From IMG/VR virus record IMGVR_UViG_3300037070_002005, positions 1 to 29,198 of that record: DNA of 29,198 bases, one strand, 5' to 3'. The translations under genes were made by a program, and so were the position numbers. This DNA is from a virus. Below the pieces are notes generated by a model. The model was not told where the DNA came from, did no database searches, and saw nothing but the letters and a program-made list of their open reading frames with translations. Positions 1 to 29,198 of the stretch are shown here, one piece after another. Positions within the stretch are counted from its first letter, which is position 1, and the number at the start of each line of letters is the position of its first letter.

Positions 1-40
1 TGCGCCAATCGCTCCCCAAGCAATGCCGTAATATAGGGGG
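1..40 (-). other. Probable host gene fragment (membrane protein) at phage left flank
   Basis: Read on the minus strand, this stretch is open and encodes a hydrophobic, glycine-rich run (LYYGIAWGAIGA) typical of a membrane protein interior. The frame stays open rightward to a stop near 62-64. It does not look like the AT-rich repeat sequence that follows. The likely reading is that the phage inserted into a host membrane-protein gene, with the boundary somewhere between about 37 and 60. The exact phage end is not resolved: no obvious terminal TG lies at the change in composition. The stretch is too short to name the host protein. Confidence 0.35.
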
Positions 41-69
41 TATAACCAAAAGTATATAAGTATCTAATA

Positions 70-128
70 CAAAAAAGGTCGAAAAAGCCAATAAAATAAG
101 GACTTCACACAAAAAATGTCGAAAAAGC
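70..128 (+). repeat. Pair of 19-bp direct repeats, candidate transposase end-binding sites
   Basis: CAAAAAAGGTCGAAAAAGC at 70-88 and CAAAAAATGTCGAAAAAGC at 110-128 match at 18 of 19 positions, with starts 40 bp apart. They sit immediately inside the presumed left end. Mu-family phages carry several transposase-binding repeats at each end (attL L1-L3), so these are candidates for the end sites bound by the transposase encoded at 1596-3551. The role is inferred from position and repetition; the matching right end is outside the window. Confidence 0.5.
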
Positions 129-280
129 AACACGAAACGAAAAGTAAATTAGCTACCATTTAACTACCATTTAATCATTGCTTTTAAACGCTTTAAATAC
201 ATTAACTACCATTAACCCGGACAGATACCCGAAAAACTACTATTAAGCCTTAATAAATAAGGATTAAACACAATTTAACC

Positions 281-312
281 ACCGTTTAAACCACCATTTA
301 AACGGTTTTTTT
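281..312 (+). terminator. Rightward intrinsic terminator-like hairpin
   Basis: ACCGTTTAAA (281-290), a six-base loop and TTTAAACGGT (297-306) form a perfect 10-bp stem followed by a T tract to 312. Only the plus-strand side has the T run, so it would stop transcription entering from the host on the left rather than the leftward repressor transcript. The stem is AT-rich, so strength is uncertain. The arms also belong to the ACCATTTAA-like repeat family found nearby. Confidence 0.5.
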
Positions 313-367
313 ATGCCCTAAAACTAACACCAGCCTCTTCGTGTAAAAATAGTAAATATTTTGTTTT

Positions 368-399
368 GCAGTTACAGTTGCAGTTACAGTTGCAGTGAC
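368..399 (+). repeat. 12-bp tandem repeat (GCAGTTACAGTT)
   Basis: GCAGTTACAGTT occurs twice in perfect tandem (368-379, 380-391) and is followed by a partial unit, GCAGTGAC. At a finer scale it is five 6-bp CAGTTR-like units. It lies in non-coding DNA between the left end and the repressor gene. It may be a protein-binding array or simple slippage; nothing in the sequence decides this. Confidence 0.6.
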
Positions 400-550
400 A
401 AAAAACCAAAAAAAGCAATCTATTTGAATAGGGATAATTACATAAAAACACAGCTATAAAGCATTGAAATACATGATAAGCATAGGGATAATGCCTATAT
501 AAACAATGTAGTTTTATATGTAAAACGTTAAAAATGTGTGGTTTATGTGT

Positions 551-1276
551 TTAAGACATGGAATTGATCCTGATAGAAGCTTTTATTAGAGCCATAGCTT
601 TAATATTTGATAAATGAATGTCTTTAGGTTGGTGATGAGAATTTTGAGATACAATCTTTATATAATCGTCTCCTTTGTCGGATTTATGGATCCATTTTAC
701 TGTAACGAATTCGTCGCCATCCATATCGATAGAAACAAGATACATTTCTCCAAAGAAAATGTTGTCAATAGTGTTTTCCAGTTCCTTGTACATGATGATA
801 TCACCACTTTTTAGTAATGGATACATACTGTCTCCGGTAACATAGATCGCACCATCGCATTTAGGTAAGTTTGGAATAGATATGTAGTCAACAGGTTTAT
901 TTAATCCATCCTTGTTAGAGAAAAGCCCTACTACTCCGGCAGTGGCTTCTAGATTATACAATGGGATAGATTGCTCTTTTAGTATTCTATCTGTTTTTAA
1001 AGCATAAATCTCACCTGGTTCATTTAATTGATTAGTTAAGTCTCCTTTGGTTTGAAAACCTTTGCCAGTTAATAGCCATTCTACAGAAATACTGAATTTT
1101 TCACAAAACAAAACGATTGAATCAACTCCAATATTCATCCTTTTATTCAGAATTTCAGAAAACTTACTAGGCTGAATTTCTATTTCGGATGCTATTTTAG
1201 ACTTATTTAAGTCTTTGTGTTGCTTTAATAAGTAAAAAACGGTATCAATAAAACGCTGATTTATAGCTTCTTTCAT
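551..1276 (-). CDS. S24-family (LexA/CI-like) phage repressor
   Basis: This 241-residue protein is the probable lysogeny repressor (Mu c functional analogue, CI-type architecture). Residues about 10-70 form a helix-turn-helix DNA-binding domain. Residues about 105-235 are an S24/LexA-type self-cleaving peptidase. It has a candidate cleavage bond Ala113-Gly114 (ATAGV), catalytic Ser150 in VTGDSMYPLLKSGDII, and catalytic Lys194 in TVKW. RecA-stimulated autocleavage on DNA damage would relieve repression. The gene is transcribed leftward, away from the early operon. A -7 box ends about nine bases before the ATG, so its mRNA is probably leaderless or nearly so. The family call is strong; the role rests on position. 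Confidence 0.92.
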   Translation of the reverse strand: MKEAINQRFIDTVFYLLKQHKDLNKSKIASEIEIQPSKFSEILNKRMNIGVDSIVLFCEKFSISVEWLLTGKGFQTKGDLTNQLNEPGEIYALKTDRILKEQSIPLYNLEATAGVVGLFSNKDGLNKPVDYISIPNLPKCDGAIYVTGDSMYPLLKSGDIIMYKELENTIDNIFFGEMYLVSIDMDGDEFVTVKWIHKSDKGDDYIKIVSQNSHHQPKDIHLSNIKAMALIKASIRINSMS

Positions 1277-1284
1277 AAGTAATT

Positions 1285-1313
1285 CAAAATTAATTCATTT
1301 TTTCTGAATTCAA
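1285..1313 (-). promoter_or_regulatory. Repressor promoter (leftward), probably leaderless
   Basis: On the minus strand, TTG at 1313-1311 is followed by 18 bases and then TAATTTTG at 1292-1285, matching the Bacteroidetes -7 consensus TAnnTTTG. A start 5-8 bases downstream falls on or next to the ATG at 1276-1274, leaving little or no 5' leader, as known for lambda cI from PRM. The left operator arm (1301-1310) lies between the -33 and -7 boxes, consistent with autoregulation. Confidence 0.6.
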
Positions 1314-1336
1314 ACTTGTTTAATTCAGAAATTCTG
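1301..1336. promoter_or_regulatory. Palindromic operator between divergent promoters
   Basis: TTTCTGAATT (1301-1310) and AATTCAGAAA (1322-1331) are perfect 10-bp inverted arms separated by 11 bp. A further palindrome, CAGAA-A-TTCTG (1326-1336), overlaps the right arm, giving three related half-sites. They overlap or flank the -33 elements of both divergent promoters. Two related motifs, ATTCAGAA (1145-1152) and TTTCAGAA (1153-1160), occur inside the repressor gene and could be auxiliary sites. The binder is inferred to be the S24 repressor, the small HTH protein, or both. Confidence 0.65.
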
Positions 1337-1347
1337 TAATATATTTG
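1316..1347 (+). promoter_or_regulatory. Early promoter (rightward)
   Basis: TTG at 1316-1318 is followed by 21 bases and then TATATTTG at 1340-1347, a full match to the Bacteroidetes -7 motif TAnnTTTG. The expected start is near 1353-1355, giving a leader of about 30 bases before the ATG at 1387. The operator palindrome overlaps the -33 side. This would drive the long early operon from 1387 to the terminator at 12111-12138. Confidence 0.65.
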
Positions 1348-1386
1348 TACTGTTCATTTAGTAAGAACATTTAACAAAACAAAGTA

Positions 1387-1575
1387 ATGAAAAAAATATT
1401 AGTTCACCCAGATTTAAAGAAGCAATTACAGGAAGAGTTCAAAGTCAGCTATGTAACCGTCACAATGAGTATTGATGGCGTGTTTTCTTCTCAAAAAGCA
1501 ATTGCTATCAGAGAACGCACTAAAGAACTGCTATTGGCAGAGGTGAATAAAATCGAAAAAAATTCTAAAGATTAG
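1387..1575 (+). CDS. Small HTH protein (Ner/Cro-like)
   Basis: This is a 62-residue basic protein and the first gene of the early operon, the position of ner in Mu. The centre (about residues 17-48) reads as a compact helix-turn-helix, with FKVSYVTVTMSIDG as the likely helix-turn-recognition part followed by a KAIAIRERTKELL helix. It probably binds the operator region and turns down early and repressor transcription, as Ner and Cro do. The function is inferred from size, HTH-like pattern and position; no family signature is decisive at this length. Confidence 0.7.
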   Translation: MKKILVHPDLKKQLQEEFKVSYVTVTMSIDGVFSSQKAIAIRERTKELLLAEVNKIEKNSKD

Positions 1576-1595
1576 TAACCAAACAACTCTGAATT

Positions 1596-3551
1596 ATGTT
1601 TGAATATTATCAAAATACTCTTTGCGTTCATGGAACCTGGTTATGGGAGAGCGAAATTATTTCGTTTGACTATTACAGACAATTAAGTAGTAGAGGTCAA
1701 ATCAAAAAACTAACAGTTGGCGGTAACGGTCGCAAAGCATTAGTCGCTTACGAGTCGATTCCTGACCGCTTCAAGAAGTTGATTCGCGAAAAAGTAGGTG
1801 ATCCTTACGCCTCAGTTAAAAACATTGTTTTTGGTGACTATATGGATTGGGACCACAATGCTGAAATCTATTTCAGAGACTATCTACTTGACAACGGTTC
1901 GCATCTTCCAGAGGAAAAACAACAGGAGTACACGCACCAGGCGATAATGTTCAATGCGGTGAAGCACATTGCTACAAACGTAGTAGTTCAAAAGCGTTTT
2001 GGAGGTAAAAAACAAATGTGGGACAGAATGCTTGAAGCTATCGGGAACTTACCTGAAACATGGTTGCACACTCGTTACAAAAACGTGGTTTCGTTCAAGA
2101 GAGCCATTCAAAAATACGAGCAAGAAGGTTACAGCTCTATCGTTTCGGGTAAATGGATGAACTCGAATCCATCAAAAATAATAGACGAGGTTGCCGATTT
2201 CATTATGGCTCAATATTGTCTCCCTGTAAAGTACACGATTTCGGAAGTATTGAAAATCTACGAATCAGTAAGAGAAGCAAGAGGTTGGAAAAGTTTAAGC
2301 GAGCGTGCTGTTGGAGCTTGGCTCGACAAAACAGAGCAAAAAAGAGTATGGATGTTGGCTCGTGACGGTAAAGAGGAATACATGAAACATTTTGGTCACA
2401 CCGTAACTCGTAAACGTACTGAATGGTTTCCAAACGCTTGGTGGGCGATTGATGGTACTAAGTTGGATTTAGTACACTTCGCTAACAACAAACAAAAGAT
2501 GGCTGCTGAACTTAAAATCAACGTTGTTTTTGATGTATACAGTGAAAAAATAATAGGTTGGGACATTGCATACTCAGAAAACCACGCTTCGCACTTTAGA
2601 GCAATCAAAATGGCGGTTGGCGAATCAGGATGCAGACCGTTCTTATTTACTTATGATAAGCAATCCGGTCACACCTCAAACAAGATGCAAGATTTGTACG
2701 ATAAGCTTCCCGCAAAAGGCGGAACGCACTACAGCCACAAGGTTGGTCGTAAATCAAGTCCAGCGGAACAGATTTTTAACCGACTACAACAACAGGTTAT
2801 TTCTAAAATGTGGTTCTCGGACAAACAAGGTATCAAGGTCAGAACCGCAAGCAATAAACCCAACACCGATTTCATTGTTGAGTATAAAAATGCCTTGCCA
2901 ACGGTTGACGAATTCAATAAAATCTTTTCTGCCTTGGTAAACAAATGGAATGCAGGCAAACAAGAGGATTGGGAATACAACAGAATCGAAATGTACAATC
3001 AGGAAACCGAGCATAGAGAAGAAATCAACATTATGGATCAGTTGTCAATGTTTTGGATTGACGAAACCAAGGTTAAGAAATACTACGCTCACGGAATGCC
3101 TCTTACTGTTGAAGGTAAAGACTATATCTACGAAGTGTATGACGAAACCAACAATATTGATTTGGACTTCCGTAGAAAGTATGTAGGTGAAAGTCTAATT
3201 GTACGATATGATCCTGAGCGATTGGATGAGTTTGTTGGATTGTATGAATTGACACCATCAGGAGAAAAGAGATTTGTTGCCTATGCACAATCCAAACGTA
3301 TGCATGAGTCTATTCCTGTGTTGATGAAAGGAAATTCAAAAGAAATGTTGCTCAAAGATATTGCCGTTCGTGATGCAGAATTGAAAAGAGACTCAGAAGC
3401 CTACGAACGATTAATAAATCGAACAGGCATCAGTCGAGAGAGTTTAATCGAAGAGCAAGAATTGATGGTCAAGTTTCAGGGGCATCTACCCAAGGAGGAA
3501 CAGATGGCAACCGATTCAAGCGCATTTCACTCTCGAATGTCAAAATATTAA
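1596..3551 (+). CDS. Mu-type DDE transposase (MuA-like)
   Basis: This 651-residue protein is the probable transposase/integrase that inserts and replicates the phage by transposition. MuA has 663 residues, so the length fits. The N-terminal ~250 residues carry DNA-binding helical domains that would bind the end repeats. The catalytic core has an RNase H-like DDE triad: Asp286 in WWAIDGTKLD, Asp354 in FTYDKQSGH, and Glu391 in SSPAEQIFNRLQ. Spacings of 68 and 37 residues are reasonable for the family. The C-terminal ~200 residues contain a Mu-transposase-type beta domain (around DLDFRRKYVGESLIVRYDP) and probably the region that meets the ATPase. It is followed by a repeat array and the MuB-like gene. 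Confidence 0.95.
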   Translation: MFEYYQNTLCVHGTWLWESEIISFDYYRQLSSRGQIKKLTVGGNGRKALVAYESIPDRFKKLIREKVGDPYASVKNIVFGDYMDWDHNAEIYFRDYLLDNGSHLPEEKQQEYTHQAIMFNAVKHIATNVVVQKRFGGKKQMWDRMLEAIGNLPETWLHTRYKNVVSFKRAIQKYEQEGYSSIVSGKWMNSNPSKIIDEVADFIMAQYCLPVKYTISEVLKIYESVREARGWKSLSERAVGAWLDKTEQKRVWMLARDGKEEYMKHFGHTVTRKRTEWFPNAWWAIDGTKLDLVHFANNKQKMAAELKINVVFDVYSEKIIGWDIAYSENHASHFRAIKMAVGESGCRPFLFTYDKQSGHTSNKMQDLYDKLPAKGGTHYSHKVGRKSSPAEQIFNRLQQQVISKMWFSDKQGIKVRTASNKPNTDFIVEYKNALPTVDEFNKIFSALVNKWNAGKQEDWEYNRIEMYNQETEHREEINIMDQLSMFWIDETKVKKYYAHGMPLTVEGKDYIYEVYDETNNIDLDFRRKYVGESLIVRYDPERLDEFVGLYELTPSGEKRFVAYAQSKRMHESIPVLMKGNSKEMLLKDIAVRDAELKRDSEAYERLINRTGISRESLIEEQELMVKFQGHLPKEEQMATDSSAFHSRMSKY

Positions 3552-3606
3552 AACCGTTTAAAACTGTTTAAAACCATTTAGAAACTATTTAAAAACCATT
3601 TAAACC
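3551..3606 (+). repeat. Array of 10-11 bp AAACYRTTTA repeats between transposase and ATPase genes
   Basis: The gap between the transposase and the ATPase gene is almost entirely AAACCGTTTA, AAACTGTTTA, AAACCATTTA, GAAACTATTTA and AAAACCATTTAA in tandem. The period is 10-11 bp, about one helical turn, and each unit is partly self-complementary. The same ACCATTTAA core occurs in the left region (155-163, 166-174, 293-301) and just before the gene at 21486. The phased arrangement suggests a binding array for a phage DNA-binding protein; which one is unknown. Confidence 0.6.
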
Positions 3607-3624
3607 CTTATTAAATCTAACAAA

Positions 3625-4470
3625 ATGACACATCAAGAAAAAATACAAACCGTTGAAGCATTAGAAGCATTCGTTTTACAAAAAGGCTCACAAAATCAAG
3701 TTGCTTTAGGTATGCCCGGAGTATCGGCAGCGACATTAACCCAAATGAGAAAACACAATTGGGAAAGTATCTCAGATGATATGTGGCGTAGAGTATCCAA
3801 ATACGTGGGTGTAACTGCCAGCGGTTGGAACTATGCAGAAACCCGTAACTCTAAAGATTTAGAATTGTTTTTTCAAGATGGTCAATTGTTCTCATTAGTA
3901 ATGGCTATTACAGGAAAGGCAGGTGCTGGAAAATCGGAAACGGCTAAAAAATACGAAGCTGAAAACAAAAACGCCTTTTTATTGTCATGTAATGAGTATT
4001 GGGATAAACGCTGGTTTTTAAGAGAGCTATTAAATAAAATGGGCAAAGACCATGCGGGATTGACTTTACCTGAAATGATGCACAAAGCGGTGTTACTTCT
4101 AAAATCATTAGAAAATCCAATAATAATCTTAGATGAAGCCGATAAACTGCACGACAATGTACTTCTATTCTTTATCACTCTTTACAACGCATTAGAAGAT
4201 CACTGCGGTATCGTTTTGATGGCTACTCACTTCTTAGAAAAGCGTATTAGACGAGGTGTGGCAATGGAAAAAAAAGGCTACAGAGAAATATACAGCCGTG
4301 TTGGTCTTCGATTCATCGAATTGGAAAGCACGAGTTACAGCGATATTGAAAATATATGCAAGGCAAACGGGATTGAAGATAGTGTCATTATCAGAACTAT
4401 ATCGAAAGATTGCGACGGTGATGTTAGAAGAGTAAGAAGATTGGTGTTTTCAAACAAAAGAGCCTCTTAA
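3625..4470 (+). CDS. MuB-like transposition AAA+ ATPase
   Basis: This 281-residue protein is the probable transposition activator and target selector that works with the transposase. MuB has 312 residues. An N-terminal lambda-repressor-like helix-turn-helix spans about residues 5-65. The AAA+ domain shows Walker A GKAGAGKS (97-104), Walker B IIILDEAD (166-173), a sensor-1-like MATH segment (199-202), and arginines at 225 and 229 in SRVGLRF that may act as the arginine finger. The C-terminal part (DCDGDVRRVRRLV) fits the small AAA lid. It follows the transposase directly, as A and B do in Mu. Confidence 0.93.
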   Translation: MTHQEKIQTVEALEAFVLQKGSQNQVALGMPGVSAATLTQMRKHNWESISDDMWRRVSKYVGVTASGWNYAETRNSKDLELFFQDGQLFSLVMAITGKAGAGKSETAKKYEAENKNAFLLSCNEYWDKRWFLRELLNKMGKDHAGLTLPEMMHKAVLLLKSLENPIIILDEADKLHDNVLLFFITLYNALEDHCGIVLMATHFLEKRIRRGVAMEKKGYREIYSRVGLRFIELESTSYSDIENICKANGIEDSVIIRTISKDCDGDVRRVRRLVFSNKRAS

Positions 4471-4472
4471 TT

Positions 4473-4943
4473 ATGGACTACCGACATCATCCAATAATCG
4501 AAGGATTAAAGATTAATGAAGATGGAAGCAGCATCATTTATCTAGGCAAAGAGCTTGAGCCAAGAAAAATAAATAAATCTGGCAAAAAAAAGACCGATAC
4601 AATTCTGGTGAGCTTCAATAATTCTGTGTGCAGTGTTGCCCGATTGGTTTGTGAAGCGTGGCACGGAATGGCAGAAAACATTGATTTCAATGCTACCAGA
4701 GTTAAAAATGAAAACGGTTTCCATTACACTAATCTCTACTGGGCAAAAAAAGGAGTAAATCCCAATTATCACGATATAAAATTTCCAAGGGCAAAATCAA
4801 GTAAAATTCCCGAAAGTGATATTCCTAAAATAGTGAAAAGATTAAATCAGGGAGAGGCATTAAACTCAATTGCACTTGATTATAACACCTCTGATATGAG
4901 TATAAGCAGAATTAAAAAAAGATATGTCAAAAAAGATAAATAG
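4473..4943 (+). CDS. Degenerate HNH/NUMOD-like protein with C-terminal HTH
   Basis: This 156-residue protein starts two bases after the ATPase stop. Residues about 40-105 resemble the frame around phage HNH endonucleases (CSVARLVCEAWHG ... NGFHYTNLYWAKKG, compared with the usual 'RLVaeAF ... N..NL.W'). The histidine/asparagine HNH catalytic set is not visible, so nuclease activity is doubtful. The C-terminus (about 112-152, ESDIPKIVKRLNQGEALNSI onward) looks like a resolvase-type helix-turn-helix. It may be a homing-endonuclease relative reused as a DNA-binding protein. The domain reading is moderate; the function is unknown. Confidence 0.6.
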   Translation: MDYRHHPIIEGLKINEDGSSIIYLGKELEPRKINKSGKKKTDTILVSFNNSVCSVARLVCEAWHGMAENIDFNATRVKNENGFHYTNLYWAKKGVNPNYHDIKFPRAKSSKIPESDIPKIVKRLNQGEALNSIALDYNTSDMSISRIKKRYVKKDK

Positions 4944-5562
4944 AGCTTACTCCGTATCAAACGTTCTTTCAAAAAAGTTCCACGAGCTTGACTTTTCAGG
5001 AGAGTGGGAAGAAACACTCGGAAAACCTGACAAAGCATTTTCGGCAATCATTTGGGGAGGTTCTGGGGAAGGTAAAACCGAAGTAGCTATAAAGCTTGCT
5101 AAGTATCTGACCACTTTTGGAAAGGTGGCCTACGATTCTTTAGAACAGGGGCTTTCATCAACAATCAGGGACGCATTACTGAGGAACCATATGGACACCT
5201 GCGGAAATTCATTTATCCTTTTAGACCGTGAACCATTTGATGAGCTTATAATCCGAATGAGTAAGCCCAAATCGCCTGACTTTCTATTTATCGATTCAGT
5301 GCAATACACAAGAATTAATAAGGCACAGTATTACCAGCTAAAGGAACTGATGCTTAAAAAAGGTAAAGGAATTATTTGGATTTCTCAGGCAAAAGGAAAA
5401 GAACCAAAAGGAGCATTAGCAGACGACATACGCTACGATGTGGATTTGAAATTATCGGTAGAGGGATTTAAGTTATTCCCTGATGGAAGGTTAAACGGTG
5501 GTGGCGAACCATTCGTTATTTGGGCTCAAAAAGCCTCAAAATATTGGAAAGAAATAGTTTAA
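4924..5562 (+). CDS. RecA/DnaB-like P-loop ATPase
   Basis: This 212-residue ATPase overlaps the end of the previous gene by 20 bases. It shows Walker A GGSGEGKT (45-52), Walker B FLFIDSVQ (120-127) and a WISQAKG segment (152-158), where RecA-fold ATPases place their sensor/L2 region. The DDIRYDVDLKL segment is also typical of small phage RecA-like ATPases. It lies in the replication module next to the MuB-like ATPase, so it probably acts in DNA recombination, replication or protein loading on DNA. It is a second, distinct ATPase rather than a copy of MuB. Confidence 0.8.
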   Translation: MSKKINRAYSVSNVLSKKFHELDFSGEWEETLGKPDKAFSAIIWGGSGEGKTEVAIKLAKYLTTFGKVAYDSLEQGLSSTIRDALLRNHMDTCGNSFILLDREPFDELIIRMSKPKSPDFLFIDSVQYTRINKAQYYQLKELMLKKGKGIIWISQAKGKEPKGALADDIRYDVDLKLSVEGFKLFPDGRLNGGGEPFVIWAQKASKYWKEIV

Positions 5563-5576
5563 AAAAAAACAGCAAT

Positions 5577-5930
5577 ATGACAACAACACTTAAAAAATTA
5601 GCAATTACTCCAATTCAATACGAATCAATCATTTGGGATTTGTACAATAATTGGTGTCAAAGTTTAACAATCAATCAAAGAGATTATCAGGCAGTATTAG
5701 CCAATTCCTCAATTAACTCTTGGTTTTTGATGGAATTAAGAAAAGCCGAAAAGGAATTTCACACACTAACTGACCGCTACACCAATACCAATGTAACGCC
5801 AACTGATTATGCCAATTGCTACAGAGATTGTGTAAACCAGCTCTTCAACCTTCGCCCAATGGCACTGCTGGAAAATGTCAAAATCAAACAGCCAAAAGGA
5901 ATCCAAGTTCAATCTTTTAACCAAAACTAA
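5577..5930 (+). CDS. Hypothetical early protein
   Basis: 117 residues. The ATG at 5577 is preferred because the extended frame starts inside the upstream ATPase gene and the added residues are poor; ATG 5577 follows an A-rich leader (AAAAAAAAACAGCAAT). It is soluble, mixed helical and rich in Tyr, Asn and Trp, with no motif I recognise. It lies in the packed early operon between the RecA-like ATPase and other small genes. Confidence 0.75.
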   Translation: MTTTLKKLAITPIQYESIIWDLYNNWCQSLTINQRDYQAVLANSSINSWFLMELRKAEKEFHTLTDRYTNTNVTPTDYANCYRDCVNQLFNLRPMALLENVKIKQPKGIQVQSFNQN

Positions 5931-5931
5931 A

Positions 5932-6105
5932 ATGAGCCAAACCAAAATAGCCGAATTAGAATCATGGCTTAAACAATTCCCAGCCGACCATCCAATGCGA
6001 TCAGTTATTGAAGCTGATTTGAGAAAGCTAAAAGAAGAGGAAAATTCGATACCTATTGAACGTGATACTTTCGATTTCAGAGAACATAATATTTACGATG
6101 TATGA
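5932..6105 (+). CDS. Small hypothetical early protein
   Basis: 57 residues from the ATG at 5932, right after the previous stop. The sequence is strongly charged and helical (ADLRKLKEEENSIPIERD). The stop overlaps the next start (TATGA), indicating translational coupling. No family recognised. Confidence 0.7.
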   Translation: MSQTKIAELESWLKQFPADHPMRSVIEADLRKLKEEENSIPIERDTFDFREHNIYDV

Positions 6106-6359
6106 GTATAACAGCAAAACACCAACGATTAGAAAACTTACACAATGTGTTGGATTATTGTTCAAGAATCGAAAGAAACACCTACGGGAGATTTTGTGTT
6201 TTTACAACGGGAGAAAGGATTTGCATTAATCAGGAACGAGGCTCTATTCTCAGCCAAATATCACACGAAAACAAAGAGAATTTTAAGCACGAAGTCAGGG
6301 ATTACAAATGTCCTGAATCATTAGAAACAAAAATAAAATTAACACTTCAAAAACTATAA
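6102..6359 (+). CDS. Small hypothetical early protein
   Basis: 85 residues with a start that overlaps the previous stop. It has three scattered cysteines (RFCVF, RICIN, DYKCPE) that are not in a clear zinc-finger pattern. It is basic overall. The next gene begins two bases after its stop. No family recognised. Confidence 0.7.
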   Translation: MSITAKHQRLENLHNVLDYCSRIERNTYGRFCVFTTGERICINQERGSILSQISHENKENFKHEVRDYKCPESLETKIKLTLQKL

Positions 6360-6361
6360 TT

Positions 6362-7072
6362 ATGAACACAGAAACACAAGAAAACCCAATCGACCTAAGC
6401 AAAGCAACTCCTCAACAGCTAAAAGAACAATTGGCAAAATTCGAAGCCAAAAAAGACGAGGATAGAGAAGCATACAAAAAATTGGTTGCCGAAACGGTAC
6501 CAAAAGCAATATTTGAACTTTGCCAAGCATCTGCAATAATTAGCGATGCCAAAACTAAAACGTTCAAATTCTTTGAGGATATTTTAGACTTGAAAAACCA
6601 AGTGTACGGACTTAAAGAAAAACAACAGTCTCACACCTTTTCAACCGATAAAGAAGAAATTACAATCGGTTACCGTATCAACGATGGCTGGGATGATACC
6701 GTTACAGCAGGAATCGAAAAGGTAAATAATTACATTTCCTCATTGGCTACCAATGCCGAAACATCCGCGCTGGTAAATGTTGTTTTCAACCTCCTGAAAA
6801 AAGATGCTAAAGGAAACCTGAAAGGCTCACGAGTTCTGGAACTTCAAAAACTAACAAAGGACTTCAATAATGCAGAATTCACCGATGGTGTTGGAATTAT
6901 TGCTGCTGCTTATAAGCCTGTTCGCTCTTCTTGGTTCATTGATGCTAGTTTAATCAATGCAGACGGTTCTAAAACATCAGTTCCCTTGTCTATGTCCTCA
7001 GTTGGGTTTTTAAGCGGTTACAAGTTCGATTTCTTTAGTGAAACAATTCCCGAAGCCAATGCAACCGAATAA
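6362..7072 (+). CDS. DUF3164 family phage protein
   Basis: This 236-residue protein matches the DUF3164 group found in Mu-like phages, upstream of GemA. Residues about 15-50 form a charged coiled-coil (QLKEQLAKFEAKKDEDREAY). The C-terminal third carries the family-like segment KPVRSSWFIDASLINADG followed by a hydrophobic end. The biochemical role is not known; its constant place in the early region suggests DNA replication or transposition support. Recognition is from memory of the family pattern and is fairly confident. Confidence 0.8.
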   Translation: MNTETQENPIDLSKATPQQLKEQLAKFEAKKDEDREAYKKLVAETVPKAIFELCQASAIISDAKTKTFKFFEDILDLKNQVYGLKEKQQSHTFSTDKEEITIGYRINDGWDDTVTAGIEKVNNYISSLATNAETSALVNVVFNLLKKDAKGNLKGSRVLELQKLTKDFNNAEFTDGVGIIAAAYKPVRSSWFIDASLINADGSKTSVPLSMSSVGFLSGYKFDFFSETIPEANATE

Positions 7073-7244
7073 TAACAACCTCAGTATAATAGTGCTATTA
7101 GTAATCCTACTAGCACTATTCAACGGAAAAGACATATTTGACTATTTCGTATGGCTAAAATTCAAAATCAGAACCTTTTTTAAACAACTCGAAAATGAGC
7201 GTAAGGATAGTACCAATAATAGATCACGAATCATACAGCGTTAA
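7059..7244 (+). CDS. Small membrane protein
   Basis: 61 residues from the ATG at 7059, overlapping the DUF3164 stop by 14 bases. Residues about 8-21 are a single hydrophobic segment (LSIIVLLVILLALF) followed by an aromatic, basic tail (FVWLKFKIRTFFKQ), consistent with one membrane span and a cytoplasmic tail. An ATG at 7038 in the same frame is possible but lies deeper in the upstream gene. It overlaps the next gene by 50 bases, so one of the pair could be spurious. Confidence 0.55.
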   Translation: MQPNNNNLSIIVLLVILLALFNGKDIFDYFVWLKFKIRTFFKQLENERKDSTNNRSRIIQR

Positions 7245-7401
7245 CGGCAAAGAGGTTTATAAAGATGGTAACGGTAATTGGGTTAACCGTCAGGAATTGA
7301 CCTCACAAGAAGCCACCGCCTTTACTAATTACAAGAAAGCCGTAATTAATAATACAGCTTTTAAAAAGCATACAAAAGCGACTTACAACCCAAAAAAATA
7401 A
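7195..7401 (+). CDS. Small hypothetical early protein
   Basis: 68 residues, basic, with a compact N-terminal part (YSVNGKEVYKDGNGNWVNRQ) that reads as a short beta-sheet unit, and a helical C-terminus. It overlaps the membrane-protein frame by 50 bases. It is followed by the tRNA-like gene. No family recognised. Confidence 0.6.
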   Translation: MSVRIVPIIDHESYSVNGKEVYKDGNGNWVNRQELTSQEATAFTNYKKAVINNTAFKKHTKATYNPKK

Positions 7402-7418
7402 GGTTAGTTAATTCGGTT

Positions 7419-7558
7419 TCCTGAGTGGCGAAAATGGTAGACGCCGACGGTAGTTCAATGCAACGTAATTGCCCGTAAATGAGTTCACATAAGAGAGGTT
7501 AAACAAGTTGAAACTATAAAGGACTACTCTCATACAGGTTCGAATCCTGTCTCAGGAA
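7419..7558 (+). tRNA. tRNA-Leu-like gene with expanded anticodon/variable region
   Basis: The acceptor stem TCCTGAG (7419-7425) pairs perfectly with CTCAGGA (7551-7557), discriminator A7558. The D arm GCG-AAAATGGTAGA-CGC (7428-7444) is of tRNA-Leu type. The T arm ACAGG-TTCGAAT-CCTGT (7534-7550) is canonical, and CCA is not encoded. Between D and T arms lie about 88 bases where a Leu tRNA needs 31-35. This region can form ACGG/CCGT (7447-7450/7473-7476) around GCAA/TTGC, and GAGAG/CTCTC (7493-7497/7527-7531) in the place of a variable arm, but I find no proper 7-base anticodon loop. It is a tRNA with an insertion, a pseudo-tRNA, or a tRNA mimic. Confidence 0.6.
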
Positions 7559-7580
7559 CAAATTTTAAAACAACAGCAAA

Positions 7581-7835
7581 ATGTATACAATAATCGAATT
7601 AGAAGACAACGGACAGGATTTTTTAGAATTAGTAACTAATCATGTTGGCATTATCATAGATGCCAAGCCATTCCAAAAAGAAGCATGGGAAGGCGGAATA
7701 ATCCCAATTTTTGATCAAGAAATGTGTGTAGTCGGTGAGTCTTTGCCAATACATAAACCACCACATATAAACTTTGGCTTTTTGAAGCATAATATTAAAT
7801 CAATAAAAAAGGTAGAAAGCTATGAAATCCAATAA
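7581..7835 (+). CDS. Small hypothetical early protein
   Basis: 84 residues; first gene after the tRNA-like element, 22 bases downstream of it. It shows a beta-rich fold with two halves (FLELVTNHVGIIIDAKPFQ, GGIIPIFDQEMCVVGESLP) and no membrane span. It overlaps the next gene by 14 bases. No family recognised. Confidence 0.65.
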   Translation: MYTIIELEDNGQDFLELVTNHVGIIIDAKPFQKEAWEGGIIPIFDQEMCVVGESLPIHKPPHINFGFLKHNIKSIKKVESYEIQ

Positions 7836-8034
7836 AAACCAACCTGAATTTAGTAAGGTAAAAGCTTTCGATGAAATGATGCTCTCAATGCAAACAGCTC
7901 CAAATCCGTTACCATCAGAAAGTATGCAATCATTAATAAATGGTCAAAATTACCTCCAAAAAATATATGATGATGCTTTTGCCCAAGGATTTGAAAAAGG
8001 ATTAGAAGCAACCAAAAAAGTAGATGATCTATGA
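7822..8034 (+). CDS. Small hypothetical early protein
   Basis: 70 residues, acidic to neutral, with a disordered-looking N-terminal half and a helical C-terminus (YDDAFAQGFEKGLEATKK). Start overlaps the previous gene and the stop overlaps the GemA-like start (CTATGA), so it is probably translated in a coupled series. No family recognised. Confidence 0.65.
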   Translation: MKSNKNQPEFSKVKAFDEMMLSMQTAPNPLPSESMQSLINGQNYLQKIYDDAFAQGFEKGLEATKKVDDL

Positions 8035-8504
8035 AAGCAACTAAAACACCACCACCAAAATACGACCCAAACGGAAAAATCACAACTTTTCAGATCAACA
8101 GGATTATGAGAAATTGTTCTTACCAAACCGATACAAAGGACGAATACGTACAATGGGTTACTAAGGATGTGAACCGTACGAGCTTGCGGTCTATAACCCA
8201 AAACGAGGCAATTAAAATTATCTCACGTCAGGAAGGCTTGACACCCGCAGAACCAATACAAGACAATTGGGGATTTTTCGACAAAAACAACAAACAGCAC
8301 CTAACGGTTTTGGCTCAAATGAGAACAGCTCAATGGACAGTACCAAATGAAAAATACGGCGAAGTTCCAGACCTCGAAAGATTGAGCGAGTTTTTAAAGA
8401 GTGATAAATCGCCAATTAATCGCCCTTTAAAGGACATGTTGCCGTCAGAAGTTTCAAAGATTATTCAGGCACTCAAAGGAATTGTAAAATCTAAATATAA
8501 GTAA
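8031..8504 (+). CDS. GemA-like regulatory protein (DUF1018)
   Basis: This 157-residue protein matches the GemA/DUF1018 (FluMu gp16) family of Mu-like phages. Seen: an N-terminal helix pair with ITTFQINRIMRNC, a central KDEYVQWVTKDVNRTSLRSI segment, and a C-terminal half with WTVPNEKYGEVPDLERLSEF followed by a helix ending SKIIQALKGIVKSK. In Mu, GemA alters host gene expression and DNA topology-related functions. It lies downstream of DUF3164 as in relatives. The family call is good; a host target cannot be read from the sequence. Confidence 0.82.
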   Translation: MKATKTPPPKYDPNGKITTFQINRIMRNCSYQTDTKDEYVQWVTKDVNRTSLRSITQNEAIKIISRQEGLTPAEPIQDNWGFFDKNNKQHLTVLAQMRTAQWTVPNEKYGEVPDLERLSEFLKSDKSPINRPLKDMLPSEVSKIIQALKGIVKSKYK

Positions 8505-8505
8505 G

Positions 8506-8721
8506 ATGAAGACAATAGTTTTAACGGCAATTGGACTAGCAATACTATGTGCAATTGTGTTTTTTATCGGGTTTTGTTGTGGAATGAATAAGGTTTCAGA
8601 ATCCCGAAAAAAAAAGAAAACCAAATACCCGCCATGTACATGCAAAGATGTAAACCAATGTACAACTTGGTGCCAAGCAAAGCATTTACACGCTAAAGAC
8701 TCAAAACGTGGACTTGTATAG
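8506..8721 (+). CDS. Small membrane protein with cysteine-rich tail
   Basis: 71 residues. Residues 3-25 are a membrane span (IVLTAIGLAILCAIVFFIGF), then a basic stop (SRKKKKTK) and a tail with CTCKDVNQCTTWC, a possible metal-binding or disulfide cluster. The basic stretch after the span predicts a cytoplasmic tail, favouring metal binding. It overlaps the next gene by 14 bases and is the first of three adjacent Cys-rich small genes. Confidence 0.65.
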   Translation: MKTIVLTAIGLAILCAIVFFIGFCCGMNKVSESRKKKKTKYPPCTCKDVNQCTTWCQAKHLHAKDSKRGLV

Positions 8722-8851
8722 TATCACAGAGGTTTGTCCTCACGATATAGCCGAAACCCGAACCATAAACGCCGTGTGCGGATGTGAAACCACCGCAGAA
8801 TTTTGCACAGAATGCAACAAGCAATTAACCGAACCTAAAACAGAATGTTGA
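8708..8851 (+). CDS. Cys-rich mini-protein, GTG (or TTG) start
   Basis: 47 residues from GTG at 8708, or 45 from TTG at 8714. It fills the gap between its neighbours, overlapping the previous gene by 14 bases and the next by 7. It contains VCPHD, VCGCE, FCTECNK and a C-terminal TEC, so two CxC/CxxC-type pairs suggest a small zinc ribbon. The open frame, exact tiling and cysteine spacing argue that it is real despite lacking an ATG. Function unknown. Confidence 0.6.
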   Translation: MDLYSITEVCPHDIAETRTINAVCGCETTAEFCTECNKQLTEPKTEC

Positions 8852-9057
8852 AAATAGCTAAAACAATTTCCATTTGTAACCACTGTGAATTTTGCATTTA
8901 TACAAAATCAATTAGTGATAATCATACACATTTTGCTATCTGTACGGGAGCACCTTTGCTTACTGTGTTAGAAAAATCTAATGACAATATTAAAAATTAT
9001 GATATTGAAATCCCTGACAACTGTCCACTAGAGGATTATAAAGAACCAGAAAAATGA
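8845..9057 (+). CDS. Cys-rich small protein, possible zinc finger
   Basis: 70 residues with CNHCEFC near residues 11-17, CTG near 33 and NCPLEDY near 59, a likely zinc-binding set of C/H residues. The stop overlaps the next start. Together with its two upstream neighbours it forms a run of three small Cys-rich genes in the early operon. Function not recognised. Confidence 0.65.
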   Translation: MLKIAKTISICNHCEFCIYTKSISDNHTHFAICTGAPLLTVLEKSNDNIKNYDIEIPDNCPLEDYKEPEK

Positions 9058-9386
9058 AAATATATTTAAAATTATCTCCTGAAAATGCCATAATAATAGC
9101 AGCAACAATTGAAGCGGTTTATAATTCCAAAGCATTCACAAGAAGGGACAAATCAACTTTATCCATTGCCTTAGATGTTGCCGCCAAACTGGATGGAAAA
9201 GCCGTTGCATTAAAAGGGAATAGAAATCTTTTTGATGCGAAAAAAAAAATTAAAGTCTCGCTAAAATATCATGAAGCGGATATGCTGGAATTATTGCTTA
9301 TGCAACAAATACAAGGTGTTCATGACATTTATATAAAAAATGAAATTCAAAAAACAATTAATGATCTAAATCAAAAATTAGCCTGA
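9054..9386 (+). CDS. Hypothetical early protein
   Basis: 110 residues, helical, with two similar-looking helix blocks (AIIIAATIEAVYNSKAF; EADMLELLLMQQIQGVHDI) joined by a basic linker (FDAKKKIKVSLKYH). No catalytic motif is seen. The start overlaps the previous stop and the stop TGA overlaps the next ATG (TGATG). Confidence 0.65.
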   Translation: MKIYLKLSPENAIIIAATIEAVYNSKAFTRRDKSTLSIALDVAAKLDGKAVALKGNRNLFDAKKKIKVSLKYHEADMLELLLMQQIQGVHDIYIKNEIQKTINDLNQKLA

Positions 9387-9523
9387 TGCTCAATAAGAAA
9401 AAAAAGAAACCCACACCCAAAAGCGAAAGCATCTTTGACTATGAAGCTCGACTCAAAAAAGAAGCTGTAGAACTCTCCAAAACATTCATTCACACTAAAC
9501 CTATTAAATACTTATTAAAATGA
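9386..9523 (+). CDS. Very small basic protein
   Basis: 45 residues. The ATG at 9386 shares its A with the previous stop (TGATG), so expression by termination-reinitiation is likely. It begins with a lysine run (LNKKKKKPTPK) and continues as a charged helix (FDYEARLKKEAVELSKTF). It occupies an otherwise empty 142-base gap in a densely packed operon, which is the main support. Function unknown; nucleic-acid binding is possible from charge alone. Confidence 0.55.
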   Translation: MLNKKKKKPTPKSESIFDYEARLKKEAVELSKTFIHTKPIKYLLK

Positions 9524-9528
9524 AATAA

Positions 9529-9963
9529 ATGAGCCTAATTAAAACCTATACAGTCAAGATAAGAAGCGGTGAAATATGGCAGTTTAAATATAATTTAAAT
9601 GGCGTTTTAATCCATTTCAATGTAATGGAAGGTGATTTGACCGAAAAGCAAGAAAAGTTTTTATACCAAAACGGAAAATTCCCCTGGAAAGAAATCCACT
9701 TAATAGATTGGGAAAAGCTTTATCCACCGACTAAAGTGGAAATATTGCTACCTGATTTATCCTTTGAACACTTTTGGAAACTATATGATCTAAAAGTAAA
9801 AAAAGAAGCTTCTGAAAAAGCATGGAATAAACTAAGTGAAGCCGATAAAATTAAATGCTTTTTACGATTGAAAAGATACAATCAAAACCTAGCTACTACA
9901 AGACAAGCCAAAGCTCATTTAGTGACTTGGATTAACCAAAAAAGATATAACGACGAAGATTAA
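9529..9963 (+). CDS. DnaD-like / replication-initiator C-terminal-type protein
   Basis: 144 residues. The N-terminal ~75 residues are beta-rich and unrecognised. The C-terminal half has the phage replication-protein signature FWKLYDLKVKKEASEKAW ... CFLRLKRYNQNL ... AHLVTWINQKRYND, which matches the helical tail of many phage replication initiators and DnaD-like proteins, thought to bind single-stranded DNA or helicase partners. Full-length initiators are longer; here only the tail module is fused to a small unrelated N-terminus. A role in phage replication is inferred. Confidence 0.6.
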   Translation: MSLIKTYTVKIRSGEIWQFKYNLNGVLIHFNVMEGDLTEKQEKFLYQNGKFPWKEIHLIDWEKLYPPTKVEILLPDLSFEHFWKLYDLKVKKEASEKAWNKLSEADKIKCFLRLKRYNQNLATTRQAKAHLVTWINQKRYNDED

Positions 9964-9984
9964 TAACAATTTAAACCCACAACA

Positions 9985-10485
9985 ATGAATTCAACTATTT
10001 ACACCGAAAATTCAATACGCACTTACACAGGAAAAGTATTTGATTTGAAAATATTAGACCCTGATACAATATGTATTGAAGACATTGCTCACGGCCTTTC
10101 TCATACGGCTCGATTTGCTGGACAATTAGAAAAGTTTTACAGCGTAGCTCAACATTCCTTTTTTGTTGCTAATAACGTATCGCCACAAAATCGACTTGCA
10201 GCTCTTTTGCACGATGCGTCAGAAGCTTATTTGGGTGATATGCCTTCGCCATTTAAAAAAATGCTTCCAGACTACAAGGAACAAGAAGACAGGCTAATGA
10301 AAGTTATTGCAAATAAATTTGGTTTTAAATACCCATTAGACCCCGAAATCAAAAACATAGATGCTTTTTTTCTAAATGAGGAATGGAACTCATGTGTAGA
10401 AAAAAAGAATACACTGCCTCATTATACTCCTGAAATTGCAAAAGAGAAATTTTTAGAAATGTTTAGATCAATTACAAAAGCTTAG
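9985..10485 (+). CDS. HD-domain phosphohydrolase (YfbR-like)
   Basis: 166 residues. It has the HD metal-binding pattern: His57 in VAQHSFFVA, His76-Asp77 in LLHDASEAYLGDMPSPFK, and Asp126 in NIDAFFL. Glu80 corresponds to a conserved active-site position in the YfbR 5'-deoxynucleotidase group. The probable reaction is hydrolysis of a nucleotide monophosphate or related small phosphoester. Phages use such enzymes to shape the dNTP pool, and some HD proteins act on signalling nucleotides. The family is clear; the substrate is not. Confidence 0.85.
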   Translation: MNSTIYTENSIRTYTGKVFDLKILDPDTICIEDIAHGLSHTARFAGQLEKFYSVAQHSFFVANNVSPQNRLAALLHDASEAYLGDMPSPFKKMLPDYKEQEDRLMKVIANKFGFKYPLDPEIKNIDAFFLNEEWNSCVEKKNTLPHYTPEIAKEKFLEMFRSITKA

Positions 10486-10487
10486 TT

Positions 10488-10814
10488 ATGATAACATCAG
10501 CAAATTTAGTTACAGTACAATTAGAATTTATAAAGGATTGCTTTAAGCTCATAGATGAAGGCAATTTTGAGGCATTAAAAGAAGCAGGATTAGCAACTAT
10601 TGAACGACTTGAAAAGGGAATTGCATATACAGATTTATATTTTTCTTTCCCCTCGGATGCAGAAATAACAAAATTTATAAGCCTGCCTGAAAACAATTCT
10701 CCAAATACTAGAGAATTTGTTCAAGGGAACGCTGTAGAAGTAAATCAAGCCAAAGCTTTGGCAGATACTAATTACAATGCAGTTCTAAAATATAAACTAA
10801 ATAAAGCAGCATAA
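10488..10814 (+). CDS. Hypothetical early protein
   Basis: 108 residues starting two bases after the HD gene stop. Acidic N-terminal helices (FIKDCFKLIDEGNFEALKEA) and a C-terminus with NYNAVLKYKLNKAA. No motif recognised. The tight spacing suggests co-translation with the HD hydrolase and the next gene. Confidence 0.65.
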   Translation: MITSANLVTVQLEFIKDCFKLIDEGNFEALKEAGLATIERLEKGIAYTDLYFSFPSDAEITKFISLPENNSPNTREFVQGNAVEVNQAKALADTNYNAVLKYKLNKAA

Positions 10815-10816
10815 TT

Positions 10817-11356
10817 ATGATACTAGGATTTAGCACCCAATTAAACGGCGAACCAACATACTTTGTTGAAAAGATATTAAACGGATTAGCAACAAATAAT
10901 TTAATAACTCGTCAGGAATGGTCATTTAGAATGAACCCGCCACCAGTAGTTAAATATCCAACGGCATACGGTTTTTCGTTTAATCAAACTCTTGATTTAA
11001 ACCTCAAGCTCCACACCATCCGAGACGACCAAAAAGACCGCTGGAAAGCAGGAATGAAAATTGATTTCTTTATCAATGTGCGTAAAAAGGATATGTTTCG
11101 GTTTGCTCCGGTTCTGCCAGTGGTTAGTGTTCAGAAAATTGAGATTATAATTACTGAAAATTGTGCTTTGAGAAAAAGACAGGTATGGATTGATGATGTA
11201 TTTGCATTGTATTATGAGTATGGTGACAGGATAATAGATAAAGGTCTCCTACAATTAGTACAAAACGACGGCTTCGACACAATTGAAGATTTCTTTGCTT
11301 ACTTCGATAAAGATTTCACGGGTAAACTTATTCACTGGACGGATTTAAAATATTAG
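10817..11356 (+). CDS. ASCH/PUA-like domain protein
   Basis: 179 residues. The segment KLHTIRDDQKDRWKAGMKID followed by beta strands and a late FAYFDKDFTGKLIHWTDLKY fits the ASCH (PUA-like) RNA- or nucleotide-binding fold that is common as a stand-alone protein in Bacteroidetes phages. The conserved HTIR-x-D and RWK-x-G positions are present. Some ASCH proteins are ribonucleases or amidohydrolases acting on modified nucleosides; no activity can be assigned here. Placement beside the HD hydrolase hints at nucleotide-related work. Confidence 0.6.
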   Translation: MILGFSTQLNGEPTYFVEKILNGLATNNLITRQEWSFRMNPPPVVKYPTAYGFSFNQTLDLNLKLHTIRDDQKDRWKAGMKIDFFINVRKKDMFRFAPVLPVVSVQKIEIIITENCALRKRQVWIDDVFALYYEYGDRIIDKGLLQLVQNDGFDTIEDFFAYFDKDFTGKLIHWTDLKY

Positions 11357-11374
11357 AATCATTAAATTTGCACT

Positions 11375-11668
11375 ATGATACTAGCAGATATAACCGTTAA
11401 ATGGAAATTTGATTATGAAATGTGTCCTGAAGAACAAACCTTTCACGAGTTGTTCGAATCAGGTTTTAAGTCCAGATTAACCCGTTATTTATCTAATTGC
11501 GGTTTCAATGCAAACTATCGAATAGATTTTGAATTCTTTTATTTTCCACAGCTGAGAAAGTTTTATTTAGTGTCGATTTCCCTAAATGAAAGGATACTTT
11601 TAAACAAACTGAAATTAGCCCATGATTTTAAAGATTACTTTATTTGGGAGTTGCCTAAATTTGATTGA
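11375..11668 (+). CDS. Hypothetical early protein
   Basis: 97 residues, aromatic-rich (FDYEMC, FEFFYFPQLRKFYLVSI) and mixed alpha/beta, no membrane span. It follows the ASCH-like gene by 18 bases. No family recognised. Confidence 0.6.
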   Translation: MILADITVKWKFDYEMCPEEQTFHELFESGFKSRLTRYLSNCGFNANYRIDFEFFYFPQLRKFYLVSISLNERILLNKLKLAHDFKDYFIWELPKFD

Positions 11669-11702
11669 TATTTGATATAACATAAAAAAAACAATAAAAT
11701 AA

Positions 11703-12089
11703 ATGAAAACAAAATACATCATAATTGGATCAATATTATTTATCCTTTTTTTAATTGGAAAATTTGTGGTACCACAAGAAGCAACAAAACCTACAGAAGT
11801 TGCACAAACTGAAATTGAACCGCTTACCTACGCTCAAAAATTCGACAAAAAACAATTCAATGAGATAAGCGGTGTTTACAAACCAGTGAGGAATTATTTA
11901 AAGGAAAACCTAAACGATCCGTCTAGCCTTGAAATTGACAAGACTTGGAATTTAGGAATGAATAAAGACAGTACTTTTTCAATAAAGACAACTTTCAGAG
12001 CTAAAAACGAATATAATGCTTTGGTATTACAGGCAATGTATTGTAATGTTGATTATGATGGAAATCTTTCTGAAATCAAAATAGAATAA
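11703..12089 (+). CDS. Membrane-anchored hypothetical protein, last gene of early operon
   Basis: 128 residues. Residues 5-22 form a hydrophobic segment (YIIIGSILFILFLIGKFV) without a lipobox or clear signal-peptidase site, so it is most likely a signal anchor. It is followed by a Thr/Glu/Pro linker and a soluble C-terminal domain (GVYKPVRNYLKENLNDPSSL onward) probably outside the cytoplasm. Similar anchored domains are common in Bacteroidetes. It ends just before the palindromic terminator. A role in superinfection exclusion is possible but unproven. Confidence 0.65.
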   Translation: MKTKYIIIGSILFILFLIGKFVVPQEATKPTEVAQTEIEPLTYAQKFDKKQFNEISGVYKPVRNYLKENLNDPSSLEIDKTWNLGMNKDSTFSIKTTFRAKNEYNALVLQAMYCNVDYDGNLSEIKIE

Positions 12090-12110
12090 ACAAAACAACC
12101 ACAAAATAAA

Positions 12111-12138
12111 AAAACCCGAGAAGATCTTCTCGGGTTTT
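12111..12138. terminator. Perfect 28-bp palindromic bidirectional terminator
   Basis: AAAACCCGAGAAGA (12111-12124) and TCTTCTCGGGTTTT (12125-12138) are exact reverse complements. On the plus strand a T run follows to 12141; on the minus strand the upstream A-rich sequence gives TTTTTTTATTTT. It can therefore end both the rightward early operon and the leftward head operon. Confidence 0.9.
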
Positions 12139-12158
12139 TTTATGCTCAAAAACTCGTG

Positions 12159-12189
12159 TTGCACAGAAAAAAAATGTAGTTTATTTTTG
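12159..12189 (+). promoter_or_regulatory. Bacteroidetes-type promoter for the small gene at 12194
   Basis: TTG at 12159-12161, 20 bases, then TATTTTTG at 12182-12189 match the -33 and -7 (TAnnTTTG) elements. The ATG follows the -7 box by only four bases, so the transcript probably starts at or next to the AUG and is leaderless. Confidence 0.65.
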
Positions 12190-12193
12190 TCCT

Positions 12194-12406
12194 ATGGCGT
12201 ATAATAAGAAAAATTATAACAAACGTGCTCAATTCATTATTGACGTGTACAAAAACGCCAAACACGCTGACGTGCCTGATACTAAAATAGTTCGTACAGT
12301 TTTTCCTAAATTCAACATCTTTTTGTCTTATCGCCAATGGATGAATATTAAAGGAACTCCAATCCCTAAGGAATCACAAAATCAATTGTCGCTATTCACT
12401 GCGTAA
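12194..12406 (+). CDS. Small conserved-type phage protein, possible HTH regulator
   Basis: 70 residues, with its own promoter and probably a leaderless mRNA. It is basic and helical, with a YNKRAQFIIDVYKNAKHADV helix, then VPDTKIVRTVFPKFNIFLSY, which may be a helix-turn-helix, and a C-terminal QLSLF. I recall similar short proteins in Bacteroidetes phages but know no function for them. It lies between the early and head operons, the place where Mu keeps its middle/late activators, and its 3' end overlaps the convergent gene by 15 bases. Late leftward transcripts run antisense through it. Confidence 0.65.
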   Translation: MAYNKKNYNKRAQFIIDVYKNAKHADVPDTKIVRTVFPKFNIFLSYRQWMNIKGTPIPKESQNQLSLFTA

Positions 12407-12886
12407 ACTTAATTGAACTCTTTGCGAATCATCGTCACTGCTTCGGTCTTCGAATTCGGTGGTAAACGTTAATTCTCTCACTCTTAAACCTACATCGTTT
12501 CGGTTGTGTCCTTTTGCGCTGGTTCTGTTCAATGACTCACAATAATCGCTTTCGAATTCATCAACAGCCATATATAGCTTTTGTTCAATTTCAAGATATT
12601 TCAAACCTAGTTCCCTTACGTTTAAAGGAGCTAATTGATATGTTTGGCTATAAGTATCCATTACCAAAGTAAAAGATACTATAGGCAATGCGAGTTGGTT
12701 TTTTCCCTGAAGGTTAGAAAATCCCGTTTCAGGAAAATCAATAAGCAAGCCCGGAAAGGACATCATTTTTCGCGGGTCCTCTGAGCCTAATTGCCCAAGG
12801 TCTTGCTCGATGTATATTATTTCAGGCACTTTGACTTTAAGATGCTCCTGTAGGTCTAAAAATAGGCGTGCGAATGGGCTTTCCAT
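12392..12886 (-). CDS. Tail completion/terminator-like protein
   Basis: 164 residues; last gene of the leftward head operon, two bases after the gpG-like stop. A mixed alpha/beta fold with VSFTLVMDTYSQT in the middle and VGLRVRELTFTTEFED near the end fits small tail-terminator/completion proteins that sit next to gpG-type proteins in many tailed phages. The call rests on fold pattern and gene order more than on a specific motif. It overlaps the convergent small gene by 15 bases. Confidence 0.5.
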   Translation of the reverse strand: MESPFARLFLDLQEHLKVKVPEIIYIEQDLGQLGSEDPRKMMSFPGLLIDFPETGFSNLQGKNQLALPIVSFTLVMDTYSQTYQLAPLNVRELGLKYLEIEQKLYMAVDEFESDYCESLNRTSAKGHNRNDVGLRVRELTFTTEFEDRSSDDDSQRVQLSLRSE

Positions 12887-12888
12887 AA

Positions 12889-13449
12889 TTATTGCATTAT
12901 TTGTTTAATATCTCGAACTACTTCCCTCTGAACAGCTTTATTCAGTACTGGACTATCATTTTCTTTGGTTGGCATAAACTGGCGTTTTGGTATTTTCATT
13001 TTACGCTGGTGTGATTTAACCTGACCACTTCCAGACTTGAAAGTCACTGTCTGCATTCGCTCCTTGCCTGATTTGGTAAACTTTCCGGTACCGGTTTTCT
13101 TTTTGCCGTATTTGTTACGGGTATGCGCTTTTACTGTTACTGTTCCCTCAAAACCTTCGTTATGAGCTTTCGCATACGGCATATTGTTTTTTAAAGTCGT
13201 TTGCCCTGGCTGTGTGGTGTAATAATTGGCAGCGCGCAAAGCTCCTTTATCAACCAAAGTCGAGCCTCTTTTTTTGTTGCTTTTTTTCCATCTGTCAAAG
13301 CTTTGCCCCTGAAAACCTCCCGCCCTGAAATTACCATTCACAAAGCGCAAAGCAATGTTTCCCGCTACTGTAGGAAAGCGATTGCTGGCATAGTTTTGTA
13401 TTTCCTTTGCCTTTAATTCTAACTTTTTGGTGTATTCCTCTGGGGTCAT
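12889..13449 (-). CDS. Phage virion morphogenesis protein (Mu gpG / HK97 gp10-like)
   Basis: 186 residues. Family landmarks are the TLVDKGALRAANYY segment (about 64-77) and MPYAKAHNEGF (90-100), typical of the gpG/'virion morphogenesis' group, which acts in joining head and tail. It is strongly basic in the centre (KYGKKKTGTGKFTKSGKER). Its start overlaps the gpF stop (ATGA), indicating coupling. Length is close to the usual 150-190. Confidence 0.82.
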   Translation of the reverse strand: MTPEEYTKKLELKAKEIQNYASNRFPTVAGNIALRFVNGNFRAGGFQGQSFDRWKKSNKKRGSTLVDKGALRAANYYTTQPGQTTLKNNMPYAKAHNEGFEGTVTVKAHTRNKYGKKKTGTGKFTKSGKERMQTVTFKSGSGQVKSHQRKMKIPKRQFMPTKENDSPVLNKAVQREVVRDIKQIMQ

Positions 13450-14234
13450 TTTTCTTTAAAGTAAGGATGTGTTTTATTAAATATCACACCTGTTAAAGCA
13501 GCGTTATTATCGAAAATTGTATTCTTAACCAAAGGATCAACCATTTTGTTTGCCCATTCACTATTGTAAATGTCATTCAGTTTTTTGGCTATTCCTGGTA
13601 TAATGGTACAACGACAGCCCCAAGCCAATGGCGTATATAATCGTTTCCAGATTGGATCACTTTTAAGAGCTGTAAACTTGTCAAAAATTCGGTGTTCAGG
13701 ACGAACAGCACTATCACCAACTGTAGAAAACTGTAAATATTCAGAGTCTAAAGTTTCCCATTTGTGAGCCATAATTGCCGACTGTGTTACAAACTGATGT
13801 TCTGCAACCAGATAATTTTTATTGAAAGCTTCGCCAATATCGGCAACTATTTTTTTAACGGAATCAAAGCTTTGCATTTGCCCCTTGCTGTTAAACATTG
13901 CATCCTTGAATAGCTTGAATTGCGTTAAGGTTTTGGCATAGCTAAATTGCTCAATATTTTGAGTGAATGTTTTTTGCAAGGCATTACGGCTGTCATTATC
14001 ATCAAATGAAGTACCGCCCAATCCATTGTTGAGAGCTTTGATTAATTGCCCGGCTGTTTTGTTATAAACAGCATCGGTGTCTAAATCTTTGCCCTCTAAA
14101 AGTTGCTTGGCGATATCGGTGTAAATATCATCCCAGTTATTGTCTGCGAGATCATGTAATACTACTTCACCACAACAGGAACAGCGATCACTATATAAAT
14201 CGTTCAGTTGCCCAACTAGTGTTGGGCTTGGTCG
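13446..14234 (-). CDS. Head morphogenesis protein (Mu gp30/SPP1 gp7-like), likely made by -1 frameshift from portal
   Basis: The frame encodes about 262 residues if entered by -1 slippage at the portal 3' end. It has a cysteine cluster (DRCSCCG), a helical region, and C-terminal family motifs VGDSAVRPEHRIFD and PLAWGCRCTIIPG typical of SPP1 gp7/Mu F minor head proteins. The only ordinary start codon is TTG at 14021, which would remove about 70 residues, including the cysteine cluster and a family-like N-terminal helix region. No ATG, GTG or TTG occurs in the frame from its upstream stop inside the portal gene to 14021. A CTG at 14207 is the only other marginal choice. Its product would work with the portal in the procapsid. 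Confidence 0.8.
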   Translation of the reverse strand, partial: RPSPTLVGQLNDLYSDRCSCCGEVVLHDLADNNWDDIYTDIAKQLLEGKDLDTDAVYNKTAGQLIKALNNGLGGTSFDDNDSRNALQKTFTQNIEQFSYAKTLTQFKLFKDAMFNSKGQMQSFDSVKKIVADIGEAFNKNYLVAEHQFVTQSAIMAHKWETLDSEYLQFSTVGDSAVRPEHRIFDKFTALKSDPIWKRLYTPLAWGCRCTIIPGIAKKLNDIYNSEWANKMVDPLVKNTIFDNNAALTGVIFNKTHPYFKEK

Positions 14235-14240
14235 AAAAAA
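14210..14240 (-). promoter_or_regulatory. Candidate programmed -1 ribosomal frameshift signal
   Basis: On the minus strand the portal frame ends GAT TTT TTC GAC CAA. T TTT TTC (14240-14234) is a canonical X XXY YYZ slippery heptamer. A 6-base spacer follows, then GCCCAAC-ACTA-GTTGGGC (14227-14210), a perfect 7-bp hairpin containing the portal UAG. A second heptamer, A AAA AAT, lies five codons upstream in the portal frame (TTA AAA AAT). Slippage by -1 at either joins the portal to the gpF frame. Confidence 0.7.
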
Positions 14241-15544
14241 TCGGCTAAATTTTTTAAAAACAAATCCATAAGGTTTTGTTTTTTGGTTTCGGTCAGTTGT
14301 CCTTTTTTGGACTGTTGTCCTGGTACTTTCTTTGTTGTTGGTTCTGGCTCCGGTTGCACCTTGTCGGCTTCCAGCTTAGCTTCCATTCTTGCCTTTAACT
14401 CATCGTAGTTATCAGGTTTTGGAATTCTGTATGTTTCATACCAATAATCATCACCAATTGGCACTTTAGTACTAACAATCATATCGATTTCAATACGCAG
14501 TTTTAACTTAGCTAAATTTAGATCAAGCTCAAACTCAAACTTACCATCAACATCATAGCCATAAGATTTTAATATTTCTTTGAACTTCTTACTATTCAAT
14601 AAGTTTTCAACAAATATTAAATCGGAAACGGTCAATTCGTCCTGCTGTTCGCCGTGTTCTTTTGATTGTGCGTAACCGCTCGATTTGCTGGACGTTGTTG
14701 TTTCGGTATTTCCTAAAATAGCGATTGCCATTTCGTCATTACAAGCACCTATCAAACCAAGCTGGAGCTTGCCATCTGCATTGGATGCTTTGCCGTCTTT
14801 CATTTCGAATTCGGCTTGTTTTGGTATCATTATGGCCAAAGCGGAACCGCTCTCAGTCATTACCGTTTTAAGTTCCTGTTTGGTTTTGGTGTCATAGGCA
14901 TCATACTTCATTATACGGACAGGTTGCCCGAATATTTCCACATATTGTGCATAATCGCCAAAGGTTCCACGTTTGTAAATTCCATACATAGAACAGGCTA
15001 AAAGCAATCCTAAATCTTTAGGTTTACCAATAACCCAAACAAACGGCATTTCTTCATAGGCATAGCCGTTTTCTTCTGAAACTCCGTATTGTGATTTGGT
15101 AATCACTCCTTTTTCAGGCTTAATATGTTTTCTTTCAATTTCTTTAAAAGTCAGCTCATCACTACCAATAACAAACTCAACACCAGAAACACCCCATATT
15201 TTGGATTCCATCAATAACGTAATCAAATCACGTCCTTTTTCACTTTTGAGTAAATCGGTTAAAGTGTCGTCTTGTTTGCCATCTTTTTTAAGGAATTTTA
15301 ATTTTTTATTCAATACTGAATCAATCCTTTTTTGAATGATACCACGCAAATAACCATCCATAGACAGGATGTCGTGGTACAAATCATAAAGCTGTACACG
15401 ATTAGGAAAATGAATACTTTCGGCAAGTGTAACACCACTTTTTAAGCTTCCAATATCCTTACTGCTCCTGTCTGGAGAAACAAGGGTTAAATCGTGTATA
15501 ATATACGGTTCGGTTGCTTCGGGTTTAATTTTTTTAACTGCCAT
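14216..15544 (-). CDS. Portal protein (DUF935, Mu gp29-like)
   Basis: 442 residues. It is the dodecameric portal through which DNA enters and leaves the head. Recognised by the DUF935/Mu gp29 pattern: N-terminal LYDLYHDILSMDGYLRGIIQ, core with FGDYAQYVEIFGQPVRIMKY, and a helical crown region with SGYAQSKEHGEQQDELT. The C-terminus is a charged linker (PEPEPTTKK) ending in NLADFFDQAQH. The last codons carry the slippery sequence described separately, and the length fits the family without the extension. It lies between gp36-like and gpF-like genes, the expected order. Confidence 0.9.
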   Translation of the reverse strand: MAVKKIKPEATEPYIIHDLTLVSPDRSSKDIGSLKSGVTLAESIHFPNRVQLYDLYHDILSMDGYLRGIIQKRIDSVLNKKLKFLKKDGKQDDTLTDLLKSEKGRDLITLLMESKIWGVSGVEFVIGSDELTFKEIERKHIKPEKGVITKSQYGVSEENGYAYEEMPFVWVIGKPKDLGLLLACSMYGIYKRGTFGDYAQYVEIFGQPVRIMKYDAYDTKTKQELKTVMTESGSALAIMIPKQAEFEMKDGKASNADGKLQLGLIGACNDEMAIAILGNTETTTSSKSSGYAQSKEHGEQQDELTVSDLIFVENLLNSKKFKEILKSYGYDVDGKFEFELDLNLAKLKLRIEIDMIVSTKVPIGDDYWYETYRIPKPDNYDELKARMEAKLEADKVQPEPEPTTKKVPGQQSKKGQLTETKKQNLMDLFLKNLADFFDQAQH

Positions 15545-15547
15545 AAT

Positions 15548-16018
15548 TTAAAATCTTTGAGTACGTTTTTGATTAGAACCCCAGAATACGCCATCGTTTT
15601 GCGCGCTTTCGTCTTCGGGTGTTTCTGGATTGTCGGCTTTGTATGGCCAGTCAGGATTTATATTACCTTCTTTAATATCATACAACCAGCCCGGCACTTC
15701 TTTGTTACCGATCATTAATTCCCAATCCTCACGAAATAAATCCAAGTTTACGTTAGGGTTGGCTTTTCGAACCAGCCAATAGGAAGCAATGATTTTAATG
15801 GTCTTTTTTAAATTTTCATCAACAACCGTTGGAGCAACAACCGGGTCAATAGCATCGTTACCAAAAAGGGCGTTTAAATCATATTTAAACAAGTATGATT
15901 TGCAGAAAGCTTCCGCTGCCTTTATTTGCGAAATTGTTTCGTTTGGATTACTTCTGGTAATCGCTTCGATAATTTCTGGATATAGCTCTGTATTTAATTC
16001 TGATGGTTGTACTAACAT
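15548..16018 (-). CDS. Mu gp36-like head protein (DUF1320 type)
   Basis: 156 residues. The N-terminal LNTELYPEIIEAITRSN and the segment FCKSYLFKYDLNALFG, followed by NPNVNLDLFREDWELMI, match the gp36/DUF1320 group, usually a head-tail connector. The C-terminus is a disordered acidic tail ending in WGSNQKRTQRF. Its start overlaps the TerL stop by one base and the portal begins three bases after its stop. The order TerL-gp36-portal differs from Mu, where gp36 comes after the capsid gene. Confidence 0.75.
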   Translation of the reverse strand: MLVQPSELNTELYPEIIEAITRSNPNETISQIKAAEAFCKSYLFKYDLNALFGNDAIDPVVAPTVVDENLKKTIKIIASYWLVRKANPNVNLDLFREDWELMIGNKEVPGWLYDIKEGNINPDWPYKADNPETPEDESAQNDGVFWGSNQKRTQRF

Positions 16019-17550
16019 TACATTCGGTGTTTATTTGCTTGACGTTTAAAAGTTTCGATAGCTCCTGTTGAGTTGCTTATTGCTATGTCTTGTGCTTTTT
16101 TTACAGCACCTTCCACAGCATCGGGTCCATCCATTAATTTTGCTTTTCGGCTAAAGTTGGTAAACTGTGCGACCATTCGTTCCATGTGTGGATTGGCTTT
16201 CTCCATGATGTTAAAAATCAATCGGCCTAAACGGTTTAATGGTTCAAGTGTTCCCTCAATCCTTGCATACTTTTCGGGCTTCTTTCTATCGTCCGGACGA
16301 ATAGGCAAAAAGGTTTTTTGTTCTTGCTCCAATCGGTAAATGTGTGGTAAAATCACTTGTTCATAAAAAGGATTTTGAAGCGAGTTGTTTTCAATCCAGA
16401 TATAAACAGGATCAACACCGGCACTTTTACAAATTCTATGAGCTTCAAATAAGTATTCGCAAAATTGGGCGTTGCTCATCTGATCAACCCAAACTTTATA
16501 TAAATAATAATGAACTCCTTTTTGCGCTAAAATGACAATAGCCTTGCTACTTGCATTTGTTTTGTCAGAGTTTGACGGTGCGGGGTCGGCATAAATAACT
16601 ACAGTATCACAATGGCGCAATTGTGGACACTTTTCGAAAAGAATATCTTTAAAGGTGTCGCCACCATCCATTGGATTATTAAAGTACTCTTTTTGACCTG
16701 ATTCGTACGAAATCATACTTAAAACCCTGTCGATATTAGCCTCGCTGTTTTTTTGTGGCCATGTGCTTTTCCCGTCTTTATCTCTAATATTTACTACATC
16801 CCATTTATTGGCTTTTACACCCATTTCAGTGATACAGCAATATTTTGCAATGATGTTACCACAGGCAATAAGTAATAAGCCGTTGGATATTGAACGCGTT
16901 GGAATCAAAGCTTGTTCAATCCATTTAACACGCTCTTTTACGAGTTCTATATTTCTACAAAATTCGTCTGTATCAATATCATCAATCAGGATAACATCTG
17001 GACGGCTGGCATCGTTTCGGGTTCCACGAGGGGATTGACCCGCACCAATAGCTCTAAAGGAAACTCCTTTGCGGGTTTTAAACTCGCTGGACTCCCAAGA
17101 GCCAATTTTCTTTTGAATACCATAATCGGCAATAATCCTGTTATTGCGCTCCAGTATTCCTTTATAAGGCAAAAGCAACCTTTCGGCATTATCGGCAGAA
17201 TTCGAGATTAAAAGAATGTTTTTCTTTTTACCTGTCATTGCCAGATACAGTACTTCCATCATGGTGCGACCTGATTTGGATAATTCTCTCGCCCATGAGC
17301 GCACTTCGTACCATTCGGCATTGCCTAATACACGTTTAGTTGCTTTTATATGAAATTCAGCGGGTTCGCTGGTATAATAATTTGGAAAGTAGTATTTAAA
17401 CCACTCTTCGGGATTGTTTTCTAAATAAGCAATTCTTTTGAGTTTTGCACCTTGACTTTCAGTTAAGTCAATAGGTGTGGCATTGTCCATGTTTTCACAG
17501 AACTCACGCCATAAATCTAAATACTCCTTATTGCTTACTTTTTTAGCCAT
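16018..17550 (-). CDS. terL: Terminase large subunit (Mu gp28-like)
   Basis: 510 residues. This is the packaging motor: an ATPase that drives DNA into the head, joined to an RNase H-fold nuclease that cuts it. The ATPase part shows an atypical Walker A region ARELSKSGRT (87-96), Walker B DVILIDDID (185-193) and a preceding SPRGTRNDASRPD. The nuclease part begins with VIYADPAPS, where Asp322 is the first metal-binding residue. The C-terminus has RYARIEGTLEPLNR-type sequence (here KYARIEGTLEPLNRLGRLIF) common in phage terminases. It overlaps terS by eight bases. Length fits the family. Confidence 0.93.
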   Translation of the reverse strand: MAKKVSNKEYLDLWREFCENMDNATPIDLTESQGAKLKRIAYLENNPEEWFKYYFPNYYTSEPAEFHIKATKRVLGNAEWYEVRSWARELSKSGRTMMEVLYLAMTGKKKNILLISNSADNAERLLLPYKGILERNNRIIADYGIQKKIGSWESSEFKTRKGVSFRAIGAGQSPRGTRNDASRPDVILIDDIDTDEFCRNIELVKERVKWIEQALIPTRSISNGLLLIACGNIIAKYCCITEMGVKANKWDVVNIRDKDGKSTWPQKNSEANIDRVLSMISYESGQKEYFNNPMDGGDTFKDILFEKCPQLRHCDTVVIYADPAPSNSDKTNASSKAIVILAQKGVHYYLYKVWVDQMSNAQFCEYLFEAHRICKSAGVDPVYIWIENNSLQNPFYEQVILPHIYRLEQEQKTFLPIRPDDRKKPEKYARIEGTLEPLNRLGRLIFNIMEKANPHMERMVAQFTNFSRKAKLMDGPDAVEGAVKKAQDIAISNSTGAIETFKRQANKHRM

Positions 17551-17986
17551 TCTTTAACTTCGAGTTTATAAACCCATCTATGTAATTCTTGAATTTTTTT
17601 GCATCGTCTAAATCAATTGACTGGACATACGTTAATAATTTCCTGCCCACTTCTACATACTCACCGATTCCTGTCTCGGTTTCCAAATTTTTTATATTAG
17701 AAGTAGTCTTCGACATAATGTCGGATTCTTTCGAATCGGGAACAGGCAAATCTCTTTTTGCGATATGTTCATTCATTGCATCGAGCTGATTGTACCAGTG
17801 AACCAATTGATTCTCTTTAGTAGTCAGCAAGCTTTTACGAAGTTTTGACCAATTGTCAGCCTCAGCCCATTTGCTAATGGTCTTTTCTGTTACTCCTGTT
17901 CTTTCGGCTATCTCTTTAAAAGTGATCCGTTCGTTTACATATAAGATTCGAGCATACTCCCGCTCTTGCGCTTTATTGATTCCCAT
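17543..17986 (-). CDS. terS: Terminase small subunit
   Basis: 147 residues. Residues about 21-40 form a helix-turn-helix (TFKEIAERTGVTEKTISKWA), typical of small terminases that recognise DNA for packaging, followed by a helical oligomerisation region (ETETGIGEYVEVGRKLLTYV). It is the first gene of the leftward head operon and overlaps terL by eight bases. In Mu, packaging starts near the left end; a recognition site cannot be assigned here. Confidence 0.85.
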   Translation of the reverse strand: MGINKAQEREYARILYVNERITFKEIAERTGVTEKTISKWAEADNWSKLRKSLLTTKENQLVHWYNQLDAMNEHIAKRDLPVPDSKESDIMSKTTSNIKNLETETGIGEYVEVGRKLLTYVQSIDLDDAKKFKNYIDGFINSKLKNG

Positions 17987-18129
17987 TTTCGACTTGATTA
18001 CATGGCAAAATTGACTAAAAACACAGCCGTTTTAAAATAACTATGCAACCCTTGCGCCTTTATTTTCAAGGCTTCGCAAACATTCGCAAGTTTGTACTCG
18101 ATATAATTACCAACCCAAAATTTTAGCGA
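17987..18129. promoter_or_regulatory. Divergent late control region with TTCGCAA repeats
   Basis: This 143-base gap separates the leftward head operon from the rightward capsid/tail operon and must hold two late promoters. TTCGCAA occurs at 18073-18079 and 18083-18089, exactly 10 bp apart. CTTGCG (18051-18056) is the reverse complement of CGCAAG (18085-18090), and GCAA-CCC-TTGC (18045-18055) is a small palindrome. No full TAnnTTTG box is seen on either strand, which fits activator-dependent promoters. A TTGACT-N16-TAAAAT pair at 18011-18038 is noted but is not the Bacteroidetes pattern. Confidence 0.5.
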
Positions 18130-19119
18130 GTGAGTAACCAGTTTAAAAAGATTGACAAAGAGTTTTGCCTAACAGATAATAGCGTGAATGTTTATAAGTA
18201 TCGCCTATTAACAGAAGGTTTGGATTTGGCTCAATACAAAAAGAATCCTATTGGCTTCTTAATGCACGATCGAGAAGGTGGTGTATTAGTAAAATGGGAA
18301 GATTTTAGACAGGAAGGCGATAAGTTGTTTGGAAAACCAGTAATCAATCTATCACATCCAAAAGGCGAAGACATTGCCTTACAAGTGGAAAACGGCTTTA
18401 TAAACGCCGCTTCATGTGGTAAGATTATTTGTTTAGCCGCTTCTGATGATCCTAAACTAAAACTAGAAGGGCAAACAGGTCCTACTGTTACTAAATGGTT
18501 TCCTCGTGAAATATCCTTTGTTGACATTCCGGGCAATCATAACGCTCTGGCTAATCTCTATGACATTAATGATAACGAGTTAAACCTCGCTGATTTTGTA
18601 AAACCTAATACTAAAGAAATGAGTAAAATCCTTTTGACAGCCGCTATGCTTACGGCTCTAAATTTAAGTGACAAGTCTTCTGAAGATGATGCAGCAACCG
18701 CATTTCAGGACTTAATAGATCAAGCCGGTAAAGTACCAGGACTGGAAAAAGATTTGGCAGACAAATCAACTGCTTTGACTGCTAAAGAAACTGAGTTGAA
18801 AAACTTGAAAGATGCTTCTGTAGTGAAAGAAGTTCAGGACTTGCTTGACAAAGGTAAAGCGGACAAAAAACTGACTGTACAATTAGCTACCGAACTGGCT
18901 GATAGTTTCGCGGGCAATCCTGCTGGATTGAAAAAAGTAATCGATGCTATGTCTGCTCAAACATTGGTTACCGATGAATTGGGAGACAAAACTGCTGCTT
19001 CTGATTTTGAAGGTAAAAAATGGGATGATTTATACCAATCTGACCAATTAGAAACTGTTCGTACCAAGTTTCCTGACTTATACGAAAGTTTGAGAAAAGA
19101 AAAATATCCTAACGCTTAA
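18130..19119 (+). CDS. Prohead protease-scaffold fusion (Mu gpI-like)
   Basis: 329 residues from GTG at 18130; no in-frame ATG fits. Residues about 1-160 look like a caudoviral prohead protease: candidate His46 in GFLMHDREGG, candidate Ser95 in INAASCGKII, and the following PREISFVDIPGNHNA, which resembles the 'SLVPVPANP' segment of the family. Residues about 165-329 are acidic and helical/coiled-coil (VPGLEKDLADKSTALTAKET), as expected of an internal scaffold, with a C-terminal capsid-binding-like tail. It precedes the capsid gene, the usual order. Assembly scaffolding and maturation cleavage are inferred. Confidence 0.8.
   Translation: MSNQFKKIDKEFCLTDNSVNVYKYRLLTEGLDLAQYKKNPIGFLMHDREGGVLVKWEDFRQEGDKLFGKPVINLSHPKGEDIALQVENGFINAASCGKIICLAASDDPKLKLEGQTGPTVTKWFPREISFVDIPGNHNALANLYDINDNELNLADFVKPNTKEMSKILLTAAMLTALNLSDKSSEDDAATAFQDLIDQAGKVPGLEKDLADKSTALTAKETELKNLKDASVVKEVQDLLDKGKADKKLTVQLATELADSFAGNPAGLKKVIDAMSAQTLVTDELGDKTAASDFEGKKWDDLYQSDQLETVRTKFPDLYESLRKEKYPNA
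18619..19119 (+). CDS. Possible nested scaffold protein from internal ATG
   Basis: An in-frame ATG at 18619 (Met164 of the fusion) begins MSKILLTAAMLTALNLSDKS, exactly where the protease domain ends and the scaffold begins, after an A-rich AAACCTAATACTAAAGAA stretch. Mu and lambda make a separate scaffold from such an internal start. The product would be 166 residues. Whether the site is used cannot be read from sequence. Confidence 0.4.
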   Translation: MSKILLTAAMLTALNLSDKSSEDDAATAFQDLIDQAGKVPGLEKDLADKSTALTAKETELKNLKDASVVKEVQDLLDKGKADKKLTVQLATELADSFAGNPAGLKKVIDAMSAQTLVTDELGDKTAASDFEGKKWDDLYQSDQLETVRTKFPDLYESLRKEKYPNA

Positions 19120-19129
19120 TATTTAAAAA

Positions 19130-20086
19130 ATGGCAAATCCAAAAATACCACAAGAGTTTTGGGTCTCTTACATCGTAGAGAAACTACGTAAAACAAACCC
19201 ACACATAGCTTTGTGCTATGACGAAAGCCAGTTTATTGTTGGTGGTTCTGTGGTTTATATACCACAAGCCGGTGCAAAACCAAATGTTGTAAAAAACAGA
19301 GGTTTTGGTGCAGCAACAGCAGTTCAAAGAGGTGATACAGCAATTGCTTATGTACTTGATGTATTTACAACTGATCCTACAGCGGTTTTAACTTCTGAAA
19401 AGTTAGAAATCAGCTATGAAAAACAAGATAGCATCTTGGCAGATCATACGGACACTTTAGCCGAAACCATCGGTGATGAGTTGACTTACAATTGGATTCG
19501 TGGAATTAAGCCAGCTGTTGGCGGTGGTACAACTGTAGAGTTCTTACCTGCTGCTAGACAAATTTCTACTTCTGGCGCAGCTACAGCTGTGAACCCAGAA
19601 GACGGACAAACTGGAACTCGTAAAGCTTTTACCTATAAAGAAGTTCAGGCAATGCAGGCAAAATTCAATAAAGATAATGTGCCAAAAGACAATCGTTATG
19701 CGATGGTTGAAAGCTACATGTATCAACAATTTATTGATTCTTTATCTGCAAATCAAATGGCAGCGTTCCAAGCTACAGCTGATTTAGCAAACGGTGTTGT
19801 TGGGAAATTCGCAGGCTTTACATTCTTAGAAAGAAGCTCTGTTTTAGCATTAACAACTGGAGGCGTGTTCAGAACACCAGGCGAAGCTTTGGCGGCGACT
19901 GATAATTTAGCGAGCATCTTTTGGCAAAAACAAAGTGTAACTAAATCACTTGGAGAAACTAAGCTTTTCCAAGATATGGAAAACCCATTGTATTATGGTG
20001 ATATCCATTCTGGTTTAGTAAAAATGGGTGGTCGTTGCCGTCGTGAAGACTGGAAAGGCGTAGGACTTATTGTTCAGGTCGCTTAA
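19130..20086 (+). CDS. Major capsid protein
   Basis: 318 residues, directly after the protease/scaffold gene. The N-terminus (IPQEFWVSYIVEKLRKTNPH) and the segment DVFTTDPTAVLTSEKLEISY followed by an ADHTDTLAETIGDELTYNWI helix fit HK97-fold coat proteins of Bacteroidetes phages. There is no N-terminal delta domain, in line with a separate scaffold. A strong terminator follows, so capsid can be made in excess over the downstream tail genes. The call rests on gene order and fold pattern. Confidence 0.85.
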   Translation: MANPKIPQEFWVSYIVEKLRKTNPHIALCYDESQFIVGGSVVYIPQAGAKPNVVKNRGFGAATAVQRGDTAIAYVLDVFTTDPTAVLTSEKLEISYEKQDSILADHTDTLAETIGDELTYNWIRGIKPAVGGGTTVEFLPAARQISTSGAATAVNPEDGQTGTRKAFTYKEVQAMQAKFNKDNVPKDNRYAMVESYMYQQFIDSLSANQMAAFQATADLANGVVGKFAGFTFLERSSVLALTTGGVFRTPGEALAATDNLASIFWQKQSVTKSLGETKLFQDMENPLYYGDIHSGLVKMGGRCRREDWKGVGLIVQVA

Positions 20087-20110
20087 CCCAAAATAGATAT
20101 TTATATAACA

Positions 20111-20144
20111 AAAGGCTGTCTCAATCGATGGCAGCCTTTTTTTT
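20111..20144 (+). terminator. Intrinsic terminator after capsid gene
   Basis: AAAGGCTG (20111-20118) pairs perfectly with CAGCCTTT (20132-20139) around a 13-base loop and is followed by T's to 20144. It lies between the capsid and lysis genes and would either end the capsid transcript or lower read-through into the lysis and tail genes. Confidence 0.85.
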
Positions 20145-20156
20145 AAACCTACAATC

Positions 20157-20492
20157 GTGATAGAAATAATTGACAACATCATGGATTTTATTAAAAAATT
20201 CAACCCATACATATTAGGAGGCGCAATAGGTTCTATCATTCATAGAATGCGAACCGAAATGTCTTGGAGTGCTTTTTTTAAGTCGGTGGTCGTATCAATA
20301 TTTATATCCTTTTGCGTAGGTATTGCTTGTAAAGACTATTTAAAAATTGAAAATGAAAACATCTGTTTTGTTGCTTGTGGAATATCAGGCACATTTTCAA
20401 AACTCATTCTGGACGAAATAGAACAAATTTTAAAATTACTTTCTGTTTACGCCAAATTGAAATTAGGTATTACCAAAAAAGACGAAGAATGA
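20157..20492 (+). CDS. Holin-like membrane protein
   Basis: 111 residues from GTG at 20157 (ATG at 20181 gives 103). It has a short hydrophobic stretch at about 18-28 and stronger spans at about 42-58 (KSVVVSIFISFCVGIACKDY) and 68-84. Small size, two to three spans, charged C-terminus (KLGITKKDEE) and position directly before the endolysin gene indicate a holin that forms the membrane hole for lysis. The stop overlaps the endolysin start. No specific holin family is claimed. Confidence 0.65.
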   Translation: MIEIIDNIMDFIKKFNPYILGGAIGSIIHRMRTEMSWSAFFKSVVVSIFISFCVGIACKDYLKIENENICFVACGISGTFSKLILDEIEQILKLLSVYAKLKLGITKKDEE

Positions 20493-20944
20493 CCAAATTA
20501 GGAAAAAAGACACTTGCAATCGCTATTACTCAATTAGGAGTCGAAGAAATTCCAAGAGGCTCAAATGCTGGTGAAGCTGTTGAAAAGTATCTAAAGTCTG
20601 TTGGACTTGGTAAAGGTTATTCCTGGTGCATGGCTTTTATCTATTGGGCAACCAAAGAGGCTTCAATTCAATTGGCAGTACCCAACCCATTAACCAAAAC
20701 AGGTGGTGTGCTGGCTATGTACAATAAGGAAAAAGATTTGGTGGTAACTGATCCACAACCGGGCGATATATTCATTATGGATTATGGTAAAGGTTTAGGA
20801 CATACAGGAATTATTGAAAAGATTGAAAAAAACATTATCCACACCATCGAAGGGAATACCAACGATGATGGTAGCCGTGAAGGTTACGAAGTGTGTAGAA
20901 AACAACGTAAAACTAATACAATCAAAGCTTATTTAAGATTATGA
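20489..20944 (+). CDS. Endolysin, CHAP/NlpC-P60-type peptidase
   Basis: 151 residues from ATG at 20489, which overlaps the holin stop; the longer frame upstream lies inside the holin gene. The papain-like cysteine peptidase set is visible: Cys47 in GYSWCMAFIYW, His105 in KGLGHTGIIEKI, and Glu121/Asn123 in TIEGNTNDDG. It probably cuts peptide bonds of the cell wall and reaches it through the holin, since it has no signal peptide. The fold and lengths match stand-alone phage endolysins. Confidence 0.88.
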   Translation: MTKLGKKTLAIAITQLGVEEIPRGSNAGEAVEKYLKSVGLGKGYSWCMAFIYWATKEASIQLAVPNPLTKTGGVLAMYNKEKDLVVTDPQPGDIFIMDYGKGLGHTGIIEKIEKNIIHTIEGNTNDDGSREGYEVCRKQRKTNTIKAYLRL

Positions 20945-21462
20945 AAAATTTAAAACTCAAAAATTTGTTGTCTTTTCTGTTCTTGTTTTGTTTGTTGGCC
21001 ACAACGCTAGTTGCTTGTAAAAGCTCTGGCGTTGTACCACCAACAACAACCGAAACGACAACTTCAACTACTACTGAAACTGTAGTGCGTGACACCGTTT
21101 TTGCTGTTCAGAAAGACAGCAGCTATTATAAGGCATATCTCGAATGTATCAACGGTAAAGTAGTCGTCAAAACTACCACTGAACCCATTGTCAAGGCAGG
21201 GAAACATTTAGAACCTCCTAAAGTCAATATAAAGGATAATGTTATAACTGTCGATTGCTTGTCAGAAGCCTATAAGCTATTTGCACAATGGAAAGATGTT
21301 TATATAAAAGAACACAAAAGCGAGATAAAGCGAATTCCTTACCCCGTCATTCAGCCTTTGAGCTGGTGGCAAAATACCCAAATTATACTCGGACGAATAT
21401 TTTTAGGCATTCTAATAGTGTTTGCTATAGTCGTCGGTTTGAGGTTAACCAAAGTCATTTAA
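20941..21462 (+). CDS. Lipoprotein with C-terminal membrane span, candidate u-spanin
   Basis: 173 residues. The N-terminus is a lipoprotein signal (LLSFLFLFCLLATTLVAC) with lipobox Cys26; then a Thr-rich linker and a soluble region; then WWQNTQ and a membrane span at about 147-166 (ILGRIFLGILIVFAIVVGLR). An outer-membrane lipid anchor plus an inner-membrane C-terminal span is the layout of unimolecular spanins (T1 gp11), which fuse the outer and inner membranes as the last lysis step. It overlaps the endolysin stop by four bases, completing a holin-endolysin-spanin cassette. Orientation and role are inferred. Confidence 0.7.
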   Translation: MKNLKLKNLLSFLFLFCLLATTLVACKSSGVVPPTTTETTTSTTTETVVRDTVFAVQKDSSYYKAYLECINGKVVVKTTTEPIVKAGKHLEPPKVNIKDNVITVDCLSEAYKLFAQWKDVYIKEHKSEIKRIPYPVIQPLSWWQNTQIILGRIFLGILIVFAIVVGLRLTKVI

Positions 21463-21485
21463 ACATTAATTAAATACCATTTAAT

Positions 21486-21866
21486 ATGTCAAAAGAATTA
21501 GCAGTCGATTATTTCGACAGACACCAAGGTGACGAATGTCATATTACATCTGACAATCGTGTTTTTCACACATTAGGAGCAGCGCAAAGTTTTGCATCTG
21601 GATTAAAGGAGCAAAAAGTTACTTCATATACAAGAGCGGGAATTGAAGCTCCTGAAGTTGAGGGACAAGAAGAGGAAACTCCAAATGAAGAAAAAGTAAA
21701 AGCATTAGAAGCTTTGAAAACCTTTGACCCTCAAACGGCTAAATATCCAGAAATCAAAGAACTGGTTAAAGTGCTAGGCATTGATCCAATCTCCCAAAAA
21801 CAACCTGATTTATTAGCTGCTATCGAAGCTTATAAAACTGCGATTAACACCGAAGTTCAAGAGTAA
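21486..21866 (+). CDS. Hypothetical protein upstream of tail sheath
   Basis: 126 residues. The N-terminal ~50 residues are a compact domain (DNRVFHTLGAAQSFASGLKE), followed by a strongly acidic linker (EVEGQEEETPNEEK) and a helical C-terminus (YPEIKELVKVLGIDP). The leader carries an ACCATTTAA repeat (21476-21484). The stop overlaps the sheath start. Its position suggests a head-tail joining or tail accessory role; no family recognised. Confidence 0.65.
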   Translation: MSKELAVDYFDRHQGDECHITSDNRVFHTLGAAQSFASGLKEQKVTSYTRAGIEAPEVEGQEEETPNEEKVKALEALKTFDPQTAKYPEIKELVKVLGIDPISQKQPDLLAAIEAYKTAINTEVQE

Positions 21867-23020
21867 TGTCACAAGGAACTGGAACGCCAAAGGTAACCGT
21901 AGCGGTTGCCTCTGGCAACTTGCAACGTCAAGTTCAGGTGCTGGACGGCGTTGCAGGACTCGTAGGAACTGCTGTAACTAAAATTGGAGAAATCGAAACG
22001 GTTTTTAGTTATGAAGATGCTGTTTCAAAAGGTTATACGGTTGTTGGAGAGCCTTTTTTAAATAAAGCAATTGCTTTGTTTTATCAGGAATTAGGAGGCA
22101 ATCAGGCTTTGACCATTCTTGGAGTTGAGGACACTATGACTTTAACCCAAATGGTAACGTCTACCAATGCTAATGGTTTGAAAAAACTATTGAATTCAGC
22201 ACAAGGAGCAATCACTATAGTTGGATTGATTCGTAATCCTGGTGATACTTATGAAATGACAGCCGATCACTTTTTAGATCAAGATGTCGAAGCTGCTTTA
22301 TTAGCTGCAAAAACATTAGGACAATACCAACAATCCATTAATAAGCCTGTTCGTATGCTTATTGAAGGAAGAGTCAACGATTTAGAAGCTGAATTGTTTG
22401 AACCTAATTCTGTTGGTAATGGCTTTGCGGGTGTTGTACTTGGAAGTGATTTGAATGATGGTTCTGGAGCTGTTGCATTGGCTTTGGCTAGAGCGGTGAA
22501 ATATCCATCACATGTCAAATTGGGTAATGGTCAAAATGGACCATTGACTATTTCAGAGGTATATATCGGTGATAAAGCTTTAGAGGATTTTTTCCCTGAA
22601 GAGTTGGACGATTTTGCCAATGCTGGATTTATTCTTATGCACCGTCGAGATGGTTCAGCTGGTTATTATTTTGCCCGAGACAATATGGCCACGGATGATG
22701 ATTTTAGAATCTTAGTACACGGTCGTGTTATTGATAAAGCACAAAGGGTAGCCGTTGCAACTGCAACACCATTACTTGAAACGGATGTGCGTGTGAATGC
22801 TGACGGTACCTTAAATGATACTGACGCAAAGCATTTAGAAAATTCCATTAAACAGCAACTGCGTTCTCAATTGGCTGGCCAAGTAAGTGATATTGATGTT
22901 AACGTCTTAACTGATGTAGATATTATCAATACCAGTACGGGAGGAATCGAATTGATGGTGTTACCGCTAGGTTATTTAACCTGGATTAAAATTACAATAG
23001 GTTTAACCGCTAATTTATAA
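21866..23020 (+). CDS. Contractile tail sheath protein (DUF2586-like)
   Basis: 384 residues. It matches the DUF2586 sheath group of Bacteroidetes phages: N-terminal GTPKVTVAVASGNLQRQVQ, middle VRMLIEGRVNDLEAEL, and a C-terminal half with GYYFARDNMATDDDFRIL and VATATPLLETDVRVN ending in a beta-sheet domain. Sheath subunits wrap the tube and contract to drive it through the cell envelope. Followed three bases later by the tube gene, the invariable order in contractile tails. Confidence 0.88.
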   Translation: MSQGTGTPKVTVAVASGNLQRQVQVLDGVAGLVGTAVTKIGEIETVFSYEDAVSKGYTVVGEPFLNKAIALFYQELGGNQALTILGVEDTMTLTQMVTSTNANGLKKLLNSAQGAITIVGLIRNPGDTYEMTADHFLDQDVEAALLAAKTLGQYQQSINKPVRMLIEGRVNDLEAELFEPNSVGNGFAGVVLGSDLNDGSGAVALALARAVKYPSHVKLGNGQNGPLTISEVYIGDKALEDFFPEELDDFANAGFILMHRRDGSAGYYFARDNMATDDDFRILVHGRVIDKAQRVAVATATPLLETDVRVNADGTLNDTDAKHLENSIKQQLRSQLAGQVSDIDVNVLTDVDIINTSTGGIELMVLPLGYLTWIKITIGLTANL

Positions 23021-23022
23021 AA

Positions 23023-23460
23023 ATGGCAAATGTAAATATTACATCTGATGAGTGTGCATGGTCACGCTTTGAGATACAAATTTTAGCAAGGACTATCAAA
23101 GGCCTTCGCGGTTTTGGCTTTAAAAAAGAAGTCGAAAAGGAGCATCTATATGGTGCAGGTGACGAGGCTATTGATATTCAGTCCGGTAATAAAAAAGGTT
23201 CGGGAAGCATCAAGGTTTTAGGTTTTGAAGCCGATGCTATGAATAAGGCAGCACGTGATGCAGGCTATGAAGACATTACCGATGTGCCACATGAGGCTAT
23301 TGTTATCACCTGCTCTTTCAAAAAGAGAGCAACAGATGCTGTTAAGACTTACATCGCTTCTGGTGTTGCATTTACTGAATCCGGTATCGATTTGGAACAA
23401 AATGCCAAATATAGAGAAATCACTTTGCCATATCTGGCAATGAACGTTCAATTACCATAA
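23023..23460 (+). CDS. Tail tube protein
   Basis: 145 residues, directly after the sheath gene. The beta-rich sequence with CAWSRFEIQILARTIKGLRG, IDIQSGNKKGSGSIKVLG and EAIVITCSFKKRATDAV fits the small tube protein (gpM/gp19 fold) that forms the tail's inner channel. Length is typical. The call comes from gene order plus fold pattern. Confidence 0.8.
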   Translation: MANVNITSDECAWSRFEIQILARTIKGLRGFGFKKEVEKEHLYGAGDEAIDIQSGNKKGSGSIKVLGFEADAMNKAARDAGYEDITDVPHEAIVITCSFKKRATDAVKTYIASGVAFTESGIDLEQNAKYREITLPYLAMNVQLP

Positions 23461-23478
23461 CATAAAAAATCAAACAAA

Positions 23479-23883
23479 TTGAAAACAAAAGAAACAAACC
23501 CTAGTGCAGTAAAATCAGCTTTCGCAAGCCGTAAAGCTAAAGAAGTCGAAAAGCTAAAAGAAAATGACTTGACTCCATATATTAACAGATTTGGTCAAGC
23601 CAAACTGGATGAATGGAAGAAAGAAGCTGGCGAACGTAAATTAATCTATTTGAAGCACGACGAAAGTCTAGCTGTTTTACGCCCACCCACTGCTGATGAT
23701 TTAGGCGATTACATGATACAAATTGGTACAAACGGTTTGAGTAAAGCTGTTGCCAGTGTAATGGAACAGCTTTGGCTTGATGGTGACATCGCTCTGATTG
23801 ATGATGAGGAGAAATTCATTTCTGTTTTCTTGCAGATCAACAACATCCTGGAGGGGAAAAAAGCAGAATACTTTCGCGCTTAG
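23479..23883 (+). CDS. Tail assembly chaperone, first frame (G-like), TTG start
   Basis: 134 residues from TTG at 23479; no in-frame ATG lies near. It lies between tube and tape measure, where nearly all long-tailed phages keep a frameshift chaperone pair. The charged N-terminus (KAKEVEKLKENDLTPYINRF) and ILEGKKAEYFRA end fit. The next gene is in the +1 frame, open through its 3' end, and overlaps by 86 bases. A GGGGAAAAAAG run (23853-23863) is the best slip site, so part of the product should carry the extra domain. Confidence 0.75.
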   Translation: MKTKETNPSAVKSAFASRKAKEVEKLKENDLTPYINRFGQAKLDEWKKEAGERKLIYLKHDESLAVLRPPTADDLGDYMIQIGTNGLSKAVASVMEQLWLDGDIALIDDEEKFISVFLQINNILEGKKAEYFRA

Positions 23884-24049
23884 TAATAAAGGTATAAAAG
23901 ACTGTCAAAACAAAAAAGCAAGTATTGACTACCTGATTGTTTTTGGTAGTATGAAATTTGGAGCTACGGCCTTGAAAGAATGGGGCGAAGAAATGTTCTT
24001 TTATCGTACTGGAATTGCACTTGAATTAGCCAAAAAAGAAGAAACCTAG
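23861..24049 (+). CDS. Tail assembly chaperone, frameshifted extension (T-like)
   Basis: This frame is open from before 23798 and would be entered by +1 or -2 slippage on the A run at 23857-23862, adding about 61-62 residues (from KQNTFALSNKGIKDC on) to the upstream chaperone for a total near 190. The segment IDYLIVFGSMKFGATALKEW looks like real coding sequence, while residues before the A run in this frame do not. Phage Mu is known to use a -2 shift here. The extension would bind the tape measure protein. Start by its own ATG at 23798 is less likely. Confidence 0.65.
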   Translation, partial: KQNTFALSNKGIKDCQNKKASIDYLIVFGSMKFGATALKEWGEEMFFYRTGIALELAKKEET

Positions 24050-24052
24050 GTT

Positions 24053-25795
24053 ATGAATAATACGATTGAATTTATTTTAAGAATGAAAGATATGGCGAGC
24101 TCGAACATAACGAAAGTTAGTTCGACTTCGCAATCTGCATTCAATAGAATGAGACAATCAGCAGACCAGGCTACAACACGAAACAAGGTTTTAGGACTAA
24201 GTTTTAACGAGCTTCAAACTAAAATCAGGGATGTAGAAAGTACTATTTCAAGAAGTACTATTCCTTCACAAATTGCAGCTGCAAAGCGTGAACTGGCTTC
24301 TTTGCAACGAACATCGGCTAATCATTCGGGTAATATTAACGGCTCTGGTGGTTCGGGTTCTGGTGTAGGTGTTGGTGGTATTGCTATGGGTTCTATGATG
24401 GGAAATTTAGCAACTTCAGCTATTTCTACTGTTGGTAGTGGTATTAGTACTATGATTCAAAAAAGTATGGAAAAAGAAACGGCAATAGCTGGTCTATCTA
24501 CTTTTTTGGGGAAATCAGGAGCAAAAGAAACCTATTCAAATGTTCAGAAAGATGCGGAAGCAACTCCTTTTGATACGGCTTCCTTACTGGAAGTAAATCG
24601 TTCTTTGATTTCTGCGGGTTTAAATGCACGTTCTGCGAGAACTGATTCTATGAATTTGGCAAATGCTGTAGTTGCCGTAGGTGGTTCTAACGATACCTTA
24701 ACCAGAATGGCCGCTAATATGCAACAGATAAAAACGGTAGGAAAAGCCACTTCGATGGATATTCGCCAGTTTGGAATCGCGGGAATCAATATTTATGCGC
24801 TGCTTTCTAAAAGCACAGGTAAAAGTATTTCCGAAGTCAAGGAAATGGACGTTAGTTATGAGCAATTGTCGGCAGCCCTGCAATTGGCAGCAGATAAAGG
24901 AGGTATTTATGAAGGTGCATTAAGTAATGCTATGAATACCCAGCAAGGGAAATGGAGCAATTTTACTGAAAGTTTTACCAATAAACTTGGTGAAGTAGGT
25001 TCGGCTTTTTCGCCTGTAACTAATGGAATATTGGATATGGGAGCAAAATTAGCAGGTACTTTAACTTATGCAGAACGGTTTGCAAAATGGTTAACATCAG
25101 GTTCAACCAGTGCGGGTATTTTCATTTCTGTAATGGGAGGTTTAACGGCTGCATTTTTAACATATCAAATGATTTTGGGAGGTGTTGCATTATGGACTGG
25201 CATTGTGACTCAAGCGCAATTGTTGTGGAATATGGCATTAACCGCTAATCCAATAGGTGTCGTTGTGGTCGCTATTGCAGGACTGGTAGCAGGAGTCGTT
25301 ATAGCTTATAATAAGTTTGAAAAATTCCGAGCAATTATTGATGGTGTTTGGGGTGTTTTGAAAGAAGTAGGTGTTTTGATAAAATCTATCCTTACAGGGG
25401 ATTTATCAGGTATAGCATCTTCCTTTAAAAATATTTTTACAGGGAAAGCATTTAATAATGGATATAATACATCAATTAATGAAAGCGCAGCTGCTAGACA
25501 TAAATCAATTAAAGACAGATCAACACAATTAGCTAAAGACAAAGTAAATGATGCATCAAAAACAACCGCATTGGGAGCGGGAAGTTCTTTAGCAGCATCA
25601 AATAACGCATCAGGCAAAGCGGCGGGTGATACTGTTACGGGTGCGGGTCCTAAAGTGGTTAATATTACTGTTGGGAAATTCTTTGACAGCTTACAATTTA
25701 CAACATTGAATGCAGGTGAATCAGCTACAGAGATTGAAAAGGTAGTTATGGAATGTTTGGCAAGAGTAGTATATAACGGTTCAAAATTAGCTTAA
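24053..25795 (+). CDS. Tail tape measure protein
   Basis: 580 residues. It sets tail length and leaves the tail before DNA. N-terminal ~100 residues are helical/coiled-coil; a Gly/Ser-rich stretch follows (NINGSGGSGSGVGVGGIAMG); then ETAIAGLSTFLGKSG and FDTASLLEVNRSLISAGLNA, typical of tape measure N-domains. Two hydrophobic spans lie at about 351-381 and 397-416 (ANPIGVVVVAIAGLVAG). At about 1.5 angstrom per residue it predicts a tail near 85-90 nm. Positioned directly after the chaperone pair. Confidence 0.9.
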   Translation: MNNTIEFILRMKDMASSNITKVSSTSQSAFNRMRQSADQATTRNKVLGLSFNELQTKIRDVESTISRSTIPSQIAAAKRELASLQRTSANHSGNINGSGGSGSGVGVGGIAMGSMMGNLATSAISTVGSGISTMIQKSMEKETAIAGLSTFLGKSGAKETYSNVQKDAEATPFDTASLLEVNRSLISAGLNARSARTDSMNLANAVVAVGGSNDTLTRMAANMQQIKTVGKATSMDIRQFGIAGINIYALLSKSTGKSISEVKEMDVSYEQLSAALQLAADKGGIYEGALSNAMNTQQGKWSNFTESFTNKLGEVGSAFSPVTNGILDMGAKLAGTLTYAERFAKWLTSGSTSAGIFISVMGGLTAAFLTYQMILGGVALWTGIVTQAQLLWNMALTANPIGVVVVAIAGLVAGVVIAYNKFEKFRAIIDGVWGVLKEVGVLIKSILTGDLSGIASSFKNIFTGKAFNNGYNTSINESAAARHKSIKDRSTQLAKDKVNDASKTTALGAGSSLAASNNASGKAAGDTVTGAGPKVVNITVGKFFDSLQFTTLNAGESATEIEKVVMECLARVVYNGSKLA

Positions 25796-25797
25796 TT

Positions 25798-26439
25798 ATG
25801 AGTACAAATACATTATTTGATTTACCTAAACTATATCAATCGCAATTTGGAAACGCTCCTTATTTCATTGCTAAAAAAGACTCTGAAAAGCCATTGACAC
25901 AAGAACCAGGCTATTCAATATTAACTGAAAACCCAAGACCAAAAGGCAGTATTGACTATTCGAGTAAAAACATTGCTTTTAATAAGATTGGCGCATACGG
26001 TCAGGATATTTGGTTTCCCGTAACTCTTACTTCCAGTATTAAGGAAGGTAATAAAAGAGAGAGGATTACTATTGAGATAGAAGCTTGTACCGTTGGTGTG
26101 AATTTGGTAAAAGAAATTATTCGAACACAGGTGAGTGAGCGAAACGGACGGGTAAAAGAATGTTTTAATATTGATGACTACAGGTTCAATATAAAAGGTT
26201 TTTTGATTGGTAAAAATAGACTTGTTCCTGAAGATCAAATTAACATATTAAAGAAAATTTTTGAAAGTATTGAACCTGTAGAATTACATGGTGGTTATCC
26301 TGAAATATTCTTGGATAAAAGTTGTCGGGTTGCTATTAGCCAATTAGACTTTCCAGAGGTTCAAGGCAAAGCTACGTGGATTCGTCCTTTTACAATGACT
26401 CTTGAAACTGATTATATACAAGATTTAATTATACCATAA
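25798..26439 (+). CDS. DUF6046-like tail/baseplate protein
   Basis: 213 residues, two bases after the tape measure stop. It shows a beta-rich pattern with YGQDIWFPVTLTSSI and a C-terminal GKATWIRPFTMTLETDYIQD, which fits the DUF6046 group found in this position in Bacteroidetes phages. The place after the tape measure is that of Mu gpN, so it is likely a baseplate or DNA-circularisation-type tail protein. Family recognition is moderate. Confidence 0.6.
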   Translation: MSTNTLFDLPKLYQSQFGNAPYFIAKKDSEKPLTQEPGYSILTENPRPKGSIDYSSKNIAFNKIGAYGQDIWFPVTLTSSIKEGNKRERITIEIEACTVGVNLVKEIIRTQVSERNGRVKECFNIDDYRFNIKGFLIGKNRLVPEDQINILKKIFESIEPVELHGGYPEIFLDKSCRVAISQLDFPEVQGKATWIRPFTMTLETDYIQDLIIP

Positions 26440-27429
26440 ATGTTTTACCTAACAAGCGATATCACTATAGGAAACTATACTAAAGTAAAAGCATCAAAGG
26501 TTACTTGGAAAACAGATATTAACAGTTTTACGGATACGTGTACGATTGAATTACCAAGGATAACTTATTTGAAAACGGTTAAAACTGCAACTGAGGATAG
26601 ACAAGAGCCTAACGAAAGAAAAGAATACGTTTTTAAAGAAGATGATAAAATAAGTGTTTTGCTAGGTTATGACGGGAATAATGTAAAACGTTTCCAGGGA
26701 TTTATCAAACGTGTTAATATGGGGATTCCTGTAAAGATAGAATGCGAAGGTTATAGCTATTTATTATATGATGTTATTTTTAATAAAACCTATGCTAATG
26801 TAACGGTTAAGCAATTATTAACCGATGTCTGCAAGGGGACTGAAATAGTTTTGTCTTCTGAAATGCCACATATTCCTTTGACGAATGTGAGGTTTAAGAA
26901 TGCGACAGGTATTCAGGTTTTAGAATGGTTACAAAAGTCTTGTTATTTGGCTGTTTATTTCAATTTTAATGAACTGTTTGTCGGGACTCAATACGGTAAA
27001 AAAGGGAAAAGAGTAAAGCTTCGTTTGGGATGGAATACGGTCAAAGAAGATGATTTTAAACAGCGATTAGTTGATAAAAATGTTCGAATTGTTATTCACG
27101 AAAAGAATGACAAAGGAGAGGTTAAGAAGTACAAATCTGATGTTCTGAAGTATAGCGATGAGAAAGAAATAAAGATTAAAGCGGGTATTCCTGCTGATTT
27201 ATTAAAGCAAATCGCGAACCGACTACAAACAAAAAAGAACTACAACGGTTACGAAGGAAGTATAACCGCTTTTTTAGAACCTGCCACTAACAAAGGTGAT
27301 GTTGTTGAAATTGATGGTTACAAATACCCGGAAAAGTCAGGTAGTTTTTTTGTAGAAAGTATAGAAGGTGAATTTGGACCAGGAGGAGGCAGACAAAAAA
27401 TACAATTAGGTTTTTTAACAGGACAATAA
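26440..27429 (+). CDS. Baseplate hub protein (gpD/Mu gpP-like)
   Basis: 329 residues, starting immediately after the previous stop. The N-terminal beta domain with SDITIGNYTKVKASKVTWKT and DDKISVLLGYDGNNVKRFQG, followed by IKRVNMGIPVKIECEGYSYL, matches the gpD/gp27-type hub fold (late control protein D family). It forms the central ring that holds the spike and connects to the tube. Next is the spike-like gene, the usual partner order. Confidence 0.8.
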   Translation: MFYLTSDITIGNYTKVKASKVTWKTDINSFTDTCTIELPRITYLKTVKTATEDRQEPNERKEYVFKEDDKISVLLGYDGNNVKRFQGFIKRVNMGIPVKIECEGYSYLLYDVIFNKTYANVTVKQLLTDVCKGTEIVLSSEMPHIPLTNVRFKNATGIQVLEWLQKSCYLAVYFNFNELFVGTQYGKKGKRVKLRLGWNTVKEDDFKQRLVDKNVRIVIHEKNDKGEVKKYKSDVLKYSDEKEIKIKAGIPADLLKQIANRLQTKKNYNGYEGSITAFLEPATNKGDVVEIDGYKYPEKSGSFFVESIEGEFGPGGGRQKIQLGFLTGQ

Positions 27430-27435
27430 AATTTT

Positions 27436-27954
27436 ATGCCAACAGCAGAACAAATACGAGAAGCTTTCGAACAGATGGCAAAAAGGAATGGCCCTGCTGT
27501 AAGTAACATTGCAAAGGTTAAATCTGTTGACGAAACAAAAGCAACTTGCACCCTAATAGATGAAGATGAACAGGAATATTTGAACGTTCGGCTTCGTCCG
27601 GTTCTTACGGGTAACAAAAGTTTTATCCTGGTACCAAAAGTTGGAAGTCAAGTTTTAGCGGTTCGTGTTGAAGATGATGACGACTGGATGATTATAGCAG
27701 CAGATGAGATTAAAAAAGTCGGCTATTACATAGGCAGTACAGTTGTTGAAATTGATGCTACAGGCTTTTTATTTCAAAAGGAAAACGAAACCTTAAAGAA
27801 AATATTAGCCGATTTATTGGCGGCTATTAAAGCAATGAGCTTTGTAGTTAACACAACCGGAACAGCAGTAGCACAAACAGGAGCTACAAATACATTAAAC
27901 AATACGGCTCAATTTACGGCTATTGAAACAAGGATTAATCAGTTTTTAAAATAG
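27436..27954 (+). CDS. Baseplate spike/assembly protein V-like (OB fold)
   Basis: 172 residues. The centre is a small OB-like beta barrel (VSNIAKVKSVDETKATCTLI; FILVPKVGSQVLAVRVEDD), as in gpV/Mu gp45. The C-terminus has a coiled stretch (LKKILADLLAAIKAM) and a short repeat-poor tail rather than a long beta-helix needle, so the tip may be another protein. It follows the hub gene by six bases. Role: membrane-piercing hub spike, inferred. Confidence 0.72.
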   Translation: MPTAEQIREAFEQMAKRNGPAVSNIAKVKSVDETKATCTLIDEDEQEYLNVRLRPVLTGNKSFILVPKVGSQVLAVRVEDDDDWMIIAADEIKKVGYYIGSTVVEIDATGFLFQKENETLKKILADLLAAIKAMSFVVNTTGTAVAQTGATNTLNNTAQFTAIETRINQFLK

Positions 27955-27961
27955 GTTTAAA

Positions 27962-28255
27962 ATGAAAGGAATTTTATTAAATGATGATCTGTCTTTAAAG
28001 GTTGAAAATGGAAGTTTAGCAATTGGTGACACTACGGCACAAAATCAAAAGCTTTTGATTTTTGCTAATAAAGGAGAGTTTAAATCTCGTCCTATGAGAG
28101 GTGTTGGCGCAAATTTGTTTTTAGAAGACGATAATCCAGATGGTTTAGCCCGTGAAATTAGAACAGAGTTTATAGCGGACGGTATGACCGTTAACAAAAT
28201 AAATATTAGCTCAGAGTTAGAACTTGAAATTGACGCTTATTATGGTAAAAGTTAA
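27962..28255 (+). CDS. Baseplate wedge protein (Mu gp46 / gp25-like)
   Basis: 97 residues. The pattern GILLNDDLSLKVENGSLAIGD, then NQKLLIFANKGEFKSRPMRGVGA and a C-terminal REIRTEFIADG helix, fits Mu gp46/gp25-type wedge proteins. It sits between the spike and the LysM gene, overlapping the latter by 14 bases. Confidence 0.72.
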   Translation: MKGILLNDDLSLKVENGSLAIGDTTAQNQKLLIFANKGEFKSRPMRGVGANLFLEDDNPDGLAREIRTEFIADGMTVNKINISSELELEIDAYYGKS

Positions 28256-28727
28256 ATCCGGGCAAACATTATTTGATATTTCCATTCAAGAAACGGGAAG
28301 TGTTAGTAATGCTTATTCGATTGCTTTAGCCAATAAACGAAGTATTACTGATGTATTGCTAACAAATGAGTTTTTAATTATTCCTGAAGGATTACCGATT
28401 ACTAAAAAAGACACTTTTTCTTTTGATGTTGAGGCAGTTCAACCATCAAAAATAAAGGTTTTGGCATTGCAGACTTTTTTGGATGTGGCCATACAATATA
28501 CAGGTAGTGTCAAAAATGCTTATCCAATTGCATTGGTAAATAAGCGAAGTATTACCGATAAATTAATAACAGGAGAGCTTTTAATCTTACCTATTGATTT
28601 ATTAACAGCAGAAAAAGAAGTTCAGTATTATAACGCACGAAATATAAAACCTGCTACGGGAATTGCAAAAAGCAGAATAAATCTTTTGGATTATATGTTC
28701 CCGTTAGAGTTCCCAATATCATTTTAA
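28242..28727 (+). CDS. LysM-like protein with two tandem modules
   Basis: 161 residues from ATG at 28242, preferred over 28224 because the LysM module begins at once (VKSGQTLFDISIQETGSV). A second related module lies at about residues 75-122 (LQTFLDVAIQYTGSVKNAYP). Both share the pattern 'TGSVxNAYxIALxNKRSITD'. LysM folds bind glycan chains; in contractile baseplates (gp53-type) such modules hold baseplate parts together. The modules look like an internal duplication. It lies between two wedge-type genes, supporting a baseplate role. Confidence 0.75.
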   Translation: MVKVKSGQTLFDISIQETGSVSNAYSIALANKRSITDVLLTNEFLIIPEGLPITKKDTFSFDVEAVQPSKIKVLALQTFLDVAIQYTGSVKNAYPIALVNKRSITDKLITGELLILPIDLLTAEKEVQYYNARNIKPATGIAKSRINLLDYMFPLEFPISF

Positions 28728-28728
28728 T

Positions 28729-29198
28729 ATGGCACGATCAAGCACAGAAATAAAAGCAGTAATCACCGCAAATTTCATCAGTAAACCTGAAATAATAGCC
28801 TTGTACGATTTGGTGCCTGGACAAACTTTTGAGCAACAGTTTTCTGTCGCTTCTTTTGAAAGTATTATGTTCGATACGATAGCAGATGAACTGGCAGTAC
28901 ATGAACAAATTGTAGAAACGAATGCCAATAACTCACGGTCTCAAAATCAAGAGAATTTAAAGCAAACAATGCTGGATTATCACGATGGATTGAACTTGAT
29001 TAGACGAAATGGAAATTGGGAATATGACCTAACTGACGTGATTGATGCGGAAGATAGAAAGATAATTGACCGTTGTTCGGTTCTTGAAAATGATGAGGGT
29101 TTGATTTTTAAAATCGCGACAGATAACGCAGGAAATCTTGAACCAGTGACTTCTGCCCAAAAAACACGAATTGAGGCTTACATCTATAAAAAGAAACC
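28729..29198 (+). CDS. Baseplate protein, partial at window end (gpJ/Mu gp47-type by position)
   Basis: The ATG at 28729 begins one base after the LysM stop and the frame stays open for 156 codons to the end of the window. The sequence (TADNAGNLEP-type ends: IATDNAGNLEPVTSAQKTRI) is helical at first, with FEQQFSVASFESIMFDTIAD. Gene order gp46-LysM-this suggests the Mu gp47/gpJ wedge role; in Bacteroidetes phages proteins here are sometimes labelled nucleotidyltransferase-like, which I do not support from motifs. Confidence 0.65.
   Translation, partial: MARSSTEIKAVITANFISKPEIIALYDLVPGQTFEQQFSVASFESIMFDTIADELAVHEQIVETNANNSRSQNQENLKQTMLDYHDGLNLIRRNGNWEYDLTDVIDAEDRKIIDRCSVLENDEGLIFKIATDNAGNLEPVTSAQKTRIEAYIYKKK

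Follow-up and report, generated by a model that had tools for sequence, protein, structure and literature searches.

Phage Context and Structure of the Element

The window (the whole stretch of 29,198 nt that was analyzed) is part of a Mu-like, transposable phage, since it contains genes for a MuA-type transposase, a MuB-type ATPase and a Mu-type portal. The phage is a Mu-like phage of Bacteroidota, and its host group is Flavobacterium-type bacteria. Within the early operon, which carries the transposase and ATPase genes, the coding strand contains a tRNA-like sequence located 17 nt past the stop codon of a small ORF; the ATG of the following ORF lies 23 nt downstream of the element (Table 1). 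In a cluster of 16 elements, the gene in front of the element is a homolog of the upstream ORF. In the tRNA-like sequence, an acceptor stem and a D arm are followed by 88 nt and then by a T arm; a usable anticodon is lacking. A preliminary description, made from the DNA alone, had placed this element in the early operon, co-directional and between two genes, and had reported its three arms, the 88-nt replacement of the region between the D and T arms, and the lack of a readable anticodon. The coordinates, the pairing of the arms and the exact count of the inserted bases agreed with this, and ARAGORN found no tRNA in the window. The 17-nt flank preceding the element was present in many relatives and missing in L113, L133 and L134. 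The folding energy of the element (z = -1.74) would not by itself prove the element; the proof came from comparison.

Table 1. Features of the window and of one related subfamily.
Feature	Position	Strand	Remarks
MuA-type transposase	1596-3551	+	phrog_310; same operon as element
MuB-type ATPase	3625-4470	+	phrog_296; same operon as element
DUF3164 / phrog_846 protein	6362-7072	+	Used to collect relatives
Upstream gene, 68 aa, no known family	7195-7401	+	ORF and homolog comparison
5' flank GGTTAGTTAATTCGGTT	7402-7418	+	Conserved among close relatives only
Acceptor stem, 5' strand TCCTGAG	7419-7425	+	Pairs with CTCAGGA, 7551-7557
D arm, tRNA-Leu-like, loop GG 7436-7437	7427-7445	+	Retained in 6/6 insert copies
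88-nt insert between D and T arms	7446-7533	+	Length exact
Helix ACGG/CCGT (7447-7450/7473-7476), at the position of an anticodon stem, around hairpin GTT/AAC (7453-7455/7462-7464), loop CAATGC	7447-7476	+	Covariation
Pseudoknot TTCA 7484-7487 with TGAA 7509-7512, interleaved with GAGAG 7493-7497 / CTCTC 7527-7531	7484-7531	+	Covariation
T arm ACAGG[TTCGAAT]CCTGT	7534-7550	+	Sequence, family and six-copy comparison
Acceptor stem, 3' strand CTCAGGA (7551-7557), and discriminator A7558	7551-7558	+	No encoded CCA
A-rich leader CAAATTTTAAAACAACAGCAAA, reaching the ATG of the next gene	7559-7580	+	Similar leader in most relatives
Downstream gene, 84 aa, phrog_27241, function unknown	7581-7835	+	phrog match
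Subfamily with six-pair T stem	L013:360-420, L098:1520, L025:5733, L075:5531, L119:1667, L150:2135		Absent from the window

A Family of tRNA Top Halves

Relatives were gathered using the DUF3164 protein encoded just upstream of the element. In dozens of related Mu-like phages of Bacteroidota, this site of the operon was occupied by sequences that were alike in their outer parts and very different in the middle. The part that was kept corresponds to the top half of a tRNA: a contiguous acceptor/T stem of 11-12 bp, a TTCRANY T loop and a GG like that of a D loop. The middle part ranged from 8-14 nt up to about 110 nt, as in the element of L108 (TCCCGAG-CATGAAGGTTCTT-GCAGG[TTCGAGT]CCTGC), which has a linker of 13 nt, the elements of L062 and L113, which are tRNA shapes with overlong anticodon arms, and those of L095 and L089, which are nearly complete tRNA shapes. 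Nothing in the anticodon half was common to the family, and ARAGORN calls in the relatives were scattered (Phe, Thr, Asp, Ser, Trp or unreadable), most loci with an element yielding no call. A functional tRNA was rejected on the basis of these calls and of the absence of any call in the window, where the Rfam tRNA model gave only a partial match of 14.5 bits; the cut-off of the model is 29 and was exceeded by a few relatives whose anticodon arms are long. In three phages (L094:5204-5343, L086:11121-11257, and L300) two tRNA-like pieces were joined head to tail, and the outer acceptor strands paired with each other across the whole fusion.

When 2.34 Mb (redundant loci included) were scanned for a TTCRANY loop on a contiguous 12-bp acceptor/T stem, 68 matches were obtained on the coding strand and one on the other strand. 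Among 40 distinct top halves, two-sided changes were found in 11 of the 12 pairs, with 29 further pair types (0/500 shuffles), and this signal collapsed when the pairing was slid by one column. Because pairing was a requirement of the scan, the figure of 99% paired cells follows in part from the search itself, which does not hold for the strand bias or for the diversity of pair types. In the acceptor stem, two-sided changes affected every pair among the six copies of the insert described below, and almost every pair in the whole family. The compensatory changes indicate that RNA pairing, and not DNA identity, is what selection has acted on.

A covariance model search, the check proposed for this interval in the preliminary description, was carried out with a model trained on ten elements with linkers of 12-14 nt only, the window element being outside the training set. 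The model matched the window at 7403-7581 (40.9 bits, E = 2.7e-6), and 35 of its 35 matches in relatives were on the coding strand. Most of its strong matches in 299 Flavobacterium genomes adjoined a phage DUF3164 gene, the exceptions being one contig too short to judge and a tandem pair in one genome (L296/L304), which has the same gene-junction style; the exceptions with lower scores were one real tRNA and some chance matches. In IMG/VR, ordinary tRNA arrays made up most of what a loose pattern for short elements retrieved; after filtering and with a stricter pattern, additional contigs remained that were Mu-like or related.

The geometry of the top half was constant. The stem totaled 11-12 bp, while the break between acceptor and T stems slid (7+5, 6+6 or 5+7). 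GG was present in all 23 distinct linkers of up to 30 nt, whereas shuffled linkers contained it in 14.3 cases on average and in 21 of 23 at most (5000 trials). This pattern is the signature of a stack of fixed length together with a tRNA elbow. Both RNase P and RNase Z clamp the elbow, and RNase P in addition measures distance along the stacked T and acceptor stems (PMC4919913).

Placement at Gene Junctions

From the scan, 56 distinct elements were retained for analysis. They usually began 6-35 nt after a stop codon, and the next ATG usually lay 21-27 nt past the element. The flanking proteins were unrelated, falling into 30 clusters for the following genes and 31 for the preceding ones. In some phages (L133, L085, L054, L025, L075, and L098) a single early region contained two to five elements, of which one immediately preceded MuA. 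A close relative, L005, had no element and its genes abut, and in many Flavobacterium prophages of the same phage family no element was detectable. Since these phages do without it, the element is not essential; it is an optional device at gene junctions. Short top halves (TCCCAAACGGTTTTTTGGAGCGG[TTCGATT]CCGCTCCTGGGA) were repeated between successive early genes of an Elizabethkingia-type phage family (L133:10891, 11823, and 13398; L085:1633, 2624, and 3427), where they are followed by a leader ACAACGAATTTT...TAATA. Directly before the MuA gene of several relatives lies another subfamily, which has the linker AGTGGCACACT and a T stem of six pairs (Table 1).

The 88-nt Insert

The insert of the window element recurred in five other phages: the Mu-like L104 and four outside the Mu-like set (L155, L156, L307, and L308), in which no match to MuA, MuB or DUF3164 was seen. 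Terminase genes are present in L155 and L156, whose copies of the insert sit in arrays alongside tRNA and further RNA-like sequences. In the six copies every pair of the acceptor stem had changed with compensation, long stretches of the insert were invariant, and the discriminator A and the Leu-like D arm were retained in all six. No other copies were recovered: the search of 299 Flavobacterium genomes gave chance matches only, and that of 50,697 annotated phage records gave none. In a comparison of the insert with the phage genome for antisense pairing, the longest match was 11 nt, with one such match expected by chance.

An exhaustive helix search over the six copies revealed two covarying helices. 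The hairpin was found as GTT/AAC, GGA/TCC, GAT/ATC and GCC/GGT around CAANGC, and the pseudoknot helix, which the preliminary description had missed, as TTCA/TGAA, CCAA/TTGG and CTAA/TTAG; the pseudoknot region also contains a conserved loop, GNTAAACAAG. After column permutation, a helix as good as the pseudoknot appeared in 1 of 1000 trials, and pseudoknot and hairpin together in 0 of 1000. GAGAG/CTCTC, a helix already proposed in the preliminary description, was invariant across the copies and compatible with pairing. Of the fold ACGG/CCGT around GCAA/TTGC suggested there, ACGG/CCGT pairs in the six copies, with one A-U to G-U change, and GCAA/TTGC found no support: it breaks in relatives and is replaced by the covarying hairpin. 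Two further candidates were discarded, namely the minimum-energy pairing GTAGTTC/GGACTAC, broken in relatives, and a hairpin at 91-93/105-107 of the six-copy alignment, whose first pair forms in only two of the six. In the final model all 32 pairs form in all six sequences. As judged from this comparison, the insert is a conserved, structured, phage-borne RNA domain and not noise, and it is apparently undescribed.

Sharing of bottom domains was not restricted to this insert. At least four of them were common to different phages: that of the window, L104, L155, L156, L307 and L308, that of L090 and L111, that of L062 and L113, and that of L086 and L094.

A Putative Processing Signal in the Early mRNA

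We consider it probable that the element is an RNase P/RNase Z processing signal that divides the early polycistronic mRNA. The top half, with its coaxial acceptor/T stack of 11-12 bp and its T-loop/D-loop elbow, would mimic a pre-tRNA. The expected cleavage sites are before 7419 for host RNase P and after 7558 for host RNase Z. These presumed cuts would part the upstream mRNA from a downstream mRNA bearing a short A-rich leader of about 22 nt to its ATG, may affect gene expression, and together would release a 140-nt RNA. The bottom half would be dispensable for processing and has been deleted or exchanged many times; in the window phage it is the 88-nt structured domain common to unrelated Bacteroidota phages. 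RNase Z matches were found in 41 of the 41 Flavobacterium genomes tested, and bacterial RNase P cuts phage RNAs and polycistronic mRNAs (PMC11143913). Some observations count against the processing reading. The element has no encoded CCA or RCC, the bases after the stem being RCA. Its absence from L005 and from many prophages is a second point. A conserved and shared insert exceeds the needs of a mere processing site. In L155, L156, L307 and L308 no start codon directly follows the window-type element, so that there it is not obviously an mRNA divider.

Among the alternatives, the least plausible is an intron-bearing or decaying tRNA-Leu gene, which we regard as extremely unlikely, even though the D arm resembles that of tRNA-Leu and the elements of L095 and L089 are almost complete tRNAs. 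An intron and a degraded tRNA were two of the three options in the preliminary description, the third being a mimic that meets RNase P, aminoacyl-tRNA synthetase or an anticodon nuclease without decoding. The relatives have neither an exon junction nor an anticodon in common, as reflected in their scattered ARAGORN calls, and some have no anticodon arm at all, which makes an intron very unlikely; no Rfam intron family matched in the window. The stem decay expected in homologs of a dead tRNA was contradicted by compensatory changes at every acceptor pair, and the insert was more conserved than the acceptor stem. The mimic, as a partner of RNase P, was the option that found support: across many phages strong covariation preserves the top half, the part recognized by RNase P and RNase Z, while the decoding half is replaced or deleted. 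(A weak group I intron match, 30.8 bits against an Rfam cut-off of 50, was noted at L159:5070-5349, in an unrelated viral contig.) Compensation at 11 of the 12 pairs also largely refutes a DNA-level boundary, or a mobile tRNA-derived repeat, that would aid module recombination without any RNA function. Such a role would be in line with the near-identical copies inside single genomes (L133 and L085), the free exchange of neighboring genes and the movement of bottom halves between phages, but the coding-strand bias of the scan speaks against it as well, and it is very improbable.

Two other readings keep a function in the RNA. An uncut leader, that is, a 5' UTR structure controlling translation, stability or elongation of the next gene in cis, would be consistent with the fixed distance to the ATG and the similar A-rich leader downstream; however, the following genes are unrelated, and what is conserved is specifically the tRNA elbow and the 11-12 bp stack and not a generic hairpin, so that we hold this to be distinctly unlikely. 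Somewhat easier to entertain, and still unlikely, is that the element is primarily a free small RNA, a mimic or decoy binding a host or defense factor that handles tRNA (a toxin, a nuclease or a synthetase). RNase P and RNase Z would then merely release it, and the intergenic site would be a convenient place for early expression. Conservation of the insert in six phages and two genome contexts, the sharing of other bottom domains by distant phages, and the retained discriminator A and Leu-like D arm are in favor of this, and the early operon position would suit counter-defense. But most family members have no decoding half, many being only 43-45 nt, and a decoy leaves unexplained both the spacing to the ATG and the presence of up to five copies at the gene junctions of one operon.

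Returning to processing as the main role of the family, the conserved insert suggests that in the window phage the released RNA has an action of its own, and a separate role of the insert as a small RNA, beyond processing, is very probable. As a more tentative possibility, the top half would be a scaffold for swappable RNA domains, and the window element would yield a released, CCA-tailed and perhaps leucylated 140-nt RNA whose pseudoknot acts in trans on host translation or defense, representing a new class of phage tRNA-scaffolded small RNA.

Relation to Known tRNA-Like Elements

The MALAT1-derived mascRNA and tRNA-like viral RNAs are tRNA-like modules with a reduced anticodon arm that RNase P and RNase Z excise from a longer transcript. 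Modules of the mascRNA type are eukaryotic and lie at the 3' end of one long non-coding RNA, whereas the elements described here are repeated dividers of an operon. The t-elements of plant mitochondria are tRNA-like, non-decoding sequences at gene ends that processing enzymes read as tRNA, thereby generating mRNA ends, and they have no encoded CCA (PMC11658184). Their mRNA ends are made by RNase P and RNase Z cleavage, and a CCA tail is added without aminoacylation. The phage elements resemble them in being tRNA-like and non-decoding, in encoding no CCA and in lying at the ends of protein-coding genes in the sense of the transcript, as seen in their strand bias and stop/ATG spacing. They differ from t-elements in their occurrence in phages of bacteria, in a bottom half that is either 8-14 nt or a swapped domain, in the several copies per operon, and in cleavage that is presumed for the phages. 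Other non-tRNA substrates of RNase P include the C4 RNA of P1/P7, M3 RNA and polycistronic mRNAs (PMC11143913). Compared by their descriptions, these are listed as single cases, whereas the phage element is recurrent, with its T loop, elbow GG and constant stack at many junctions.

Like tmRNA, the window element joins tRNA-like ends to a pseudoknotted domain. It differs from tmRNA, whose D loop lacks a D stem, in having a complete D stem (four pairs in the six-copy alignment), in the lack of a tag frame common to all copies, and in its size of about 140 nt. A tmRNA with a seven-codon tag was rejected because the frame, MSSHKRG in four copies with a synonymous change as the sole difference, is absent from L307/L308, and an ARAGORN tmRNA search of the window found nothing.

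In the literature searched, with most subscription journals outside its scope, no description of such phage elements was found, and none was found in Rfam. tRNA-like processing sites were already known; what appears to be new is a phage family of constant geometry whose bottom domains can be swapped and some of whose members are stripped down, to which the predicted pseudoknotted RNA domain inside the window element adds a separate novelty. If the processing reading is true, bacterial phages use on their early mRNA the tRNA punctuation known from mitochondria, and the stripped-down elements would reveal what tRNA-trimming enzymes need in nature. Rfam and ARAGORN overlook such elements. The insert is a covariation-supported pseudoknotted RNA in unrelated phages, and any function of it is directly testable.

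Additional RNA Domains in Related and Unrelated Phages

The phages L090 and L111, whose DUF3164 proteins are 83% and 63% like that of the window, carried another bottom domain of 93 nt (L090:7312-7435 and L111:7707-7830), in which TGCCTTG or TGTCTTG is followed by CAAGGCA, with GATGCAGCCCGCCACCC inside; no Rfam family matched it. In the RNA-gene arrays of the two non-Mu Bacteroidota phages (L155:5500-6509 and L156:3120-4345, both on the minus strand), structured-looking conserved stretches without Rfam match were observed (GGACAACCGAAAG...GGTTGTCC and GTGACCWCGAGCAAGAAAAACCG...GGTCAC), as well as a stretch of about 200 nt closed by AAAGCAGTT/AACTGCTTTT, also without Rfam match. The same arrays contained further tRNA shapes that lack a usable anticodon and are longer by 40-50 bases, at L155:6234-6353 and L156:4174-4290.

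Follow-up and report, generated by a model that had tools for sequence, protein, structure and literature searches.

A conserved signal for probable –1 frameshifting at the portal/gpF junction of Mu-like phages

How is the minor head protein gpF made in a phage whose gpF frame has no evident start codon? The question is raised by the window, a virus record of 29 kb (29,198 nucleotides in full) from a Mu-like phage, as judged from profile matches to an rve-domain transposase, large terminase, portal, Mu-F and tail sheath. The portal gene (14216–15544, minus strand; 442 aa) is of the Mu gp29-like Portal_Mu family, matching the whole of PF06074 (model positions 1–336; 205.8 bits, E 1.5e-60) above the curated cut-off as well as the portal family phrog_113; it also matches phrog_35074, a family of portal-plus-MuF length. 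Its stop is TAG (14216–14218, minus strand); relatives use TAG, TGA or TAA. The gpF/MuF coding sequence (13446–14240, minus strand) scores 33.4 bits against Phage_Mu_F (PF04233, E 8.5e-8; curated cut-off 29.6) and lies exactly –1 to the portal, in a frame open from 14375 to 13446 and hence from inside the portal gene. The portion upstream of the junction (14241–14375, minus strand) is open by chance, being 135 nt long here and 0–3 nt in several relatives. As the initial annotation had noted, with coordinates identical on recheck, the first ATG, GTG or TTG in the frame is a TTG at 14019–14021 (minus strand). That codon lies within the predicted fold: in an AlphaFold model of gpF (pLDDT 85.7), helices at residues 37–48 and 56–74 both precede it, so a start there would be expected to truncate the protein. 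Fold comparison matched the model to predicted phage and viral head-morphogenesis proteins, with no PDB match below E 0.001.

The end of the portal gene carries the elements of a –1 frameshift site. A slippery heptamer of X XXY YYZ form, T TTT TTC (14234–14240, minus strand), stands in the portal phase GA/T TTT TTC, as it does in relatives, and a 6-nt spacer, GACCAA (14228–14233), separates it from a stimulatory-type hairpin around the portal stop (14210–14227; GCCCAAC at 14227–14221, loop ACTA at 14220–14217, GTTGGGC at 14216–14210). The stem-loop is thus within the usual distance of about 5–9 nt on the 3′ side, and the –1 frame opens into conserved coding sequence without a start of its own. 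The hairpin alone folds at –11.1 kcal/mol and the 52-nt region at –14.1 kcal/mol (z –4.6 versus shuffles); the junction has no match to a known RNA family in Rfam. The initial annotation had described this heptamer, spacer and 7-bp hairpin enclosing the UAG, correctly base for base, and its fusion of ~699 residues by a shift of exactly –1 is recovered on recomputation: 437 portal residues and the 262 gained after the slip give a predicted 699-residue trans-frame product beside the 442-aa portal. The predicted tryptic junction peptide of the window's group is NLADFFRPSPTLVGQLNDLYSDR. A further heptamer that it had pointed out, A AAA AAT, is indeed in phase 15 nt upstream, but it is not conserved, since a heptamer occurs there in just 5 of 35 close relatives, and most likely arose by chance, the DNA being AT-rich. 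A reading of the stem-loop as a transcription terminator was rejected, because the T run of the coding strand comes before the hairpin, which is the wrong order.

Relatives of the portal were drawn from viral contigs, bacterial genomes and named phages, and further ones from an even sample of genomes from the phylum and class of a Flavobacterium. Profiles built for this analysis identified 109 loci (103 non-redundant) with both portal and gpF. Among the 103, gpF is in the –1 frame in 75, part of one fused ORF in 15, and separate from the portal in some other arrangement in 13. Near the portal stop, 69 of the 75 –1-frame pairs have an in-phase X XXY YYZ heptamer, which in 55, including the hankyphage (L054), is T TTT TTC; the six heptamer-less –1 loci (L096, L097, L108, L131, L135 and L160) all have an ATG no more than about 30 nt from the stop. 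At each of the 55 T TTT TTC loci the T run is exactly six long and ends in C, the next base is G, and a stem of at least 5 bp begins exactly 6 nt past the heptamer, with many distinct stems represented. The position of the portal stop relative to the start of the stem varies from –3 to +33 nt, and since the spacer is constant while the stop moves, the spacing is tied to the heptamer and not to the stop. Compensatory changes are evident within the stem, where pair 5 is A–T in 17 loci, G–C in 19, C–G in 17 and T–A in 2. For 30 distinct close relatives, with 13 both-side changes, pairing and covariation scored above all 500 shuffles (0/500 as high).

Constraint on the heptamer is also visible at the level of codons. 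Of 160 conserved, degenerate portal columns in 34 close relatives, only five retain a single codon throughout, namely GAT, TTT, TTC, the GCC of the stem and one Lys elsewhere; GAT TTT TTC is invariant in 34/34. Conserved gpF-frame codons begin at the heptamer, and from the slip onward the frame reads FFRP[SR]PT[LIV][VI]GQLN.LY, where most changes fall at third codon positions. No gpF start codon, whether canonical or near-cognate, is conserved at any position across the 34 relatives, the highest value being 44% near-cognate. In nine loci (L011, L012, L074, L086, L090, L094, L109, L119 and L154) a stop closes the –1 frame 0–3 nt before the heptamer, and gpF must therefore be entered at or after the slippery site. 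Heptamer, spacer, hairpin and absent start codon are all kept among relatives, and this conservation of signal and phase supports the programmed –1 fusion of portal to gpF that the initial annotation had proposed. A CxxC-rich stretch after the junction, LYSDRCSCCGE (14160–14195, minus strand), is present in most close relatives and absent from distant ones (alignment A3).

The signal is more than chance, as both in-phase TTTTTTC and the stem at 6 nt are rare away from the junction. In a chance control, just 3 of the 1558 other 75-nt windows taken from portals contained in-phase TTTTTTC, and TTTTTTC with a stem at exactly 6 nt, present at 55/55 junctions, was found at 16/441 sites elsewhere in the same loci. 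Four of those 16 are themselves further portal/gpF junctions (L024, L053, L153 and L081). The last of these, in a Bergeyella MAG (L081:4273-4310), has T TTT TTC with a GCCCTA hairpin, but its portal and gpF frames look broken in several places and it is probably a decaying prophage. IMG/VR was also scanned for TTTTTTCN6GCCCCN{3,10}GGGGC without reference to proteins, and at least 120 stretches matched. Among the 120 matches listed, 104 have a portal upstream or a MuF downstream and 94 have both; the heptamer is in the portal slip phase in 93 of these 94 listed two-gene matches (78 with gpF in the –1 frame and 15 with one shared frame).

A subset of relatives has the frames inverted. In L024, L053 (a Porphyromonas phage), L153 and 15 of the matches listed in the motif scan, portal and gpF already form one zero-frame ORF, yet the signal is kept. 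A –1 shift in these loci would end the protein 15–31 residues later and so truncate it, a dnaX-type arrangement (zero frame long, –1 frame short) that is present in these lineages and not in the window. Because the shift can here yield only a portal without gpF, the retention of heptamer and hairpin although gpF is in frame suggests that both products are needed, and the inverted relatives are the best indirect support for such a requirement. Arrangements interchange on the portal tree, and one well-supported, mostly Sphingobacteriaceae clade mixes them, with gpF in the –1 frame in L090, fused with the signal in L024, and fused without it in L087, L088, L091 and L093. In-frame fusions without a recognisable signal occur in four Sphingobacteriaceae lineages and in L150, L156 and L157; the existence of such fully fused lineages indicates that a need for both products is not universal.

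Other junctions depart from the T TTT TTC pattern. Different heptamers occupy the same position in some lineages, namely G GGA AAG (L116, L136, L148 and L164), A AAA AAG (L162) and A AAT TTT (L119), and runs of A9–A10 end the portal, with gpF in the –1 frame, in L120, L124 and L137–L140. A hairpin is not evident at most of the G GGA AAG and A-run sites. Runs of T9–T10 precede gpF in frame (L069, L070), in +1 (L077) or in –1 (L089), and these long A and T runs may act by transcriptional slippage, in the A9–A10 lineages possibly to the same end. Ordinary separate genes are found in several Portal_Mu lineages, including Winoviridae lotta8-1, FPSV-S1 and Mu itself, in which portal and F are separate and F has an annotated ribosome-binding site. 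Hankyphage p00 has an ATG overlapping its portal stop, at which gpF could also begin.

These patterns bear on several possible explanations of the junction. Slippage of RNA polymerase on the T run, by which a share of mRNAs with one U more or fewer would encode the fusion, could likewise be assisted by a hairpin and may well apply to the lineages with A9–A10 or T9–T10 runs. However, runs that slip efficiently during transcription are about 8–9 or more in length, and the run of exactly six followed by C in 55/55 T6C loci is shorter than such a homopolymer. Exact codon phase, the 6-nt spacer, and the G GGA AAG and A AAT TTT heptamers elsewhere fit slippage by the ribosome, and we regard the transcriptional route as very unlikely. 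Production of a separate gpF, through termination–reinitiation or a non-AUG start just past the portal stop, appears to be highly improbable: the phase of the heptamer and its 6-nt spacing would be purposeless, and neither a canonical nor a near-cognate codon is conserved. Moreover, heptamer-less loci possess a proper ATG and nearly all heptamer loci lack one, and initiation at TTG 14021 would cost the predicted fold two helices. These points stand against the overlap of portal stop and gpF frame, the hankyphage ATG that spans the stop, and the fact that bacteria do use non-AUG initiation.

A single fused gene, as in Porphyromonas phages, might instead have been broken here by one base through mutation or sequencing error. 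In-frame fusions are indeed known (L024, L053, L087, L088, L091 and L093) and homopolymers are prone to error, but the same –1 layout recurs, with differing stops and stems, across dozens of genomes and contigs of independent origin, which excludes a sequencing error and leaves this explanation scarcely credible. Programmed –1 ribosomal frameshifting, giving the 442-aa portal and a 699-residue fusion, is very probably what operates at the portal/gpF junction, and gpF has no other evident route of synthesis. That the shift occurs on the ribosome we infer from the patterns of conservation described above.

A plausible sequence of events can be proposed. The hairpin 6 nt downstream would hold portal-translating ribosomes on T TTT TTC; the majority would continue to the portal stop and release the 442-aa protein, while a minority would slip back one base and read on through gpF to give the 699-residue portal–gpF fusion. 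The fusion would then occupy a minority of the positions in the portal ring, so that a small number of MuF domains would be tethered to the portal within the head, and its covalent linkage would do what SPP1 achieves by gp6–gp7 binding. Some relatives (L003, L014, L016 and L054) have LPD3, PBECR2 nuclease-like or papain-fold Gln_amidase domains after MuF, and where such C-terminal effector-like domains are present the same slip would set the number of effector copies loaded. The window's gpF ends in ..HPYFKEK and has no toxin domain C-terminal to MuF of the kind that characterizes MuF polymorphic toxins.

By analogy with SPP1, the likeliest purpose of the shift is control of the copy number of gpF, and of any cargo, in the portal ring, and it is plausible that the ratio of fusion to portal is thereby set in a 12-mer. 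We lean, with some reservation, towards a broader reading in which Bacteroidota Mu-like phages build a mixed portal ring by recoding, with an old need for both forms and a signal that has outlasted heptamer turnover (T6C, G3A3G, A-runs and A3T4) and flips of frame between 'shift extends' and 'shift truncates'. Recoding would then fix how many subunits bear MuF, in many relatives together with an effector-like domain, inside the head. Alternatively, a genuine frameshift might merely couple low gpF expression to that of the portal, the ratio of fused to unfused protein having no structural role. Fully fused, signal-less lineages, which live without a separate portal, are consistent with mere coupling, but it does not sit easily with the slippery site and hairpin retained in inverted lineages, where the shift could yield only a portal without gpF, and we consider it possible but rather doubtful. 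Should the mixed ring be correct, a few portal subunits in every particle would have an additional domain, in some cases weapon-bearing, and this offers testable answers to how a phage sets one or a few copies of a protein on a 12-fold ring and how MuF-borne effector domains are dosed.

A functional parallel is SPP1, in which gp7 (MuF) is present at 1–2 copies per capsid, held at the portal (PMC5576092) to which the portal protein targets it (PMC6316719). Few MuF copies would likewise reside at the portal inside the head here, although SPP1 gp6 and gp7 are products of separate genes that bind non-covalently. In-frame portal–MuF fusions, known in Microbacterium phages (PMC7302621) and seen here in a Porphyromonas phage, also place both proteins in one polypeptide, but every subunit would be fused unless recoded, and the Porphyromonas phage fusion retains the slippery site and hairpin. 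The combination of heptamer, short spacer and hairpin is shared with E. coli dnaX (tau/gamma) and retroviral gag-pol. The window resembles gag-pol, in which the shift extends the protein, and inverted relatives resemble dnaX, in which it truncates; unlike either, one homologous phage junction has both arrangements with the same signal. In the virions of Lactobacillus phage A2, T3/T7 (gp10) and Listeria phage PSA (reviewed in PMC5009743), recoding likewise makes a minority of the copies of a structural protein longer, but there it is the major capsid or tail protein that is extended, whereas here an entire second gene product joins the portal.

While –1 frameshifting itself is well known, the phage examples that we found concern tail chaperones or major capsid or tail proteins, and its use at the portal/gpF junction appears to be new. 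Consistent with the impression of the initial annotation, no portal/MuF frameshift was found in recoding surveys (PMC5009743, PMC3711429, PMC4066793, PMC10885494), in papers on hankyphages (PMC12135933, PMC6199706) and the Porphyromonas phage (PMC10367356), or in Jamet 2017 (PMC5576092), nor was recoding at this junction found in the wider literature searched, coverage of which largely excluded subscription journals, bioRxiv and supplements. Frameshift recoding is known for only a few phage structural genes, to which the portal gene would be added; the phages concerned form a very widespread group, the common Bacteroides hankyphage among them. Annotation is affected as well, with gpF truncated or mis-started in these phages such that N-terminal residues and the fusion are hidden. 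In Elizabethkingia phage TCUEAP3 (OK632026; L052:3709-3985), for example, the annotated minor head protein begins 276 nt past the portal stop and looks truncated, since its frame has no stop between there and the slippery site.

Among phage systems, the lambda G/GT tail-chaperone frameshift, together with its relatives, is a close counterpart, in that –1 heptamer recoding gives a short and an extended morphogenesis protein; the SPP1 17.5/17.5* version uses UUUUUUC, the same heptamer as here (PMC6316719). Those products differ in being tail chaperones absent from the virion, in contrast to a portal and a minor head protein. The window contains a likely Mu-type G/GT pair of its own at 23479–24049 (plus strand), where two overlapping ORFs, the second in the +1/–2 frame, lie just upstream of the tape-measure gene; GGGGAAAAAAG is found at 23853–23863 (plus strand), within their overlap.
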